Origin: Ralstonia pickettii
GTDB taxonomy: Bacteria > Pseudomonadota > Gammaproteobacteria > Burkholderiales > Burkholderiaceae
DNA: 64,000 nucleotides
NCBI RefSeq assembly: GCF_000607165.1
Contig: NZ_JFZG01000006.1
Location: 682,001 to 746,000, forward strand
Direction of reading: 5' to 3'
The translations under genes and the position numbers were made by a program. Every line of letters begins with the position of its first letter. Within the stretch, counting starts at the first letter, position 1. Under the pieces are notes generated by a model. That model searched no databases. It was not told the origin of the DNA and saw nothing but the letters and a program-made list of their open reading frames with translations. Positions 1 through 64,000 of this stretch are shown one piece after another.

Positions 1-391
1 GCAGGTAATTGACGGCCGAGATGCCGCCGGCGCCGCTGGTGGCCTTCACAGCATCGGCGCTTTCGGCAAGGTTGGTGGCATGCAGCCCCACCCCGGGCTC
101 GAACACGTTGACGAGCACAAAGCCCAGCACCATGGCCACCGTGCTGACCACCTCGAAGTACACCAGCGACTTCACGCCCATGCGGCCCAGCATGCGCAGG
201 TCGCGCACATGCGCCAGGCCCTGCACCAGCGTGCAGAAGATGATCGGGGCCAGCATCATCTTCAGCAGCGCGATGAATGCCTGCCCGATGGGTTTCATGG
301 CAACGGCCCACTGCGGCGCGGCGATGCCGAGGACGACCGCACACGCCAGGCCGATCAAGACCTGCACATGCAGCTTCTTCAGATGTTTCAT
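1..391 (-). CDS. dctA: C4-dicarboxylate/cation symporter, DctA/GltP family (N-terminal part, cut by window edge)
   Basis: The first 130 codons of an inner-membrane secondary transporter of the dicarboxylate/amino acid:cation symporter family; the rest lies beyond the left edge. The protein starts MKHLKKLHVQVLIG and has a first hydrophobic helix to about residue 25. It then shows the family pattern of a Lys-Pro-Ile-Gly stretch followed by LLKMMLAPIIFCTLV (about residues 42-56) and a third helix near residues 75-95. Family members import succinate, fumarate and malate, or glutamate and aspartate; the substrate-binding hairpins are not visible, so specificity is inferred. It is divergent from the LysR gene at 617, a common arrangement for a transporter and its regulator. 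The start is the only ATG that precedes the first helix. Confidence 0.85.
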   Translation of the reverse strand, partial: MKHLKKLHVQVLIGLACAVVLGIAAPQWAVAMKPIGQAFIALLKMMLAPIIFCTLVQGLAHVRDLRMLGRMGVKSLVYFEVVSTVAMVLGFVLVNVFEPGVGLHATNLAESADAVKATSGAGGISAVNYL

Positions 392-548
392 GGTGTCTCC
401 TGCGTCCAGTCATTCAGCGCTCTGCCGCTACCAGGCGGCACCAGCGTGCTGGACTTGTCTTGCTTGAAAGGCGGTCGTCGCTGGGGGCGTGAACGCCGTC
501 TCCGCTACGCGTTGGGTGATTTGTTATTTGTAGAAAGCATAGATTGAC

Positions 549-569
549 GGTCTTTTCTTGACAAAGACC
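549..569. promoter_or_regulatory. dyad in the dctA-LysR intergenic region
   Basis: An inverted repeat with 7-base arms, GGTCTTT at 549-555 and AAAGACC at 563-569, separated by 7 bases. It sits in the 225-base gap between the divergent dctA (start 391) and LysR gene (start 617). The position suits an operator for autoregulation, but the dyad is not a clear T-N11-A LysR box. Function is inferred from position only. Confidence 0.3.
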
Positions 570-616
570 ATGTGAACATACAAATCTATGCCGACACGGC
601 ATATCTCAACGCAAGC

Positions 617-1558
617 ATGGACATCCGAGAACTCAAGAGCTTCATTCGCGTGGCGCGTGCCGGCAGTTTCAGCCGCGCAGCCGCCGAGCTGTACATCGCG
701 CAACCCGCGCTGAGCCGGCAGATTGCAAAGCTGGAGGCAGAGATTGGCGTGCCGCTGCTGGTTCGGCATGGCCGGGGCGTCCGGCTCACCGCGGCGGGCT
801 CGCGTCTGCTGGAGCGCGCTGAAATGATCACCCACCTGCTCAGCGAAACCAGCGAAGACGTACGCGCCAGCGCGGACGAGGAGCGCGGGCATCTGGCTGT
901 TGGCTTGCCGCCGACCATGGGCGCGCTGATCGGCGCCGATCTCGTCCAGGACTTCCGGGCGCAGTGGCCTCGGGTGTCACTGCACGTGCGAGAAGGCCTG
1001 AGCAGCTCGCTGCAGGAGTGGGTGCTGGACCGGCGCGTTGACCTGGCCGTCGTCTACAACCAGCCGCCGCTGGATGCGTTCCACGTGCGCCCTTTGTTCA
1101 GCGAGCCCATGATCCTCGTGGGGCCGCCTGGCTCAGAGACCGACAAGCGCGAATACCAGATCCGCGACCTGGCCAGCATTCCGCTGATCTTGCCCGGCCT
1201 GCCGCACAGCAACCGGCGCCTGGTCGAACAGGCGGCGATCCAGCACGGTGTGCGCCTGCGCATCGCCCTGGAAGTCGACAGCGTGTCGCTGACCAAGCAA
1301 CTGGTGAAGGCCGGCGCCGGCTATTCGATCCTGACCTACATCGCGATCAAAGAGGAGATCGCGCGTGGTGAACTCGTTGCGCATCGCATCGGGCGTCCCG
1401 GCATCCGGTCGAGCGTGGCGATCACGACCCTGCGCGAGAATCCCCCTTCCCGCTTCGCCGCTGCCTGGACCGCACTGCTGCAAGACAAGCTCAAGCAATT
1501 CATTGCGTCGGAATCGTGGAAAGCCGATGTGGTCTGGCCGAAGGACGGTGCTCTCTGA
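617..1558 (+). CDS. LysR-family transcriptional regulator
   Basis: A 313-residue LysR-type regulator. Residues 1-60 form the winged helix-turn-helix (MDIRELKSFIRVARAGSFSR, then the recognition segment IAQPALSRQIAKLE). Residues 90-300 are the periplasmic-binding-protein-like effector domain. The Leu-Pro-Pro-Thr-Met-Gly stretch at the domain border resembles the NAC/Cbl branch, but the effector is unknown. The ATG at 617 is chosen because it places the canonical LysR N-terminus first; a GTG at 572 would add 15 unconserved residues. It is divergent from the dicarboxylate transporter gene at 391, so control of that gene is plausible. It is followed by a strong terminator shared with aceA. Confidence 0.88.
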   Translation: MDIRELKSFIRVARAGSFSRAAAELYIAQPALSRQIAKLEAEIGVPLLVRHGRGVRLTAAGSRLLERAEMITHLLSETSEDVRASADEERGHLAVGLPPTMGALIGADLVQDFRAQWPRVSLHVREGLSSSLQEWVLDRRVDLAVVYNQPPLDAFHVRPLFSEPMILVGPPGSETDKREYQIRDLASIPLILPGLPHSNRRLVEQAAIQHGVRLRIALEVDSVSLTKQLVKAGAGYSILTYIAIKEEIARGELVAHRIGRPGIRSSVAITTLRENPPSRFAAAWTALLQDKLKQFIASESWKADVVWPKDGAL

Positions 1559-1615
1559 GCACACCTGAAGCGCACGTGTGATTCGACGAGCATCCCACGG
1601 CGTTCTCGGCAAAAG

Positions 1616-1646
1616 AAAACGCCAACCCGCGATGGGTTGGCGTTTT
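1616..1646. terminator. bidirectional rho-independent terminator
   Basis: A perfect 13-base stem, AAAACGCCAACCC at 1616-1628 and its complement at 1634-1646, with a 5-base loop. A-tracts on the left and T-tracts on the right make it work in both directions. It separates the converging LysR gene (ends 1558) and aceA (ends 1681). Confidence 0.9.
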
Positions 1647-1680
1647 GCTTGGGGTATGACCGAATCAGTCGATCAATGCA

Positions 1681-3267
1681 TCAGTGGAACTGGTTCATCG
1701 TGTTGTCCTTACCCGCAGCCTTCAGCGCTGCTTCGCCGCTGAAGTATTCCTTGTGGTCGTCGCCAATATCCGAGCCCGACATGTTCTGGTGCTTGACGCA
1801 GGCGATGCCTTGACGGATTTCCTTGCGCTGCACGCCAGCCACATAACCGAGCATGCCTTGGTCGCCGAAGTATTCCTTGGCCAGGTTGTCGGTCGACAGC
1901 GCGGCGGTGTGGTACGTCGGCAGCGTGATCAGGTGGTGGAAGATGCCGGCTTCGCGCGACGCATCGGCCTGGAACGTGCGGATCTTCTCATCAGCGAGCT
2001 TCGCCAGTTCGCTGTCGTCGTATTCCGTGCTCATCAGTTGGCCGCGCTCGTAGGCCGACACATCCTTGCCGGCTTCCTTCATCGCGTCATACACCTGCTG
2101 ACGGAAGTTCAGCGTCCAGTTGAACGACGGGCTGTTGTTGTACACCAGCTTGGCGTTCGGGATGACCTTGCGGATTTCGCTCACCATGCCGCCAATCTGG
2201 GCGATGTGCGGCTTTTCGGTTTCGATCCACAGCAGGTCGGCGCCGTTTTGCAGCGAGGTGATGCAATCCAGCACGCAACGTGCTTCGCCAGTGCCTGCGC
2301 GGAACTGGAACAGGTTGCTCGGCAGGCGCTTCGGACGCAGCAGCTTGCCGTCGCGCTTGATGACGACATCACCGTTGCCCAGTTGGTCGGCCGACAGCTC
2401 TTCGCAGTCGAGGAACGCGTTGTATTGGTCGCCCAGGTCGCCCGGCGTGTTCGTCACGGCGATCTGCTTGGTCAGGCCTGCGCCCAGCGAATCGGTACGG
2501 GCGACGATGATGCCGTCGTCCACGCCCAGCTCCAGGAACGCGTAGCGGATCGCGCGGATCTTGGCCAGGAAGTCTTCATGCGGCACGGTGACCTTGCCGT
2601 CCTGGTGGCCGCACTGCTTCTCGTCCGACACCTGGTTTTCGATCTGGATGCAGCAGGCACCCGCTTCGATGAACTGCTTGGCCAGCAGGTACGTGGCTTC
2701 TGCGTTGCCGAAACCGGCGTCGATGTCGGCAATGATGGGCACCACGTGGGTGACGTGGTTGTCGATCTTTTCTTGGATCGCGGCCTTGGCAGCGGCGTCT
2801 TTGGCAGCGTCCAGTTCGCGGAAGAGGCCGCCCAGTTCACGCGCGTCGGCTTGGCGCAGGAACGTGTACAGCTCGCGGATCAGCGCGCTGACAGAAGTCT
2901 TCTCGTGCATCGATTGATCCGGCAGCGGGCCGAACTCCGAGCGCAGCGCAGCGACCATCCAGCCCGACAGGTACAGGTAGCGGCGTTCGGTGCTCTTGAA
3001 GTGCTTCTTGATGGAAATCATCTTCTGCTGGCCGATGAAGCCGTGCCAGCAACCCAGCGACTGCGTGTACTTGGACGGATCGGCGTCGTAGGCGGCCATG
3101 TCGGCGCGCATGATCTTGGCGGTGTACTTGGCGATGTCCAGACCCGTCTTGAACTTGTTCTGTGCACGCATGCGAGCAGCGTACTCGGGGTTGATCGCGT
3201 TCCATGCGTTGCCGTAGGTTTCTTTCAAACCGGCAACTGCCTTGATGTCGTCTTGATACTGGGCCAT
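1681..3267 (-). CDS. aceA: isocitrate lyase
   Basis: Cleaves isocitrate to glyoxylate and succinate, the first step of the glyoxylate shunt used on acetate and fatty acids. At 528 residues it belongs to the long Pseudomonas-type subgroup. The active-site loop reads EKQCGH at residues 216-221 (catalytic Cys219), where the E. coli enzyme has KKCGH. The conserved VPIIADIDAGFGN segment, which holds metal and substrate ligands, is at about 176-188. The start ATG follows an AGGAAA ribosome-binding site. The gene appears monocistronic: a strong terminator follows, and a long upstream region carries a perfect 18-base palindrome (3381-3398) that probably controls it. No malate synthase gene is in the window. 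Confidence 0.96.
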   Translation of the reverse strand: MAQYQDDIKAVAGLKETYGNAWNAINPEYAARMRAQNKFKTGLDIAKYTAKIMRADMAAYDADPSKYTQSLGCWHGFIGQQKMISIKKHFKSTERRYLYLSGWMVAALRSEFGPLPDQSMHEKTSVSALIRELYTFLRQADARELGGLFRELDAAKDAAAKAAIQEKIDNHVTHVVPIIADIDAGFGNAEATYLLAKQFIEAGACCIQIENQVSDEKQCGHQDGKVTVPHEDFLAKIRAIRYAFLELGVDDGIIVARTDSLGAGLTKQIAVTNTPGDLGDQYNAFLDCEELSADQLGNGDVVIKRDGKLLRPKRLPSNLFQFRAGTGEARCVLDCITSLQNGADLLWIETEKPHIAQIGGMVSEIRKVIPNAKLVYNNSPSFNWTLNFRQQVYDAMKEAGKDVSAYERGQLMSTEYDDSELAKLADEKIRTFQADASREAGIFHHLITLPTYHTAALSTDNLAKEYFGDQGMLGYVAGVQRKEIRQGIACVKHQNMSGSDIGDDHKEYFSGEAALKAAGKDNTMNQFH

Positions 3268-3380
3268 GTCAATTTCCTGGAAATAAAGCGCGTTTGAGAA
3301 GAATCGGTTGCGTGTGCAGCTCCGGAGTTCGAAGCGAGCAGCATGGATTTATTGTAGGTCGGCTTTGACGCGTCGCAGCA

Positions 3381-3398
3381 ATGTCTTATATAAGACAT
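3381..3398. promoter_or_regulatory. perfect 18-bp palindrome upstream of aceA, probable operator
   Basis: ATGTCTTATATAAGACAT is perfectly self-complementary and lies 114 bases upstream of the aceA start, in an AT-rich stretch unlike its surroundings. On the minus strand a TACAAT hexamer follows about 30 bases downstream, with TTGCTG 19 bases before it, so the palindrome lies at or just upstream of a plausible promoter. The symmetry resembles sites bound by GntR-type regulators of central carbon genes; the regulator is not identified. The rest of 3268-3708 shows no gene. Confidence 0.6.
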
Positions 3399-3708
3399 AA
3401 GAGTTAGTTTTTCTTTATTTTTCAAATAGATAGCTGACAAATTTTGCGATGCGGAACGTGTTTTCAGCAAACGGGAAGACGACGCCCGAGAAATTCGAGG
3501 CAAATTCCGTAATGTGAAACGGTCTTTCAGGTGCTGGAGGCGGTGAACGTGGGGGCCGCGGGGGGCGACGGAGGCGTGTCCGCCTGAGTCATGCGATGCC
3601 GACGATGCCAGTTGCCTGGCGGGCGGGGCACCTTCACTATTGTTTGCCGCTGAACGACAGAAGGCCGCCATACCGGCACTTTCATCCGCCCATCAAAAGG
3701 AAGACTCC

Positions 3709-4953
3709 ATGCCCGCTCCGGACTATGACGTTGTCGTGTTTGGCGCCACCAGCTTTGTCGGTCAGATCCTGACCCGCTACCTGGCCGAACAGTTTTCGGG
3801 CGGTGGAGAAACGCCGCGCTGGGCCATTGCCGGCCGATCCGAAGCGAAGCTGCTGGACGTCAAGCGTTCACTAGGCGCGGCGAGTGAATCCCTCCCGATC
3901 ATCGTGGCAGACGCCGCCAACGAACCCCAGTTGCGCGCACTGTGCGCACAGACCCGGGTAGTGGTCTCCACGGTTGGCCCCTACGCGCTGTACGGCGAGC
4001 CCTTGATCAAGGTCTGCGCCGAAAGCGGCACGGACTACTGCGACCTCACCGGCGAGACCCAGTGGATCAAGCGCATGATCAACAAATATGAAGCGACGGC
4101 GCAGCAGTCAGGGGCACGCATCGTGCATTGCTGCGGCTTCGACTCGGTGCCGTCGGATATGGGGGTCTACTTCCTGCAGCAACAAGCCATGCGGCAATGG
4201 GGTACACCCGCCACGCGGGTGAAGTTGCGCGTCAAGACGCTCAAGGGCGGCGCATCTGGCGGCACTGTGGCCAGCCTGATCAACGTCGTGCAAGAAGCCG
4301 CTGCGGACCCTGCCTTGCGCCGGGAACTGGCAGACCCTTACGCCCTCTGCCCCAAGGGCCACGGCTTCACGGCACGCCAACGCTCGGTACGGGGCGCGGC
4401 GTTCGATGCCGATTTCGATGTGTGGATTGCGCCCTTTGTCATGGCGGCCATCAACGAGCGCGTGGTGCACCGCTCCAACGCCTTGTCCGGAAACGCCTAT
4501 GGCAACCCATTCACCTACGACGAAGCAGTGATCACCGGGGCGGGCCTGAGCGGCCGTTTGAAAGCCGTGACGATGGTGGCCGGCCTGGGCGCCTTCATGC
4601 TGGGCATTGTCATCAAGCCCATCCGCATCGTGATGGAGCGCTTTCTGTTGCCCAAACCCGGCGAAGGCCCCACGCCTGCGGCGCAATTGGCAGGCCGCTA
4701 TGACCTGCGGCTCTTTGGCCGCACCGATCAAGGAAACACCTTGCGGGTGAAGGTGACCGGAGATCGGGACCCCGGCTATGGCTCGACCGGCAAGATGCTG
4801 GGTCAGGCTGCCGCCAGCCTCGCGCTGGACCACGTAAAAGAGGGCACCAAGACCGGACGCCCCGGCGGCTTCTGGACGCCGGCCACAATGTTCGACGAAC
4901 GCTTCATCGAGCGCCTGACCCGCCATGCTGGTCTGCGTTTCGAGCGGATATAA
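3709..4953 (+). CDS. saccharopine dehydrogenase-like NAD(P)-binding oxidoreductase (trans-acting enoyl reductase family)
   Basis: A 414-residue protein with an N-terminal Rossmann fold: VVVFGATSFVG at residues 8-18 holds the dinucleotide-binding glycine motif. It continues with a YGEPLIKVCAESGTDYCDLTGE segment typical of saccharopine-dehydrogenase-like proteins. The family includes mycobacterial trans-acting enoyl reductases, but bacterial members outside actinomycetes are mostly uncharacterised; it is not lysine-pathway saccharopine dehydrogenase by context. A hydrophobic stretch (VTMVAGLGAFMLGIVI, around residues 287-302) may be membrane-associated. The ATG at 3709 follows AAAAGGAAGA and gives the fold directly, so it is preferred over an upstream frame start at 3640. 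It converges on the permease gene at 4984. Confidence 0.8.
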   Translation: MPAPDYDVVVFGATSFVGQILTRYLAEQFSGGGETPRWAIAGRSEAKLLDVKRSLGAASESLPIIVADAANEPQLRALCAQTRVVVSTVGPYALYGEPLIKVCAESGTDYCDLTGETQWIKRMINKYEATAQQSGARIVHCCGFDSVPSDMGVYFLQQQAMRQWGTPATRVKLRVKTLKGGASGGTVASLINVVQEAAADPALRRELADPYALCPKGHGFTARQRSVRGAAFDADFDVWIAPFVMAAINERVVHRSNALSGNAYGNPFTYDEAVITGAGLSGRLKAVTMVAGLGAFMLGIVIKPIRIVMERFLLPKPGEGPTPAAQLAGRYDLRLFGRTDQGNTLRVKVTGDRDPGYGSTGKMLGQAAASLALDHVKEGTKTGRPGGFWTPATMFDERFIERLTRHAGLRFERI

Positions 4954-4983
4954 GCGCGATGAAGCGCCCGCTCAGCCGAGGCA

Positions 4984-6033
4984 TCAGTCGTTCTGCCCGC
5001 GCGCAAAAATATCCCAGCTGGCCATGAACAGCGCGGCAACCAGCGGCCCGATCACGAAGCCTGTGATGCCGAACAATTCCATACCGCCCAGGGTGGAGAT
5101 CAGCACGACCCAGTCGGGCATCTTGGTGTCCTTGCCGACCAGCAGCGGGCGCAGCAGGTTGTCGACCAGGCCGATCACACCGCCGCAGAACGCGACGAGG
5201 ATCACGCATTTCCAGATCGCGCCCACCATCAGGAAGTAGAGCGCGACCGGAATCCACACGAGGCTCGCGCCAATCGCGGGCAGCAGCGACAGGAAGGCCA
5301 TCAACGCGCCCCACAGCACCACGCCGTCAATGCCGAGGAGCCAGAAAATCAGCCCCCCAAGCGCGCCCTGCACCAGCGCAACGGCAATGTTGCCTTTCAC
5401 GGTGGCGCGCACGACGGTCGTGAACTTGCTCAGCAGCAGGCGCTTGTGCTCTTCATCCATCGGCAGCGCGCGGCGCACGCGGCGGCCGATCTCGGCGCCA
5501 TCGCGCAACAGGAAGAACACCATGTACAGCATCACGCCAAAGCCGACGACGAACTGAAACGTGTTCTGCCCGATGCTCAGCGCCTGCGTCGCGGCAAACT
5601 GGCTGATCTGCGCTGCCCCGTCGGCCAGCTTTCTCTGGATGCCGGGGATGTTGGTCAGGCCGGCTTTGGCAAGCAGTTGCTGCACCCATGTGGGCAGCGC
5701 ATGAACCGCTTCCGAAAGGTACCGGGAGTAGTTCGGCTGCGCGCTCTGGATCTCCTGATAGGCAACGCCGATTTCCTGCACGATGGTCGCCGTCACAAAG
5801 ATGACCGGCAGGATCACGATCAGGACGATCAGGGTGAGCGTGGTGAGCGCAGCAAGATTACGCCGCTTGTCCATCCGGGCGACCAGCGCGCGCTGCACGG
5901 GCTGGAACAGGATCGCCAGGATGACGCCCCAGAACACCGCGCCAAAGAACGGCGAGAGGATCCAGCAGAGCCCGAGCGTGACGACAAACAGCAGGAGGTA
6001 GAAAAATTTCTGGTGGTCGTTTCCGCTATCCAT
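4984..6033 (-). CDS. AI-2E transporter family permease (PerM-like)
   Basis: A 349-residue polytopic inner-membrane protein of the AI-2E transporter/PerM family (older name UPF0118). Paired N-terminal helices lie at about residues 9-45 and another at 63-85. A soluble helical segment spans 90-150, and a helix-rich C-terminal half contains PDWVVLISTLGGMELFGITG, the best-conserved part of the family. Members include TqsA and sodium/proton antiporters, and the substrate cannot be told from sequence. The gene stands alone, converging on the upstream oxidoreductase with a 30-base gap. Confidence 0.85.
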   Translation of the reverse strand: MDSGNDHQKFFYLLLFVVTLGLCWILSPFFGAVFWGVILAILFQPVQRALVARMDKRRNLAALTTLTLIVLIVILPVIFVTATIVQEIGVAYQEIQSAQPNYSRYLSEAVHALPTWVQQLLAKAGLTNIPGIQRKLADGAAQISQFAATQALSIGQNTFQFVVGFGVMLYMVFFLLRDGAEIGRRVRRALPMDEEHKRLLLSKFTTVVRATVKGNIAVALVQGALGGLIFWLLGIDGVVLWGALMAFLSLLPAIGASLVWIPVALYFLMVGAIWKCVILVAFCGGVIGLVDNLLRPLLVGKDTKMPDWVVLISTLGGMELFGITGFVIGPLVAALFMASWDIFARGQND

Positions 6034-6273
6034 GGGTTGCTTTTGCTTAAAGGTGACGTCTCAAAGGCCCGAGCAGGATCCAGGCCAGGCAATGAAATCC
6101 GAGTATGCCCGCGCAACCGCGGTTGTCATAGGGGCGGCCGACGGGGCGGACAGGCTGACGAAGCCCGCCGAAAGCTGGCGCCCGCGGTTGAACAACCCCG
6201 ATACCGGCCGGGCTATGGCGACGGGCATTGCCAGCTATAGTCTGCCCACCCATCCAACCGAACGGAGCACAAC

Positions 6274-6567
6274 GTGGTATTCGAAATGGCCCACATCGAG
6301 ATTCTCGCCGGCAAGCAGCGCGAGTTTGAAGCCGCCGTCCAGCAAGCCTTGCCGCTGTTTGCACGCGCCAAGGGCTGCCACGGCGCCGAGCTGCACCACA
6401 TCGTCGAGCGCGACACCAGCTACGTGCTGATCGTGCGCTGGAACACCGTGGAAGACCATATGGTCGATTTTCGCGAGTCCGACGACTTCCAGGAATGGCG
6501 CAAGCTGGTCGGGCCATTCTTTGCGAAGGCGCCGGAGGTCGTGCACTCCGAAGTGGCGGTCAAGTAA
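6274..6567 (+). CDS. antibiotic biosynthesis monooxygenase (ABM) family protein
   Basis: A 97-residue single-domain protein with the ferredoxin-like alpha/beta fold of the ABM family. It starts MVFEMAHIEILAGKQREFE and contains GCHGAELHHIVER and the strand-helix pattern YVLIVRWNTVEDH. Family members act as cofactor-free quinol or polyketide monooxygenases or as heme-degrading enzymes. The heme ligands of the IsdG type are not apparent, so the reaction is unknown. The start codon is GTG preceded by ACGGAG. It is monocistronic, and an 11-base inverted repeat lies 33 bases after the stop. Confidence 0.75.
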   Translation: MVFEMAHIEILAGKQREFEAAVQQALPLFARAKGCHGAELHHIVERDTSYVLIVRWNTVEDHMVDFRESDDFQEWRKLVGPFFAKAPEVVHSEVAVK

Positions 6568-6599
6568 CCGGCCCGCCTGAATCATTCGATCCTCACCCA

Positions 6600-6647
6600 G
6601 GCACGAGATGCGCTCGGCGCTCTCAAGGTGCACCCCCATCTCGTGCC
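6600..6647. repeat. 11-bp perfect inverted repeat with 26-base loop
   Basis: GGCACGAGATG at 6600-6610 is exactly complementary to 6637-6647. It lies in the 335-base gap between the ABM gene and the diguanylate cyclase. There is no T-tract, so it is not a standard terminator. I see no gene in the rest of 6568-6902. Confidence 0.6.
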
Positions 6648-6902
6648 ATGCCGACGTGGCAACCTGACCGCCGGCCCCTTTTCAGCGCTTGGGCCTGAAC
6701 ATCCCGTAAGAATCCTTTTGCATTTGTTTGCAGTCCGCCCGCGCGGCGCGAGTCCAATGGCACGGTAAAGAAGCCCCCGGTGCTGCCGTTAGCCAGAGAT
6801 GTGCATTGCGCGCGGCAACGAGCGCGGGCACCTGTGCAACCCATTCGCAACTGCCTCCCGGCTCTGCCCAACCGCCCGCCAAGACGCTCTTCCACTCTGT
6901 TC

Positions 6903-8678
6903 ATGTCTTCTGAAACGTCGATGGACAGGCGCTTTAGCGCCAGCGTCGCCATCGTCCTTGTTCCGGTGTTGTCGCTGTCGTGCTGGCTGCTGGGCTACGC
7001 GTGGCTGGCTTACGGCCGCGCCGACAATGCCGCCCGCAGCGTCCAGGCGCTGCGCATGACGTTGTTGGCCATGGAAAAGGTTTCAGCCGAACGCGGCCCG
7101 ACCAACGGCGTGCTCGGCGAAGACTTGCCGCTGCCCGCCGAGCGCAAGGCGGCCCTGCAACGCATGCGCGCCACCAGCGATGAACACGTCGCCCAATTGC
7201 TCGACGCCCTGAGCCCCGAACATTGCCCTGGCTGTGAAGCCGACATCACCTCCGCGCGCCGCGCCCAAACGCATCTGGCCGCTGCCCGCGCCAACATCGA
7301 CCGGTTGACCGCACTGCCCCTGCGCGCACGCAGCAGCGATGACCTCGCCGACGGCGTGAACCGCATGATCGCGGTGATCCCCGAATTCCTGCCCATCGTC
7401 AACGCGCGCACGGCCAACATCACGCGCGGCGATCCCGACGTGCTCAATTGCCTGACGCTGGCGCGGCTGTCGGCCGATCTGCGTGAATACGCGGGCCAGC
7501 TCGGTTCGCGCTTTACGGGTGCGCTGGCCAGGCACCGCATGCTCACATTTGAAGAGCAGCTTGCGATCGAACGCACGCACGGCCGTATTGACCAGTTGCG
7601 CAGCATGATCGAGACCCGCGTGGGTGCGCATTCGGCACTGAACCAGCACGCCTTGACCACCCTCGGCGCCCAGTACTTCGGCGATGGGCTGCGCTATGTG
7701 GCTGCCGTGCGCGCCGAGGCCAGCCAGCCCGGCGGCGTCGATATCACCCCCGCCGCATTTGCCGAGCGCTACGTGCCCACCATGCGCGCCATTACGGATT
7801 TCCGCGACATCGTGCTGGGCCTGGCGGATGACGACATCCGCGAACATCGGCGCGCGATGCTGCTGGTGCTCATCGGCTCGGCAGGCGCGGTGCTGTCGGT
7901 ACTCGGCGCACTGGCATGGATGACGATTTCGTTCCGCCGCAACGTGGTGGGGCCGTTTGTCAACGCCACGCGGCTGATCGACGGGATTGCGCGCGGCAAC
8001 TTGAGCGTGCACATCCCGACCGGCTTTGCGCGGCGCGAGATCCGCGCGATGTTCGAGGCGATTCGCGTACTGCGCATCAACAGCATCGAGCGCCGCCGGC
8101 TGGAACTGGAACGCGCACACCTGATGCAGGAACTCGCGCGCATGGCCGAGACCGACCCGCTCACCCATCTGCTCAACCGCCGCGCCTTTGAAGACCGTGC
8201 CAGCGCGATGTGCAAATCGCCGCAGCCGAAAGCGCGGCTCGTTGCGCTCATCATGTTCGACATCGACCACTTCAAGCGCATCAACGATACGTACGGCCAT
8301 GCCGTGGGCGACGAAGCGCTGCGCACCGTTGCAAGCCTGTGCCGCGCCGAGGGCCCGTCGGCCGACATGGTGGCGCGCATCGGCGGCGAAGAATTCGCGG
8401 TGATGGTGTGGGCGGATAGCCTCGCGCAGGCGCGCGCGGTGGCTGACCATCTGCGCCATCGCATTGCCGAGGTGGCGGTGCCCATCGGCACCGATCTGCC
8501 CTGCCGCATGACGGCCAGCTTTGGCGTGGCGGCGGCACCCGCGGCGGATGGCCCCGAGCTGGAGCCACTGCTGCGACGAGCAGACCGCCTGCTGTATGCC
8601 GCCAAGCTGGCGGGGCGCAACTGCGTGATGACGGACCGCCCGCCTGCGTCGCCGGACGTGGCGCTCGCGGCGGATTGA
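6903..8678 (+). CDS. membrane diguanylate cyclase with large periplasmic sensor region and HAMP
   Basis: Makes the second messenger c-di-GMP from two GTP. The 591-residue protein has an N-terminal helix (about 18-40) and a roughly 280-residue, mostly helical periplasmic region with a CPGC pair near residue 105. A second helix lies near 320-340, followed by a HAMP linker and a C-terminal GGDEF domain. The signature is GGEEF (residues 494-498), and the metal-binding FDIDHFKRIND is present. The allosteric I-site is PSAD, not RxxD, so product inhibition is probably lost. The ATG at 6903 is preferred; another in-frame ATG is 18 bases later. No cognate regulator adjoins, and the AraC gene on the other strand converges on it. 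Confidence 0.88.
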   Translation: MSSETSMDRRFSASVAIVLVPVLSLSCWLLGYAWLAYGRADNAARSVQALRMTLLAMEKVSAERGPTNGVLGEDLPLPAERKAALQRMRATSDEHVAQLLDALSPEHCPGCEADITSARRAQTHLAAARANIDRLTALPLRARSSDDLADGVNRMIAVIPEFLPIVNARTANITRGDPDVLNCLTLARLSADLREYAGQLGSRFTGALARHRMLTFEEQLAIERTHGRIDQLRSMIETRVGAHSALNQHALTTLGAQYFGDGLRYVAAVRAEASQPGGVDITPAAFAERYVPTMRAITDFRDIVLGLADDDIREHRRAMLLVLIGSAGAVLSVLGALAWMTISFRRNVVGPFVNATRLIDGIARGNLSVHIPTGFARREIRAMFEAIRVLRINSIERRRLELERAHLMQELARMAETDPLTHLLNRRAFEDRASAMCKSPQPKARLVALIMFDIDHFKRINDTYGHAVGDEALRTVASLCRAEGPSADMVARIGGEEFAVMVWADSLAQARAVADHLRHRIAEVAVPIGTDLPCRMTASFGVAAAPAADGPELEPLLRRADRLLYAAKLAGRNCVMTDRPPASPDVALAAD

Positions 8679-8691
8679 TGCGCCGGGCGCG

Positions 8692-9504
8692 CTAGGCCTG
8701 ATTGGCGCGCCGATACTCCGCAGGCGCCTTGCCGACAAGGCGGCGGAAGTCACGCGTGAAATGGGCTTGGTCAAAGTAGCCAAGCCCGTGCGCAAGCTCA
8801 GCCAGATCCACACCCACGCCGTTGGCAAGCTGGTCCGCCGCCTCATGCAAGCGGTATCGGCGGATCACCCACTTGGGCGTCACACCCACATACTCCGAGA
8901 ACAATTGCTGCAGCGTGCGTTCGCTCATGCCGGCGCGCTCGGCCAAGTCGCGTACCTGGGTCAGACCTGCGTCCTGTTGCAGCGACTGCAAGATGCTGTG
9001 AATGCGCTCAACCTGTGGGTCCGGTGGCGGCAGCACGCGTAGCAGCAGCGTTTCTGCGGCAGACACCATGCCGGCGTCGTCAGGTGCGCCGAGCACCATC
9101 TCTTCTGCCTGCGCATCGCCAATGCCAAGCACATCGGAAACCGGCAGGGTCTTGTCGGTCAGCAAACGCACCGGCTTGCCGAAGAACGCGCGAAAGGCAC
9201 CGGGCCGCAAGCGCAGGCCGATCACGCGGCCCGTCTCCGCCAATGTGGTTTCGAACGCGCCCGACATCACGCCAAAGACGGCGGTCTGGCGACGGTCGAA
9301 CACCAGGTTGACGCACGGATACGGAAGCGTGCGCTGGGTGTACGGCGGCTGGCCGCGCAAGTCCCATTCAACGATCCAGTGGTGCTCGAGCACGCCGGCC
9401 AATGCATCACTCGGCTGATAGCGGTTCAGGCGGAAACGCTGGCGGAAGGCGAGCGGGTCGACCACGCCCTTTGGCTTGTCGGCAACGTCACGTAGATCGG
9501 TCAT
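8692..9504 (-). CDS. AraC-family transcriptional regulator with DUF6597-like N-terminal domain
   Basis: A 270-residue regulator. The N-terminal half begins near RLNRYQPSDALAGVLEHHWIV and includes LPYPCVNLVFD and GLRLRPGAFRAFFG, the cupin-like domain found in many AraC proteins of unknown ligand. The C-terminal HTH pair covers about residues 170-262 (RDLAERAGMSERTLQQLF, then YFDQAHFTRDFRRLVGKAPAEYR). The ATG at 9504 is used because the longer frame begins at a TTG (9564) and adds 20 non-conserved residues. It is divergent from the glutathione S-transferase gene at 9635, its most likely target by position. Confidence 0.85.
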   Translation of the reverse strand: MTDLRDVADKPKGVVDPLAFRQRFRLNRYQPSDALAGVLEHHWIVEWDLRGQPPYTQRTLPYPCVNLVFDRRQTAVFGVMSGAFETTLAETGRVIGLRLRPGAFRAFFGKPVRLLTDKTLPVSDVLGIGDAQAEEMVLGAPDDAGMVSAAETLLLRVLPPPDPQVERIHSILQSLQQDAGLTQVRDLAERAGMSERTLQQLFSEYVGVTPKWVIRRYRLHEAADQLANGVGVDLAELAHGLGYFDQAHFTRDFRRLVGKAPAEYRRANQA

Positions 9505-9634
9505 GGAAGCGGCGTCCGCGAAAACAATGCCGCGATGATGCACCGCCGCAGCGGATTTTTCCAAGACGGAGGCAAGCCTTGCGCCTACAGTGGCACTCTT
9601 TTCTCACCCGTATCCATCGAACACGGAGCCGACG

Positions 9635-10303
9635 ATGCCCCAAGACCGCCACCTGATCCTTTACCACTCGCCGCGCAGCCGCTCGCGGGGCGCGCGCATG
9701 CTGCTCGAAGAACTCGGCGCCGACTACGAGGTGCATGCCTTCGACCTGACCACGGGCCAGCACAGGACGCCTGAGTTTCTCGCGATGAACCCGCTTGGCA
9801 AGGTGCCGACACTACGCCATGGCGATGCGGTCATCACCGAGCAGGTGGCGGTGTATCTGTATGCGGCAGAGCTGTATCCGGAAGCCGGGCTGTCGCCAGC
9901 CGTGGGCGATCCGCTGCGCGGGCCGTACCTGCGATGGATGGCGTTCTACGGTTCGTGTTTCGAGCCCGCTGTCGTCGACCATTCAATGGGCCGCGCGCCC
10001 GCTGCGTATTCGACCTCACCCTATGGCGACTTCGATACCGTCATTGCCGCGATCAACGCACAGTTGGCCAAAGGGCCCTACTTCCTCGGCGAGCGCTTCA
10101 CGGCGGCAGACGTCCTCTGGGGCGCCGCATTGGACTGGATCACGATGTTCAAACTGATGCCCGAGACGCCCGTGGTGCGCGCGTATATCGACCGCATCCT
10201 GGCACGGCCTGCGGTCCAGCGCGCACGGGCAGCGGACCTCGCGCTGGCGGAAGAACAGGACAAGGCCAAGGCGGCCGCCAGTACGGCCGCTCCCCAGGCC
10301 TGA
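9635..10303 (+). CDS. glutathione S-transferase family protein
   Basis: A 222-residue cytosolic GST. The thioredoxin-like N-domain (residues 1-80) has LILYHSPRSRSRGARMLLEEL with a Ser-rich active-site segment, the cis-proline motif GKVPTL, and the glutathione-contacting pair near ITEQVAVYLYAAE. The helical C-domain holds YFLGERFTAADV, the N-capping box of the GST fold. Substrates are unknown; such enzymes conjugate glutathione to electrophiles. The ATG at 9635 follows ACGGAGCCGACG. The gene is divergent from an AraC regulator and ends 8 bases before a converging chemoreceptor gene. Confidence 0.88.
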   Translation: MPQDRHLILYHSPRSRSRGARMLLEELGADYEVHAFDLTTGQHRTPEFLAMNPLGKVPTLRHGDAVITEQVAVYLYAAELYPEAGLSPAVGDPLRGPYLRWMAFYGSCFEPAVVDHSMGRAPAAYSTSPYGDFDTVIAAINAQLAKGPYFLGERFTAADVLWGAALDWITMFKLMPETPVVRAYIDRILARPAVQRARAADLALAEEQDKAKAAASTAAPQA

Positions 10304-10310
10304 GCCCGAT

Positions 10311-12140
10311 TCAGTGCGACAGGCGGAACTGCCCCACGGCCTCGTTCAGGTTGAGGGCCTGTTCTTCCAGCGACTCCGCAGCGGCCGCGGCCTGCTCGAC
10401 CAGCGCGGCGTTCTGCTGCGTCACCTGGTCCATCTGGTTGACGGCCTGGTTGACCTGCTCGATGCCGCTGCTCTGCTCTTCCGACGCTGACGAAATCTCG
10501 CCCATGATGTCGGTCACGCGCTTCACCGCATCGACGATCTCTGCCATCGTCACGCCGGCCTGATCAACCAGCGCCGTGCCGTTGCTCACACGATCCACCG
10601 AGTCGTGAATCAGCGCCTTGATTTCCTTCGCCGCGCCCGCCGAGCGCTGCGCCAGGCTGCGCACTTCGCTGGCCACCACCGCAAAGCCGCGGCCTTGCTC
10701 GCCGGCCCGCGCGGCTTCCACCGCAGCGTTCAGCGCCAGGATGTTGGTCTGGAACGCAATGCTCTCGATCACGCCGATGATGTCGGCGATCTTCTTGCTG
10801 CTCTCGTTGATGCCGCCCATGGTTTGCACCACCTGGCCGACCACGTTGCCGCCGCGCGTGGCAACGTCCGACGCCGTCACGGCAAGCTGGCTGGCCTGAC
10901 GCGCGTTATCGGCGTTCTGCTTCACGATGCTCGTGAGCTCTTCCATGCTCGACGCGGTTTCTTCCAGCGAGCTGGCTTGCTCTTCCGTGCGCTGCGAGAG
11001 GTCTGCATTGCCAGCGGCAATTTCTTGCGCCGCCGAGCGCACCGAATCGCTGCCCAGGCGGATCTGCTGCATCACCGCCGTCAGCTTGTCGGCAAACGTA
11101 TTGAACGAGCGGGCGATCTGCGCGACTTCGTCTTCGCCATCCGACAGCAGACGCTTGGTGAGGTCACCGCTGCCCGAGCCGATGTCGTCCATGGCATCGC
11201 GGATCATCGACAGGCGGCGGAACGCACGCGAAGTCATTGCGCCGACGATGAGCGCCGCCACGATGGCCACGCCCACCAGCGCGCCAATCGACGTCATCAC
11301 CAGTGAGCGCATGCCGGCCGTGGCATCAGACTTGTCCAGCGCCACCACCAGGCCCCAGTCGGTGCCCTTCACGCCCTGGCGGTAGAGCAGCTTGGATGCG
11401 CCATCCACTGACACTTCCACCGGCTTCTCCGCCTGCGCCAGCGATGCCAGCGTGGCTTCGTTCAGCCCTGCCGACAGATCGGTCGCCGGCTTGAGCGTGA
11501 GCTTGTCATTCGGGTGCGCGACGATCTTGCCGGCCGCGTTGACGAGGAAGCCGAAGCTGGCCGGCGTCGGGTGAATGGCCTTGACGTTGGCGATTACGCT
11601 GTCCATCGCCACGTCGCCGCCAATCACGCCCTTGAGGGTACTGCCGTCCAGAATGGGCACCGCGAAGGTCACGACGAGCTGGCCGGTGCTGGCGCTCACG
11701 TACGGCGGCGTCACCACGGGCTTGCCGGCCTCCACCGCCTGCTTGTACCAGGGGCGCGCAGTCGGGTCATACGTGGGCGGAATGCCTTCGGGGTTCGAGA
11801 ATTTGTACGACTTGTCGGGGTAGCCGACATAGACGTTGATGAAGCCGCCAGCCTTGTGCACGGCCTTGAAAACCGGAATCGGGTCCGCAGACACTGCCAC
11901 GTCTTGCAGCGACACCATCATCTGCGTCTTGGACGCCACCCAGTCGTCGATGCCGGCGATGTGGCCGCGCGCGACGGACTGCAGGTTCTGGCGGATGGAC
12001 TCGTCGTTGTACGAACGCGTCACGAGATAGTTAAGACCGCCAGCGAAGGTCAATGCGCCGACCACGATGGCAACGCAGGTCAGCAAAATGCGAGTACGGA
12101 TGGATGCAAGCACGGTATGGTTTCCTACTACGAGGCCCAT
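10311..12140 (-). CDS. methyl-accepting chemotaxis protein with dCache sensor
   Basis: A 609-residue transmembrane chemoreceptor. TM1 is at about residues 17-40. The periplasmic dCache_1 region follows to about 280 and includes [19 protein letters not shown] and [20 protein letters not shown], a pattern common in amino-acid or amine sensors. TM2 lies near 281-303, then HAMP and a long signalling coiled coil with the conserved tip [20 protein letters not shown]. There is no C-terminal NWETF-type pentapeptide for CheR/CheB tethering. The start is uncertain: ATG 12140 is used, but GTG 12115 has an AGGA sequence nearby and also precedes TM1. No che genes adjoin. Confidence 0.9.
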
Positions 12141-12346
12141 GGCAGGGATTCCACCATGTAAGGCATGCGGCACACGACCCTGTCGGCCTTGCCGTCGCAC
12201 AAGAAACGGCCGTCATAACGAAATCTGAAGTCTGATCTGCGTGACATGACTCCGCTATCACGTTGCCGGAGCAGGCAACGTTCTACAATCGCCCTCCCTA
12301 CGCTGCCCACGTCGGGCAGGCTCCACTTCAAAAAAAAGGAATGCGC

Positions 12347-13453
12347 ATGAAAACCAAAGCCGCCATCGCCTGGAAAGCCGGTGCTCCGCTCACCGTGGAA
12401 GAAGTCGACCTGCAAGGCCCGCGAGCCGGTGAGGTGCTCGTCGAGATCAAGGCGACCGGCATTTGCCATACCGATTACTACACGCTCTCGGGCGCCGACC
12501 CGGAGGGCATCTTCCCGGCAATCCTCGGCCATGAAGGCGCGGGCGTGGTGTTGGAGGTGGGCGCGGGGGTCACATCGTTGAAAGCCGGCGACCACGTGAT
12601 CCCGCTGTACACGCCGGAATGCCGTCAGTGCAAGTTCTGCCTGTCGCGCAAGACAAACCTGTGCCAGGCCATTCGCGCCACGCAGGGCAAGGGCCTGATG
12701 CCGGACGGCACGTCGCGCTTCTCGCTCGACGGCAAGCCGCTGTTCCACTACATGGGCACGTCCACGTTTGCCAACCACATCGTGGTGCCGGAGATTGCGC
12801 TGGCAAAGATCCGCCCCGATGCGCCGTTCGACAAGGTCTGCTACATCGGCTGCGGCGTCACCACGGGCGTGGGCGCGGTGGTCTACACGGCCAAGGTGGA
12901 ACCGGGCGCAAACGTGGTCGTGTTCGGCCTGGGCGGCATCGGCTTGAACGTGATCCAGGGCGCAAAGATGGTGGGCGCCGACAAGATCATCGGCGTGGAT
13001 CTGAACCCGGCACGCGAAGCCATGGCGCGCAAATTCGGCATGACGCACTTCATCAACCCGAATGATGTGGAAAACGTGGTCGACCACATCATCCAGCTCA
13101 CCGACGGCGGTGCGGATTACTCGTTCGAGTGCATCGGCAACACGAAGGTCATGCGTCAGGCGCTGGAGTGCTGCCACAAGGGCTGGGGCCAGTCGATCAT
13201 CATCGGCGTGGCCGAGGCCGGCGCGGAGATCAGCACGCGCCCGTTCCAGCTCGTGACCGGCCGTGAGTGGAAGGGTTCCGCCTTCGGTGGCGCACGTGGC
13301 CGCACGGACGTGCCGAAGATCGTCGACTGGTACATGGAAGGCAAGCTCAACATCGATGACCTCATCACGCACAGGCTGCCGCTGGAGCGCATCAACGAGG
13401 GCTTCGAGCTGATGAAGCGCGGTGAGTCGATCCGTTCTGTCGTGCTGTATTGA
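12347..13453 (+). CDS. frmA: S-(hydroxymethyl)glutathione dehydrogenase / class III alcohol dehydrogenase
   Basis: Oxidises S-hydroxymethylglutathione, formed spontaneously from formaldehyde and glutathione, to S-formylglutathione with NAD+; it can also reduce S-nitrosoglutathione. The 368-residue zinc medium-chain dehydrogenase has catalytic-zinc Cys40 in [15 protein letters not shown] at 61-66, and structural-zinc cysteines at 92, 95, 98 and 106. The nucleotide-binding glycines lie in [16 protein letters not shown]. The second of two close ATGs is chosen because AAGGA sits 6 bases before it, too close to the first (12341). The next gene encodes the hydrolase for its product, so the two form a formaldehyde-detoxification operon. 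No frmR-like regulator is adjacent. Confidence 0.96.
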
Positions 13454-13475
13454 ACCTCGAGGACGGAGCCACGCA

Positions 13476-14339
13476 ATGACGATCCCGGTACCGGCACTTG
13501 AACTGCTTTCCGAGCATGCCTGCTTTGGCGGCGTGCAGCGCTTCTATCGGCATGCCTCGACGGCGATCGGGCTGCCGATGCGCTTCTCGGTCTACCTGCC
13601 GCCGCAGGCGTTGGAAGGCACGCGCTGCCCCGCGCTGTTCTATCTGGCGGGCCTGACGTGCACGGAAGAGACGTTTGCCATCAAGGCCGGTGCGCAACGC
13701 GTGGCAGCACGCGAAGGCCTCATCCTCATCGCGCCCGACACCAGCCCCCGCGACGCGAACATCCCCGGCGAAACCGATAGCTGGGATTTCGGCATCGCCG
13801 CCGGCTTCTACCTGGACGCCACGCAGGCGCCGTGGCGTGGGCATTACCGCATGGAAAGCTACATTGCCGACGAGCTGCACCACATCGCGCGCGTGGCCTT
13901 TCCGGTGGCGCCGGGGCGCATCGGCATCTTTGGGCATTCGATGGGCGGCCACGGCGCGTTGACGCTGGCCTTGCGCCATCGGGAGCGCTTTGCTTCGGTC
14001 TCCGCGTTTGCGCCCATCGCGCATCCGTCGGTGTGCCCGTGGGGCGTCAAGGCGTTCACCGGGTATCTCGGGGACGATCGCACCGCCTGGGCAGCGCACG
14101 ACGCCACGGAGTTGATGCGGCAGGCATCGTGCCCGTTCCCGGGCGGCATCTTGGTCGATCAGGGCGAGGCCGACAAATTCCTCGCAGAGCAGCTGTACCC
14201 GGATGACTTTGCCGCCGCGTGCGCTGCAGCCGGGCAGCCGCTGCAACTGCGCCGCCACCCGGGCTACGACCACGGCTACTACTTCATCGAGACCTTCATC
14301 GAAGACCACCTGCTGCATCACGCAGCACAACTGCGTTAG
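13476..14339 (+). CDS. fghA: S-formylglutathione hydrolase
   Basis: Hydrolyses S-formylglutathione to formate and glutathione, completing the pathway begun by the gene 22 bases upstream. It is a 287-residue alpha/beta hydrolase of the esterase D family. The nucleophile elbow is GHSMGG (Ser155), with the conserved FYLAGLTCTEETF near residue 60 and an acid/histidine pair expected in VDQGEADKF and YDHGYYFIETFIEDH. The length matches the family. It converges on a glycine-rich secreted-protein gene 24 bases away. Confidence 0.96.
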   Translation: MTIPVPALELLSEHACFGGVQRFYRHASTAIGLPMRFSVYLPPQALEGTRCPALFYLAGLTCTEETFAIKAGAQRVAAREGLILIAPDTSPRDANIPGETDSWDFGIAAGFYLDATQAPWRGHYRMESYIADELHHIARVAFPVAPGRIGIFGHSMGGHGALTLALRHRERFASVSAFAPIAHPSVCPWGVKAFTGYLGDDRTAWAAHDATELMRQASCPFPGGILVDQGEADKFLAEQLYPDDFAAACAAAGQPLQLRRHPGYDHGYYFIETFIEDHLLHHAAQLR

Positions 14340-14362
14340 CAGCAGGTAAATGCGGGGCCAGG

Positions 14363-14857
14363 CTAGCGGCTGCCGCCACCGGCACTGCCGCCCGCCGCCC
14401 CACCGGCGCCTCCGGTACCCGCACCGGCACCAGCGCCCCCTGAACCCGCAGCACCACCGCCACTACCGCTGCCCGGCGCACCCATCGACCCGCCCGTGCC
14501 TGGCGCGCCTACGCCCACTCCACCCGAGCCGCCGCCGGTTGCACTGCCCGTTGAATCGTTGGCACTGCCGCCATAGCCACCGCTCGAACCCGAGCGCATA
14601 TTGCCGGCGCGCCCTTGCTTACCGGTGGCGTTGCGGTTGCGGGTGGCATCCCGACCGCCGTTGGCCGAACTGCCGTTGACAGCGGTCCCCCCCGTGCCCG
14701 TTGCAGTTGCGCCGGTGTCGGCACCACCCGCCGGAGACATGCTGCTGCCGCCCGCCGTGCTGTTGGATTGGGCTGCCCCCGTTTGGGCATACGCCGCTGC
14801 AGTACCGCCCGCCAGCGCCAACGCGATGACGAGAGAAGATGCACGGAGATACGTCAT
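14363..14857 (-). CDS. secreted glycine-rich protein, function unknown
   Basis: A 164-residue protein with a clear Sec signal peptide (residues 1-25, cleavage after AAAYA in TAAAYAQTG). The mature part is almost entirely Gly, Ser, Ala, Thr and Asn and ends in runs such as GGAGAGAGTGG. It has no aromatic core and no cysteine, so it is probably disordered or surface-associated. The start is firm: ATG 14857 follows AAAGGAGC. I do not recognise a functional family. It is divergent from the pqi operon and convergent with fghA. The low complexity makes database matches unreliable. Confidence 0.7.
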   Translation of the reverse strand: MTYLRASSLVIALALAGGTAAAYAQTGAAQSNSTAGGSSMSPAGGADTGATATGTGGTAVNGSSANGGRDATRNRNATGKQGRAGNMRSGSSGGYGGSANDSTGSATGGGSGGVGVGAPGTGGSMGAPGSGSGGGAAGSGGAGAGAGTGGAGGAAGGSAGGGSR

Positions 14858-15000
14858 GAAATGCTCCTTTGAGGTTGAGAACATGCCCCTCCAAGGCAGC
14901 AAGGCCCGTTCCTCCGTCACGCCATGCAATATCGAGTGCGCCGATTGGCGGGATATTTGCTTCGGACCGTGCGTCAAAATGAGGAAGCCCGCACTCAGCT

Positions 15001-15025
15001 ATACATTCAACGGTGTATGTATAAT
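15001..15025 (+). promoter_or_regulatory. probable promoter of the pqi operon with overlapping dyad
   Basis: A consensus -10 hexamer TATAAT at 15020-15025 lies 84 bases before the pqiA1 start. No good -35 is present at the right distance. Instead an ATACA/TGTAT dyad (15001-15005 and 15014-15018) occupies the -35 to -10 spacer, which suggests an activator- or repressor-controlled promoter. Enterobacterial pqi genes are stress-inducible; the regulator here is unknown. Confidence 0.5.
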
Positions 15026-15108
15026 CGCCTGCCCCACTGTCGGTGTGCCGCTGCATGCTTCTGCAACGCTGGCGGCCCACCTTCAGCCCGACGATGGAGC
15101 TGTAAACC

Positions 15109-15873
15109 GTGAAATTCCCCTTCCCGCTGCCGCCGTCCTGGCGCGCAGCGGGCGACACCCCCGACGCCAAGGCCGCCCCTGTAGCCCAGCCCTTGCCTGG
15201 CGATCCAGATGCCTGGATCGCATGCGAGCACTGCGACACCCTGCATCGCCACGAAGTCATTGCGTTGGATGAAGAAGCGCATTGCACACGCTGCGGCGTC
15301 AAGCTGTACCGCAACCAGAGCGAGCGGCTCTCGGTACTGCTGCCGCTCGTGTTGACGGGCCTCATCGTCTACATCGTCGCCAATATCTTTCCGATTGCCG
15401 AGATGAACGGTGGCGGCAACCGGCACGCCACCACGCTGTGGGGCGCCATCGTGGCGCTGTACGACTACGACATGCTCTTCGCTGCCGTACTGGTGGCACT
15501 CACCACGGTTTTCTTCCCGCTGATGTACATGTCAGTGCTGGCGCCGCTGCTCATTGCGCGATTGCGTGGGCGGCAGCATCCGGCCGCGGCGCTGGTGCTG
15601 CGCACGGCGGCGCTGATCCGCCCGTGGGCGATGGTCGAGATCTTCATGCTGGGCGTAGTGGTAGCGCTCATCAAAGTGGCGCGCATGGTTTCGCTGGAAG
15701 CCGATGCGGGCTTGTGGGCGTTTGCTGCGCTCACCGTGTTCCTGACGGTGGCGTTGTCGATCGACCTGCGACCGTTCTGGCGCGAGATCGGGTTGACGCT
15801 GCCGCCAGGCTCACATGTCGACACGCCCACCGGCATGGACGCCGCCGCCCGCCCCGGCGAGGATCACCCATGA
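15109..15873 (+). CDS. pqiA: paraquat-inducible protein A, first half-size subunit
   Basis: An inner-membrane component of the Pqi intermembrane lipid-transport system. The 254-residue protein has one PqiA domain: a zinc-ribbon-like start with Cys39, Cys42, Cys59 and Cys62, then about four membrane helices (LLPLVLTGLIVYIVANIFPI near 76-95, and helices near 120, 170 and 205). E. coli PqiA carries two such domains in one chain; here they are encoded by consecutive genes. The start codon is GTG with GGAG about nine bases upstream. Its stop overlaps the next start as ATGA, so translation is probably coupled. Confidence 0.88.
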   Translation: MKFPFPLPPSWRAAGDTPDAKAAPVAQPLPGDPDAWIACEHCDTLHRHEVIALDEEAHCTRCGVKLYRNQSERLSVLLPLVLTGLIVYIVANIFPIAEMNGGGNRHATTLWGAIVALYDYDMLFAAVLVALTTVFFPLMYMSVLAPLLIARLRGRQHPAAALVLRTAALIRPWAMVEIFMLGVVVALIKVARMVSLEADAGLWAFAALTVFLTVALSIDLRPFWREIGLTLPPGSHVDTPTGMDAAARPGEDHP

Positions 15874-16634
15874 ACAGCGTCACTACCCCTGCACCGGCCC
15901 AACCGGCCCAACCGGCCCAACCGGCCCAACCGGCCCAAGAGGGTCGCCCGCTGCGGGCCGCCGCACACGGCCTGGTGACATGCGAGCGCTGCGGCCTGCT
16001 GGCACGCATGCCCCAAGCTTCGGCAGCCACGCAGGCGGTGCTCACACACGAAGACGCACCTAACGAGGCCGCCGCGGCGCCGGTCTGCCCGCGTTGCATG
16101 TCGCCCCTACACGTGCGCAAGCCCGACAGCCTGGCGCGCTGCTGGGCGCTGCTGATTGCGGCCGCTGCCATGTACCTACCCGCCAACCTGCTGCCCGTGA
16201 TGATTACCGACACCCTGCTCGGCACGCAGCAGGACACCATCATGAGCGGGATCGTCTACCTCTGGACGTCGGGCTCGTGGCACCTGGCCATCATCGTGTT
16301 CATCGCAAGCTTTCTGGTGCCGCTGGCCAAGCTCGGCATCCTGGCGGTGCTGTGCCTCTCGGTGCAGCAACGCTGGCGCTGGAACCCGCGACTGCGCACG
16401 CGCCTGTATGCGCTGGTCGAAATCATCGGCCGGTGGTCGATGCTCGATGTGTTTGTGGTGACACTGCTGGCAGGGCTCGTACATCTGTCGACGCTGGCCA
16501 TCATCAAGCCCGGCCCTGGTGTCGGCCCGTTTGCCGCCGTGGTGGTACTGACCATGTTCGCCGCCCGCTGTTTTGATCCCCGCCTGATCTGGGACGTCAT
16601 CGACGAGCCCGATCCTGAAGAGACCGATGTATGA
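15870..16634 (+). CDS. pqiA: paraquat-inducible protein A, second half-size subunit
   Basis: The second PqiA domain of the split system, 254 residues. An N-terminal tail holds five tandem Pro-Ala-Gln units (residues 9-23) encoded by exact 9-base repeats. A CxxC pair follows (Cys38/Cys41 and Cys73/Cys76), then four membrane helices starting at about residue 92, with the PqiA signature YLPANLLPVMITDTLLG. It starts at 15870 within the stop of the previous gene and ends overlapping pqiB by four bases. It probably pairs with the first PqiA protein in the membrane to support the MCE tunnel protein. Confidence 0.88.
   Translation: MNSVTTPAPAQPAQPAQPAQPAQEGRPLRAAAHGLVTCERCGLLARMPQASAATQAVLTHEDAPNEAAAAPVCPRCMSPLHVRKPDSLARCWALLIAAAAMYLPANLLPVMITDTLLGTQQDTIMSGIVYLWTSGSWHLAIIVFIASFLVPLAKLGILAVLCLSVQQRWRWNPRLRTRLYALVEIIGRWSMLDVFVVTLLAGLVHLSTLAIIKPGPGVGPFAAVVVLTMFAARCFDPRLIWDVIDEPDPEETDV
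15894..15938 (+). repeat. five exact tandem copies of a 9-bp unit in the second pqiA gene
   Basis: CCGGCCCAA repeats five times without error, encoding Pro-Ala-Gln units in the cytoplasmic N-terminal tail. The unit length keeps the reading frame, so gain or loss of copies would only change tail length. Confidence 0.9.
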
Positions 16635-18274
16635 CCGACCCCGTCGATAACGAAAACATCCCCGCGCCGCGCCGCACGAAGCGCAAGCGCTGGCTGCCCT
16701 CGCTGATCTGGCTGGTGCCGATCGTGGCACTGTTGGTGGGCGCCACGCTCATGGCGCGCGTGATCCTGGCGCGCGGCGCGCAAGTGACCGTCACATTCAG
16801 TTCGGCCGAGGGCATCGAAGCAGGCAAGACACGCGTGAAATTCAAGAGCGTCGATATCGGTGTGGTCAAGGCGGTGGGCCTCACCGACGACCGGTCTGGC
16901 GCCGTGGTGCTGATCGAACTCACCCACGACGGCAAGGCGTTCGCCGCGTCGGATACGCGCTTCTGGGTGGTGCGCCCGCGCGTGGCGGCCGGCAGCATCT
17001 CGGGGCTCGGCACGCTGCTCTCAGGAGCGTACATCGGCGTGGACGGCGGCCGCTCGCAGGAGAAGAAATCCACCTTCAAGGGGCTCGACACACCGCCGGC
17101 CATCTCCGCTGATGCGCCCGGCAAACAGTTCACGCTGCGCGCGCCCGACCTGGGCTCGCTCGATATCGGCGCGCCGGTGTATTTCCGCCGCGTGCGCGTG
17201 GGCCAGGTCACCGCCTATGACATCGACACCGACGGCAAGGGCGTGACGTTGCACATCTTCGTCAACGCGCCGTTCGACAAGTTTGTGGCACACGGCACGC
17301 GGTTCTGGAATGCCAGCGGCATCGACCTCAAGCTCGACGCCAACGGGTTGAAGGTCGATACGCAATCGCTGCTGACCGTGGCGCTGGGCGGCATCGCGTT
17401 CCAGACACCCGAAGAAGCCGATCACCAGCCGGCCGCCTCTGACGCCGAGTTCCAGCTCGTGCGCAACGAGACCATGGCACTGAAAGACCCCGAACACCTG
17501 TCGCAGACCGTGGTGATGTACTTCCACCGCTCGCTGCGCGGGCTCAACGTGGGTGCGCCGGTGGAATTCAAGGGCATCAACGTGGGCGAGATCAAGTCGA
17601 TCGGCATCCACTACAGCAAGAAGCGCCACGAGTTCGTGCTGCCCGTGACGGCCACGCTTTACCCCACGCGCTTCGGCATGGACATCCGCGACGACAACCC
17701 GCAGCACGCCGCCGAAGACGTCCGCACGCAGTTCGACGTGCTGGTGAAGAACGGCATGCGCGCACAGTTGAAGAGCGCGAGCCTGCTGACGGGCCAGCAG
17801 TTCGTGAACCTCGACTTCATTGACGCAGCCGACCGCGACAAGACCCCGCCGCGCTTCGGCATGCGCGATCGTGACGGCGCATATGTGTTCCCGACTGCCG
17901 ATAACCCGACTGACGACATCGAAGCGCAGATTGCCGGCATCGCCAAGAAACTCAACAAGGTGCCGTTCGAGCAGATCGGACAGGATGTTCACCGCACGCT
18001 GACGACGCTCGACGCCACGCTCAAGCAGACCGAGCAACTGGCCAAGACCGTCAACAGCGACCTCGCCCCGCAGATGAAGGAAACGCTGGCCGAGGCGCGC
18101 CGCACGCTCGATTCTGCGCGCCAGGTCTTCTCCGACGATGCCCCGCTGCAACGCAACGCGCGCGACACGCTGGAACAAGTGGCCAAGGCCGCCGCGTCTG
18201 TGCGCGTGCTGACCGATTATCTGGACCGCCACCCGGAAGCGCTGATCCGCGGCAAGGCAAAGGACGCGCAATGA
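16631..18274 (+). CDS. pqiB: intermembrane transport protein PqiB, MCE family
   Basis: A 547-residue periplasmic MCE protein anchored by one N-terminal helix (SLIWLVPIVALLVGATLMA, about residues 18-36). Three MCE/MlaD domains follow, at about 45-140, 160-230 and 290-390. Each begins with a VTFSSAEGIEAGKT- or GLNVGAPVEFKGI-type strand and carries the FKSVDIGVV-like turn. The C-terminal part (about 430-530) is predicted coiled coil and would build the tunnel across the periplasm. In E. coli PqiB forms a hexameric syringe-like lipid conduit. The order pqiA-pqiA-pqiB-pqiC with ATGA overlaps indicates one operon. Confidence 0.93.
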   Translation: MTDPVDNENIPAPRRTKRKRWLPSLIWLVPIVALLVGATLMARVILARGAQVTVTFSSAEGIEAGKTRVKFKSVDIGVVKAVGLTDDRSGAVVLIELTHDGKAFAASDTRFWVVRPRVAAGSISGLGTLLSGAYIGVDGGRSQEKKSTFKGLDTPPAISADAPGKQFTLRAPDLGSLDIGAPVYFRRVRVGQVTAYDIDTDGKGVTLHIFVNAPFDKFVAHGTRFWNASGIDLKLDANGLKVDTQSLLTVALGGIAFQTPEEADHQPAASDAEFQLVRNETMALKDPEHLSQTVVMYFHRSLRGLNVGAPVEFKGINVGEIKSIGIHYSKKRHEFVLPVTATLYPTRFGMDIRDDNPQHAAEDVRTQFDVLVKNGMRAQLKSASLLTGQQFVNLDFIDAADRDKTPPRFGMRDRDGAYVFPTADNPTDDIEAQIAGIAKKLNKVPFEQIGQDVHRTLTTLDATLKQTEQLAKTVNSDLAPQMKETLAEARRTLDSARQVFSDDAPLQRNARDTLEQVAKAAASVRVLTDYLDRHPEALIRGKAKDAQ

Positions 18275-18945
18275 TGCCGATGCAAACGACGATGCTGTCT
18301 TCTTCTCTTCGCTTGGCCGGCGCCGCTGCCGTGGCGTTGCTGATTGGCGCGTGCGCTTCGCCCGAGCCGACGTTGCATACGCTGTCGGTGCGCCCCGAAA
18401 CAACAGATACCGGCCGTTTCCAGCGCGCCTTCCGCCTCTCGGGCGTGCGGGTGCCCGATCGGCTGGACAAGCCACAGATCGTGCTGCGTACGTCCGATAG
18501 CGAAGTGGTGGCGCTTGAGCAGCAACGCTGGGCCGCGCCGTTTGGTTCGGAACTGCGCGATGCGCTGTCTGCGAATCTGGCGACAACGCTGTCTGCGGTG
18601 GACGTCGGGAGTGCGGCTGCGCCGGCGGGCGTGCCGCTCTACCGCATCGGCGCCGAAATGCGCAGCTATGACGCGCGGCCCGGACAGGGCGTGACGGCAC
18701 TGGTGACGTGGCGCGTATCGCGCGATGCGGCCACCCCGGGCACAAGCCCCGCCGCCCTCACCTGCCAGACGACGCTTGCGCTGCCCGTGAATGGGCAACC
18801 TGCAGGTGCGGATGCGAATGCGAATGCGGGCGTAGATGCGGTGGTGTCATCCACGCAACGCCTCGTGCAGCAGTGGTCGCAACAGATTGCGCAGAGCGTG
18901 CAGGGTCTGGAATCGTCTTCCGCTGCGCCGGCGTGGTGCCGGTAG
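18271..18945 (+). CDS. pqiC: PqiC-like outer-membrane lipoprotein (ABC-type transport auxiliary family)
   Basis: A 224-residue lipoprotein completing the Pqi system. The lipobox LIGAC ends at Cys28, and residue 29 is Ala, not Asp, which favours sorting to the outer membrane. The mature part matches the PqiC/YmbA family, with LSVRPETTDTGRFQRAFRL and VRVPDRLDKPQIVLR. Its family partner docks at the outer-membrane end of the PqiB tunnel. The start overlaps the pqiB stop (ATGATG). It converges on the MocR gene 9 bases away. Confidence 0.9.
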   Translation: MMPMQTTMLSSSLRLAGAAAVALLIGACASPEPTLHTLSVRPETTDTGRFQRAFRLSGVRVPDRLDKPQIVLRTSDSEVVALEQQRWAAPFGSELRDALSANLATTLSAVDVGSAAAPAGVPLYRIGAEMRSYDARPGQGVTALVTWRVSRDAATPGTSPAALTCQTTLALPVNGQPAGADANANAGVDAVVSSTQRLVQQWSQQIAQSVQGLESSSAAPAWCR

Positions 18946-18954
18946 GTTGATCGG

Positions 18955-20418
18955 TCAGCGCTCGGCCAGTTCCTGCGTGAGCCGGCCGAGTGTGGCGAGC
19001 GCAGCTTCGAGGTTGGCCGAAGGCGGCAGGCCGAAGCAGATGCGGAAATAATGATCGAAGCGGTTCAGGTTCGAGAACATCGTCCCCGGCGCAATGCGGA
19101 TGCCCTGCGCCAGCGCCGCATCAAACAGTGCCACCGACGACACGTTGGCAGGCAACTCCACCCACATCGCCAACCCGCCTGACGGCACCGACAACCGCGT
19201 GCCGGCGGGAAAGCATCCCGCAATCGACTCGGCCATGCGCTCGCGCTGTTCACGCAAGGTCTGGCGCAGCGTGCGCAGGTGACGGTCGTACGCACCCGAA
19301 GCGATAAAGCGCCCCGCCAGCACCTGCGACCACGAATCGTTTGGCCGCGACTGCGCAAACTTCAGCATCTGCACGCGCCCCTGCCAGCGGCCGGCAGCCA
19401 TCCAGCCCAGGCGCAGGCCGGGCGCCAGCACCTTGCTCAAGGACGCGCAATAGATGACGTTGCCCGTGCGGTCCCACGCCTTGAGCGCCTTGAGTGGCGT
19501 GGGGCTATCGCCCAGCGCGCTGTAGGTATCGTCTTCAATGAGCGCGATGCGGTTGGCATCGCAAAAGGCGGCCATCCGGCGCTTGGCCGCGTCCGGCATG
19601 ATGCTGCCGAGCGGGTTCTGCAGGTTGGGCACCACCACCACGGCGCGGATGTTGCCGTAGGCCTGCACCGCCATCTCCAGCGCTTCGAGCGACATGCCGG
19701 TGCGTGGGCTGGTAGGAATTTCCACCGCGCGCATGCCCAGGCTTTCCAACACCTGCAGCAGCCCGTAATAGGTCGGTGATTCCACGGCCACGGTATCGCC
19801 CGGCTGCGCCACCGCGCGCAATGCCAGGTTCACCGCTTCGATACAGCCGTGGGTGACGATCACGTCGTCCGGCGCGATCTGCACGCCCATGTCGAGCGCA
19901 CGGCGCGCCACGGCAGTCTGCAATTCGGGATGGCCGTTCGGGATGACAGCCTGCGTCAGCAGCAACGGATACCGCCGCAGCACCTGCGACGCAATCCGGT
20001 TGAGCGCCGCCGCCGGGTACAACGCGGCCGCCCCACTCGCCCCTGACAGATCGACATGCACGCTGGCCTGCTGCCCGCGCGCCACGATGGCGGACACGCG
20101 CGCATGCACGCCCACGTAAGCGGCCGGGTCGGGCGTCGAGACTTCAGGCTCCTTGACCGGTGCCAGCATAGCCCGGCGCGGCTGGCGCACGAAGTAGCCC
20201 GAGCGCTCACGCGCTTCGAGCCAGCCTTCCGTCTCCAGATGCCGGCACACCTGCAGCGCGGTCGACAGACTCACAGCGTGCGTGCGCATCAGCATGCGCA
20301 CCGACGGCATGCGCTCGCCCGGCGCCAGCACTCCGCTGCGGATCGCACCAAGGTAATGATCGGCAAGCGTCCGGTACAGCGGCTGCGCGGGCGGGGGAGT
20401 CAACTCGGTGACGGACAT
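18955..20418 (-). CDS. MocR-type regulator (GntR wHTH fused to PLP-dependent aminotransferase domain)
   Basis: A 487-residue MocR protein. Residues 1-75 form a GntR winged helix (LYRTLADHYLGAIRSGVLAPG, then TALQVCRHLETEGWLEARERSGYFV). The rest is a fold-type I aminotransferase-like domain with the PLP lysine in SLSKVLAPGLRLGW (about Lys329) and the cofactor-ring contacts in IEDDTYSALGD. Such proteins sense PLP-linked amines or amino acids and rarely catalyse transamination. The ATG at 20418 is used, since the longer frame starts at TTG. It is divergent from a small gene at 20641, and the gap holds direct repeats of the kind MocR proteins bind. Confidence 0.9.
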   Translation of the reverse strand: MSVTELTPPPAQPLYRTLADHYLGAIRSGVLAPGERMPSVRMLMRTHAVSLSTALQVCRHLETEGWLEARERSGYFVRQPRRAMLAPVKEPEVSTPDPAAYVGVHARVSAIVARGQQASVHVDLSGASGAAALYPAAALNRIASQVLRRYPLLLTQAVIPNGHPELQTAVARRALDMGVQIAPDDVIVTHGCIEAVNLALRAVAQPGDTVAVESPTYYGLLQVLESLGMRAVEIPTSPRTGMSLEALEMAVQAYGNIRAVVVVPNLQNPLGSIMPDAAKRRMAAFCDANRIALIEDDTYSALGDSPTPLKALKAWDRTGNVIYCASLSKVLAPGLRLGWMAAGRWQGRVQMLKFAQSRPNDSWSQVLAGRFIASGAYDRHLRTLRQTLREQRERMAESIAGCFPAGTRLSVPSGGLAMWVELPANVSSVALFDAALAQGIRIAPGTMFSNLNRFDHYFRICFGLPPSANLEAALATLGRLTQELAER

Positions 20419-20497
20419 GGCGGCGAAGGGCGGCGGCGAGCGGACGGCGACAGGCGGCAAGGAGAGGAGTCCGGCACATCATGCCGGCACGACCGCC

Positions 20498-20540
20498 ACC
20501 GCAACAGATACAGACGACGTCAAACTGTACCGCAACAGAT
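20498..20540. promoter_or_regulatory. 12-bp direct repeats in the MocR intergenic region, probable operator
   Basis: ACCGCAACAGAT occurs exactly at 20498-20509 and 20529-20540, 31 bases apart (about three helical turns). A third, inverted GGCAACAG core follows near 20557. Characterised MocR proteins such as GabR and PdxR bind spaced direct repeats between themselves and a divergent target. The 222-base gap fits that layout. Confidence 0.6.
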
Positions 20541-20640
20541 TGTCGCAGGGGCGCGGCTGTTGCCCCGCACATTGCCGGTTTCTGTGTCTGTTGAGAGAGA
20601 AGCCGCGTGCCTACGCTGGAGCCATGTTCAGGAGATCGAC

Positions 20641-20982
20641 ATGACTGCAACGACACCCGCATCCGAACCCGAATGGCTGGCGCTCTGCCCCGGACAAGCC
20701 GGGCTGCACTGGCTGCCCGCTGGAACGACGCTCGTGGCATTGGAAGGCAGCTTGCGCCTGGCACCACCATCGCGTTGGATTACGGCAGCGCAATACACGC
20801 TTGGCGCCGGACACGCGCATGTTGTGGAAACCTCCGGGTGGTGGCACCTGCATGCCGACAGGCGCAGCGGCGCGCACGTGCACATCGTGGCTGCTGTCAC
20901 TGGCACACGACGCCCGGCGTGGCCAGCGATATGGCGTTGGTTGGCACACGTCATTCAGCCGCGCCAGACTTCGCGCGGCTGA
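20641..20982 (+). CDS. small DUF2917-like protein, function unknown
   Basis: A 113-residue protein with no signal peptide or membrane helix. It contains LHWLPAGTTLVALEGSLRL and an aromatic VVETSGWWHLHAD segment, a short beta-rich, cupin-like pattern similar to DUF2917 proteins; the assignment is tentative. It is divergent from the MocR gene and is its likeliest target, which suggests a link to amine, amino-acid or vitamin B6 metabolism. The ATG at 20641 follows AGGAGATCGAC, a good ribosome-binding site. Confidence 0.6.
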   Translation: MTATTPASEPEWLALCPGQAGLHWLPAGTTLVALEGSLRLAPPSRWITAAQYTLGAGHAHVVETSGWWHLHADRRSGAHVHIVAAVTGTRRPAWPAIWRWLAHVIQPRQTSRG

Positions 20983-21000
20983 AGTGAAGAGGTGTCCCTG

Positions 21001-21189
21001 TCAGCGCCCCTCGCTAGGCGCGCGGGGACGCTTCCCGTCGTCCGAATGGATCGACGCGTTCTCGAAGTCGCCAGGGTCTTCCTCGCCCACGCCGCTTTCA
21101 CCTGGGATGGCCGGCGCGATGGGCTTGGCGGTGTCACCCGAAGGCGCCTTGGCTTTGTCTTCGCCACGAGGCTTCTTGGTGGCGTTCAT
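21001..21189 (-). CDS. small hydrophilic protein, function unknown
   Basis: A 62-residue, highly charged protein starting MNATKKPRGEDKAKAPSG and ending in DDGKRPRAPSEGR. It lacks Cys, Trp and Tyr and is rich in Pro, Asp, Glu and Lys, so it is probably disordered. Its ATG overlaps the stop of the upstream 101-residue gene by four bases (ATGA), which supports real, coupled translation despite the small size. No family is recognised. Confidence 0.6.
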   Translation of the reverse strand: MNATKKPRGEDKAKAPSGDTAKPIAPAIPGESGVGEEDPGDFENASIHSDDGKRPRAPSEGR

Positions 21190-21491
21190 GGCTGCTTCCG
21201 ACTGTTCTGATGCTGCCCCAGACGCTGCTGGTTCTGCGGCAATTGCCCTTCCTGTGCGGCGGCACGGCCATCCTCGGCGGGCACCGGCATCGGGCGTTTC
21301 GCCGAGTGGTCCGTGCCGTGCTGCATGGAAGTGCGCTCGGCGCGGTCGGCTTCAGCGCGGTCCTTGGCGGCACCCCGTCCTTGCTGGGCTTGATCGCTGC
21401 GCTCACCCTTCTTGCCCTCGCGCTTTCGTTCCCCCGCGTTTTCCGCCGCGTGGGCAGCCGGCTTGTGCGGTTGCTGTGCGTGTTGCCTCAT
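21186..21491 (-). CDS. small basic hydrophilin-like protein, function unknown
   Basis: A 101-residue protein rich in Gln, Ala, Arg, Glu and Gly (about 9 percent Gly). It contains no Cys, Phe, Tyr, Trp or Ile and only two Leu, a composition like hydrophilins and other disordered stress proteins. The start is well supported: ATG 21491 follows AGGAGG at ideal spacing. It is the first gene of a two-gene unit with the 62-residue gene and is divergent from a very acidic protein gene at 21666. The function is unknown; a desiccation or osmotic role is a guess from composition. Confidence 0.65.
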   Translation of the reverse strand: MRQHAQQPHKPAAHAAENAGERKREGKKGERSDQAQQGRGAAKDRAEADRAERTSMQHGTDHSAKRPMPVPAEDGRAAAQEGQLPQNQQRLGQHQNSRKQP

Positions 21492-21665
21492 CGTCAGCCT
21501 CCTGGTTCGGTTTACGGACGACTCGCCCGTACCCAACTGCGTCGCAACCAGCGTGCCGCCGCAACAGTGCGCTGAAATACGCGTGCGGCGCGCCGCGCCC
21601 AGGTATCCGCCTTGCTGCACGTGCAGTGTCGCGCGTTGGCGCACAAGCACGCATGGAGAAACCAC

Positions 21666-22253
21666 ATGGCAACCAGCAACCTGTATCGCACCGGCGAAGC
21701 CCCTGCACAGACCGGCAAGGGCCACGGAACCGACGCACTCGGCCCCTCCGACAGTTCGGACTCGGGCAGCGACGTGGTGGGCGGCCCGGGCTTGGGCAGC
21801 GACGTTGAAGATCGCTTTGACGACGATCCCGCCGTGCACCCGCGCGGCAACGCAGCCAACCGCACCGCGGGCGCAGACCTGGGAGATGTCAACCTCGACA
21901 GCGACACAGATTCCACCGGCACCGGCGAGCGTCGCGCGGCAGGGCACGAACCCGTCATACGCGAAGGCGGCGACCTGATGCCCGACGCCATACACGACAT
22001 AAACCATCCCGAAGTCGACACACCCATCGACGACGAGAACTTTGAACACGCCACGGGCCTCGCCGGTGAAAACGACGACGCCGATGCTCCGGATGCGGTC
22101 GACCTGGATGAAGCGCCGATCGATCCGAAACCCGGCAGCCGCGATGTTCCGGTGCACTCACCCACCGGGGGCGGCACGGATTGGTCCGACAACATGCGCC
22201 GCAGCCGCCCGACGTACAAGGGCAAGCGCGTGCCGGGCCAGCATCGCGGCTAA
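21666..22253 (+). CDS. acidic, hydrophilic conserved protein, function unknown
   Basis: A 195-residue protein starting MATSNLYRTGEAPAQTGKGH and dominated by Asp, Glu, Gly, Pro and Ser (for example GSDVEDRFDDDPAVHPRG and ENDDADAPDAVDLDEAP), with a short basic tail ending KGKRVPGQHRG. It has no signal peptide, helix or cysteine and is probably disordered. The ATG at 21666 follows GGAGA. Similar proteins seem to occur across Burkholderiales, but I know of no function. It is divergent from the basic hydrophilin-like pair, and a 10-base hairpin follows the stop. Confidence 0.7.
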   Translation: MATSNLYRTGEAPAQTGKGHGTDALGPSDSSDSGSDVVGGPGLGSDVEDRFDDDPAVHPRGNAANRTAGADLGDVNLDSDTDSTGTGERRAAGHEPVIREGGDLMPDAIHDINHPEVDTPIDDENFEHATGLAGENDDADAPDAVDLDEAPIDPKPGSRDVPVHSPTGGGTDWSDNMRRSRPTYKGKRVPGQHRG

Positions 22254-22270
22254 GCCGCAGCGGATGAACG

Positions 22271-22300
22271 CGGACCGCGCCTGCAAGCCAGCGCGGTCCG
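22271..22300 (+). terminator. terminator-like hairpin after the acidic protein gene
   Basis: A perfect 10-base stem, CGGACCGCGC at 22271-22280 and its complement at 22291-22300, with a 10-base loop, 18 bases after the stop. There is no T-tract, so termination may be weak or factor-dependent. Confidence 0.5.
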
Positions 22301-22388
22301 GTCTAGACTGGCGGATCGCCCCCGCAGCCCATGCGAGTTGCGCTGGCCCGCCCCGCTCACCTTGAGCGAACTTCACGCCCCCTACCCA

Positions 22389-23021
22389 ATGACCCGACTA
22401 CGTTTCTCAGCTCGTACCGCCGCGGTTGTCACCGTCGTGACAGCACTCTTCCCGCTGGCAGCATCCGCGCAAAGCACCGCTGCGCCAACGCGCGTGCGCG
22501 CCACCATCAATGCCGTCCACAGCACCGCTGTCGACGTAACCGACGCCTCCGGCAACAAGGCGACTGTGACGCTGCCGGTGGACCTCAGCGTCACCCAGGT
22601 CGCGCCGATCGAACCGTCGGCCATTCGCGCCGGCAGCTATATCGGCACGGCAGCGGTCAAGGAGCCGGACGGCACGTTGCGTGCACTCGAAGTCCACGTG
22701 TTTCCGGAGGCGATGCGTGGCACCGGGGACGGCCATCGCCCCTACGACATGGGCCCGAACAGCAGCATGACCAACGGCACGGTCGAGCAGGCAGGCGCCG
22801 TCACCGGGGCTCAGGGCCGCACGCTGTCGGTCAAATACAAGGACGGGGAGCAGCGCATCGTGGTGCCGCCGCAAGTACCGATCGTCACCTTCGAGCCAGG
22901 TCGGCGCGATGACCTGAAAGCCGGCGCGCACGTTGTCATGTTCGTGCGCGCCGATGCGCAAGGCACGCTGGTAGCGCAGCGCGTGCTGGTCGGCAAGGAC
23001 GGGATGGTCCCACCGATGTGA
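22389..23021 (+). CDS. secreted/periplasmic protein with repeated beta modules (DUF5666-like)
   Basis: A 210-residue exported protein. The signal peptide covers about residues 1-29, with cleavage after AASAQ. The mature part seems to hold two related beta modules: one around RVRATINAVHSTAVDVTDA, the other around GAVTGAQGRTLSVKYKDGE. Both end in similar segments (LRALEVHVFP and LVAQRVLVGKD), a pattern seen in DUF5666-type proteins. No enzymatic residues are evident. It is monocistronic and converges on the TonB receptor gene across a hairpin terminator. The ATG at 22389 is used because it leads straight into the signal peptide. Confidence 0.65.
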   Translation: MTRLRFSARTAAVVTVVTALFPLAASAQSTAAPTRVRATINAVHSTAVDVTDASGNKATVTLPVDLSVTQVAPIEPSAIRAGSYIGTAAVKEPDGTLRALEVHVFPEAMRGTGDGHRPYDMGPNSSMTNGTVEQAGAVTGAQGRTLSVKYKDGEQRIVVPPQVPIVTFEPGRRDDLKAGAHVVMFVRADAQGTLVAQRVLVGKDGMVPPM

Positions 23022-23040
23022 CGGCGATGTGATGGGAGAG

Positions 23041-23065
23041 CGGGCCAGCCTCATACGCTGGCCCG
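23041..23065. terminator. hairpin terminator between converging genes
   Basis: A 9-base perfect stem, CGGGCCAGC at 23041-23049 and its complement at 23057-23065, followed by ATTTGCTT. It lies between the periplasmic protein gene (ends 23021) and the TonB receptor gene (ends 23072). Confidence 0.7.
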
Positions 23066-23071
23066 ATTTGC

Positions 23072-25276
23072 TTAGAACGGCTTGCTGACCGACAAGAGGA
23101 ACGTACGGCGCGGTGCAAACTGCGGCGCCCCCACGCCAATGCCCGTACCGTCGCGCAGTTGATAGCTGCGGTCGAAGATATTCAGCACGGTCAGGCGCGT
23201 CTTGAACTTGCCCAGCGCCGGGAGGTTGAAGTCCCGCGCAGCGCCGACGTTCATCTGCCAGTAGGCCGGCAGGTGCTCGGTGTTGGCGAAGCCGTTGCGC
23301 AAACCTGTACCGAACAGCACATCGCTCGTATACGTCGTACCAGAATACCGATACGACACACCGGCCGACGCGGTCAGGCGCTGGTCGTGATCGAGGTTGA
23401 CCCAATGGTTGTTGATGTAGGCCAGCTCGTCGGCACCAAAGTTGAACTGGCCGGTCTCGATGCCCTTGCCCTGCGCGCGTGACACGGCCAGATTCAGGTA
23501 CGCCCCGAAGTTACCGTTGCGATAGTTCGCGCTGCCTTCCAGCCCGTAGATCCGGCCACGCTCGTAGTTGAACGCCGAATACAGCAGCGCATTGCCGAAC
23601 TGCCCTTCATCCTGCAGATGGCGCACGTCGCGGTAGTACGCATCCAGCCCCAGCGTCAGATGCGGCGTGAGCTGGTGCGAAACCCCCAGGTCAAAGTAGT
23701 TCGAACGCTCCGACTTGACGGCCGTGTTGGCGTCCGAAGGCAGCGCATTGGTCGTGCCGGCAAAGGCTTGCACCGAGGTGGTATCGAACTTCTCCGTGGG
23801 CGGCGGCGTGAAGTAGCGCGCGTAGCCGGCATGCACGCGCGTGCGCGGCGTCAGGTCATATGTCAGGCCCAGGCGCGGGCTCAGCTGCTGCTCGCTGACG
23901 ATGGTGTTGACGCGGTCGTAGCGCGCGCCGTAGTTGACGGTGAGCTTGTCGGTGGGCTTCCACTCGTCCTGCAGGTAGACGCCCATGGTCGTGCCGCTGC
24001 CGCTGTGGTTGTCGACGATGGTGAACGGCGTGGTGCTGGTCTGGGCGCCGGAGCTGTCGGCGGCAAACACGCTGGCGGTGTTGTCGGCCACGTAGCGCTC
24101 GCGCTGCACGAATACGCCGGCACGCAGCGTGTGCTTGTCGGTGAGCTTGTAGCTTGCGTCGCCCTGCACACCGTAAGCCTCGTTGCGGCGCGTGATGTCG
24201 GCAGCCACGCCGTTGTAGACCAGATCGCCAATCGGATCGGGCGTGTAGTCGATCCGACTTGCACGGCGGAACACAGACACCTGGTAGTCCAGCTTGGCCG
24301 ACACCTTCTGCTGATACGTCAGGATCTGGAAGTCGGTCTTCTCGCGTTGATTGGCGTTGAGCGCTTCAGAAGCGGGCGGCACTGCACCGTCGAGCGTGAA
24401 TTGCGGCGTCAGGCCGGGGCGCGTCGGAATCTGGAAACGGCCGTTCGACGTGCCGAACATGAAGCTCACGCGGCTATCGTTATCAAGCAGGTACGACAGC
24501 ATGCCGAACGACTTGTTCTGCGTGGTGTGATCGTGCGTGGCGTTGCGGTTGCCCGTGGGATTTTCGATGCCGAGGTTGTTCTCGGCAAACACGCCCGAGA
24601 GGTAATAGCTGAAGCGGTCTTTCGTGCCCTGGATCTGCGCGTTGACCTCGTGCGTGGCATTGCTGCCCAGCACGGTGCCGATCTCGCCGCCAAATGCCTT
24701 GGGCTCGCCGTCCTCGTCGGTGGATGCGCCCTTGGTGGTGATGTCGACGATGCCGGCAGTGCGGTAGCCGTACTGCGCCGGCAGCGCGCCGGTCAGCACA
24801 TTGATCTGGTTGGCGAAGCGCGTATCGAGCATCTGCCCGAAACCGCTGATCGGCTCGGGGACGATCACGCCATTGATGCGGTACTGCAGGTTCGAGTGGT
24901 CCCCGCGCACGTGCAATTGCCCATACGAATCCTGCACCACGCCCGGCGCCTGCAGCAGCACCTGGTTGAGCGGCGTGGCATCGCCCAGCGGCAGGCGGGC
25001 GATGTCATCGGTGTCGAACTTGTAAACAGAGCTGCCGGTGTCCGGCGACAGCGCATTGCGTGCAGCGTCCAAACGCTTGGCCGTGACGCGGGTTTCGCTG
25101 AGGTCGCGCACGTTGGCGGCAGCCGGCTTGGGCTGTGCTGCGGGCGCTGTCGTGGCAGGCGTGGCGGGTGTGGAGGCCGGCGTCGCGGCTTCCTGAGCCA
25201 GTGCGGAAACCGAGGCGATGGATGGCAAGACGGCGGCAAGCGCCATCACCAGCTTGCGGGGCTGGAACGGAATCAT
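23072..25276 (-). CDS. TonB-dependent outer-membrane receptor
   Basis: A 734-residue outer-membrane receptor using TonB energy to import a ligand. A signal peptide (cleavage near SALAQ, residue 27) is followed by a Pro/Ala/Thr spacer. The plug domain (about 60-200) has LNQVLLQAPGVVQDSYGQLHV and the NVLTGALPAQYG motif. The barrel follows and ends with the outer-membrane C-terminus FLLSVSKPF. The ligand cannot be read from sequence. The gene lies 86 bases downstream of a DUF2946-like gene preceded by a palindromic operator, a context that suggests metal or metal-chelate uptake. No siderophore synthesis genes, sigma factor or anti-sigma gene adjoin. Confidence 0.92.
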   Translation of the reverse strand: MIPFQPRKLVMALAAVLPSIASVSALAQEAATPASTPATPATTAPAAQPKPAAANVRDLSETRVTAKRLDAARNALSPDTGSSVYKFDTDDIARLPLGDATPLNQVLLQAPGVVQDSYGQLHVRGDHSNLQYRINGVIVPEPISGFGQMLDTRFANQINVLTGALPAQYGYRTAGIVDITTKGASTDEDGEPKAFGGEIGTVLGSNATHEVNAQIQGTKDRFSYYLSGVFAENNLGIENPTGNRNATHDHTTQNKSFGMLSYLLDNDSRVSFMFGTSNGRFQIPTRPGLTPQFTLDGAVPPASEALNANQREKTDFQILTYQQKVSAKLDYQVSVFRRASRIDYTPDPIGDLVYNGVAADITRRNEAYGVQGDASYKLTDKHTLRAGVFVQRERYVADNTASVFAADSSGAQTSTTPFTIVDNHSGSGTTMGVYLQDEWKPTDKLTVNYGARYDRVNTIVSEQQLSPRLGLTYDLTPRTRVHAGYARYFTPPPTEKFDTTSVQAFAGTTNALPSDANTAVKSERSNYFDLGVSHQLTPHLTLGLDAYYRDVRHLQDEGQFGNALLYSAFNYERGRIYGLEGSANYRNGNFGAYLNLAVSRAQGKGIETGQFNFGADELAYINNHWVNLDHDQRLTASAGVSYRYSGTTYTSDVLFGTGLRNGFANTEHLPAYWQMNVGAARDFNLPALGKFKTRLTVLNIFDRSYQLRDGTGIGVGAPQFAPRRTFLLSVSKPF

Positions 25277-25362
25277 GAAAGACCTTTGAATCGAGCGGAT
25301 GCGTTAAGCAGCGGCCCGCGCATGCGTCAACACAACGCGCGAGCCGATGGGCAAGGCAGGAA

Positions 25363-25779
25363 TCAAAGGCGGAATGGAGGATCGCGCGAGCAGACGGCCA
25401 CCGGAAAAACCGGCGCGCCCGCATGAAAGCCAATGCGCGGAAAATGCCAGCGCCGCGTATGCGCCAGGCGCAGCGCCACCAGCATCGGCAAGGCAGCCGC
25501 CAGCGCAGCATAGGCAGCGCACTGCAAGCACGCGGCGTGCTCCTGCGCGGGCTGGCTGCGCTGGGCGCCGGCCGGCTTGGCCGTGGCGGCGGCGTTGAAC
25601 TCGACCGCAGTCCCTTCGCTCAGTTCGCTCCAATGCGAGAGCGCATGCCGCAGCGCGCCCTGCTGACCAAACAGCAGGAACACGGTCAGCAGGCAAGCCA
25701 GCCAACGCAGATGGAGGAAGGAGGAACGGAAGGAACGCAAGGTCGGGCGCAGGTGCCGGCGCACGATGTCACTCGACAC
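25363..25779 (-). CDS. DUF2946-like small membrane protein
   Basis: A 138-residue protein with one N-terminal hydrophobic segment (LRWLACLLTVFLLFG) and a second near residues 90-110. The latter contains HAACLQCAAYAALAAALP, the Cys-x-x-Cys helix typical of DUF2946 proteins, often found beside metal-linked or TonB-dependent genes. The start codon is uncertain: GTG 25779 is chosen because GAGG lies 6 bases before it and an operator-like dyad and promoter lie just upstream. A longer frame beginning at TTG 25836 would overlap that promoter. It is the first gene of a probable operon with the TonB receptor. Confidence 0.7.
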   Translation of the reverse strand: MSSDIVRRHLRPTLRSFRSSFLHLRWLACLLTVFLLFGQQGALRHALSHWSELSEGTAVEFNAAATAKPAGAQRSQPAQEHAACLQCAAYAALAAALPMLVALRLAHTRRWHFPRIGFHAGAPVFPVAVCSRDPPFRL

Positions 25780-25792
25780 TGCGCGCCTCAAT

Positions 25793-25805
25793 GCAACTAA
25801 GTTGC
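25793..25805. promoter_or_regulatory. 13-bp perfect dyad, probable operator of the TonB receptor operon
   Basis: GCAACTAAGTTGC is perfectly symmetric around one central base. It lies just downstream of the predicted -10 (25808-25813) and 14 bases upstream of the likely GTG start of the DUF2946-like gene. A repressor bound there would block initiation. Metal-responsive control is inferred from gene content. Confidence 0.5.
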
Positions 25806-25807
25806 GA

Positions 25808-25836
25808 ATTCTGACACCAGCCGTCTGATTCAGCAA
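25808..25836 (-). promoter_or_regulatory. probable promoter of the DUF2946-TonB receptor operon
   Basis: Read on the minus strand, TTGCTG (25831-25836) and CAGAAT (25808-25813) are 17 bases apart. The placement fits the GTG start at 25779 and the dyad at 25793-25805. Confidence 0.4.
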
Positions 25837-25884
25837 TCCGACAGGTGGAGGGGCAGAACACCCGCCGAGCGTAGCGCCGCAGTA

Positions 25885-26871
25885 TTACAAGCGCGTGTGC
25901 GCAAAGCCCGGCATGAGACCCGTCGGCACGCCCAGGCTCGGCACCGGCACCCGCTTCCAGTTCGGGCGCGTCTTGCGGCCGGCCTCGGCGCGTTGCGCGG
26001 GGGCACCCACCTCGGTGGCATCGTGCAGGCTGGCCAGCCAGGCGCCGTAGTCGAACCAGCCGTCGCGCACGAGCTGTTCGCCCACGCAGTTGGCAAAGCG
26101 ATCCGACTTGGGCAGGAAGCACAGCTCAAAGCCTTCGGCCTCGCGGCGGCCATGCATCCAGCGATGCGGCACCTGGTGGCTGGCCAGCGCTTCCGACAAA
26201 CGCGTGCCGTAGCGCTGCTGCCCTTGCCGTCGCGCGCCGATCACGTAGAAACCGTCAAGCAGACGACGCAACCCCAGCGCAGAACGCGCGTGACGCACCT
26301 CGGCATCGACCAGCAGCTCACGGTTCTGCGTGCGAGCCTGCAACGCCAGCGCAGCGAAATGGTGCGCGCCCCACTCGTTCATGTAGAACAGCTCGCCGCC
26401 GGCAAAGTCGTAGGCGCGGAACACGTTGGACTGATCTGCGTAGCGGAATACGTGGCGCCGGTTGGCGGCAAAGTCGGCGTCCGTGCTGTGCGGAATGCGG
26501 CGGCAATGCTGATGCGCAAACACCAGCATGCTCGGAAACGAATGCACCGAGCACGGCGACTGCGCCAGCCCCGTCACCGCGCGGATGTCGATCTTGCAGT
26601 GCTCCCGTCGCACGCCCACGAGCTGGCCCAGATGGTGGTGCAGCTCGTCCACCCATTCGGCATGCGCCAGATGCTTGGGAAACAGTTGGTGCGCGGGCTC
26701 GGCAAGGCCGCCCTCGAACAGGAACGGCACGCTCTTGTGCCAGATATCGAGTTTCCAGTGCGACAACGCATCGCTGGGCGTGCGATGGTGTGCCACCGAT
26801 TGCGCGACATTGAAAGCGCGCGACTGGACAACCCAGTTCGACGCTGCATGCAGCAGATTGGAAACGTTCAT
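25885..26871 (-). CDS. conserved protein of unknown function, 328 residues
   Basis: I do not recognise the family. The protein starts MNVSNLLHAASNWVVQSRAF, has no signal peptide or obvious helix bundle, and is rich in His and Arg (for example VDELHHHLGQL). Two aromatic segments stand out: FRAYDFAGGELFYMNEWGAH near residues 153-172 and DGWFDYGAWLASLHDATE near 271-288. Composition and codon use are like the neighbours, so recent acquisition is not indicated. The ATG follows GGGGGG. It reads toward the DUF2946-TonB receptor operon, but that operon has its own promoter, so a link is unproven. Confidence 0.6.
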   Translation of the reverse strand: MNVSNLLHAASNWVVQSRAFNVAQSVAHHRTPSDALSHWKLDIWHKSVPFLFEGGLAEPAHQLFPKHLAHAEWVDELHHHLGQLVGVRREHCKIDIRAVTGLAQSPCSVHSFPSMLVFAHQHCRRIPHSTDADFAANRRHVFRYADQSNVFRAYDFAGGELFYMNEWGAHHFAALALQARTQNRELLVDAEVRHARSALGLRRLLDGFYVIGARRQGQQRYGTRLSEALASHQVPHRWMHGRREAEGFELCFLPKSDRFANCVGEQLVRDGWFDYGAWLASLHDATEVGAPAQRAEAGRKTRPNWKRVPVPSLGVPTGLMPGFAHTRL

Positions 26872-27004
26872 GTCACCCCCCGGAAGACTGAATCGTTCGT
26901 TTGCGGGTTGCCGACATCGCTCTGAATGTGTGGCGATTGTTCAGCAATGTAAAAACCAACGACTCAAACGTACCCCACTTTAGAGGGGTGCGCCATGAAG
27001 TTTG

Positions 27005-27032
27005 TTGAAGTCCGTGTTAAGAAAAATACACA
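27005..27032 (+). promoter_or_regulatory. candidate promoter in an AT-rich patch upstream of the 53-residue gene
   Basis: TTGAAG (27005-27010) and TACACA (27027-27032) lie 16 bases apart in an AT-rich patch (about 26947-27045) unlike the surrounding GC-rich sequence. It would serve the gene at 27101. Confidence 0.3.
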
Positions 27033-27100
27033 TAAAACGTGGGGACTTGCCAGGCGCGCGACATGCTGGAAGAGGGGCATCCGCAAATCAGGAGACCGCG

Positions 27101-27262
27101 ATGCCCACCCAGCCAAGCCGTTCAGAAACCGATACGACACAGCCCGCAAGCCCGAAAGCCCAGCCCGAGCCTGCCAAGCGCAAGCCCGGCGACCCGCTGG
27201 TGCCACGCGATACCCGCCCGAATCCAGCCGAGCAGAATGAGCCGCCCGTGGAAAACGTGTGA
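27101..27262 (+). CDS. tiny proline-rich hydrophilic protein
   Basis: A 53-residue protein starting MPTQPSRSETDTTQPASP; 13 residues are Pro, one is Leu, and there is no aromatic residue, Cys or Ile. It ends EQNEPPVENV. Translation is supported by AGGAGA six bases before the ATG and by the AT-rich promoter-like patch upstream. Composition resembles the disordered proteins at 21001-22253. The function is unknown. It converges on the HD-GYP gene 17 bases later. Confidence 0.5.
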   Translation: MPTQPSRSETDTTQPASPKAQPEPAKRKPGDPLVPRDTRPNPAEQNEPPVENV

Positions 27263-27279
27263 ACCTGGGCGCCCGCGGC

Positions 27280-28494
27280 TCAGACCAGGCACATGTCGGA
27301 GACTTCCTCGTCCGATAGACCCCAGGTGGTGGCATCTTCCACGGTGACGATGGAATCGTCGGACTTGCCCAAGCTGATGCGCTCGGGGCGCACGCGCGTC
27401 TTGGTGTTGCCCGAATAGAAAACGACCACGTCGGGCTTGAGCGCAGACGCCTCGTTCTGGTGGACCACCACGCCCAACCGGTTGGTGCGCAGCTTCACCA
27501 GCGTGCCTACCGGGTAGATGCCCACGCTGCGCGTGAAAGCCTGGAACACGGTGCGATCGAACTGCGTGTCGGTGCGCGCCATCATGTATTTCAGCGCCTG
27601 CGCGGGAGACCACGCATGGTGGTACGGGCTGCTTGACGTAAGCGTGTCGTACACGTCGCAGATGGCGCCCATCTTGGCCCACAGGCTAATAGCCTCGGCC
27701 TTCTGGGCGTCAGGATAGCCGCTGCCGTCAATGCGCTCGTGATGGTGCAGGCAGATCTCGCGCGCGATCTCGCTGAACTGGCCGGTACCCTGCAGCAGGT
27801 GGTGGCCACCCACGGCGTGGGTCTGCAGCAGCGCCAGTTCGTCCTTGGTGAGGGCGGTGCTCTTGTCGAGCAGCGTGCGCGGCATGGCCGATTTGCCGAT
27901 GTCGTGCACCAGCCCGCCCAGCCCGCATTCTCGAATCTCGTCTTCAGGCAACCCCAGCGTCTTCGCCAGCGCCACCATCAACGCGCAAACGGCAAACGAA
28001 TGCAGATAGGTGTAGTCGTCCTTGTTCTTCAGCCGCGCCAGCGCAATCAGCGCATAGGAGTTGCGTGCCAGCGAGTTCGACACGTCGTCCACCAGCAGCA
28101 GTGCCTTTTCGGTTTCCAGAGCACGGCCCATGCGGGCTTCGGAAAACATGTGGCCAAGCGTCGCCTTGCCGTTTTGCATCAGCTGCTGGGCGTGCTTCCA
28201 CTCTTCCTTGAGCGACGTTGGCGTGAGCGGCGGACGCGCCGCCAAGGTCTCGCGCGTGAGCGGCTCGGGCGCAGGCGCCGGCGCAGGTACGGGCATCAGC
28301 GTTTGCGACATGACGTCTTCGCCGCGCTCGGGGTCGATCCAGATCTCGGTGATACCCGCCTTGCGGATGTCGTCAATCTGGCCCTGGTGCGACAACTGGA
28401 ATTGCGCACGCCAGAACGGATGCTTGAGCCAGGACCCGCCCAGCTTCATCACAAACATGCCGATACGCAATTGGCTCGCATCGATTCGCTTCAT
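27280..28494 (-). CDS. HD-GYP domain c-di-GMP phosphodiesterase with DUF3391 N-terminal domain
   Basis: A 404-residue cytoplasmic protein that should hydrolyse c-di-GMP. The N-terminal 110 residues match DUF3391 (MKRIDASQLRIGMFVMKLGG and ITEIWIDPERG). The HD-GYP domain spans about 130-340 and keeps its metal and signature residues: HDIGK at 197-201 and HHERIDGSGYP at 250-260. A short C-terminal beta domain follows, with RVRPERISLGKSDDS. No receiver or membrane segment is present. It stands alone, so its input signal is unknown; it counterbalances the diguanylate cyclases encoded elsewhere in the window. Confidence 0.92.
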   Translation of the reverse strand: MKRIDASQLRIGMFVMKLGGSWLKHPFWRAQFQLSHQGQIDDIRKAGITEIWIDPERGEDVMSQTLMPVPAPAPAPEPLTRETLAARPPLTPTSLKEEWKHAQQLMQNGKATLGHMFSEARMGRALETEKALLLVDDVSNSLARNSYALIALARLKNKDDYTYLHSFAVCALMVALAKTLGLPEDEIRECGLGGLVHDIGKSAMPRTLLDKSTALTKDELALLQTHAVGGHHLLQGTGQFSEIAREICLHHHERIDGSGYPDAQKAEAISLWAKMGAICDVYDTLTSSSPYHHAWSPAQALKYMMARTDTQFDRTVFQAFTRSVGIYPVGTLVKLRTNRLGVVVHQNEASALKPDVVVFYSGNTKTRVRPERISLGKSDDSIVTVEDATTWGLSDEEVSDMCLV

Positions 28495-28837
28495 ACCCTG
28501 CCTACCTCGGCTCGAAGCCCGGTTTTTTGATTGAATTAGGGGAGCGGCGTGCCAGCCGACACTGGCTCGTGTTTCGCAGTCTAGGCGTTTTACGCTGGTG
28601 GATGCTCTGGTCCGTCAGCGCGCCAAACCGCGCTTGGCTTATCGGCAAGCCTGCGCAAAACTTGAGGCGAATGTGGATTGGGCGGCGCGCAGCATACTGC
28701 AGCCTCGGCAAGCAAACGGCGGGACACTGGCTGTGGCGGCGGTCGAATCAAACGGGTGATGCGTCAAGACCCTCGCCTGTCGGGCTGGCAGGCCGGCGCG
28801 GGAGGGGTACACTAGACTTCAAGGATGCGCATCCGAT
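28495..28837. other. 343-bp gap without a recognisable gene
   Basis: Divergent spacer between the HD-GYP gene and the 113-residue gene. It must hold both promoters; TACACT at 28808-28813 is a possible -10 for the rightward gene. No repeat, RNA gene or conserved frame was recognised. Confidence 0.4.
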
Positions 28838-29179
28838 ATGACTCAAGATCCCACCTCTCAACGCAAGCAGCAAAACGCCGATGACTTCGCGCTCAACCGC
28901 GACGCCATCCGGTGGCTCGCGTCCCTGCCCGACCAGGTGAGGCCGATCGAACTTGGTCGGAAATTTCCGCGCATCATCAACACGATCGCCGCCAAGTGGG
29001 CCGATTTCATCGGCTGCCGGCGCTACCTGAACAGCCTGCAGATTGACGACCGGGGCGGCCGCCAAGGCTTCCCGTTCGAGATCGTCCAGGAGATCTGCGC
29101 GCTGCGCGAGTACTTCGATTCGCTGTATCCGCCAGACAAGGACCTTTGGCAGAAGGCCATCGACGCCAACAAGCGCTGA
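28838..29179 (+). CDS. conserved hypothetical protein, 113 residues
   Basis: A soluble, mostly helical 113-residue protein with no signal peptide. It contains RDAIRWLASLPDQVRPIELG, KFPRIINTIAAKWADF and a C-terminal acidic/aromatic segment (REYFDSLYPPDKDLW). Codon use matches the neighbours, and it is followed by a strong terminator, so I take it as a real monocistronic gene. Similar proteins occur in Burkholderiales as far as I recall, but no function is known to me. AAGGA lies 12 bases before the ATG. Confidence 0.65.
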   Translation: MTQDPTSQRKQQNADDFALNRDAIRWLASLPDQVRPIELGRKFPRIINTIAAKWADFIGCRRYLNSLQIDDRGGRQGFPFEIVQEICALREYFDSLYPPDKDLWQKAIDANKR

Positions 29180-29204
29180 AGCGCCCGCAGCCCGCACCAA
29201 AGCA

Positions 29205-29228
29205 AAGCGGCCCACTTTCGGGCCGCTT
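29205..29228. terminator. rho-independent terminator
   Basis: A 9-base perfect stem, AAGCGGCCC at 29205-29213 and its complement at 29220-29228, with a 6-base loop, followed by GTCATTT. It lies between the 113-residue gene (ends 29179) and the converging MarR gene (ends 29254). Confidence 0.8.
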
Positions 29229-29253
29229 GTCATTTGCACGGGCAGGCAGCAGA

Positions 29254-29769
29254 TCAGGAAGCGGAATCCGGCCCGGATGCCAGCTTGTTGAGCAGTGCCA
29301 GCAGCGTGTGCCGCTCATCCTTTGAAAGATGCGCTGTTACGCGGGCGTCGTGTGCGGTGACGGCGCGGGTGATTTCGTCGAGGGTGGTCGCACCCTTGGC
29401 AGTCAGCACAAGCCGGAACGCGCGCTTGTCCTTGGGCGACGGCTGCCGCTCGACCATGCCCATGTCTTCCAGCGTATCGACCAAGAGCACTGCACCGGAG
29501 CGCGCCACGCCCAAAATGCTGGCCAGCTCCGTCAGCTTGAGGTTCGGGTTATGCGCGATCACGGTCATGGCCGAGAAGCGCGGCGGCGTGATGTTCCACG
29601 CGTGCAGCGAGCGCACGAAATCTTCGTAGATGTGCAGCTGGGCGCGGCGCACGGCATAGCCGACCAGCCCGTCGAGCGCGCCATACTCCACGTCCGCCAG
29701 ATGCGGGTTGAAGTGCCCCGAAGGGGCCACGGCGGGATACAGGTCGTCGGCTTTGGGCGTGCGGGGCAT
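29254..29769 (-). CDS. MarR-family transcriptional regulator
   Basis: A 171-residue winged-helix repressor. The core spans about residues 25-150: the helix-turn-helix in KLTELASILGVARSGAVLLVDTLE, the wing in RQPSPKDKRAFRLVLTAKG, then a dimerisation helix. MarR proteins often bind aromatic acids, which fits the aromatic-type monooxygenase and binding protein encoded just upstream on the same strand. The ATG at 29769 is the first after the preceding gene's stop, 72 bases away, that suits the domain. It is probably the third gene of the unit monooxygenase-binding protein-MarR. Confidence 0.85.
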   Translation of the reverse strand: MPRTPKADDLYPAVAPSGHFNPHLADVEYGALDGLVGYAVRRAQLHIYEDFVRSLHAWNITPPRFSAMTVIAHNPNLKLTELASILGVARSGAVLLVDTLEDMGMVERQPSPKDKRAFRLVLTAKGATTLDEITRAVTAHDARVTAHLSKDERHTLLALLNKLASGPDSAS

Positions 29770-29841
29770 GGCGGTGTGGATGGGAAAGACCCCTCGATTA
29801 TCGTCGGCGACGCGCCCGCCGGCCATGCACGCGCGCGTGTT

Positions 29842-30975
29842 TCAGTTCAACAATTTCCACTTGCCGTGGTCGATGGTCAGCAGCACGCGGCCGCGCGCGT
29901 CAAAGCCAAAGTGATCCGTGGCCGTGTAGTTGAGCACGCCGTGCGAAACAACAATGTCGTGCTCCGATTCCAGCGCGCTCTTCAGCGCCTGGCGGAACTC
30001 GGGCGTGCCCGGCTTGGCCTTCTTGAGCGCCACCGGCACGATGCGCTGGAGCACCTGCAGCGCATCCCACGTGTGGGCGCCGAACTGCGTGCGCGTGTCG
30101 GGCCCGTTGGCCTTTTCATAGCGCGTCACGTATTCGAGGGCGGTCTTCTTGCTTGGGTGGCTGTCGGGCAATTGCTCGGCCACGATCACGGGGCCTGCCG
30201 GCAGGATGGCCCCGTCAACCGCCTTGCCGCCGATGCGGATCAGGTCTTTCGTTGCCGCGCCGTGCGTCTGATAGATCGGCCCCGCATAACCGCGATCGCG
30301 CAACGCGGTGTGCGGCAGCGCGGCGCCCGTGCCTGCACCTGCCACCAGGATCGCATCGGGCTTGATGCTGACCAGCTTGGCGACCTGCCCCGTCACGCTG
30401 GTGTCTGCGCGGGCATAGCGTTCCACGTCGACGATCTTGATGCCGCGCGGCGTGGCGGCCGCAGTGAAGTCCTTGAGCCAGCTCTCGCCGTACGCATCGG
30501 CAAAGCCGATGAAGCCGACGTTCTTGATGCCGGACGCCGCCATGCGCGCGGCAATCGCCTCGGCCATCAGCGAGATCGGCTGCGCAAGACGATAGGTCCA
30601 ATCGCCCTTGCCCGGCTTCAGCTCAACCGGCGCCAACGCCAGTTGCGGCGTGTGCGATTCGGTGGCGACTTCGGCAATCGCAATCGACGGTGCCACCGCC
30701 GACGAACCAACGATGATGTCGACATGGTCTTCCGTCACGAGCTTGCGTGCCAGGCGTGTGCCGGTGCTCGGATCGGACGCGTCATCCACCACCACGAGAC
30801 GCAGCTTTTCTCCGCCGATGGAATCCGGATAGAACGCCAGCGAGTTCTTCTGCGTGATGCCGAGCGACGCCGACGGCCCTGTCGTCGACAGGCTCACACC
30901 AACGACGATTTCGGCGTGGGCAGCGGTGGCGAGCAACAGCGCAGCAGCGGCGCAGATGGTGCGGCGGATGGTCAT
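29842..30975 (-). CDS. periplasmic substrate-binding protein, branched-chain amino acid/aromatic acid type
   Basis: A 377-residue exported type I periplasmic binding protein (Peripla_BP_6). A signal peptide covers residues 1-21 (MTIRRTICAAAALLLATAAHA). The mature part opens with EIVVGVSLSTTGPSASLGI, the classic LivJ-family start, and contains VDIIVGSSAVAPSIAIAEVA and NVGFIGFADAYGESWLKDF. Many members bind aromatic or dicarboxylic acids rather than leucine. No permease or ATPase gene lies in the window, so it must use another ABC transporter or act as a sensor. It is 45 bases downstream of the flavin monooxygenase gene and probably co-transcribed. Confidence 0.88.
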   Translation of the reverse strand: MTIRRTICAAAALLLATAAHAEIVVGVSLSTTGPSASLGITQKNSLAFYPDSIGGEKLRLVVVDDASDPSTGTRLARKLVTEDHVDIIVGSSAVAPSIAIAEVATESHTPQLALAPVELKPGKGDWTYRLAQPISLMAEAIAARMAASGIKNVGFIGFADAYGESWLKDFTAAATPRGIKIVDVERYARADTSVTGQVAKLVSIKPDAILVAGAGTGAALPHTALRDRGYAGPIYQTHGAATKDLIRIGGKAVDGAILPAGPVIVAEQLPDSHPSKKTALEYVTRYEKANGPDTRTQFGAHTWDALQVLQRIVPVALKKAKPGTPEFRQALKSALESEHDIVVSHGVLNYTATDHFGFDARGRVLLTIDHGKWKLLN

Positions 30976-31020
30976 GGGGCCCTCTTTTTCTCTCTTCTGG
31001 CGTGTGAACGTATCGGTGTT

Positions 31021-32286
31021 TCAGGCGCGGCCAGGCATGGGTGGCTGATCGCGCAGCGATTGCGGATCGAAGCCGGCCAGCTTTTTGTAGCGCATCGCAA
31101 TCCCTTCCAATTCCGAGCGCGGGATCACGTCATCGATGCGCGCGAAGCCTTGGGGCGCGCGCTCATGCGCGAGCTGCATGACCTGCTCCGGCCCGTTGAG
31201 GCGGTTGCGCAGCACGATGCCAGCTGTACGCGGCAGGCGATCAGCCTCGTACTCACGCAGGGCCACGCCGGTGTCGCGCGTGGCGAGCAGGCAATCGACC
31301 AACGCCCGCGCATCAAGAATCGCCTGCGCGCTGCCGTTCGAGCCGATCGGATACATCGGGTGTGCCGCGTCGCCCAGCAGCGTAGCGCGGCCGAAGGTCC
31401 AGCGTGGCAGCGGATCTTTGTCGACGAGCGGGAATTCGTACACGGCCTCTGCGCCGTCGATCAAAGCCGGGATGTCGATCCAACTCCATTTCCAGTCGGA
31501 GAAGGCGCTGCGGAAGATCGCGCGGTCGACCTCGCGGTTCCAGTCGCTGCGCGGCGGTGCCTCGTCGGGCACGCGCAGCTCGGCAATCCAGTTGATGCGC
31601 GAGCGGCCCTGCTGGCGTAGCGGTTCGGAGATCGGATAGGCGACGAATTTCTGATCTTGGTGGCCCGCCATGAACATGGTGCGTCCATCGAGATACGGCT
31701 CGGCTTCGGTGACGGCGCGCCACAACATGCGGCCCGCAAAACGCGGCGCATCGCCGCTCGGGTAGAAGTGCCGGCGTACGGCGGAGTGGATGCCATCGGC
31801 GCCGACCAGCACGTCGGCCGAGGATTCGACAACGGTGTCGTTGGTGCGATCACGCAGCGTGAAGCGCACGGGGCCGCCCTTCTCGCCCGTCGATTGAACC
31901 GCCTCGAAGCTGTGGCCAAGGCGGATGCAACCAGCGCCGAGGCGCTCGGTCACGGCATCGGCCAGGGCCATCTGGAATTCGCCACGGTGAATGGAGAACT
32001 GTGGCCAGTCGTAGCCTGCGGCCAGCCCGCGCGGCTCGTGCCAGATCGGCTGGCCGAAACGGTTGTAGTAAGCCAGCGCGGACGTCCGAATCGCGAGCGC
32101 ACTCAGCGTGTCTTCCAAGCCCAGTTCGCACAGCTGGCGCGCCGCGTGCGGCAGCAGGTTGATGCCAACGCCCAGTGGCCGCAGCGTCTGCACGGCCTCC
32201 CACACCTCAACCTCGAAACCTTGGCGCTCCGCCATCAACGCGAGCGTCAGGCCGCCGATGCCCGCCCCGATGATGGCGATCTTCAT
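31021..32286 (-). CDS. FAD-dependent monooxygenase (PhzS/salicylate hydroxylase-like)
   Basis: A 421-residue group A flavoprotein monooxygenase. The FAD-binding GAGIGG is at residues 7-12, the DG motif is in VLVGADGIHSAVRR, and the flavin-ribityl GD motif lies in TLLGDAAHPMYPIGSNG (near residue 305). Such enzymes hydroxylate, and sometimes ring-open, aromatic or N-heterocyclic acids with NAD(P)H and O2. The MYPIGSNGSAQAILDAR stretch resembles the PhzS branch. It is the first gene of the minus-strand arm, divergent from GntR, DUF2848, amidase and MFS genes. It is probably the first enzyme of an unassigned catabolic route. Confidence 0.85.
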   Translation of the reverse strand: MKIAIIGAGIGGLTLALMAERQGFEVEVWEAVQTLRPLGVGINLLPHAARQLCELGLEDTLSALAIRTSALAYYNRFGQPIWHEPRGLAAGYDWPQFSIHRGEFQMALADAVTERLGAGCIRLGHSFEAVQSTGEKGGPVRFTLRDRTNDTVVESSADVLVGADGIHSAVRRHFYPSGDAPRFAGRMLWRAVTEAEPYLDGRTMFMAGHQDQKFVAYPISEPLRQQGRSRINWIAELRVPDEAPPRSDWNREVDRAIFRSAFSDWKWSWIDIPALIDGAEAVYEFPLVDKDPLPRWTFGRATLLGDAAHPMYPIGSNGSAQAILDARALVDCLLATRDTGVALREYEADRLPRTAGIVLRNRLNGPEQVMQLAHERAPQGFARIDDVIPRSELEGIAMRYKKLAGFDPQSLRDQPPMPGRA

Positions 32287-32399
32287 GGCTGTCTCCCTGA
32301 AATTTGTTGCAGTCTATAACGAATCTCAACGGCATCCTGCCAACGACATATCAGGGCAAATACCTAGAAGAACGCGGCTGAATGCGGCGTGTTGCTCGC

Positions 32400-32429
32400 T
32401 TGACGCTCTGTGAGATATCACAATACCAT
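32400..32429 (+). promoter_or_regulatory. promoter of the GntR gene with a dyad between -35 and -10
   Basis: TTGACG at 32400-32405 and TACCAT at 32424-32429 form a plausible promoter (18-base spacer). The dyad TGTGA-GATA-TCACA at 32409-32422 fills the spacer. A dimer bound there would exclude RNA polymerase, so autoregulation by the GntR protein encoded 34 bases downstream is likely, perhaps with control of the divergent monooxygenase gene. Confidence 0.5.
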
Positions 32430-32462
32430 CACTCGACTTTTACAAAATTCGAGGCCGTCGCG

Positions 32463-33185
32463 ATGTCGCGTCCGATCAAGCTGGTTTCCGGTTCTGCCAA
32501 ACCCGCGTCTGCATCTGCACCGTTTGCCGTTGAACCCGACGCGCATGCGCCCAAGGGCGCCGCCATGCGTGAACTCGCCTACAACGAGATCAAGCGTCGC
32601 ATCATGGCGTGCGAATTCCGCCCCGGCGAGCCGCTCAACGAAGCGCAGCTCGGCACGATTCTGGGACTGGGCCGAACGCCGATCCACCAGGCGCTGCATC
32701 GTCTGGAGGTGGAGGGGCTGGTGCAGATCCTGCCGCGCAAGGGCGTGCTGGTGACGCCGCTGTCGCTCAACGACGTGCTCGACATGATCGAGGTGCGCGC
32801 CACCAACGAGATCCTGTGCGTGACGCTGGCCGCTGAGCGCGCCCACCCCGCCGATTTCGAGGCCATGCGTGCCATCGTCGATGCATCGCCCGCGCTGATC
32901 GAGCACCGCGACATTGCCGCGTTGGCCGCGCTGGACCTCAAGTTCCACCTCGCCATCTCCGCCGCCTCGCGCAACCGCGTGCTGGCCGAGTTGCTGCGCG
33001 GCCTGCACGAGAAGCAGGCGCGCTTCTGGTTCCTCTCGCTCTCAGAGCCGCAGCACCTGCAGAACGTGTACGACGAGCACCTTGCCGTGCTGGATGCGCT
33101 GGAGCGCCGCGACGTGCCCGCAGCGCGTGAAGCCATTCGCGAGCACATCGACGAGTTCCGCCGCACGATCATCCGCACGCTCTGA
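32463..33185 (+). CDS. GntR-family regulator, FadR/FCD subfamily
   Basis: A 240-residue regulator. An N-terminal tail of about 35 residues precedes the winged helix (LAYNEIKRRIMACEFRPGE, then LGRTPIHQALHRLEVEGLV, about 38-105). The helical FCD effector domain covers about 120-235 and contains LDLKFHLAISAASRN, where the metal-binding Asp and His of FCD proteins lie. FCD regulators usually respond to organic acids from catabolism. It is the first gene of the plus-strand arm, and the DUF2848 gene follows 46 bases later. Confidence 0.9.
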   Translation: MSRPIKLVSGSAKPASASAPFAVEPDAHAPKGAAMRELAYNEIKRRIMACEFRPGEPLNEAQLGTILGLGRTPIHQALHRLEVEGLVQILPRKGVLVTPLSLNDVLDMIEVRATNEILCVTLAAERAHPADFEAMRAIVDASPALIEHRDIAALAALDLKFHLAISAASRNRVLAELLRGLHEKQARFWFLSLSEPQHLQNVYDEHLAVLDALERRDVPAAREAIREHIDEFRRTIIRTL

Positions 33186-33231
33186 TCCCGATTTCCCTCC
33201 GTTCGTTTTTCCCGCTTCTTCCGGATTCCGC

Positions 33232-33909
33232 ATGACCACGCTGCACCTGAACCTGATCGGCCACGGCCCCATCGACGTGACCGTGGACCACCTTGTCATT
33301 GCCGGCTGGACCGGCCGCGATGCACAAGCTGTTGAACACCACATTGCTGAACTGGAAGCCATTGGCGTGGCGCGCCCGGCGCGTGTGCCGTGCTTCTACC
33401 GCGTGTCGGCCTCGCTGCTGACCACCGACGCCAGCGTGGAGATTCCCGGCGCAGATTCATCAGGCGAGGCGGAGTTCGTGCTGTATTCCACGCCGATGGG
33501 CCTGCTGGTCGGCATCGGCTCGGACCATACCGACCGCAAGGTCGAAGCCTATGGCGTGACGGTCTCCAAGCAGATGTGCGCCAAGCCCGTGAGCCGCGAC
33601 GTGTGGCGCTTCGACGCGCTCGCCGACCATTGGGACAACCTGCAGATGAAGACCTGGCGCACACGCGACGGCCAGACCGCGCTGTACCAGGAAGGCGGCG
33701 TCACGCGCATGCTCGACCCGCGCGACCTCATCCGCCGCTACACCGGCAACGACACGCTGCCGGTGGGCACCGCCATGTTCTGCGGCACGCAGCCCATCAT
33801 CGGCGAACTCGGTTTTGGCGAGGCCTTCGACATGGCCCTGATTGACCCGGTGTCGGGCACCGAGCTGCGCCATCGCTATGCTGTTGACACGCTGCCTGTT
33901 GAAGGCTGA
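33232..33909 (+). CDS. DUF2848 family protein (possible fumarylacetoacetate-hydrolase-like enzyme)
   Basis: A 225-residue cytosolic protein matching DUF2848, a family whose reaction is not established. It has EFVLYSTPMGLLVGIGSDHTDR (about residues 82-103), KQMCAKPVSRDVWRFDAL, and a GTAMFCGTQPIIG segment near 180. The layout is reminiscent of fumarylacetoacetate hydrolases, which cleave C-C bonds or isomerise diacids, but this link is inference. It sits between the GntR and amidase genes with short gaps (46 and 27 bases), so a catabolic role in the same route is likely. Confidence 0.75.
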   Translation: MTTLHLNLIGHGPIDVTVDHLVIAGWTGRDAQAVEHHIAELEAIGVARPARVPCFYRVSASLLTTDASVEIPGADSSGEAEFVLYSTPMGLLVGIGSDHTDRKVEAYGVTVSKQMCAKPVSRDVWRFDALADHWDNLQMKTWRTRDGQTALYQEGGVTRMLDPRDLIRRYTGNDTLPVGTAMFCGTQPIIGELGFGEAFDMALIDPVSGTELRHRYAVDTLPVEG

Positions 33910-33936
33910 AGCGCACCACCCAACGGAGACCACCGC

Positions 33937-35298
33937 ATGATGACGCCCCGCCCGAACATGATCCGCGCACTGGCCGCTGACCTGGCTGCCGGCCGCACCA
34001 CCAGCGTCGCGCTGACCGAAGCCGCGCTGGAGCGCGCCGAATCGCACCGCGCCGCTGGCGGTGCCGCCTATGTGAGCATCGACGTGCAAGCCGCGCTGGC
34101 CATGGCGCGCGCCGCCGATGCCGCGCGTGCGGCAGGCAACGTGCCCTCGCCGCTGGCGGGGTTGCCCGTGTCGATCAAGGATCTTTTTGACGTGGCCGGG
34201 CAGGTGACGGCAGCCGGTTCGCGCGCCCTGGCCCATCAGCCGCGCGCCACTGCTGATGCTGCTGCCGTTGCGCGCCTGCGTGCAGCCGGAGCAGTGCTGC
34301 TCGGCCGCACCAACATGAGCGAATTTGCGTTCTCGGGTCTTGGCCTGAACCCGCACTACGGCACGCCGCGCACGCCGGCGGACGGCGCGCGTGCGGCGGG
34401 CGGCTCCACGTCGGGCGGCGCCGTCACCGTTGCGGGCGGCATGGCCGTGGCGGCACTGGGCACGGACACCGGCGGCTCGATCCGCATTCCGGCGGCGTTC
34501 TGCAATCTGACCGGCTTCAAACCCACCGCGCGCCGTGTGCCGATGACGGGCGGCGTGCCGCTGTCCACGTCGCTCGATTCGGGCGGCCCGCTCACCAACT
34601 CGGTCGACTGCTGCGCCATCGTCGATGCCGTGCTGAGCGGCGAGTCGGGCAGCGACGCGTTCGACACCACCGCTGTGCCGCTGGCCGGATTGCGTTTGGG
34701 CATCACACAGGACTTTGTCGGTGCCGACCTCGACAACACGGTCGCCGTTGCATTCAACCGCGCCGTTGAACAGCTCGAACGTGCCGGTGCACACGTCGTG
34801 CGTTTTGAATTTCCAGAGCTGCTGAAACTGCCGGAGATCAACAGCGGCGGCGGCTTCTCGGCGGCGGAATCGTGGGCATGGCATCGCTCGCTGCTCGCGC
34901 GTGCGGAAACCCAGTACGACCCACGCGTCGCCACGCGCATCCGCCGTGGTGAGCAGATGAGCGCCGCTGCATACATCGACGTGATCAACGCACGCGCACG
35001 CATGATCGCCGCCGCACGCAAGCGTCTGGGCAACCTCGATGCATGGCTGATGCCGACGGTTGCCATCGTGCCACCCGAGGTCGCACCGCTCGAAGCGGAT
35101 GACGCGCAGTTCTTCCGCACCAATGCACTCACGCTGCGCAATCCAAGCGTGATCAATTTCCTGGACGGCTGCGCGCTGACGCTGCCGGTACACGCCGCCG
35201 GCGAACTGCCGGTCGGCCTGTCGCTCTGCGGTCTCGCCAACAACGACGCACGCATCCTGCGCGTTGGCCGGGCGGTGGAGGCTGCCCTGCGGCGTTGA
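33937..35298 (+). CDS. amidase (amidase-signature family)
   Basis: Hydrolyses a carboxylic amide to acid and ammonia. The 453-residue protein keeps the Ser-cisSer-Lys triad: Lys81 in PVSIKDLFD, Ser157 in GGSTSGG, and nucleophile Ser181 in TDTGGSIRIPA, with spacing as in the family. GatA is unlikely because there is no gatB or gatC and the context is catabolic. It follows DUF2848 by 27 bases and is separated from the MFS gene by a GC-rich hairpin. Its substrate is probably an open-chain amide intermediate or the transported compound itself. Confidence 0.92.
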   Translation: MMTPRPNMIRALAADLAAGRTTSVALTEAALERAESHRAAGGAAYVSIDVQAALAMARAADAARAAGNVPSPLAGLPVSIKDLFDVAGQVTAAGSRALAHQPRATADAAAVARLRAAGAVLLGRTNMSEFAFSGLGLNPHYGTPRTPADGARAAGGSTSGGAVTVAGGMAVAALGTDTGGSIRIPAAFCNLTGFKPTARRVPMTGGVPLSTSLDSGGPLTNSVDCCAIVDAVLSGESGSDAFDTTAVPLAGLRLGITQDFVGADLDNTVAVAFNRAVEQLERAGAHVVRFEFPELLKLPEINSGGGFSAAESWAWHRSLLARAETQYDPRVATRIRRGEQMSAAAYIDVINARARMIAAARKRLGNLDAWLMPTVAIVPPEVAPLEADDAQFFRTNALTLRNPSVINFLDGCALTLPVHAAGELPVGLSLCGLANNDARILRVGRAVEAALRR

Positions 35299-35318
35299 TC
35301 GACTAGCCAGAACATTCC

Positions 35319-35345
35319 CCGCCTGCGCCCGGGCCGCGCAGGCGG
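35319..35345 (+). terminator. GC-rich hairpin between amidase and MFS genes
   Basis: A perfect 10-base stem, CCGCCTGCGC at 35319-35328 and its complement at 35336-35345, with a 7-base loop followed by TTT. It may stop or attenuate transcription after the amidase gene, lowering expression of the transporter gene at 35464. Confidence 0.55.
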
Positions 35346-35463
35346 TTTCCCAAGCCAAGTCAAAAGGCGCGCTGCAGACGCGCCGGGCCCAACTCATGCC
35401 TGCGTTTCGTACAACACAGCAGCACACGAAGCGCTGGCCCCTCACACGCTATTGGAGGAAACC

Positions 35464-36786
35464 ATGTCGCAAACCCAAGCCCTGGCGGCTACCCCAACGG
35501 ACCCGGCCAGCCGCCCACTCCCCAGCGCCGAGCTGGATGTCACCTACCGGCGCATTGCGTACCGGCTGGTGCCGTTCCTGGTGGTGCTGTTCATCCTCGC
35601 CTGGATCGACCGCGTTAACGTCGGCTTCGCCAAGCTCTCGATGCTGCAGGACCTGCAGTTCAGCGAAGCAGTGTACGGCCTGGGTGCCGGCATCTTTTTC
35701 ATCGGTTACTTCCTGTTTGAAGTGCCGAGCAACCTGCTGTTGGAAAAGATCGGCGCACGCAAGACGCTGGCGCGCATCACCATCCTGTGGGGCCTGGCCT
35801 CGATGGCGATGATCTACGTAAAGACGCCCACCTCGTTCTACGTGATGCGCTTCCTGCTGGGCATTTTTGAAGCGGGTTTCTTCCCAGGCGTGGTGTTGTA
35901 TCTGACGTACTGGTTTCCCTCCGCACGCCGCGCACGCATCAATGGCCTGTTCATGACCTCGTTTGCGATTGCGGGCGTCGTGGGCGGCCCCGTTGCCGGC
36001 TTCATCATGAGCCGCATGGAAGGCGTGGGCCACCTCGCCAACTGGCAATGGCTGTTCCTGCTCGAAGGCATTCCGTCGGTGCTGGCCGGCTTTGCCGTGC
36101 TTGCGTGGCTGCCCGAAACGCCTCGCCAGGCCAAATGGCTTTCTGCTGCAGAACAAGACGCCGTCGTGCGCGCCGTTGAAGTGGAGAACCGCGACCCTGC
36201 CAAGCACGCCTCGTTTGGCGCCGCACTGGCCAACGCTCGCGTGTGGATCTGCGCAGCGATCTACTTCTGCGTGGTCAGCGGCAACGCCACCATTGCCTTC
36301 TGGACGCCGTCGATCATCAAAGAACTGGGCGTGCAGGGCAATTTCCACATCGGGCTGATCTCCGCCATTCCGTTCATCGCGGGCACGATTGCGATGGTGT
36401 GGAACGGCGCGCATTCCGATCGCACCGGCGAGCGCCGCATGCACTGCGCCATTGCGGCCGTCATCGCAGCCGCCGGCCTGGTCGCAACAGGCGCATTGCT
36501 CGGCTCGCCGGCGCTTGCGCTAATCTCGCTGACGGTCGCCGCCATCGGCATCCTCGCCGCGTTCCCGGTGTTCTGGTCGATCCCGGCCGTGTTCCTGGCC
36601 GGCACTGCAGCCGCAGGCGGCATCGCCCTCATCAACTCCATCGGCAACCTGGCCGGCTTCGTCGCGCCGTACATGATCGGCTGGTTGAAGACGAGCACAG
36701 GGCACCTCTCCGCCGGCCTCTACTTCGTAGCCGCGCTGGAGCTGGGCGCCGCCGTGCTGGTCATCCTGGGCACGCGCAAACACTAA
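35464..36786 (+). CDS. MFS transporter, anion:cation symporter family
   Basis: A 440-residue, 12-helix inner-membrane importer. The N-half has the ACS-family pattern IDRVNVGFAKLSMLQDLQFSE and FFIGYFLFEVPSNLLLEKIGAR, with the loop 2-3 motif. A cytoplasmic loop lies near residues 205-230. ACS members bring in tartrate, phthalate, 4-hydroxyphenylacetate, nicotinate and similar acids with protons. Being the last gene of the GntR-DUF2848-amidase arm, it probably imports the pathway substrate. The ATG at 35464 follows TTGGAGGAAACC; the frame start at 35452 is a TTG inside that ribosome-binding site. Confidence 0.9.
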   Translation: MSQTQALAATPTDPASRPLPSAELDVTYRRIAYRLVPFLVVLFILAWIDRVNVGFAKLSMLQDLQFSEAVYGLGAGIFFIGYFLFEVPSNLLLEKIGARKTLARITILWGLASMAMIYVKTPTSFYVMRFLLGIFEAGFFPGVVLYLTYWFPSARRARINGLFMTSFAIAGVVGGPVAGFIMSRMEGVGHLANWQWLFLLEGIPSVLAGFAVLAWLPETPRQAKWLSAAEQDAVVRAVEVENRDPAKHASFGAALANARVWICAAIYFCVVSGNATIAFWTPSIIKELGVQGNFHIGLISAIPFIAGTIAMVWNGAHSDRTGERRMHCAIAAVIAAAGLVATGALLGSPALALISLTVAAIGILAAFPVFWSIPAVFLAGTAAAGGIALINSIGNLAGFVAPYMIGWLKTSTGHLSAGLYFVAALELGAAVLVILGTRKH

Positions 36787-36854
36787 GCACTTACGCAAAC
36801 GAAGCATCGTGGCGCCAACCTCAGCGCCGCGATGGTTTGGCCGTACCCTGCCCT

Positions 36855-36970
36855 AGATGGCGCCTTGAATTTCTGTAAGCGGGCGGAAACAAGAAGGAGA
36901 CCTGTCTGAGCGAAGCGAGTTTGCCTCCTTCTCCGCCCGGTTACAGAAATTCAAGGAGAAGTCGCCATCT
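36855..36970. repeat. long imperfect inverted repeat (REP/MITE-like element)
   Basis: A non-coding element whose ends fold onto each other. AGATGGCG at 36855-36862 pairs with CGCCATCT at 36963-36970, TTGAATTTCTGTAA with its near-complement ending at 36953, GGGCGGA with TCCGCCC, and GAAGGAG with CTCCTTC toward the centre. The tip contains GAGCGAAGCGAG. There is no transposase frame. It resembles dispersed intergenic elements I recall from Ralstonia and Burkholderia, but copy number cannot be judged from one window. Confidence 0.75.
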
Positions 36971-36988
36971 CGGGTGCGCCTTTCTTTG

Positions 36989-37020
36989 CTTACTTTCTTT
37001 GGCAAGACAAAGAAAGTGAG
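36989..37020. repeat. 13-bp inverted repeat, second hairpin of the repeat element
   Basis: CTTACTTTCTTTG at 36989-37001 pairs with 37008-37020, with one G-T wobble and a 6-base loop. It lies 18 bases after the larger inverted repeat and seems to belong to the same composite element. The following 37021-37171 contains no gene or structure I can name. Confidence 0.7.
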
Positions 37021-37171
37021 TCAGCCCCGGCAGGGGATGAAACAAGGAATGCACCAGCAACAAAAAAAACCCGCGAGCAAAGTCAAAAACCCCACGCGCG
37101 AAGTTCCCTCCCCCCCGACGTTGCGAACCCCATCAGCGAAGTTCGGAACATCAACCCTGCAGTTGCGGACT

Positions 37172-38584
37172 CTAGCCCGCCACCTTGTACCCCATCCGAA
37201 CGCCACCCCAGTGGCGGCCTTTGACGTAAATCGGCGCCGACACATCCTTCATCATCGCAAACGTCCCGTTCCCCATATCGCGACGATACGTCTGCAACAA
37301 AAATGCCTCGGTATTGCGCGCCGCCCCGAGTCCCGTCCTATCGGTGAACAGCCGACGGTTACGGCTGTTGGCAGCATTCCAGGCTGGATCGCTGCCCTGC
37401 GGCTGGGAGAACTTCAGGTTGTGCGTCGGCAGATAGCCATTGGTGTCCACCGCCGCACAAAACACCACGCGAGGATCAAGCTGAAGCAAAGGCTCCTGCA
37501 CCGCAGGCAGCACGCGATCCGTGAACACCGTAAACCGCGCCATATGCTGCGGCGGATCGGTATTCGGCACCGGCTCATAGGCGCGGTCGAACAAGTCGCC
37601 CTCGCTGATATCGCCCCGCGCCAGCGCCGATTCAAACAGCGCACTGATCTTGCCAGCTGCGGTCTGCACCGCTTCGATGAACGGCGTATCGGCGCTCTGC
37701 ACACCGGTTGACGCCGTCAACCGGATCAACGTTTCCGACGCCCCCAGCAACCCGGAAAGCTGCCGTTGCGCGTTGTCGATGTTGTGGCTCGATTGCTTCA
37801 CACCCTCGGCCATCGCATCCACCTCACGTGCAAGCGACGCGCATTCGCCTTCAATGGCGGCAGTGGATTCCGCAATGCTCGTCGCCTCAACGTCAAAGCG
37901 CGCGATGGCCTCGCCAGCCACGCCAATCACCGCACCAATCGCCTGCGTGCCGGTATCCACACGCTGGGCGCGTGCCACGTTCGCACTGCTGTCGCCGATC
38001 AACTTGTCGGTCTGGCCGGACAAATCCGCCAAGGTGGTTTCGATACGCTGCGTCGCTTCGGCGGTCTGGCCTGCGAGCTGCTTCACAGCACCCGCAACGA
38101 CGGCAAAGCTGCGGCCCGATTCACCCGCGCGCGCGGCTTCAATGGCGGCGTTGATCGCCAGCAGATTGGTCTGCCTGGCAATCTGCGAAATCTGCTCGGA
38201 TGCCTGCGCCACGTGGATGAGCGCCTCACGCAGCGCAGCAATCTGCTGCTCCATGCTCGCCACGCCAACGGCAAGCTCGCGAATGTCGCGCAGCGATGCA
38301 TCGACCGTTGCACGCGAGCCGCTCACCTCCTCGCTGGCATGCGAGGCGACTTCACGCGCATGCCGCGCTGCCACAGCGATGTCGTGGTTGCCGCGCATGG
38401 TGACGTCGGCAGCATTGCGCAACTGATCGAACACATCGGCCTGCCGGCGCAGCCGCACGGCCACGTCTTCCACATTGCCGGACACTTCGCAGATGCCCAT
38501 GCCCACGCGGCCGGCCTCTTCGGCAATACGGGCGACAAGTTCGGGAGGGGCTTTCGGGCCGCGGCCCCAGGCAAATGGCTTCAC
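37172..38584 (-). CDS. soluble methyl-accepting chemotaxis-type protein with C-terminal sensor region
   Basis: A 470-residue cytoplasmic chemoreceptor-like protein without membrane helices. Residues 60-300 form the signalling coiled coil with the receptor tip [21 protein letters not shown] and [14 protein letters not shown]. Residues 330-470 form an alpha/beta, Cache-like region ([33 protein letters not shown], and the end [11 protein letters not shown]), so the usual sensor-then-signal order is reversed. Translation probably starts at GTG 38584 with CTGGAGA upstream; the ATG-led extension to 38686 adds unconserved residues. No che genes adjoin, but a GGDEF-EAL gene lies upstream on the same strand. 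Confidence 0.85.
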
Positions 38585-38733
38585 GTGCGGTGGTCTCCAG
38601 ATGTCGTTGTTGTGTGTGCGCTCGCGCTGATGGCGAAGCAACCCTCTGTGGGGAGTATCGGCGCGGGCGGTCCGCGCTTGAGCCACGCTACCCGCCCCGG
38701 CTTACGCGGGCATTACATGCGCCTTGCGCAGCA

Positions 38734-41457
38734 CTACGCCTGGGCGGAACGGTCGCGACGCAGCCGGGCCTCGTAGGCGGCGGCCGTCATTGGGGGGCCG
38801 AACAGGAAGCCCTGCAACTTGTCGCACCCGGCAGCTTGCAGGAACTCGGCCTGCTCCAGCGTCTCGACACCCTCTGCCGTGACGGTCATGTCCAGCGACG
38901 CGGCCATCGCGACCACGGCGCGCGAGATCACCACCGAATCGCGATGGCGCGGAATGCCCGAGACGAACGAACGATCCACTTTCAGGTTGTCGATCGGGAA
39001 GCGCTGCAGATACGACAGCGACGAATACCCCGTGCCGAAATCGTCGATCGAGATGCGAATGCCCAACGCCGTAAGTGCGTCGAGCATCGGCATCACAGCG
39101 GCGGTGTCGCGCATGAGCAGGCCTTCGGTAATCTCCATCTCCAGCGCGCTCGCGGGCAAACCCGCTTCGGTCAGGCAGCGCGAGATGGTCGGCACGAGCC
39201 CCTCGCCAAACTGGCGCGGCGACAGGTTCACGGCGACAAAGAACTCCGGCATGCACGTGGCACGCCAATGCGCGGCCTGGCGGCACGCTTGCGCCAGCAC
39301 CCATTCTCCGATGTCGCCGATGAGCCCGGCATCTTCCGCCACGGGAATGAACTCGGCCGGTGACACTTCGCCCAGTTCGATGCTGTGCCAGCGCAGCAGC
39401 ACTTCAGCGCCGACGATGTCCATCGACGTGGCATCGACGATGGGCTGGAAGCGCAGCGACAGCTCGCCCGCTGTCAGTGCGCGGCGCAGGTGGTATTCCA
39501 GCTGGAAGCGCCGTTGCGCACGCTGCGACAGGCGCGCGGTGTAGACGCGATGCTGGTTGCGGCCGTTCTGCTTGGCGTTGTACATGGCGGCATCCGCGCA
39601 GCGCAGCAGCGTGGCGGCATCGTTACCGTGCTCGGGGTACACCGCGATGCCGATCGACGCGCCCAGGTAATACTCCGTGCCGCTCGTCGAAAACGGCTGT
39701 GCGATCGAATGGACGATGCGCTTGGCCAAGCGCTCTGCCTCACCCAACGAGCGCACGTTGTCGAGCAGCACGACAAACTCATCGCCGCCCAGGCGCGCCA
39801 GCGTATCGCTCTGGCGCACGCAGGCCGACAGGCGTTGCGCGACGATGCGCAGCAAGTGGTCACCGGCTTCGTGGCCGGCTGTGTCGTTCACCTTCTTGAA
39901 GCCGTCCAGATCGAGGAACAGCACGGCGACCTGGCGCGCTTCGTTGGCCTGGCTGGCCGCCTGCTCCATCACCGCCTGCATGCGCTGAGAGAAATACGCG
40001 CGGTTGTACAAGCCGGTGAGCGCATCACGCTGCGCGAGGAAAGTGAGCTGCTGCTGGGCCGCGCGCGCTGGTCCGATATCGTTGAACGAGATGAGCACGG
40101 ACGACGGGGCATCGTCGCCGGGGCGCACGATGGGCAGCACGTTTTCGTGCACCCACACGATGTCGCCGTCCACCAGTTCCAGGCCGACGGTCAAGCCGAG
40201 CAGCGGCTTGCCGGTGGCGAACACCACGCGCGTGGGGCGCTCATTGAGCGGGATCTCGCTGCCGTCTTCGCGCAACGAGCGGCGCATCAGCGTCAGATGG
40301 CTGGTGCCCACGGGCGACACGTTGCCCGCGCGAAGAATGCGCCGTGCGCTCGGATTGCACGCGAGGATGGTGCCATCGGCCGCCTGCACGACGATGCCTT
40401 CGGTCAGGTTGTCGACGGCCAGGCGGTAGCGTTCTTCGCTCTCTTGGAGATCGCGTGCGATATGCGCCTTCTGCACAGCCACGCCGATGATGTCGGTAAT
40501 GCCGTCGAGCAGCCCCATGGCGTCGCGCGTGGGTGCACGCGGGGTGTCGTAATAGATACCCATCGCGCCGATCATCTGCGCGTTGTCGCCGCGGATGGGC
40601 GTGGACCAGCACGCGCGCAGGCCCAGCGGCGCAACGATATCGCGGTAGCCATCCCAGAGCGGGTCGGCGTCGATGTCTTCTACCACCACGGTCTTGTTCA
40701 GGAACATGGCCGTGCCGCACGAACCGACCGAAGGACCGAGCGTGATGCCGACCAGCAACTGCGAGAGTATGAAAGGCAGCGACGGTGCCACGGCCTGCGT
40801 GATGTGCTCGCCATCGCCGCTTAGCAGGACCGAACACATCGCGCCGTCGTCAAGCAGCACCTCCACCAGCCGGCACACCTCAGCCAGCAGATCCGGAAGC
40901 GGCACGTTGCGCGAGCTAAGCTCCAGCACGGTTTTTTCGCAGCGCAGCAATTCCTTGGCGCGCGCAGTTTCAGCGGCCAGTGCCCGGTAATTGGCTTCGG
41001 ATTCGCGCAGCGCTTGTTCGGCCTGCTTGCGCTGGGTGATGTCGCGTGCCACCACCTGGATGGCGGTGCGCCAGCCGAGCTGCACCGGCGCGGAAAGCAC
41101 CTCGACTTCCACGGGAGTGCCATCGCAACGCAGCAAGGTCTGCTCGACCGGCGGCAAGCCCGCATTGTGCTCAACCATCCACTCCCGGCGCTGACGGGCG
41201 AGGTGCGTCGAATTGTCGTGGACGAACTCGTCCAGTTCGTGGCCCACGATGTCGCGAGCCGTCTGCGCGCCAAACAGCCGAACGCCCGCCTCGTTGACGA
41301 AAACGATAATGTCGTCCGCCACGATGTACAGCGCATCTGGCATTTGCCGGACAAGCGCCTCGTAACGGTCATCAGCGAGCGGCAACGGCCTGGGGCTGTC
41401 CTGATCGATCACATCCGGTTCGGGACGGTCAGGCCGCTCAGCAGAGGTGGCGTCCAT
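38734..41457 (-). CDS. PAS-GAF-PAS-GGDEF-EAL c-di-GMP signalling protein
   Basis: A 907-residue cytoplasmic protein. PAS1 lies at about 30-150, a GAF domain at about 175-330 (SVGSCGTAMFLNKTVVVEDI), and PAS2 at about 340-455. The GGDEF domain (470-635) has intact GGDEF in LARLGGDEFVVLL. The EAL domain (645-900) has EVLLRW in place of EALLR but keeps NLSPRQF, EITEG, DDFGTGYSSL, KVDRSFV and EGVET. Both active sites look usable, so it may make or degrade c-di-GMP; such hybrids are often net phosphodiesterases. The start (ATG 41457) is uncertain, with no clear ribosome-binding site. Confidence 0.9.
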   Translation of the reverse strand: MDATSAERPDRPEPDVIDQDSPRPLPLADDRYEALVRQMPDALYIVADDIIVFVNEAGVRLFGAQTARDIVGHELDEFVHDNSTHLARQRREWMVEHNAGLPPVEQTLLRCDGTPVEVEVLSAPVQLGWRTAIQVVARDITQRKQAEQALRESEANYRALAAETARAKELLRCEKTVLELSSRNVPLPDLLAEVCRLVEVLLDDGAMCSVLLSGDGEHITQAVAPSLPFILSQLLVGITLGPSVGSCGTAMFLNKTVVVEDIDADPLWDGYRDIVAPLGLRACWSTPIRGDNAQMIGAMGIYYDTPRAPTRDAMGLLDGITDIIGVAVQKAHIARDLQESEERYRLAVDNLTEGIVVQAADGTILACNPSARRILRAGNVSPVGTSHLTLMRRSLREDGSEIPLNERPTRVVFATGKPLLGLTVGLELVDGDIVWVHENVLPIVRPGDDAPSSVLISFNDIGPARAAQQQLTFLAQRDALTGLYNRAYFSQRMQAVMEQAASQANEARQVAVLFLDLDGFKKVNDTAGHEAGDHLLRIVAQRLSACVRQSDTLARLGGDEFVVLLDNVRSLGEAERLAKRIVHSIAQPFSTSGTEYYLGASIGIAVYPEHGNDAATLLRCADAAMYNAKQNGRNQHRVYTARLSQRAQRRFQLEYHLRRALTAGELSLRFQPIVDATSMDIVGAEVLLRWHSIELGEVSPAEFIPVAEDAGLIGDIGEWVLAQACRQAAHWRATCMPEFFVAVNLSPRQFGEGLVPTISRCLTEAGLPASALEMEITEGLLMRDTAAVMPMLDALTALGIRISIDDFGTGYSSLSYLQRFPIDNLKVDRSFVSGIPRHRDSVVISRAVVAMAASLDMTVTAEGVETLEQAEFLQAAGCDKLQGFLFGPPMTAAAYEARLRRDRSAQA

Positions 41458-41626
41458 ATCTGGGTTGTTTTTCAAGATATCGACCAATGTGTCAGGAAAG
41501 TTAAGGCGTTTGGCTGGCCCTCCCCTCTTCAGGGTGGTGCAAATGGCGGATGTGCGGCTAAGCGGCATGCCAGTTGCGGCACAATGCCTGCACGATGTCT
41601 CTGCGCACTTTTCGCACCTCGGCCTT

Positions 41627-42802
41627 ATGCAATCGTTTTCGTCTTCCGTCAGCCACGTGGCCGGCCTGATTTCGCGACGTACCCTGCTGCCCGAGGGGCT
41701 GACCGAAGCTGCCGTGCAGTTTCGCGACGGGCATATCGCCGCCTGTGATGCCAACCCGACGCGCGGCATGATCGACTGCGGCGACCTGCTCGTCCTGCCC
41801 GGCATCGTCGACCTGCACGGCGATGCCTTCGAACGCGCCGTCATGCCCCGGCCCGGCGTGGCCTTTCCCTACGAAACCGCCCTGGCCGACGTTGACGGTC
41901 AATTGCTTGCCAACGGCATCACCACCGAATTCCACGGCGTGACGTATTCCTGGGAGGGTGGCCTGCGCGGCCACGCCTATGCCCAGCGCATGCTCGACAC
42001 GCTCGATGCCATGCGCCCGCACCTGGGGGCACAGCATTTGATGCACCTGCGCTTCGAATTGCATCACGCCGATGGCGTTGCCGATGCGCTGGCCTGGATG
42101 GACGCCGGCCGCGTGCACTTCCTGTCGTTCAACGATCACCTGCCTGGGATGCGAGAGAAGCTGGGCGACGCGCGCAAGCTCGCACAATACGCCGATCGGG
42201 CCGAGTGCGACATCAACACGTTCCTCGCCCGTCTGAATGCCGCCGCAGTCAACGCCACGAGGCTCGCTGAGGTGACCGGCACGCTCGCGCGGGCGGCGCA
42301 GCAACGCGGCATCTGCATGGCGTCACACGACGAACCCGACATTGCCACGCGCAACACGTTCCACGCGCACGGCTGCACCGTCACTGAATTTCCGTTGACC
42401 GAGAATGTCGCGCAGGCGGCACGCGCGCATGGCGGACATATCGTCTTCGGTGCGCCCAACGTCGTGCGCGGCGGCAGCCATAACGGCGCACCCGATGCGA
42501 CAGCCATGGTGGCCGCGGGCCTGGGCACCGTGTTGGCATCCGACTATTACTACCCCGCGCTGCTGGCCGCGCCGTTCAAGCTGGCTGAGCGCGGTGTGGT
42601 GCCGCTGGTCGAGGCCTGGGCGCTGGTGGCGGCCAACCCGGCCGAAGCCGCTGGCCTGACGGATCGCGGCGCGCTCGCGACTGGCCTGCGCGCCGATGCC
42701 ATCGTGGTGGATGACCGCCGCCCCGGCCTGCCGCGTGTGGTGGCAGCCGTGGTGGGCGGCCGGCTGCGCCATGCTGCCGGGCAGTTGCCGCTGATCGGCT
42801 GA
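41627..42802 (+). CDS. phnM: PhnM family: alpha-D-ribose 1-methylphosphonate 5-triphosphate diphosphatase
   Basis: In the carbon-phosphorus lyase pathway PhnM removes pyrophosphate from ribose methylphosphonate triphosphate. The 391-residue amidohydrolase-fold protein has the metal site DLHGDAFER near residue 62, FHGVTYSWEGG, the HLRFELHH segment, SHDEPD and the closing ASDYYYPALL. Adjacent genes are not phnGHIJKL; only a DUF1045 gene follows, 8 bases later. Either the lyase genes lie elsewhere or this pair works on another substrate. The ATG at 41627 is used; the region upstream overlaps the divergent GGDEF-EAL start. Confidence 0.88.
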   Translation: MQSFSSSVSHVAGLISRRTLLPEGLTEAAVQFRDGHIAACDANPTRGMIDCGDLLVLPGIVDLHGDAFERAVMPRPGVAFPYETALADVDGQLLANGITTEFHGVTYSWEGGLRGHAYAQRMLDTLDAMRPHLGAQHLMHLRFELHHADGVADALAWMDAGRVHFLSFNDHLPGMREKLGDARKLAQYADRAECDINTFLARLNAAAVNATRLAEVTGTLARAAQQRGICMASHDEPDIATRNTFHAHGCTVTEFPLTENVAQAARAHGGHIVFGAPNVVRGGSHNGAPDATAMVAAGLGTVLASDYYYPALLAAPFKLAERGVVPLVEAWALVAANPAEAAGLTDRGALATGLRADAIVVDDRRPGLPRVVAAVVGGRLRHAAGQLPLIG

Positions 42803-42810
42803 ACCACACC

Positions 42811-43587
42811 ATGGAGCAAGCGCCGGCACCTTTACCGTCAGCCTGGCGATACGCGCTCTACCTGCTGCCGCCCGAGCCCTGGTACGGACTGGGCACGCGC
42901 TGGCTCGGCCGCTGCGCCCGCACCAGCACCGCCATCTCTGCCGATGAGCGCGAGGCGTTTGTCCGCGAAGCCGGCATCGACCTCGCCACGCTCGACTGCT
43001 GGACGGAAGCGCCGCGCCAATACGGCCTGCACGCCACGTTCAAGCCGCCGTTCCGCTTGGCAAGCGATCGCACCGTTGATGAGCTGGACGCCGCGCTGCG
43101 CCGCTTCGCACAGCAACAGCAAACCTTCGCGATCGAGCCGGCCTTGCAGACGCTGCGCGGCTTTCTCGCTTGGCGGCTGCGTCATGGCGACCCAGCGCGC
43201 GACAGGCTCCACCGGTTAGCCGATGCGTGCGTCGCCGAGTTCGATGCCTTTCGCGCGCCGCCTCCGCCCACTGAACTTGCGCGCCGTCGTCGTGCGGGCC
43301 TGTCGGATGCGCAAGAGCGCCATCTGCAGCGCTGGGGCTATCCGTATGTGTTTGGTACGTTCACGTTCCACATCACGCTGACCGGCCGGCTCGACCATGC
43401 CGAACAGCTTGCGTGTTATCGCGCATTGGAAGCCACGCGCGTGGTGCTGCCACCCGCCATGCCCATCGACCACATCGCGTTGTTCTCGCAGCCCGCGCCG
43501 GAAGCGCCGTTTACGGTGGTTCGTGTGTACCGGTTTGATGGGAGCACGGAAGATTTCGACGCTGCGCAGAGCGCGCTCAGCGCTTGA
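42811..43587 (+). CDS. DUF1045 phosphonate-metabolism protein (2H phosphoesterase-like)
   Basis: A 258-residue protein of the DUF1045 family, which belongs to the 2H phosphoesterase superfamily. The two His-x-Thr motifs are visible as HATFKPPF (near residue 75) and HITLTGRL (near 190). Members sit in many phn operons and may open a cyclic ribose phosphate, as PhnP does. It directly follows phnM and overlaps the 3' end of the converging gene at 43577 by 11 bases. Confidence 0.88.
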   Translation: MEQAPAPLPSAWRYALYLLPPEPWYGLGTRWLGRCARTSTAISADEREAFVREAGIDLATLDCWTEAPRQYGLHATFKPPFRLASDRTVDELDAALRRFAQQQQTFAIEPALQTLRGFLAWRLRHGDPARDRLHRLADACVAEFDAFRAPPPPTELARRRRAGLSDAQERHLQRWGYPYVFGTFTFHITLTGRLDHAEQLACYRALEATRVVLPPAMPIDHIALFSQPAPEAPFTVVRVYRFDGSTEDFDAAQSALSA

Positions 43588-44392
43588 GTTCGACCACGTC
43601 GATCACCTCCGTCTGGCCGTGCTGCTCAACCTCCTGGCGCATCACGACGGCCGCTTCGGGGCAGTACCAATCGGTGATGTGCGCCACCGTCGGGTCGGGC
43701 TCAAGCGTTTCATTGCCCAGCCGCAGCACACCGAGGCGCGCCGTGCGCGTGTAGCGGATCGGCCGGCACTGCAACTCGCCGACCACGGTGTTCATCGGCT
43801 GCGGCGGCCCGACCTCGCGCTCCGACACCTCCACCTTGGCGCGCTCGGCCCGCATGCGCCCCACGGAGATCCCCAGACGTGGCGAGACCACATCGAAATC
43901 GAAGCTCGATTCATATGTATCGCCGGGCAGCATCTCGGCTTCGGGCGCCAAGCCAGCGCCATACAGGAACATGCCGGAAATGGCAGTGCTCACGGTGCCG
44001 ATCAGATCGGCATGTTCGCTTTGCGCAAACACGCGACCGTTGATGCTGACGATGCGCGTGACCACGCCAGCCTCGTCCACCAGCAACTGGTGCTCCTGCA
44101 CCGTCTCGATCGGCCGGCCACCCAACGCCACGAGGCCCGATTTGGCGTAGATGTGCAGACCGATTTCGCAGCCGTCCTGCATGTCGCGATTGACGTCGTG
44201 CAGGGTGAACTCGACGATCATCGGCGTCTTGCCGTTGCCGTCCAGACGCACGCGGCTGCCGTCGTGCACCCAGGGCGCGGAGCATAGCCCCGCTGCCTGC
44301 GCAGGCAACGCCAACGCCATCGCCGCCACGGCTGCGGCGGCGTTCCATAAAGAAAAACGCTGATGCATCGGGCGATGCATCAGCGTCTTCAT
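43577..44392 (-). CDS. exported protein of unknown function, 271 residues
   Basis: The protein has a signal peptide (hydrophobic AAAAVAAMALALPAQAAG, cleavage near residue 36), and the mature part starts LCSAPWVHDG. It is largely beta with paired segments such as TPMIVEFTLHDVNRDMQDG and SSFDFDVVSPRLGISVG. Three Cys remain (near GLCSAP, DGCEIG and LQCRPI). I recognise no family. Three in-frame ATGs (44392, 44380, 44368) could start it, and all lie inside or at the edge of a strong terminator hairpin belonging to the upstream gene, so expression may depend on read-through. Confidence 0.7.
   Translation of the reverse strand: MKTLMHRPMHQRFSLWNAAAAVAAMALALPAQAAGLCSAPWVHDGSRVRLDGNGKTPMIVEFTLHDVNRDMQDGCEIGLHIYAKSGLVALGGRPIETVQEHQLLVDEAGVVTRIVSINGRVFAQSEHADLIGTVSTAISGMFLYGAGLAPEAEMLPGDTYESSFDFDVVSPRLGISVGRMRAERAKVEVSEREVGPPQPMNTVVGELQCRPIRYTRTARLGVLRLGNETLEPDPTVAHITDWYCPEAAVVMRQEVEQHGQTEVIDVVELKR
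44357..44386 (-). terminator. rho-independent terminator overlapping the next gene's start
   Basis: A perfect 14-base stem, ACGCTGATGCATCG at 44357-44370 with its complement at 44373-44386, and a 2-base spacer. On the minus strand it is followed by TTTTTCTTT. It ends the KFDPY-repeat gene (stop 44412) yet covers the candidate start codons of the downstream exported-protein gene. Confidence 0.85.
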
Positions 44393-44411
44393 GAACCCGA
44401 TCGGCACGGGC

Positions 44412-44801
44412 TTACTGCTTGGGCGCGTCCTTCTTGTTGGCACCCTCGCTGTACGGGTCAAACTTGCCGCCGGCCTTGGCACCTTGGGTGTACGGGTCGA
44501 ACTTCTCGCCGGCCTTGGCGCCCTGGGTGTACGTGTCGTACTTGCCCTTCTCGACATTGGCCGGCTGGGCGCCCGGGTTGAGCGCGCTGGCGGTGCTGTC
44601 ATTCTTGTTGGCGCCCTGCGAATACGGGTCGAATTTGTCGCCGGCCTTCGCACCCTGCTGGTACGGATCGAACTTGTCGCCGACTTTTGCGCCTTGGCTA
44701 TAGGGGTCGAACTTCTTCTGGTCAGTCTGCGCGTGGGCTACGGTGCCGATGGCTGCTACGGCAGCGACTGCTGCCACGAGGGTAAGACGTTTGTACGGCA
44801 T
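44412..44801 (-). CDS. secreted KFDPY-repeat protein
   Basis: A 129-residue exported protein: a signal peptide of 24 residues (ending TVAHA) and a mature part of six copies of a roughly 13-residue unit, consensus KFDPYSQGAKAGD. The copies read KKFDPYSQGAKVGD, KFDPYQQGAKAGD, KFDPYSQGANKND, KYDTYTQGAKAGE, KFDPYTQGAKAGG and KFDPYSEGANKKD, with a short Ala/Pro spacer after the third. There is no Cys or Trp. The start is firm (AAAGGAGC before ATG), and a good promoter lies upstream. Small repeat proteins of this kind are annotated only as hypothetical as far as I know; a cell-surface or stress role is possible. Confidence 0.75.
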   Translation of the reverse strand: MPYKRLTLVAAVAAVAAIGTVAHAQTDQKKFDPYSQGAKVGDKFDPYQQGAKAGDKFDPYSQGANKNDSTASALNPGAQPANVEKGKYDTYTQGAKAGEKFDPYTQGAKAGGKFDPYSEGANKKDAPKQ

Positions 44802-44931
44802 CTGAAGCTCCTTTCCTATGGGTCGTTTGGGCTGATCAAATCAAATGGTCCAGCCTCGTTTTGAACGCATCCCGGTGTCATGCACAACTGGCACGTTGGC
44901 AACGGCGCCGGGAAACCCCTCTCCTCGTCGT

Positions 44932-44960
44932 AAGCTATGGCAAGAGCACAGGAAAGTCAA
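44932..44960 (-). promoter_or_regulatory. promoter of the KFDPY-repeat gene
   Basis: On the minus strand TTGACT (44955-44960) and TAGCTT (44932-44937) are separated by exactly 17 bases, about 130 bases before the ATG. That leaves a leader long enough for regulation. Confidence 0.55.
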
Positions 44961-45012
44961 CGCGCAGAAACTGCATATTTTTTGGGCAGTTGCCAGCTGA
45001 CGCGCAGGCCGA

Positions 45013-46197
45013 TCAGCGGCGTTCCGGCTGGCGGATCGCACGCGGGCCTAACACCGCAATCAACGCCATGGTGAGCGCCACCACCGACAGCCCCCAGCGC
45101 AGGTCGGAGCGATGGGCAATCAACCCGATGATGACCGGGCCGATCAGCAAGCCCACGTAGGCAAAGCGCGCCACGGCAGCAATGCCTTCGGCGGCCGGCA
45201 CGCCCGGCAGGCGCGACGCGGTGATGAAGAAGATCGGCACCATGTTGGCGGCGCCCACGCCCATCAGCGCAAAACCTGTCAGGACAGCAATCGGCGCGGG
45301 CCACAACAGAGCAAGCAGGATTCCGCCCGTTGCCAGCACGCCACTGCCGCAAAGCACACGCATGTTGCCCCAGCGCCCGCGTGCGAAATCGCCGCCAAAA
45401 CGCGCCAGTGCCATGCCGCCCGAAAACGCCGCATAACCCGCGCTGGCAATGGCCTCGGGCGATTGCGCGATCTCGCGCATATACACGGTCGTCCAGTCGT
45501 ACATCGCGCCTTCGCCTACCAGCCCCAGGAAGGCCAGCACGCCGAGCAAGAACAGCGTGCGGCCCGTGGTCGGATGTGCGGATTCGCCTTCTGCATGCAC
45601 GTGGTCAGGCAGCATGAAAGGGCCCGCACACAGCGCAGCCGCCATGGTGACGAGCGCCATGCCGCCGCAGTGCACCGCCGGCGGAACGCCCAGTTCCAGC
45701 AGCACGCCGCCCACCGCCGCCCCCACCATGCCGCCCAGGCTGAACATGCCGTGCAGCGACGAGATGATCGGCTTGTGGTGATTGGCCTCCACTGTGGTGG
45801 CCTGCGCATTGATGGCCACGTCGAAACCCGCGTTGGTGATGCCGAACAGCAGCAGCACCGCCAGCAGCGCGGGGTAGCTCGGCATCAGCATGAGGAGCGC
45901 CGTCGTGGCACCAAAGGCAACGCCGCCCTGCACGCTCGCGCGCCGTGTGCCGACGCGTGCCGCCCACTTGCCCGCAAACTTCATCGCGACGATGGCGCCG
46001 GCGGCCACCATGAACATCGCCAGCGACAGCGATGCCTCGGACAATCCGAAACGCGCCTTCACCGTAGGAATGTGAACGCCCCACGTCGCAAACGTTGCAC
46101 CGTTGGCGAAAAAGAGGGCCATCGTCGCCGCGCGGGCCGACAGGGGAAGCCGGCGCCGCTGCAACGCGCCGGCAGATTGGACGTATTCGGAAGACAT
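45013..46197 (-). CDS. MFS transporter
   Basis: A 394-residue, 12-helix inner-membrane transporter. It opens with AATMALFFANGATFATWGVHIPTVKARFGLSEASL, a pattern of the YbjJ-like MFS group, and has the helix 4/5 segment FGITNAGFDVAINAQ and a second half from about residue 210. The substrate is unknown. It is divergent from ku (start 46354), and its 3' end lies 50 bases from the promoter of the KFDPY-repeat gene. Nothing nearby suggests a shared pathway. Confidence 0.85.
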   Translation of the reverse strand: MSSEYVQSAGALQRRRLPLSARAATMALFFANGATFATWGVHIPTVKARFGLSEASLSLAMFMVAAGAIVAMKFAGKWAARVGTRRASVQGGVAFGATTALLMLMPSYPALLAVLLLFGITNAGFDVAINAQATTVEANHHKPIISSLHGMFSLGGMVGAAVGGVLLELGVPPAVHCGGMALVTMAAALCAGPFMLPDHVHAEGESAHPTTGRTLFLLGVLAFLGLVGEGAMYDWTTVYMREIAQSPEAIASAGYAAFSGGMALARFGGDFARGRWGNMRVLCGSGVLATGGILLALLWPAPIAVLTGFALMGVGAANMVPIFFITASRLPGVPAAEGIAAVARFAYVGLLIGPVIIGLIAHRSDLRWGLSVVALTMALIAVLGPRAIRQPERR

Positions 46198-46353
46198 GAA
46201 GGACTGCTGAGAAAAACGCGCGGCGCAAACGTGCCGCGCCGCAAAGGCACCATGCTACCGCGCCCGGCTGATGAGCGTATGACGCCGCCCCGCGCCAGGC
46301 AGGTATGCGGCTTGCGTCACCACGCTCGAATCCACCGCATCGGGAGACCCGCC

Positions 46354-47268
46354 ATGCCCCGCGTGATCTGGAAAGGCGCCGTCAGCTTCGGCCTTGTCCA
46401 CATCCCCGTTGCGCTGTATCCAGCCACCCGCAGCGACGATCTCGATTTCGACTGGCTCGACCGTCGCACGATGGACCGCGTCGGCTACAAGCGCATCAAC
46501 AAAACCACCGGCAAAGAGGTGCCGCGCGAGCAGATCGTGCGCGGCTACGCTTACGAGAAAGACCGCTACGTGATCCTGACCGACGAGGACATCCGCGCGG
46601 CCAACCCGGTCTCGACGCAAACGGTGGATCTGCTGACCTTCGTCGATGCGGCTGAGATTCCGTTTCTTTATCTCGATACGCCCTACTTTCTCGCGCCCGA
46701 CCGGCGTGGCGAAAAGGTCTACGCGCTGCTGCGCGAAGCGTTGACGCGCTCGCAAAAGATCGGCGTCGCCAACGTGGTGCTGCACACCAAGCAGCATCTG
46801 GCTGCGCTGATTCCGATGGGGCCGGTGCTTGTGCTGCATACGCTGCGCTGGCCCAACGAGGTGCGCGACTGGTCCGAGCTCGACGTGCCGGAAGAAGGTG
46901 CCAAGGCTGCCAAGCTCACGGCCAAGGAGATCGACATGGCTGAAAAGCTGATCGACGACATGAGCGGCACGTGGGACCCTGCCGAATACCACGACACCTT
47001 CCGCGACGACATCCTTGCGCTGGTCGATCGCAAAGTGCGCGCAGGCCGCACGGAATCCGTCGAGCCGATGGAAGCCGAGCACGCCGCACCGCGTACCGGC
47101 AACGTGATCGACCTGACCGACCTGCTTCGCCAGAGCCTTGCCAAGCGCGGCAAGGGCAAAGGTGCGTCAAATGACGAGGCGGAAGACGAACCTGCCCCGC
47201 GCAAGCGTGCGCCACGCAAGGCCACTGCCAAAACAGCGCGCAAGCCGGCCGCGCGCAAGCGCGCATAA
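46354..47268 (+). CDS. ku: Ku homodimer DNA-end-binding protein of bacterial NHEJ
   Basis: Binds broken DNA ends as a ring-shaped homodimer and recruits LigD. The 304-residue protein has the Ku core at about 5-255, starting MPRVIWKGAVSFGLVHIPVA and containing RVGYKRINKTTGKEV and the MAEKLIDDMSG helix. A long Lys/Arg/Ala-rich tail (APRKRAPRKATAKTARKP) follows, which in other bacteria helps Ku bind and slide on DNA. The ATG at 46354 follows CGGGAGACCC. ligD starts 18 bases after the stop, giving a two-gene repair operon. Confidence 0.96.
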   Translation: MPRVIWKGAVSFGLVHIPVALYPATRSDDLDFDWLDRRTMDRVGYKRINKTTGKEVPREQIVRGYAYEKDRYVILTDEDIRAANPVSTQTVDLLTFVDAAEIPFLYLDTPYFLAPDRRGEKVYALLREALTRSQKIGVANVVLHTKQHLAALIPMGPVLVLHTLRWPNEVRDWSELDVPEEGAKAAKLTAKEIDMAEKLIDDMSGTWDPAEYHDTFRDDILALVDRKVRAGRTESVEPMEAEHAAPRTGNVIDLTDLLRQSLAKRGKGKGASNDEAEDEPAPRKRAPRKATAKTARKPAARKRA

Positions 47269-47286
47269 CACGACGGAGCCGACGCC

Positions 47287-49890
47287 ATGCCACGCCATCT
47301 CGCCGACTACCACCGCAAGCGCGATTTCACGAAGACGCAGGAACCCGCGGGCGCACGCCGCAAAGCCGACGAGCGACATGACGATGGCGCCCTGCACTTC
47401 GTGATCCAGAAGCACGACGCCACGCGGCTGCACTACGACTTCCGGCTCGAACTCGACGGCACGCTCAAGAGTTGGGCCGTCCCGAAAGGCCCCAGCCTCG
47501 ACCCCGCCGACAAGCGCCTCGCCGTGCATGTTGAAGACCATCCGCTGGACTACGCCGATTTCGAAGGCCACATCCCCGAAGGCCAATACGGCGGTGGTGA
47601 CGTGATCGTGTGGGATCGTGGGACATGGCGCCCGCATGGCGATCCGCGCAAGGCGTACCGCGACGGCAAGCTCAAATTCGATCTCGACGGCGAGAAGCTC
47701 CACGGGGCGTGGGCGCTCGTGCGCACGCACTTGCACGGCACGGGCAGACATCCGAAAGAACAGTGGTTGCTGATCAAGGAACGGGACGGCCAAGTGCGCG
47801 CATCCAGCGACTACGACGTGACACAGGCCCTGCCCGCGAGCGTGATCACCGGAGAGAACGTTGGCGCAAAACCCAAGGCCAAAGGAAAGGCCAAGGCCGA
47901 TGACGGCAGGACCGAGCGTGCCGAACCGGCACAAGTGCAGCCGCCCTCCGGGGCCGTGCCCGGCACGCTGCCCAGAACGCTGGAGCCGCAACTCGCCACA
48001 CTGGTCGATGGGCCGCCCGCGCAGGGGGAGTGGGACTACGAAGTGAAGTTCGATGGCTACCGCATCCTTGCGCGCATCGACGGCAACACCGTGCGCCTGT
48101 TCAGCCGCAACGGCCGGGACTGGACAGCCAAGCTACCGCGCCAGGCGCGCACGCTGCATGCGCTGGGCCTGCGTGAGGCGTGGCTCGACGGCGAAGTCGT
48201 GGTGATGGGCGAACGCGGCGTGCCCGACTTCCAGGCGCTGCAGAACGCCTTCGAAACCGCGCATGCCGAACGCATTGCCTACTACCTGTTCGACATCCCG
48301 TTCTGCAACGGCATGGACTTGCGCGGCGTACCGTTACGCGAGCGGCGGGCGCTGCTGCAACGCATTCTTGATGCGGCCCCGGGCGACCTGGACCGCGATG
48401 CGGTGCTGTTCTCAGGCACATTCAACGCGGCACCCGAAGACTTGCTGTCGTCGGCGTGCAGCATGTCGCTCGAAGGTGTGATCGGCAAGCGCGCCGATGC
48501 GCCGTACTGGGCCGGCCGCGGCCCCGCATGGATCAAGCTCAAATGCGGGCAACGGCAGGAATTCGTGATCGGCGGCTACAGCGCCCCGAAGGGCAGCCGC
48601 AGCGGCTTTGGCGCCCTGCTGCTCGGTGTGTATGACGACGCGGGCAGGCTGCGCTATGCAGGCCGCGTCGGCACCGGCTTCAACGAGACGAGTCTGCACG
48701 CTTTGCATCACGAGCTGACCGGTCTGACCCTCGACACGCCGCCCTTCGCCGACCCGCCCACCGGCAGCGATGCGCGCGACGTCCGATGGGTCAAGCCCGA
48801 GCGCGTGGCGGAAATCGCCTTTGCCGAATGGACGCGCAAAGGCATCGTGCGGCAGGCGGTGTTTCAAGGTTTGCGCGACGACAAACCCGCCCGCAACATC
48901 GTGCGTGAAGAAGCCAAACCGCCCAGTGCCGCCGCCCGCAAGGAGACCCGTGCCGTGAATGCCCCTGAACGCAAGGTGCGCCCCGGTGCCGAACGCATCG
49001 CGGGTGTGGATGTCACGCATCCGGACCGCGTCATCGAAAAAGCCAGCGGCACCACCAAGGCTGACCTGGCGCGCTATTACGCAGGCGTGGCCGAATGGAT
49101 GCTGCCGCATCTGCGTAACCGGCCGACGTCGCTCGTACGAGCGCCCGATGGCATCGACGGCGAGCGCTTCTTCCAGAAGCATTCCGCCGCACTCAAGCTG
49201 CAGGGCATCACGCAGTTGGACCCTTCGCTTGACCCGGGGCATCCGTCGCTGCTGGCGATCAACTCGGCTGAAGCCCTGGTCGGTGCGGTGCAGATGGGCA
49301 CGGTGGAATTCCACACGTGGAATGCACTGGCCGACCGCATCGAACAGCCCGACCGCATCGTCTTCGACATCGATCCCGACCCGGCACTGCCATTCGCGCG
49401 CGTGATCGAGGGCACGCAGCTCACGCTCGCGCTGCTCGATGAACTCGGCCTGAAGGCGTTCCTGAAAACCAGCGGCGGCCATGGCATGCACGTGGTGGTG
49501 CCGCTCACGCGCCGTGAGGCGGCCGGCTGGGACACGCTCAAAGCCTTCGCGCAAGCCGTGGTGCAGCACATGGCGGCGACTTTTCCTGACCGGTTTGTCG
49601 CCAAGATGGGCCCGCAGAACCGGGTGGGGAAGATCTTCATCGACTATCTGCGCAACAACCGCGGCGCGAGCACGGTGGCCGCGTATTCGGTGCGCGCGCG
49701 GACGGGGCTGCCGGTGTCGGTGCCGATCCGCCATGAAGAGCTGGAGGGACTGCAGGCGTCTGCACAATGGACGCTGCGCACGCTGCCGGAGCGGCTGGCC
49801 CAGCTCAAGGACGACCCGTGGGCGGACTACGCCGGCACGCGCCAATCGGTCACGGCCGACATGCGCAAGCGCATCGGCGCCAATGACTGA
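47287..49890 (+). CDS. ligD: ATP-dependent DNA ligase LigD (phosphoesterase-ligase-polymerase)
   Basis: The multifunctional NHEJ enzyme, 867 residues, in the Pseudomonas-type order. The 3'-phosphoesterase spans about 10-180 (HFVIQKHDATRLHYDFRLE and EGQYGGGDVIVWD). The ATP-dependent ligase spans about 225-540, with nucleophile Lys254 in YEVKFDGYR and GVIGKRADAPYW later. The primase-polymerase spans about 570-860 (VDVTHPDRVIEKASG, catalytic DID near 695 in VFDIDPDPALPF). The linkers are Lys- and Ala-rich. It trims, fills and seals ends held by Ku and is mainly useful in non-dividing or desiccated cells. No frameshift is apparent. Confidence 0.96.
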   Translation: MPRHLADYHRKRDFTKTQEPAGARRKADERHDDGALHFVIQKHDATRLHYDFRLELDGTLKSWAVPKGPSLDPADKRLAVHVEDHPLDYADFEGHIPEGQYGGGDVIVWDRGTWRPHGDPRKAYRDGKLKFDLDGEKLHGAWALVRTHLHGTGRHPKEQWLLIKERDGQVRASSDYDVTQALPASVITGENVGAKPKAKGKAKADDGRTERAEPAQVQPPSGAVPGTLPRTLEPQLATLVDGPPAQGEWDYEVKFDGYRILARIDGNTVRLFSRNGRDWTAKLPRQARTLHALGLREAWLDGEVVVMGERGVPDFQALQNAFETAHAERIAYYLFDIPFCNGMDLRGVPLRERRALLQRILDAAPGDLDRDAVLFSGTFNAAPEDLLSSACSMSLEGVIGKRADAPYWAGRGPAWIKLKCGQRQEFVIGGYSAPKGSRSGFGALLLGVYDDAGRLRYAGRVGTGFNETSLHALHHELTGLTLDTPPFADPPTGSDARDVRWVKPERVAEIAFAEWTRKGIVRQAVFQGLRDDKPARNIVREEAKPPSAAARKETRAVNAPERKVRPGAERIAGVDVTHPDRVIEKASGTTKADLARYYAGVAEWMLPHLRNRPTSLVRAPDGIDGERFFQKHSAALKLQGITQLDPSLDPGHPSLLAINSAEALVGAVQMGTVEFHTWNALADRIEQPDRIVFDIDPDPALPFARVIEGTQLTLALLDELGLKAFLKTSGGHGMHVVVPLTRREAAGWDTLKAFAQAVVQHMAATFPDRFVAKMGPQNRVGKIFIDYLRNNRGASTVAAYSVRARTGLPVSVPIRHEELEGLQASAQWTLRTLPERLAQLKDDPWADYAGTRQSVTADMRKRIGAND

Positions 49891-50029
49891 ACCATCACAC
49901 GCTGGCGATTCTTAAAGAATTGGGCGGTGAACGCCCTATTGCTTGTCGGCCGAAGTGCGGGGCCACTGCGTTAACATGCCTGCGTCTGCACTTGGCGCAC
50001 TTGTCTGCGCTCCACTCTGCCCCCCGCCG

Positions 50030-51568
50030 ATGGCCCGAATTCGTCCGACCCGTTTGCTGAATCTGTCGCGCAGTGCGCTCGCCTGCGCCGCGCTTTTGAC
50101 CATTGCGGCCTCGCCGCTGGCCCACGCCAAGAAGGCCAAGGCCCACGCCGCACCGCACGCCACCGCCGCGCAAGCTCGCCAGGCCGCGCACAACCCCGCC
50201 GGATTGCCTGCCAACGTGGCGCTGGCCTTTGCGCGCGCGCATATCCCGCTGGATGCGGTGAGCGTGTTCGTGATCCGCACCGGCACCGCCACGCCCATCC
50301 TGCAATGGAATGCCGACACCGGAATGAACCCGGCGTCGACCATGAAGCTGCTGACAACCTTCGCAGGGCTGGACCTGCTGGGCCCGGACTTTCGCTGGAA
50401 GACCACGGCCTATGCCGACAAACAGCCCGTCAACGGCACGCTCGACGGCAACCTGTACCTGCGCGGCCAGGGCGATCCGAAGTTGATTCCCGAAGAACTC
50501 GTCAAGCTGGTGACCGACGTGCGCCGCGCCGGCGTGGATGAACTGGCCGGCAATATCGTGCTCGATCGCACCTACTTCGAGGGCGGCCTGTCGGAAGCAC
50601 CGCCGCTGGACGGCGACAGCGCGCGTGCCTACAACGTCGCGCCCGACGCCCTGCTGTATTCATTTAAGACGCTCACGTTCACGCTGTCGCCAGATGCCGG
50701 TAACGGCGCGGTCAACATTGATGTATCGCCGCCGCTGGCCCAATTGCAGATCGACAACCAGTTGCGCACCACGCGCGGCGGCTGCGGCGACTGGAAGACA
50801 ACCTCCGGCGCCAACATCTCCACGCAAACCGACGGTCATGTGCTTGCCAGCTTCGACGGCCGCTATGCCGCCGCGTGCGGCGAACGCGTTTTCAATATCG
50901 CCGCGCTCACGCATGCCGACTTCATCTGGGGCGGCTTCCTGGCGCTGTGGCAGCAAGCCGGCGGCACGACCCGCTTTACGCCGGGCCTGCGCGAGGGCAA
51001 GGTGCCACGCCAGGCCATTCTGCTGGCCACGCACTACGGCCCGCCGCTGTCGGAGGTTGTGCACGACATCGACAAGTATTCGAACAACGTGATGGCGCGC
51101 CAGCTCTTCCTGACAATCGGCGCGGAAATCGGCCGCAAGCCCGCATCGGTGCGGCAATCGACCGAGGTCATCAACCGCTGGCTGGCCAAGCAGAACCTGA
51201 CGATGCCGGAGCTGGTGCTGGAGAACGGCTCGGGCCTGTCGCGCATCGAGCGCATCAGCGCACGCAACATGGGGCGCTTGCTGCAGCAGGCCGATGCCAA
51301 CCCGAACGGCGGCGTGCTGCGCGATGCGCTGCCCGTCGTCGGCGTGGACGGCACGATGCGCAACCGCCTGACACGGGCTGGGGTGGCGGGCAATGCCGAG
51401 ATCAAGACCGGCACGCTCAACGACGTGCGCGCCATCGCGGGCTACGTGGAAGGAGAAAACGGCGAGCGCTTCGTGGTGGTCAGCATGATCAACCACCCGA
51501 ACGCCAGCGGCGGCCAGGCTGCACACGACGCACTGCTGCAATGGATTTACCAGGGCGCGCCGCGATGA
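50030..51568 (+). CDS. dacB: D-alanyl-D-alanine carboxypeptidase/endopeptidase, PBP4 family
   Basis: A periplasmic penicillin-binding protein of class C that trims and cuts peptidoglycan peptides. The 512-residue protein has a signal peptide (cleavage near AHAKK, residue 26) and the three active-site motifs STMK (Ser103-Lys106), SNN (351-353) and KTG (459-461). The insert between the first and second motifs has the length of the PBP4 family. The ATG at 50030 is chosen because it begins the Arg-rich n-region directly. Its stop overlaps the start of mobB by four bases; that pairing is probably positional rather than functional. Confidence 0.94.
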   Translation: MARIRPTRLLNLSRSALACAALLTIAASPLAHAKKAKAHAAPHATAAQARQAAHNPAGLPANVALAFARAHIPLDAVSVFVIRTGTATPILQWNADTGMNPASTMKLLTTFAGLDLLGPDFRWKTTAYADKQPVNGTLDGNLYLRGQGDPKLIPEELVKLVTDVRRAGVDELAGNIVLDRTYFEGGLSEAPPLDGDSARAYNVAPDALLYSFKTLTFTLSPDAGNGAVNIDVSPPLAQLQIDNQLRTTRGGCGDWKTTSGANISTQTDGHVLASFDGRYAAACGERVFNIAALTHADFIWGGFLALWQQAGGTTRFTPGLREGKVPRQAILLATHYGPPLSEVVHDIDKYSNNVMARQLFLTIGAEIGRKPASVRQSTEVINRWLAKQNLTMPELVLENGSGLSRIERISARNMGRLLQQADANPNGGVLRDALPVVGVDGTMRNRLTRAGVAGNAEIKTGTLNDVRAIAGYVEGENGERFVVVSMINHPNASGGQAAHDALLQWIYQGAPR

Positions 51569-52092
51569 GTTCACGCAAGGCATTACTGGGCATCACCGGC
51601 ACGTCGGGCAGCGGCAAGACCACGCTCGTCGAGCAGCTCATCGCCCGTTTCGTGCGCGACGGGCGCCGCGTGGCGGCCATCAAGCACACGCATCACGGCT
51701 TCGATCTCGATTCGCCGGGCAAGGATTCGTACCGTATGCGCGAAGCCGGCAGCGCCGAAGTCGTGCTCGTGGGCGGTGAACGCCTCGTGCTGATGCGCGA
51801 ATACACCAACGCCGTGGAACCCGAACTTGATGACGTGCTGGCGCTGCTCTCGCCCGCCACCGACCTCGTCATCGTAGAAGGCTATAAGCGCAGCACCTTC
51901 CCGAAAATCGAAGTGTTCCGCCCGTCGCTGGGGCGACCGCCGCTTTGGCCAGAAATTGGCGGCGTGGTGGCGGTGGCCACCGATTCGCCTGACGCCGTGC
52001 AGCCGCCTGAAGGCGTGGCCGTGCTCGATTTGAACGACGTCGATGCGGTGTACCGGTTTGCCGTACGGCAACTGGCCAACGCATCCATATGA
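51565..52092 (+). CDS. mobB: molybdopterin-guanine dinucleotide biosynthesis protein B
   Basis: A GTP-binding adaptor that assists MobA in making molybdopterin guanine dinucleotide. The 175-residue protein starts MSSRKALLGI. It has the P-loop GTSGSGKT at 12-19, the conserved KHTHHGFDLDSPGKDS segment near residue 39 and VIVEGYKRSTFPKIEVFR near 113. The start lies within the dacB stop (ATGA), so translation is coupled. No other molybdopterin gene is in the window. Confidence 0.95.
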   Translation: MSSRKALLGITGTSGSGKTTLVEQLIARFVRDGRRVAAIKHTHHGFDLDSPGKDSYRMREAGSAEVVLVGGERLVLMREYTNAVEPELDDVLALLSPATDLVIVEGYKRSTFPKIEVFRPSLGRPPLWPEIGGVVAVATDSPDAVQPPEGVAVLDLNDVDAVYRFAVRQLANASI

Positions 52093-52169
52093 AGCACTCT
52101 TAACATCCGGGCGAAGCAGCTTGGCTATGATGGGGCCGTCCAGTTTTTTGCCAGCCCCCTCCCAACAAC

Positions 52170-53342
52170 ATGCTTTCCCGTCTATCGGCCGCGCTGCTTG
52201 GCGCGGCATTTTTTTGCTCGGCCCTGCCAGTCGCTGCGCGTGATTGGGTCGCCCCGAATGCGACTCTCGGGCGCGGCGCACAGGTCCACCAATTCGTGCT
52301 CATCGATTCTGCGACCGGGCGCCCGATGCCCAACGCGCGCTACCGCCTGTTCCTGCCCGGCCACACCATCGCCGGCAAGCCGCCGCAGGCGGGTGAAACC
52401 GACAGCGTGATGTTCGGCACCACCGACGGCGCCGGACGTACGGCCAAGGTCCGGTTGCCAAAACATTACGCGGCGGCACGCTGGGTGCTCAATCCCGTCG
52501 TCGGCAATGGCGACCTCGGCGAATCGTTCCGCCTGGTCGATTCGCTCGGTGGCGCACCCATCGAGGGGCATCCGTATCTGATCGATGTGGTGGACGAATA
52601 CCTGGTCTGCGGCCACTCCAGCGCCGGTGGTTATACCGCCTACGTGCAATCGCGTGAGTCGCGCACCGTGCACCTTGAAAACACTGTGACCTTCACGCCG
52701 GCCGACGATGCCTGGTGCGCCGGCGAAGGCCGTGCGATCGCCGATAGCAGCAACTCGCAGGGCGCACCCGCTCTCTATTCGCAGTATCTCGGCACGCTCA
52801 CCGCCAACGCGGCGACACTCAGCGAAGACTTGCAGAGCCGCATCGCGCGCAAGCTGATGTCGCTCGCGATTGCCGAACGTGATGACGCCCGCATCGACCT
52901 GGCCCTCGACCTGCAGCCGGTGCCGGAAGACCGCCTCAACAGCTACGGCTACGAACTTGTTGACGCGGGCCTGCGCGTGGAGCGCGGCCTGTCGATGATC
53001 GAAGCCTATCTGGCCAAGCACCCGAACGACCCATTCGCGCTCGACAGCAAGGGCTGGGCGCTATACCGGCTCGGCCGCAACGACGAAGCGCTTACATGGT
53101 TCGACCGCTCTATCGCCGTCTTCGCGCAACCCGGCAGCGACTATGAAGCGAGCGATGACGCAGTACGCGAAGCACGCGCGGAAGGCCTCGCGCACAAGGG
53201 CGAAGTGCTTTGGAAGCTGGGCCGCGCGGACGAAGCGCACGATTGCTTCAGGCAGGGCCTCGCCATGTCGCCGCAGAACGATGTGCTCAAGGCCTCGCTG
53301 GCCCGCCTGGCCGTGACATTGCCGACCGCCGACGCCAAGTAG
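52170..53342 (+). CDS. exported protein with C-terminal TPR repeats, function unknown
   Basis: A 390-residue periplasmic protein. A signal peptide ends near residue 23 (PVAARDW). A beta-rich N-terminal half contains QVHQFVLIDSATGRPMPNAR, a carboxypeptidase-regulatory-like or surface-domain pattern, and LVCGHSSAGGYTAYV. The C-terminal third has two to three TPR units (FALDSKGWALYRLGRNDEAL, LAHKGEVLWKLGRADEAH, then CFRQGLAMSPQND). TPRs imply protein binding. I know no named family. It is monocistronic and followed by a strong terminator; no clear ribosome-binding site precedes the ATG. Confidence 0.75.
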   Translation: MLSRLSAALLGAAFFCSALPVAARDWVAPNATLGRGAQVHQFVLIDSATGRPMPNARYRLFLPGHTIAGKPPQAGETDSVMFGTTDGAGRTAKVRLPKHYAAARWVLNPVVGNGDLGESFRLVDSLGGAPIEGHPYLIDVVDEYLVCGHSSAGGYTAYVQSRESRTVHLENTVTFTPADDAWCAGEGRAIADSSNSQGAPALYSQYLGTLTANAATLSEDLQSRIARKLMSLAIAERDDARIDLALDLQPVPEDRLNSYGYELVDAGLRVERGLSMIEAYLAKHPNDPFALDSKGWALYRLGRNDEALTWFDRSIAVFAQPGSDYEASDDAVREARAEGLAHKGEVLWKLGRADEAHDCFRQGLAMSPQNDVLKASLARLAVTLPTADAK

Positions 53343-53362
53343 GAAAAACATCGCTACAAACA

Positions 53363-53389
53363 AAAACGCCCGCTTCACGCGGGCGTTTT
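53363..53389. terminator. bidirectional rho-independent terminator
   Basis: An 11-base stem, AAAACGCCCGC at 53363-53373 and its complement at 53379-53389, with a 5-base loop. It separates the TPR gene (ends 53342) and the converging GDSL esterase gene (ends 53422). Confidence 0.9.
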
Positions 53390-53390
53390 G

Positions 53391-53422
53391 CTCAGTGGTG
53401 CTCGATCTCAGTGGTGCTCGAT
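53391..53422. repeat. 16-bp tandem duplication at the 3' end of the GDSL esterase gene
   Basis: CTCAGTGGTGCTCGAT occurs twice back to back (53391-53406 and 53407-53422). The second copy ends at the esterase stop codon. It looks like a small local duplication without coding effect. Confidence 0.8.
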
Positions 53423-54465
53423 CAGTGCGTCACGCCGTCAGCCAGCAGGCGTTGCAGCACGTTGCTCGAGATCAGGCGATGACCGCCCGTGGTGGGGTGC
53501 ACGCCGTCGGCGAACAGGTAGGACGTATCGGCGCCCGTGGCCACAAGCGTGTTGGCCGAGCAGAACAGCGAGCTGCCGCCCGCGCCCGGCACGAGTGTGT
53601 TGATCTTGGTCGCATCGCACGCCGGCACGCTGGTGTTGCTGAACCCGAACGTCGCGCCGTTCTGGATGACGGCCGTCAGCTGCGCGTTGAAGTCGATCAC
53701 GCGAGCGCTGGTGCCGGCCAGACCGGTTTGCAGCGTGGTGTTGAACGCGCCCACCAGTGCGTGCAGCAGTGCCTGGCCTGTCGCGCCGCCCGCCACGCCC
53801 TGCGGCGTCAGGCTGCTGTCAGGCAGGTTGAACACGTAGAGCTGCGTCGCGTTCTTGCTGATCATGTCCTTGATGTAACCGACCAGATCGGTCGCCGCCT
53901 GCTGCACTTGTGCGGTAGCGATGGCAGGCGTCACACCCGAGTTGGGTGTCGCGACGGCGGCAGCCCAGTAGAAGATGTCGTTGTTGCCGCCGAACACGAA
54001 CACCACGTCGTTGTTGCCGTTGAACGTGTTGTTGCTGGCCGCGTAGAAGTTGGCGAGTTGCTGTTTGACCGGATAGGTGAGCGCCCCGGCGCCACCGTTG
54101 TGACCAATGCCATTCGGGTCGGTCACGCGCGAGCCGCCTTGCGCGTAGTCGAAGCAACCGGGTTTCGGGCAGGTCTGCACCGAGGTGGCGTAACCCATCA
54201 CTGCCGGCGTGAGCGTCACACCGAGTTGTGCGGCCACGGTTTCCGCCCAGATCGGACCGGGGTTGGTGGTGAACTTGCCGCCGCCCACGGCAGCCGCTGC
54301 CGGCGTGTAGGTGCCGGCATCGCTCAGGCTGTCGCCGAATACCACCATGCGCTGCACCTTGGCGACGTTGGGGTTGCCGCTCTGATCGCTTTCACCGCCG
54401 CAAGCCGCCAGGCTCAAGGCCAGGGCCGCCGATGCGACGACGCCCATCCATTGACGCAACTTCAT
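53422..54465 (-). CDS. SGNH/GDSL-family esterase/lipase, lipoprotein
   Basis: A 347-residue lipid-anchored hydrolase. The lipobox LAAC ends at Cys22. Block I is VFGDSLSDAG (nucleophile Ser46), block III is FGGNNDIF, and block V DGVHPTTGGH carries the catalytic Asp and His. Extra Cys pairs (QTCPKPGC, PACDATKI, SLFCSAN) suggest disulfides. Relatives are outer-membrane or secreted esterases acting on lipids or polymer side groups. The ATG at 54465 follows GGAGACAGACATC. It lies downstream of sua5 on the same strand with a 146-base gap, so it probably has its own promoter. Confidence 0.9.
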   Translation of the reverse strand: MKLRQWMGVVASAALALSLAACGGESDQSGNPNVAKVQRMVVFGDSLSDAGTYTPAAAAVGGGKFTTNPGPIWAETVAAQLGVTLTPAVMGYATSVQTCPKPGCFDYAQGGSRVTDPNGIGHNGGAGALTYPVKQQLANFYAASNNTFNGNNDVVFVFGGNNDIFYWAAAVATPNSGVTPAIATAQVQQAATDLVGYIKDMISKNATQLYVFNLPDSSLTPQGVAGGATGQALLHALVGAFNTTLQTGLAGTSARVIDFNAQLTAVIQNGATFGFSNTSVPACDATKINTLVPGAGGSSLFCSANTLVATGADTSYLFADGVHPTTGGHRLISSNVLQRLLADGVTH

Positions 54466-54611
54466 GATGTCTGTCTCCCGTGTGGAATTTTTTTTGGTCT
54501 GTGGTGCCGCGGTGCGTAACCTCGCCGTGCGCGTTTGAAGCACGCGGAACGACACAACGCCCAAGTGTAGCGAGGTTGCCGGGCGCACGGCGAACGCGCA
54601 CCCCGTAAGAA

Positions 54612-55625
54612 TTAGAGGTCCGTCTCGAACGCGGCGGCCGCGCGACGCAGGCGGTCGTTGACGGCCGCCCAGGCGGGCGTGTCAGCTAGGGTTTCCACCC
54701 AAATGGCGTCGTAGCCGCCGCGGTCGAGTTCGCGCAATAGCGCGTAGAGCGCGTTGGCATAGGCGGCAGGTGTGGCGGGGGCGACGCGCTGATCGCAGCC
54801 GTCACGCAGTGCCACGGGGGCACCGAGCCACACGATGCGCTTGTCCGCGGGCAGCGCAGCCAAGCGCGCGGGCACATCGGCAGCCGATAACAGATGCAAT
54901 GGCGTACGCGGCGCGTAGTGCGCCTTCAACGTGCCGGAAGCACGCGGCGCAGCGGCATCGGGAAGCGCCGGCACTTCGCCGGTCACGCGCTCGATGTCTT
55001 CGGGCGTGATGGCGCCCGGGCGCAGCAGCACGGGGCCAATGCCTTGATCCAGCCGCGAAAGATCGATGATGGTCGATTCGATGCCCACATCCACGCCGTC
55101 GCCTTCGAGCACGAACACGGCGTCGCCGAATTCGTCTCGCACGTGCTGCGCGGTGGTCGGGCTGACCTGGCCGAACTTGTTGGCCGACGGCGCTGCAATG
55201 CCGCCGCGCCCGCGCTTGAAGCGCGAGAGCAACGCCTGCGCCACCGGGTGCGATGGGCAACGCAGCCCGATGCTGTCCTGCCCACCCGCCACGGCCGCGG
55301 GAATATGCGGCGCACGTTTCAGGATCAGCGTGAGCGGCCCCGGCCAGAAGGCTTCGATGAGTTGGAGCGCGATGCCGGGCACATCGTCGGCCCAATAGGA
55401 AATATCGGCGCCGTCGACCACGTGCACGATCACGGGGTGATCGGACGGACGGCCCTTGGCCGCATAGATCTTGGCGATGGCCTGCGGGCTTTCGGCATCG
55501 GCGCCGAGTCCGTACACGGTCTCGGTCGGGAAGGCGACCAGCTCGCCCGCCTCCAGCCTGCGCGCAGCCTCATCAAGACGTTCGGCGGAAGGCATGGTGT
55601 AGGGCGTTTTCGTCCGATGCGGCAT
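54612..55625 (-). CDS. sua5: L-threonylcarbamoyladenylate synthase, long Sua5 type
   Basis: Makes threonylcarbamoyl-AMP from threonine, bicarbonate and ATP for the t6A modification of ANN-decoding tRNAs. The 337-residue protein has the YrdC domain (about 15-205), with GELVAFPTETVYGLGADAES, KGRPSDHPVIVHV and APSANKFGQVSPTTAQHV. The linker SGTLKAHYAPRTPL leads to the C-terminal Sua5 domain. The ATG at 55625 follows purK by 13 bases, so the gene is the fourth member of the purC-purE-purK-sua5 unit. Confidence 0.93.
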   Translation of the reverse strand: MPHRTKTPYTMPSAERLDEAARRLEAGELVAFPTETVYGLGADAESPQAIAKIYAAKGRPSDHPVIVHVVDGADISYWADDVPGIALQLIEAFWPGPLTLILKRAPHIPAAVAGGQDSIGLRCPSHPVAQALLSRFKRGRGGIAAPSANKFGQVSPTTAQHVRDEFGDAVFVLEGDGVDVGIESTIIDLSRLDQGIGPVLLRPGAITPEDIERVTGEVPALPDAAAPRASGTLKAHYAPRTPLHLLSAADVPARLAALPADKRIVWLGAPVALRDGCDQRVAPATPAAYANALYALLRELDRGGYDAIWVETLADTPAWAAVNDRLRRAAAAFETDL

Positions 55626-55638
55626 GGGCGACTCGTCT

Positions 55639-56874
55639 TTAGGCGGGCTGCAGGCCGAGCACGTGCGCGGCATGGCGGAATGCTTCGTCCACCACTTCCG
55701 GCGAGGTGCCGACGCAATTCACGTGACCCATCTTGCGGCCCGGGCGCGCATCCGCCTTGCCGTACAGGTGGACCTTCGCACCGCTGTGGCGCATCACTTC
55801 GTGCCACGCAGGCGTGCGCTCGAGACCGTATTCGAACCACACGTCGCCCAGCACATTCAGCATGCGCCCCGGCGAGTGCTGCCGCGTGCTGCCCAGCGGC
55901 AGGCGGGCCATGGCGCGCACCTGCTGCTCGAACTGGCTGGTCTCGCACACGTCCATGGTGATGTGGCCGGAGTTGTGCGGACGCGGCGCCATTTCGTTGG
56001 CGACCAGAGAGCCATCCTGCAGCACGAAGAACTCGATGCACAGCACGCCGACGTAGCCCATTTCTTCGGCGATCATCGCCGCGGCGGCACGTGTGCGCGT
56101 GGCAATGTCATCCGACACGCTGCGCGAGGGCATGGTCGTTGAAAACAGGATGCCGTCACGGTGCTCGTTCTCGGCAAGCGGCCAAGTGGCGGTCGTGCCA
56201 TCGGCGCCGCGCGCGGCCAGCACCGACACCTCGTACGCCAGCGGCAGCATCTTCTCCAGCACGCACGGCACGTGCTGCATGGCCGCCCAGGCGGCGCGCA
56301 GTTCTTCAACCGTTGAGACACGCGCCTGGCCCTTGCCGTCGTAGCCCATGCGGGCGATCTTCAGGATGCCGGGCAGCAGGTCGGCGGGCAGTTGTTCGAT
56401 ATCGGCTTCGTGTTCAATCACCCAGCTCGGTGCGGGGTGGATGCCGGTGCGTGCGGCGCACAGCGCGAAGAACTTTTTCTCGGCGATGCGGTTCTGCGCG
56501 ATCGATACGCAGTTGGCACGCGGCGCAACGAACGCACCGAGTTGCTCCAGGCGATCGAGCGCCATGGCCGGCACGTTTTCGAATTCAGTGGTGACGGCCG
56601 GGCACAGCGCAGCCATCTCTGCCAATGCGGCTTCATCGGTATAGCCAGCGCACAGATGGCGCTCTGCGATGGTGCCGGCAGGGCTGTTCGGATCCGGGTC
56701 GAGCACGCAGACTTTGTAGCCCATCGCCTGCGCGGCGTGCGTGAACATGCGGCCGAGCTGGCCGCCGCCGAGCATGCCAAGCCAGGCATCGGGCAGGATC
56801 GCGTTGGGAACGTTCAGCGCGCGGGATTCCGCGGTGTGGGCTTGCGCCAGGCGCGGGTTCAGGTCGTCGGCCAT
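55639..56874 (-). CDS. purK: N5-carboxyaminoimidazole ribonucleotide synthase
   Basis: ATP-grasp enzyme that carboxylates aminoimidazole ribonucleotide with bicarbonate, giving the substrate for PurE. It has 411 residues, slightly longer than usual because of about 28 extra N-terminal residues before [16 protein letters not shown]-grasp features include [38 protein letters not shown] and [15 protein letters not shown]. The start could be internal, but ATG 56874 is close behind purE (19 bases) and is kept. Co-transcribed with purC and purE. Confidence 0.95.
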
Positions 56875-56893
56875 GAATCAGGTCGTAGGTTAC

Positions 56894-57409
56894 TTAAGCG
56901 CCGTGCACAGGGAGCGTCATGCCGCGCGCGACTTCGGTCTGCTGCGCGCGGAAGGCCTCGAGCTTGTCGGCAAGGGCCGAGTCGGTGGTGGCGATCGTCG
57001 CGATGGCAGCCAGCGCTGCGTTGGCCGCACCGGCCTCGCCAATAGCGAACGTCGACACCGGAATGCCCTTGGGCATCTGCACGATGGAGAGCAGCGAATC
57101 TTCGCCGCGCAGGTACTTGGACGGCACCGGCACGCCGAACACCGGCACGATCGTCTTGGCGGCGATCATGCCCGGCAAGTGGGCTGCCCCGCCCGCGCCG
57201 GCGATGATGGCGCGCAAACCACGGCTGCGTGCGGCTTCGGCGTAACGGAACATGTCGTCCGGCATACGGTGCGCAGAAACAACCTGCGCCTCGAACGGAA
57301 TGCCGAACTGCGTGAGCATGTCGACGGCGTGGCGCATCACTTCCCAGTCGGAGCTGGAGCCCATCACCACGCCAACGAGCGGAGCGGATTGCTGTGCGGT
57401 CATCGTCAT
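56894..57409 (-). CDS. purE: N5-carboxyaminoimidazole ribonucleotide mutase
   Basis: Moves the carboxyl group of N5-CAIR to C4 in purine synthesis, working after PurK. The 171-residue class I PurE has [10 protein letters not shown] (GSSSDW at 17-22), the catalytic histidine in [10 protein letters not shown], and [17 protein letters not shown]. The length is normal. It lies 10 bases downstream of purC and 19 upstream of purK, in the same direction. Confidence 0.96.
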
Positions 57410-57419
57410 CGCTCCTTGT

Positions 57420-58343
57420 TCAGCGCAGCGATTCGCCGGTCAGGCGGGTCAGCGCTTCGCGGTACTTGTCGGCGGTCTTTTCGATCACCTCGGCGGGCAG
57501 TTGCGGCGCCGGCGCAGTCTTCGGCCACGGTTTGCCGTCGATGCGCACCGCTTCGAGCCAATCGCGCACGAACTGCTTGTCGAACGACGGCGGGTTCGTG
57601 CCGACCTGGTACGAATCGGCCGGCCAGAAGCGCGACGAATCTGCGGTGAGCGCCTCGTCCATCAGCGTGAGCGTGCCGTTCTCATCCAGACCGAATTCGA
57701 ACTTGGTGTCGGCGATGATGATGCCGCGCGTGGCAGCAAAGTCGGAGGCTTCCTTGTACAGGCGGATGCTCACGTCGCGGATCTGCGCGGCGAGGTCGGG
57801 GCCGATGCGGCGCTCGACTTCATCGAAGGAAATGTTCTCGTCGTGCTCACCCATCTCGGCCTTGGCGGCGGGGGTGAAGATCGGCTCGGGCAACTTCTGC
57901 GCGTTCTGCAGGCCGGGGGCCAGATGCACGCCGCAGACGGCGCCGGTGGCTTGGTAATCCTTCCAGCCGCTGCCGGCCAGGTAGCCGCGCACCACGGCTT
58001 CCACCAGGATCGGCTTCAGGCGTTTGACCACGATGGCGCGGCCGCGCACCTGGTCGACTTCATTCGGAGCCACCACGGTTTCCGGGGCGATGCCCGTCTC
58101 GTGCGTCGGCACGATGTGGCGCAGCTTGTTGAACCAGAAATCCGACATCTGCGCGAGCACACGGCCCTTGTCCGGAATCGGCTGGCCGAGAATCACGTCA
58201 AACGCCGAGAGGCGGTCGGTGGTGACCATCAGCAGCTTGTCGTCGCCGACAGCGTAGTTCTCGCGCACCTTGCCACGGCCGAGCAACGGCAGGCTGGTGA
58301 TCGACGATTCGTAAAGGGCGGAGGATGCAGGGGTGGCGGACAC
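57420..58343 (-). CDS. purC: phosphoribosylaminoimidazole-succinocarboxamide synthase
   Basis: Joins aspartate to CAIR with ATP to form SAICAR. The 307-residue protein is the long bacterial/fungal form. It starts near [20 protein letters not shown] and contains [20 protein letters not shown], the [17 protein letters not shown] segment and [15 protein letters not shown]. The start codon is GTG at 58343 with no strong ribosome-binding site; no in-frame ATG lies near. It is the first gene of the purC-purE-purK-sua5 unit, separated from fba by a hairpin terminator. Confidence 0.96.
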
Positions 58344-58408
58344 GGCGGAACCCGAGAGGAGATAAGAAAACGTGGAAGGCCAGCATTATACGTGGCCCAT
58401 GCAATGCA

Positions 58409-58435
58409 AAACGGCTGGCGCAGTGCCAGCCGTTT
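58409..58435 (-). terminator. rho-independent terminator after fba
   Basis: An 11-base perfect stem, AAACGGCTGGC at 58409-58419 and its complement at 58425-58435, with a 5-base loop. On the minus strand it follows the fba stop (58457) by 21 bases and ends in TTTTGCATTG. It separates the glycolytic genes from the purine unit. Confidence 0.85.
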
Positions 58436-58456
58436 GCCAGATGTGACGCGAAATGC

Positions 58457-59521
58457 TTATTGCACCACTTGCGCCAGATCGCCGCTTTGGTACTTCTGCG
58501 CCATCACCGACAGACCGATCGGCTTGATCTTGCCAGCCTGACCTTCGCAGCCGAACTCGATATAGCGCGCCTTGCAGACCTGCTTGGCGGCTTCGCGGGC
58601 GGGCTTGAGCCATTCGCGGGCATCGAACTTGTCCGGGTTTTCGGCCAGGAACTTACGCACCGCGCCCGTCATTGCCAGGCGGATGTCGGTGTCGATGTTG
58701 ATCTTGCGCACGCCGTACTTGATGGCTTCCTGGATTTCCTCGACGGGCACGCCGTAGGTTTCCTTCATCTTGCCGCCGTACTGGTTGATGATAGCCAGCA
58801 GTTCTTGCGGCACGCTCGACGAGCCGTGCATCACCAGGTGGGTGTTCGGGATGCGCGCGTGGATTTCCTTCACGCGGCTGATCGCCAGTATGTCGCCGGT
58901 AGGCTTGCGCGTGAACTTGTAGGCGCCGTGGCTGGTGCCAATGGCAATGGCCAGGGCGTCCAGTTGGGTCGCCTTGACGAACTGGGCAGCCTCTTCCGGG
59001 TCGGTCAGCAGGGACGAGTGGTCGAGCTTGCCTTCCGCGCCGTGGCCATCTTCCTCGCCGGCCATACCGGTCTCCAGCGAGCCCAGGCAGCCGAGTTCGC
59101 CTTCAACGGTCACACCAACCTTGTGGGCCATCTCGACCACGCGGCGCGTCACGTCGACGTTGTAGTCGAAATCAGCCGGGGTCTTGCCGTCTTCGCGCAG
59201 CGAGCCGTCCATCATGACCGAGCCGAAGCCCAGGTCGATGGCGCCCTGGCAGATTGCCGGGCTTTGGCCGTGATCCTGGTGCATGACCAGCGGAATCTCC
59301 GGATAAGCCTCGACGGCGGCCTGGATCAGGTGCTTGATGAACGATTCGCCGGCGTATTTGCGGGCGCCTGCGCTGGCCTGCAGGATGACCGGTGCGCCGG
59401 CTTCCTTGGCAGCTTCCATCACAGCCTGGACTTGCTCCAGATTGTTCACGTTGAATGCCGGCAGGCCGTAGCCGTTTTCAGCGGCGTGGTCCAGCAGTTG
59501 GCGCATCGAGACGAGTGGCAT
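58457..59521 (-). CDS. fba: fructose-1,6-bisphosphate aldolase, class II
   Basis: Zinc-dependent aldolase interconverting fructose 1,6-bisphosphate with two triose phosphates; in related bacteria it serves mainly gluconeogenesis and the Calvin-type cycle (CbbA-like). It has 354 residues. The metal and active-site motifs are [11 protein letters not shown] (HQDHG at 81-85), [17 protein letters not shown] and [14 protein letters not shown]. The ATG follows TAGGAGAAAACC. It lies 87 bases downstream of pyk in a tandem pgk-pyk-fba arrangement and ends in a clear terminator. Confidence 0.95.
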
Positions 59522-59608
59522 GGTTTTCTCCTATGGATCGATCTGTATTCGGTCTCAGGAACCCGTGGGCGTCTGGTAGACGTAGCAAACGGCGTTCCGT
59601 CGTGGGCG

Positions 59609-61048
59609 TCAGTGCATGCCGACGCGAACAATCTTGAGCGTGTTGGTGCCGCCGGCCTGACCCATCGGCTCGCCGACGGTCAGGACGATGAAGTCGCCAC
59701 GCTGCACGACGCCACGCGCGACCAGCAGTTCTTCGGCCTGGTGCAGGGCTTCGTCACGGTCGGCGCTGTTGGCCAGCGGCAGCGACTGCACGTTGCGGTA
59801 CAGGGCCATCTTGCGCTGCGAGGCCACGTTGGGCGTCATCGCATAAATGGGGATGTTGATGCCGTGGCGGCTCATCCACAGCGCCGTGGCGCCGGAATCG
59901 GTAAGCGCGGCAATCGCCTTGACCTGCAGATGGTGCGCCGTGAACAGCGCCCCCATGGCAATCGACTGGTCAATGCGGCTGAAAGTCTGGTCGAGGAAGT
60001 CAGTGTCCAGGTGCACGGATTGCGACTTCTCGGCTTCCAAACAGATGGCAGCCATGGCCTCGATGGTCTCGACCGGGTAGCGCCCGGCAGCGGTTTCCGC
60101 CGACAGCATCACCGCATCGGTGCCGTCGAGCACGGCGTTGGCGACGTCCGACACCTCGGCGCGCGTCGGCACCGGGTTGACGATCATCGATTCCATCATC
60201 TGCGTGGCGGTGATGGCCAGCTTATTGTTTTCGCGGGCCAGCTTGATCATGCGCTTCTGCAGCGCTGGCACAGCCGCGTTGCCCACTTCCACCGCCAGGT
60301 CGCCACGCGCGACCATGATGCCGTCGGAAGCGGCCAGGATCTCTTCGAGCACGCCGGGGCGGATGGCCTCGGCACGCTCGATCTTGGCGATCATGCGCGT
60401 CTTGTGGTTGTGCGGCGCACCTGCCACGGCGGCCAGCTGGCGCGCCATTTCCATGTCGGTCGCGTTCTTGGGGAAGCTGACCGCAACGTAATCGGCGCCC
60501 AGCGCCATCGCGGTCTTGATGTCTTCCATGTCCTTGGCGGTCAGCGCCGGCGCCGACAGCCCGCCGCCCTGGCGGTTGATGCCCTTGTTGTTGGACAGAT
60601 CTCCGCCGATCTTGACGATGGTCTCAATCTCTTCACCCACCACGCGCTCGACCTGCAGCACGATCAGCCCGTCGTTGAGCAGCAGCAGATCGCCCGGGCC
60701 AACGTCGCGCGGCAGTTCCTTGTAGTCGAGACCGACGCGCTCCTGGTTGCCCAGTTCGCAGCGGGCGTCGAGCGTAAAGCGATCACCCGGTTCGAGCGTG
60801 ATCTTGCCGCTCTCGAACTTGCCGACGCGGATCTTCGGACCCTGCAGGTCGGCCATGATGGCCACCTCGCGGCCCACCGAACGCGCCACTTCGCGCACAA
60901 GCTGCGCACGATCGATGTGATCTTGCGCCGCGCCGTGCGAGAAGTTCAGCCGCACCACGTCCACCCCCGCGGCGATCATGCGGGTCAGGACTTCCTGCGT
61001 GCTGGACGCGGGGCCGAGCGTTGCGACGATCTTGGTAGCACGGGTCAT
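59609..61048 (-). CDS. pyk: pyruvate kinase
   Basis: Converts phosphoenolpyruvate and ADP to pyruvate and ATP. The 479-residue protein begins MTRATKIVATLGPASSTQE, holds the NFSHG substrate motif near residue 34, MADLQGPKIRVG, and the signature IMVARGDLAVEVG with the preceding MIAKIERAEAI catalytic lysine segment. The small C-domain ends TNTLKIVRVGMH. The ATG at 61048 is the first that begins the conserved N-terminus; the frame is open far upstream but without conserved residues. It follows pgk by 49 bases. Confidence 0.96.
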   Translation of the reverse strand: MTRATKIVATLGPASSTQEVLTRMIAAGVDVVRLNFSHGAAQDHIDRAQLVREVARSVGREVAIMADLQGPKIRVGKFESGKITLEPGDRFTLDARCELGNQERVGLDYKELPRDVGPGDLLLLNDGLIVLQVERVVGEEIETIVKIGGDLSNNKGINRQGGGLSAPALTAKDMEDIKTAMALGADYVAVSFPKNATDMEMARQLAAVAGAPHNHKTRMIAKIERAEAIRPGVLEEILAASDGIMVARGDLAVEVGNAAVPALQKRMIKLARENNKLAITATQMMESMIVNPVPTRAEVSDVANAVLDGTDAVMLSAETAAGRYPVETIEAMAAICLEAEKSQSVHLDTDFLDQTFSRIDQSIAMGALFTAHHLQVKAIAALTDSGATALWMSRHGINIPIYAMTPNVASQRKMALYRNVQSLPLANSADRDEALHQAEELLVARGVVQRGDFIVLTVGEPMGQAGGTNTLKIVRVGMH

Positions 61049-61097
61049 GGGCGGCGGTGTCTCGTTGTTGTGGTGGCGATGTTCGCGGCGCTTGCGC

Positions 61098-62309
61098 TCA
61101 AGCCACAGCGGTCTGGCTCTGCGCGCGTTGCTCCAGGATTTCGACGGCCGGCAGCGTCTTGCCTTCCAGGAATTCGAGGAACGCACCGCCGCCGGTGGAG
61201 ATATAGCCCACCTTGTCGGCGATGTTGTACTTGGCGATGGCAGCCAGCGTGTCGCCGCCGCCCGCAATCGAGAAACCCGACGAGGCAGCAATCGCCTCGG
61301 CCAGCACCTTGGTGCCATTGCCGAACTGGTCGAACTCGAACACGCCGACCGGGCCGTTCCAGACGATGGTGCCGGCTGTCTTCAGTTGCTCGGCCAGTTG
61401 GGCAGCCGTCTTGGGGCCGATGTCGAGGATCATGTCGTCGTCCGCCACATCCGCCACATCCTTGACGGTCGCGGCCGCGGTGGCGTTGAATTCCTTGGCG
61501 CACACCACGTCGACCGGGATGGGCACCGATGCGCCACGTGCTGCCAGCATCTCAATGATGGCCTTTGCATCGCCCACCAAGTCGGCTTCCGCCAGCGATT
61601 TGCCGATCTTCAGGCCGGCAGCCAGCATGAACGTGTTGGCAATGCCGCCCCCCACGATCAGGTTGTCCACCTTGTCAGCCAGCGACTTCAGGATAGTCAG
61701 CTTGGTCGAAACCTTCGAGCCGGCCACGATGGCGACCAGCGGGCGTGCCGGCTGACCCAGCGCCTTGCCCAGCGCATCCAGTTCGGCGGCCAGCAGCGGA
61801 CCGGCGCAGGCGACGGGCGCAAACTTGGCGATACCGTGGGTGGTGGCTTCCGCGCGGTGGGCAGTGCCGAAGGCGTCGTTGACGTAGACATCGCACAGCT
61901 TGGCCATCTTCTGGGCCAGTTCGTCGCTGTTCTTCTTCTCGCCCTTGTTCACGCGGCAGTTTTCCAGCAGCACGACCTGGCCGGGCGCGACATCCACGCC
62001 GTCGACCCAGTTCTGGACGAGTTTCACGTCACGGCCTAGCAGCTCGGACAGGCGCTTGGCAACCGGCGCGAGCGAATCTTCCGGCTTGAATTCGCCCTCG
62101 GTCGGGCGGCCCAGATGCGAAGTGACCATGACGGCCGCACCCGCGTCCAGCGCGGCTTTGACGGCCGGCACGGATGCGCGGATGCGCGTGTCTTCGGTGA
62201 TGTTGCCGGCATCGTCTTGCGGCACGTTGAGGTCGGCGCGGATGAACACGCGCTTACCGGCAAGCTTTCCTTCGGAGATGAGATCGGACAGACGCAGGAC
62301 GTGGGGCAT
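61098..62309 (-). CDS. pgk: phosphoglycerate kinase
   Basis: Transfers phosphate between 1,3-bisphosphoglycerate and ADP. It has 403 residues. The N-domain has [35 protein letters not shown] and [12 protein letters not shown]. The C-domain has [27 protein letters not shown] and the nucleotide loop [16 protein letters not shown] 62309 is the family start. It is the first gene of the pgk-pyk-fba run, with 119 bases between it and rarD that may hold its promoter. Confidence 0.97.
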
Positions 62310-62428
62310 GGCAGCTACGGAAGAAATCGCGGAAAACGACAATTTTACCCGATGCGCCTGGTCAAAACGTGCGTTTCTCGGCCGAACCTTCCCGGCTCGA
62401 CCGTCTTGCCGAGGCCGATTGGCGGGGA

Positions 62429-63331
62429 CTATGCCGGCACCGGCGTGCGACGGCGCAGCCGCATCCAGCCTTCGGCCGAATACACGGCAAGACCTGCCCA
62501 GATGAGCACATAGCCCGCCACCTTGGGGCCCGCAAACGGCTCGTTGTAGAGCCAAACGCCCAGCAGCAACTGCAGCGTCGGGCTCACGTATTGCAGCAAA
62601 CCCAACAGCGACAGCGGAATACGCCGCGCGCCGGCGCCAAACAGCAGCAGAGGCAGCGCCGTCAGCGGGCCGGCCAGTGCCAGCAGTAACTGCGTGCCCG
62701 GCGATGCGGCCAGGAAGGCATTCTGATGCTGCGAAGCCAGCCAGCCGAGATAGGCCAGCGCCAGCGGAAACAGCAGTAGCGTCTCCAGCGTCAGCCCTTC
62801 CAGCGCGCCCAGCGGCGAAGTCTTGCGCAGCAAGCCGTAGAACCCAAACGAAAATGCCAGCGCCAGAGCAATCCAAGGCAGCGTGCCGGCCTGCCAGGTC
62901 AGCCACGCCACGCCTGCCGCCGCCAGGGCTACCGACACCCACTGCACTGGCCGCAGCCGTTCACCGAGCACCAGCAGCGCCAGCATTACCACCACCAGCG
63001 GGTTGATGAAGTAGCCCAAGCTGGCGTCGATCACGTGGTCGTGGTTGACGGCCCAGATGTAGGTCAACCAGTTGGCGGCCAACAGGCTGGTGCTGGCCGC
63101 GTAGCGTGCCACGACACGCGGCTGCGTGCGCAGCGCCCAAAGCCAAGCCCAGTGCCGTTTCACGAGCAGAATCACCACCATCACCGCCAACGACCAGATC
63201 ACGCGGTGCGAAAGAATCTCCACCGGCGACACCGCCTTGAGCAGCTTGAAGTACAGCGGAAACAGGCCCCACATCGTGTAGGCCAGAAACGCGAAGATCG
63301 CGCCGTTGCGATTGGAGCCCGGCATGTTCAT
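62429..63331 (-). CDS. rarD: RarD-type EamA-family permease
   Basis: A 300-residue inner-membrane protein with about ten helices in two EamA repeats. It starts [31 protein letters not shown] and has the RarD signature [38 protein letters not shown] and the second-half [16 protein letters not shown]. The substrate is unknown; the name comes from chloramphenicol-sensitive mutants. Its ATG overlaps the azlD stop (ATGA), so the three genes azlC-azlD-rarD form one unit. Confidence 0.92.
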
Positions 63332-63651
63332 CCCCAGAGACGCAGCACGGTAAAGACGCCCATGCCGACGAAGATCATGCCGAGCATGCGCCGCGTTGCC
63401 ACATAGAAAGCGGTGGCTGCAACGCCGGCCATCAGGCGCGGGTTGGTCCAGCTCGCGTCGAAGTGCCCCTGATTCCAGAGCAGGTCGGGCAAGACGATGG
63501 CGACGAGCGCGGCAGCGGGCGCAAAGCGCAGCGCGTGCTGCACGCGGGTGGGCAGGGTCATGCGGTTGCCCACGATCAGGAACAGCGAACGCGTGACGAT
63601 CGTCACCACGGTCATCCCGGCAATCACCAGCCAGATTTCGAGTGCGCTCAT
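63328..63651 (-). CDS. azlD: AzlD-family branched-chain amino acid exporter subunit
   Basis: A 107-residue membrane protein with four helices (near 5-20, 38-58, 68-85 and 90-105), the small partner of AzlC in the LIV-E exporter of branched-chain amino acids. It starts MSALEIWLVIAGMTVVTIVTR and contains the LRFAPAAALVAIVLPDLLW motif of the family. It overlaps azlC upstream and rarD downstream by four bases each. Confidence 0.92.
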   Translation of the reverse strand: MSALEIWLVIAGMTVVTIVTRSLFLIVGNRMTLPTRVQHALRFAPAAALVAIVLPDLLWNQGHFDASWTNPRLMAGVAATAFYVATRRMLGMIFVGMGVFTVLRLWG

Positions 63652-64000
63652 GCGTCGTCCTCTTCGGCTGCAACACGCGCGGCGCGGCGGCGTTGCCACT
63701 GCAGGCGCGCGGCGGCTTCGTCCGCAGCCAGGCCGGCAGCCATCGCGCCGGTCACTGCAATCACCAGACTCAATCGATACGGCAGCCTGAAGGCAACCAG
63801 AGCCAGCACCGCCGCCACAGCCACCGCCATGAGGGTGGCACGGCTACGAATGGTCGACACCATGACAGGAATCAGCGCGAGCGTCCCGGCCAACGCCAGG
63901 CCCCACGCGTCAGGAAACAGGCTCGCCGCGACGATGCCCACGATGGACGACACCTGCCAGCCAACGAAGCTCAGCAGGACCATGCCCCAGTAATAGCCCT
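63648..64000 (-). CDS. azlC: AzlC-family branched-chain amino acid exporter subunit (C-terminal part, cut by window edge)
   Basis: The last 117 codons or so of the large subunit of the AzlCD exporter; the N-terminal part lies beyond the right edge. The visible piece begins GYYWGMVLLSFVGWQVSSIVG and has helices up to LVIAVTGAMAAGLAADEAAARL. It ends in a basic, then acidic tail (RRAARVAAEEDDA). Its stop overlaps the azlD start as ATGA, which supports the assignment. Confidence 0.88.
   Translation of the reverse strand, partial: GYYWGMVLLSFVGWQVSSIVGIVAASLFPDAWGLALAGTLALIPVMVSTIRSRATLMAVAVAAVLALVAFRLPYRLSLVIAVTGAMAAGLAADEAAARLQWQRRRAARVAAEEDDA

What the first reader, a model, noticed from the sequence alone, without database searches (positions are those of the whole stretch)
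29254..36786. Unassigned divergent catabolic module: flavin monooxygenase + DUF2848 + amidase with two regulators, a binding protein and an MFS importer
Seen: minus-strand genes for a PhzS/salicylate-hydroxylase-like FAD monooxygenase, a LivJ-type binding protein and a MarR regulator, divergent from GntR/FCD, DUF2848, amidase and ACS-type MFS genes, tightly spaced. Known: flavin monooxygenases of this group hydroxylate or ring-open aromatic and N-heterocyclic acids, and amidases finish pyridine-type routes by releasing ammonia. Inference: import by MFS, oxidation or ring opening by the flavoprotein, hydrolysis by DUF2848 and amidase. DUF2848 has no established reaction, so this locus may define it. 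The substrate is unknown.
Basis: partly seen in the sequence, partly recalled or inferred. Interest (0 to 1): 0.75.

Follow-up and report, generated by a model that had tools for sequence, protein, structure and literature searches.

The report
Two catabolic operons sharing one promoter region
Seven neighbouring genes read as one pathway turn out to be two separately conserved and apparently separately regulated gene sets placed back to back, and one of them encodes an uncharacterised protein (DUF2848) that by predicted fold and active-site residues is a fumarylacetoacetate-hydrolase-type enzyme working next to an amidase on a still unknown compound.

Summary
The seven genes are there as described, in a Ralstonia. 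They are not one module but two conserved units, back to back. Unit A (PhzS-like FMO, orphan LivJ-type binding protein, MarR) stands alone in 14 of 14 Cupriavidus FMO loci read. Unit B (GntR, DUF2848, amidase, MFS) stands without a flavin monooxygenase in Cupriavidus and Pseudomonas. Each has its own operator-like site in the 176-bp intergenic region; each pattern occurs once in the 5.75-Mb genome. The GntR-type site recurs in 28 of 48 distinct DUF2848 loci with a GntR gene and in 0 of 89 without. DUF2848 is predicted, at high confidence, to have the fumarylacetoacetate hydrolase (FAH) fold with counterparts of the metal and His-Glu residues, so metal-dependent C-C hydrolysis or tautomerisation of a 2-oxo acid is the likeliest chemistry; no activity is shown. 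Outside Ralstonia an amidase lies nearby in 36 of 49 loci against 1 of 40 control regions, a flavin monooxygenase in 12 of 49 against 0 of 40. "Oxidise, then hydrolyse" is thus plausible for the family, but this FMO's part in it is not shown. The substrate remains unknown.

The parts
29254..29826 (-). Unit A: MarR-family regulator
   Evidence: PF01047 53 bits; found beyond LivJ in 14 of 14 Cupriavidus FMO loci read
29842..30975 (-). Unit A: LivJ-type periplasmic binding protein with signal-like N terminus; no permease or ATPase gene beside it among the seven
   Evidence: PF13458 136 bits; signal-like N terminus by eye
31021..32286 (-). Unit A: single-component FAD monooxygenase, PhzS-like (NCBIfam PRK07538)
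   Evidence: GAGIGG, DGIHS, GDAAH motifs
32304..32320 (-). Unit A: MarR-type operator-like site GTTATAGACTGCAACAA, 18-34 bp upstream of the FMO start
   Evidence: pattern occurs once in the genome; the core GTTATA-N6-AACAA is found once, next to the FMO start, in 16 of 16 loci L266-L281
32400..32429 (+). Unit B: sigma-70-like promoter TTGACG-18-TACCAT
   Evidence: only promoter-like site found in 29000-37200, but shuffles give 0.7 on average; the better evidence is its conservation in 11 of 11 Ralstonia loci aligned
32410..32421 (+). Unit B: GntR-type operator-like site GTGAGATATCAC inside the promoter spacer
   Evidence: GTGANATATCAC occurs once in 5.75 Mb; recurs at DUF2848 loci with GntR in other genera
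32463..33185 (+). Unit B: GntR/FCD regulator
   Evidence: PF00392 + PF07729
33232..33909 (+). Unit B: DUF2848, predicted FAH-fold metal enzyme; catalytic-site counterparts G28 R29 H37 E40 E79 E81 D98 K113, with E105 where FAHD1 has Gln
   Evidence: FAHD1 residues from a passage of PMC7056447
33937..35298 (+). Unit B: amidase-signature hydrolase (NCBIfam PRK07056)
   Evidence: 686 bits against cut-off 447; Lys80-Ser156-Ser180 by motif position (catalytic roles recalled)
35464..36786 (+). Unit B: MFS transporter, nearest HpaX / TIGR00893 models
   Evidence: PF07690 156 bits; 331 and 326 bits, below those two models' cut-offs

Best explanation
Two transcription units stand head to head, each apparently controlled by the regulator it encodes. 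Unit B (gntR, DUF2848, amidase, MFS) is a self-contained uptake-and-hydrolysis cassette: MFS brings in a small acid that carries, or gains, an amide or lactam; DUF2848, a metal-dependent FAH-fold enzyme (metal at Glu79/Glu81/Asp98, water activated by His37-Glu40, Lys113), acts on its 2-oxo/enol group by C-C hydrolysis or tautomerisation; the amidase releases ammonia; GntR represses from GTGAGATATCAC inside the promoter. Unit A (FMO, binding protein, MarR) oxidises an aromatic or heteroaromatic compound under a MarR site. In Ralstonia the FMO may feed unit B, as flavin monooxygenases may do in other DUF2848-amidase clusters. Shown by computation: gene content, separability, the sites, the predicted fold and the conserved residues. 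Inferred: the reactions, their order, repression, which regulator binds which site. Unknown: the substrate.
Against: No activity is known; fold and residues do not fix the reaction. The counterpart of FAHD1 Gln109 is invariably Glu105 and I saw no counterpart of Lys47, so FAHD1 chemistry may not carry over. G144 keeps an intact amidase frame without DUF2848, so the amidase need not act after it. Of 49 loci outside the genus, 13 have no detected amidase and 37 no flavin monooxygenase in the stretch read. The exact GntR site is missing in 20 of 48 distinct GntR-bearing loci; of 14 loci without it that were examined, 6 have a one-mismatch form and 8 none. The promoter match alone is no better than chance (1 found, 0.7 expected). 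Repression is inferred from position only. Neighbour profiles were built from DUF2848 loci, which favours finding them there.
Confidence: 0.6

Rival explanations
1. One seven-gene pathway, as first read: MFS or binding-protein uptake, FMO oxidation or ring opening, DUF2848 and amidase finishing, with both regulators serving one pathway.
For: The full order is conserved in 10 other Ralstonia loci; other DUF2848-amidase loci carry HpaB-type or MhpA-like flavin monooxygenases; tree neighbours L145-L147 of the window's clade have HpaB or FMO plus cupin plus amidase; G144 lost gntR and DUF2848 but kept FMO and amidase side by side.
Against: FMO-LivJ-MarR stands apart in 14 of 14 Cupriavidus loci read, and 9 of 19 FMO-bearing Cupriavidus genomes have no DUF2848 hit; each unit has its own conserved site.
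Confidence: 0.25
2. DUF2848 is a lactamase or cyclic-imide hydrolase: it opens a C-N bond of a small oxo-lactam and the amidase hydrolyses the resulting amide, as HxnM and HxnN do in fungal nicotinate breakdown.
For: Frequent partnership with an amide hydrolase (amidase, or a nitrilase-type hydrolase in annotated loci L127, L128, L130); one sublineage lies beside a DUF1445 hydro-lyase and, in L195, 5-oxoprolinase-type genes; the HxnM-HxnN order (passages of PMC9304392).
Against: No FAH-fold lactamase is known to me (recalled, not searched); the conserved residues match C-C hydrolase and tautomerase chemistry.
Confidence: 0.2
3. DUF2848 is a tautomerase or repair enzyme that removes an off-path enol, not a committed pathway step.
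For: FAHD enzymes tested from animals, a plant, yeast, bacteria and an archaeon had enol-oxaloacetate tautomerase activity (passages of PMC10825186).
Against: Occurrence in cassettes with transporter, regulator and amidase argues for a pathway step; Gln109 is replaced by Glu.
Confidence: 0.15

Closest known systems
FAH-superfamily acylpyruvases: FAHD1, fumarylpyruvate hydrolase (6j5y), Cg1458
   Different: Only weak sequence similarity (PF01557 below cut-off); Glu105 in place of Gln109; 3 extra residues between GR and H; SDHTDR and SKQ.C motifs; amidase partner
Aspergillus nidulans hxn nicotinate regulon (HxnX/HxnV, HxnM, HxnN)
   Same: Flavin monooxygenases, a ring-opening hydrolase and an amidase that frees ammonia (passages of PMC9304392)
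   Different: HxnM is a cyclic imidase resembling a peptidoglycan deacetylase, not FAH fold; fungal
HpaBC-type two-component hydroxylase clusters
   Same: L145 reads MarR-like (divergent), then HpaB, flavin reductase, DUF2848, cupin, amidase
   Different: HpaB of L145 is below the 4-hydroxyphenylacetate model cut-offs (297 of 480); the window genome has no PF03241 match
PhzS (2rgj, 3c96; name recalled)
   Same: FMO aligns over residues 3-369 at about 300 bits
   Different: Neighbours are a binding protein and MarR; phenazine genes were not looked for

Membership tests
FAH superfamily (DUF2848) | FAH fold | tested here: met
   predicted model
FAH superfamily (DUF2848) | Metal triad E-x-E and D | tested here: met
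   E79, E81, D98 in 67 of 67 rows; D98 aligned to the FAH Asp by hhalign, while the E-x-E register there is off by one or two; ligand geometry not measured
FAH superfamily (DUF2848) | His-Glu dyad and catalytic Lys of FAHD1 | tested here: met
   H37, E40, K113 in 67 of 67 rows against PMC7056447; assignment by motif and spacing, not by superposition; Lys register off by about two
FAH superfamily (DUF2848) | Gln at the FAHD1 Gln109 place | tested here: not met
   E105 in 67 of 67 rows; a FAHD1/Cg1458 feature, not known to define the superfamily
Pfam PF01557 FAA_hydrolase | Curated gathering score | tested here: not met
   18.1 bits against 23.9: same predicted fold, but outside this sequence family
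FAH superfamily (DUF2848) | Metal-dependent C-C hydrolase, decarboxylase or tautomerase activity | not testable with these tools
   needs purified protein
Amidase PRK07056 | Curated score and Ser-Ser-Lys motifs | tested here: met
   686 bits against 447; motifs at 79, 154, 174
PRK07538 flavin monooxygenases | Curated score | tested here: met
   622 bits against 400
PhzS (phenazine pathway) | Phenazine biosynthesis genes nearby | not tested
   not searched
HpaX 4-hydroxyphenylacetate permease | TIGR02332 curated score | tested here: not met
   331 bits against 615

The most novel reading that the evidence does not exclude
DUF2848 founds a new FAH-fold enzyme class: with Glu105 in place of the usual Gln it acts on amide- or lactam-bearing 2-oxo acids (ring opening or C-C cleavage), and with an amidase forms a portable nitrogen-releasing core that lineages attach to different flavin monooxygenases or transporters, kept under one GntR/GTGANATATCAC switch across genera.
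Probability: 0.25. Interest if true: 0.7.

Novelty: new variant of a known kind. Interest (0 to 1): 0.5.

Why it matters
PF11010 is still annotated as unknown function in the Pfam copy used and has no paper in the library searched. Placing it in the FAH fold with named catalytic residues, a frequent amidase partner and a defined operator candidate makes its reaction directly testable, and would let DUF2848 loci in many bacteria (and, by one tblastn hit, a haloarchaeon) be re-annotated. It also warns that divergent neighbours can be two regulons, not one pathway.

Tried and rejected
Pyrrole-2-carboxylate or alpha-ketoglutaramate route as the substrate: attractive beside 5-oxoprolinase-type genes in one sublineage, but the term searches gave 0 papers and 9 papers of which only the listing was read, most on nicotine or nicotinate (one of them, PMC9304392, was later read in passages); nothing in the window supports it. 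Kept only as one version of a rival.

4-Hydroxyphenylacetate as substrate (from HpaX and HpaB resemblance): both lie far below the curated scores, and the window genome has no HpaB match.

Direct PDB sequence search for DUF2848: 3 chance-level hits singly; with the profile, 4 of the 5 best hits are FAH chains but at E 0.08-0.85, so only suggestive.

Enrichment near DUF2848 was not significant for TRAP (p 0.06) and Liv-type binding proteins (p 0.08), and for the PhzS/MhpA-type FMO profile alone it was 2 of 51 against 0 of 40, p 0.31; the flavin link rests on HpaB-type enzymes. The 51 loci still held two loci of Ralstonia (L064, L065); without them the counts are those (49 loci; any flavin monooxygenase 12, p 3.9e-4). 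Eight of the 40 control regions are from Ralstonia.

Tree: a quick one, 32 of 101 inner branches open; 13 changes of flavin-monooxygenase presence cannot tell gain from loss. Literature for a matching HpaB/cupin/amidase/FAH cluster: 1 paper, on Fusarium transcriptomics, listing only; for a PhzS-like/MarR unit: 0.

Full report
What is there. The seven genes are confirmed at the stated places, with intact frames and clear family matches, and gaps of 15, 45, 176, 46, 27 and 165 bp. The window lies at G000:C6:682001-746000 of a 5.75-Mb genome. The best named relative of its DUF2848 is from Ralstonia sp. A12, 96% identical; same-genus genome G087 has a contig whose length equals one of Ralstonia soli. 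The species was not determined.

One module or two. All seven genes recur in order in nine further same-genus loci (L060-L063, L066-L070) and in L134. DUF2848 is in 15 of 16 and a close FMO orthologue in 16 of 16 genus genomes, and wherever both occur they lie within about 2.3 kb. Outside the genus they part. I read 14 of those 19 FMO loci: in 14 of 14 the LivJ-type protein and MarR follow the FMO, and none shows DUF2848, GntR or the amidase within the 18 kb. Conversely the GntR-DUF2848-amidase-MFS cassette has no HpaB- or FMO-profile match in the stretches read of L071-L073, L108, L116, L135-L144, L148 and L149.

Two switches. The 176-bp intergenic region holds two operator-like sites. GTGAGATATCAC (32410-32421) sits in the spacer of the one promoter-like site found between 29000 and 37200; shuffles give 0.7 such sites on average, so the match alone means little, but the block is conserved in 11 of 11 Ralstonia loci aligned, with small changes at the site in three. 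The pattern GTGANATATCAC occurs once in the genome, its reversed control zero times. Among DUF2848 loci the pattern (either strand, within 3 kb) is in 30 of 50 with a detected GntR and 1 of 104 without; that one, L121, has an annotated GntR, and 14 of the 104 were plasmid loci not scanned for GntR. After removal of duplicates and plasmid loci it is in 28 of 48 with GntR and 0 of 89 without; without the ten seven-gene Ralstonia loci 18 of 38; among representatives under 90% identity 15 of 32 and 0 of 72. The 40 control regions held 1 match in 720 kb. Of 14 loci without the exact site that I examined, 6 have a one-mismatch form: L135, L137, L138 and L140 (two each, one by each divergent gene), L142 and L159; 8 have none. 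The second site, GTTATAGACTGCAACAA (32304-32320), also occurs once in the genome under the pattern used; its core is found once, next to the FMO start, in 16 of 16 loci L266-L281; in L268 and L275 it reads TTGTTATACTCCATAACAA, a palindrome, with variants elsewhere. Which regulator binds which site is inferred from linkage. One genus genome, G144, lacks gntR, DUF2848 and MFS but keeps the FMO unit, its site and an intact amidase frame; its GntR-type site has one change. This fits separate control, but also shows that the amidase can persist without DUF2848.

Partners. Sixty whole-genome DUF2848 loci were scanned against 40 regions taken from arbitrary places in the same genomes. With the nine seven-gene loci set aside (51 left), an amidase is present in 37 against 1 of 40, small cupin 16 against 0, flavin reductase 14 against 0, HpaB-type oxygenase 13 against 0, any flavin monooxygenase 14 against 0. 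With all Ralstonia loci out (49 left) the counts are 36, 14, 12, 11 and 12 (last: Fisher p 3.9e-4). In 80 named loci, chosen by the search for similarity to the query, amidase is in 55 and any flavin monooxygenase in 30. Among 103 representatives under 90% identity, amidase is in 77 and a flavin monooxygenase in 33. The flavin monooxygenases are of three kinds: HpaB-type, MhpA-like and, in Ralstonia, PhzS-like. Three annotated plasmid loci (L127, L128, L130) show a nitrilase-type hydrolase near DUF2848 and no annotated amidase, in gene tables that are incomplete. On a quick tree of 104 rows the window's clade of 19 rows, 13 of them with GntR and MFS, is next to L145-L147 and L151 (support 89), three of which have a flavin monooxygenase. 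So flavin chemistry belongs to part of the wider family and may have been lost in this clade, and perhaps re-supplied in Ralstonia by unit A; that last step is conjecture.

How it most likely works. Unit B imports an acid, DUF2848 acts on its 2-oxo/enol part, the amidase frees ammonia, and GntR switches the operon; unit A oxidises an aromatic or heteroaromatic compound under MarR. A known parallel for oxygenase, ring opening and amidase is the Aspergillus nicotinate pathway (passages of PMC9304392), whose ring-opening enzyme resembles another family. The substrate is unknown and I do not think it can be read from the sequence.

Noticed in passing
L281 (G144), 10240-11930: A same-genus genome lacks gntR, DUF2848 and MFS, keeps FMO-LivJ-MarR and an intact amidase frame, and has one change in the GntR-type site.
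   Followed up: partly
L195:4060-13276 and relatives (e.g. L083, L170, L213): DUF2848-amidase beside a DUF1445-type hydro-lyase and TRAP transporter; in L195 also LamB/YcsF and both carboxyltransferase-domain proteins, the parts of 5-oxoprolinase PxpABC (names recalled).
   Followed up: partly
L147:6740-7981 and ten other loci: A cysteine-desulfurase-like protein (IscS in L147, the only one scanned) lies near DUF2848 in 11 loci; in L147 it sits in line between an FMO and DUF2848. No explanation.
   Followed up: no
L064, L065, L066 (G087): One Ralstonia genome has three DUF2848 loci, two with HpaB-type enzyme and cupin and one of the window's type, suggesting different substrates.
   Followed up: no
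L145, L146, L162, L173: A small cupin of about 127 aa (Cupin_7 in L162) accompanies DUF2848 and flavin monooxygenases; role unknown.
   Followed up: partly
window 37172-38686: A chemotaxis-receptor-like protein (by eye, no search run) follows the MFS gene on the other strand; possibly a sensor of the same compound.
   Followed up: no
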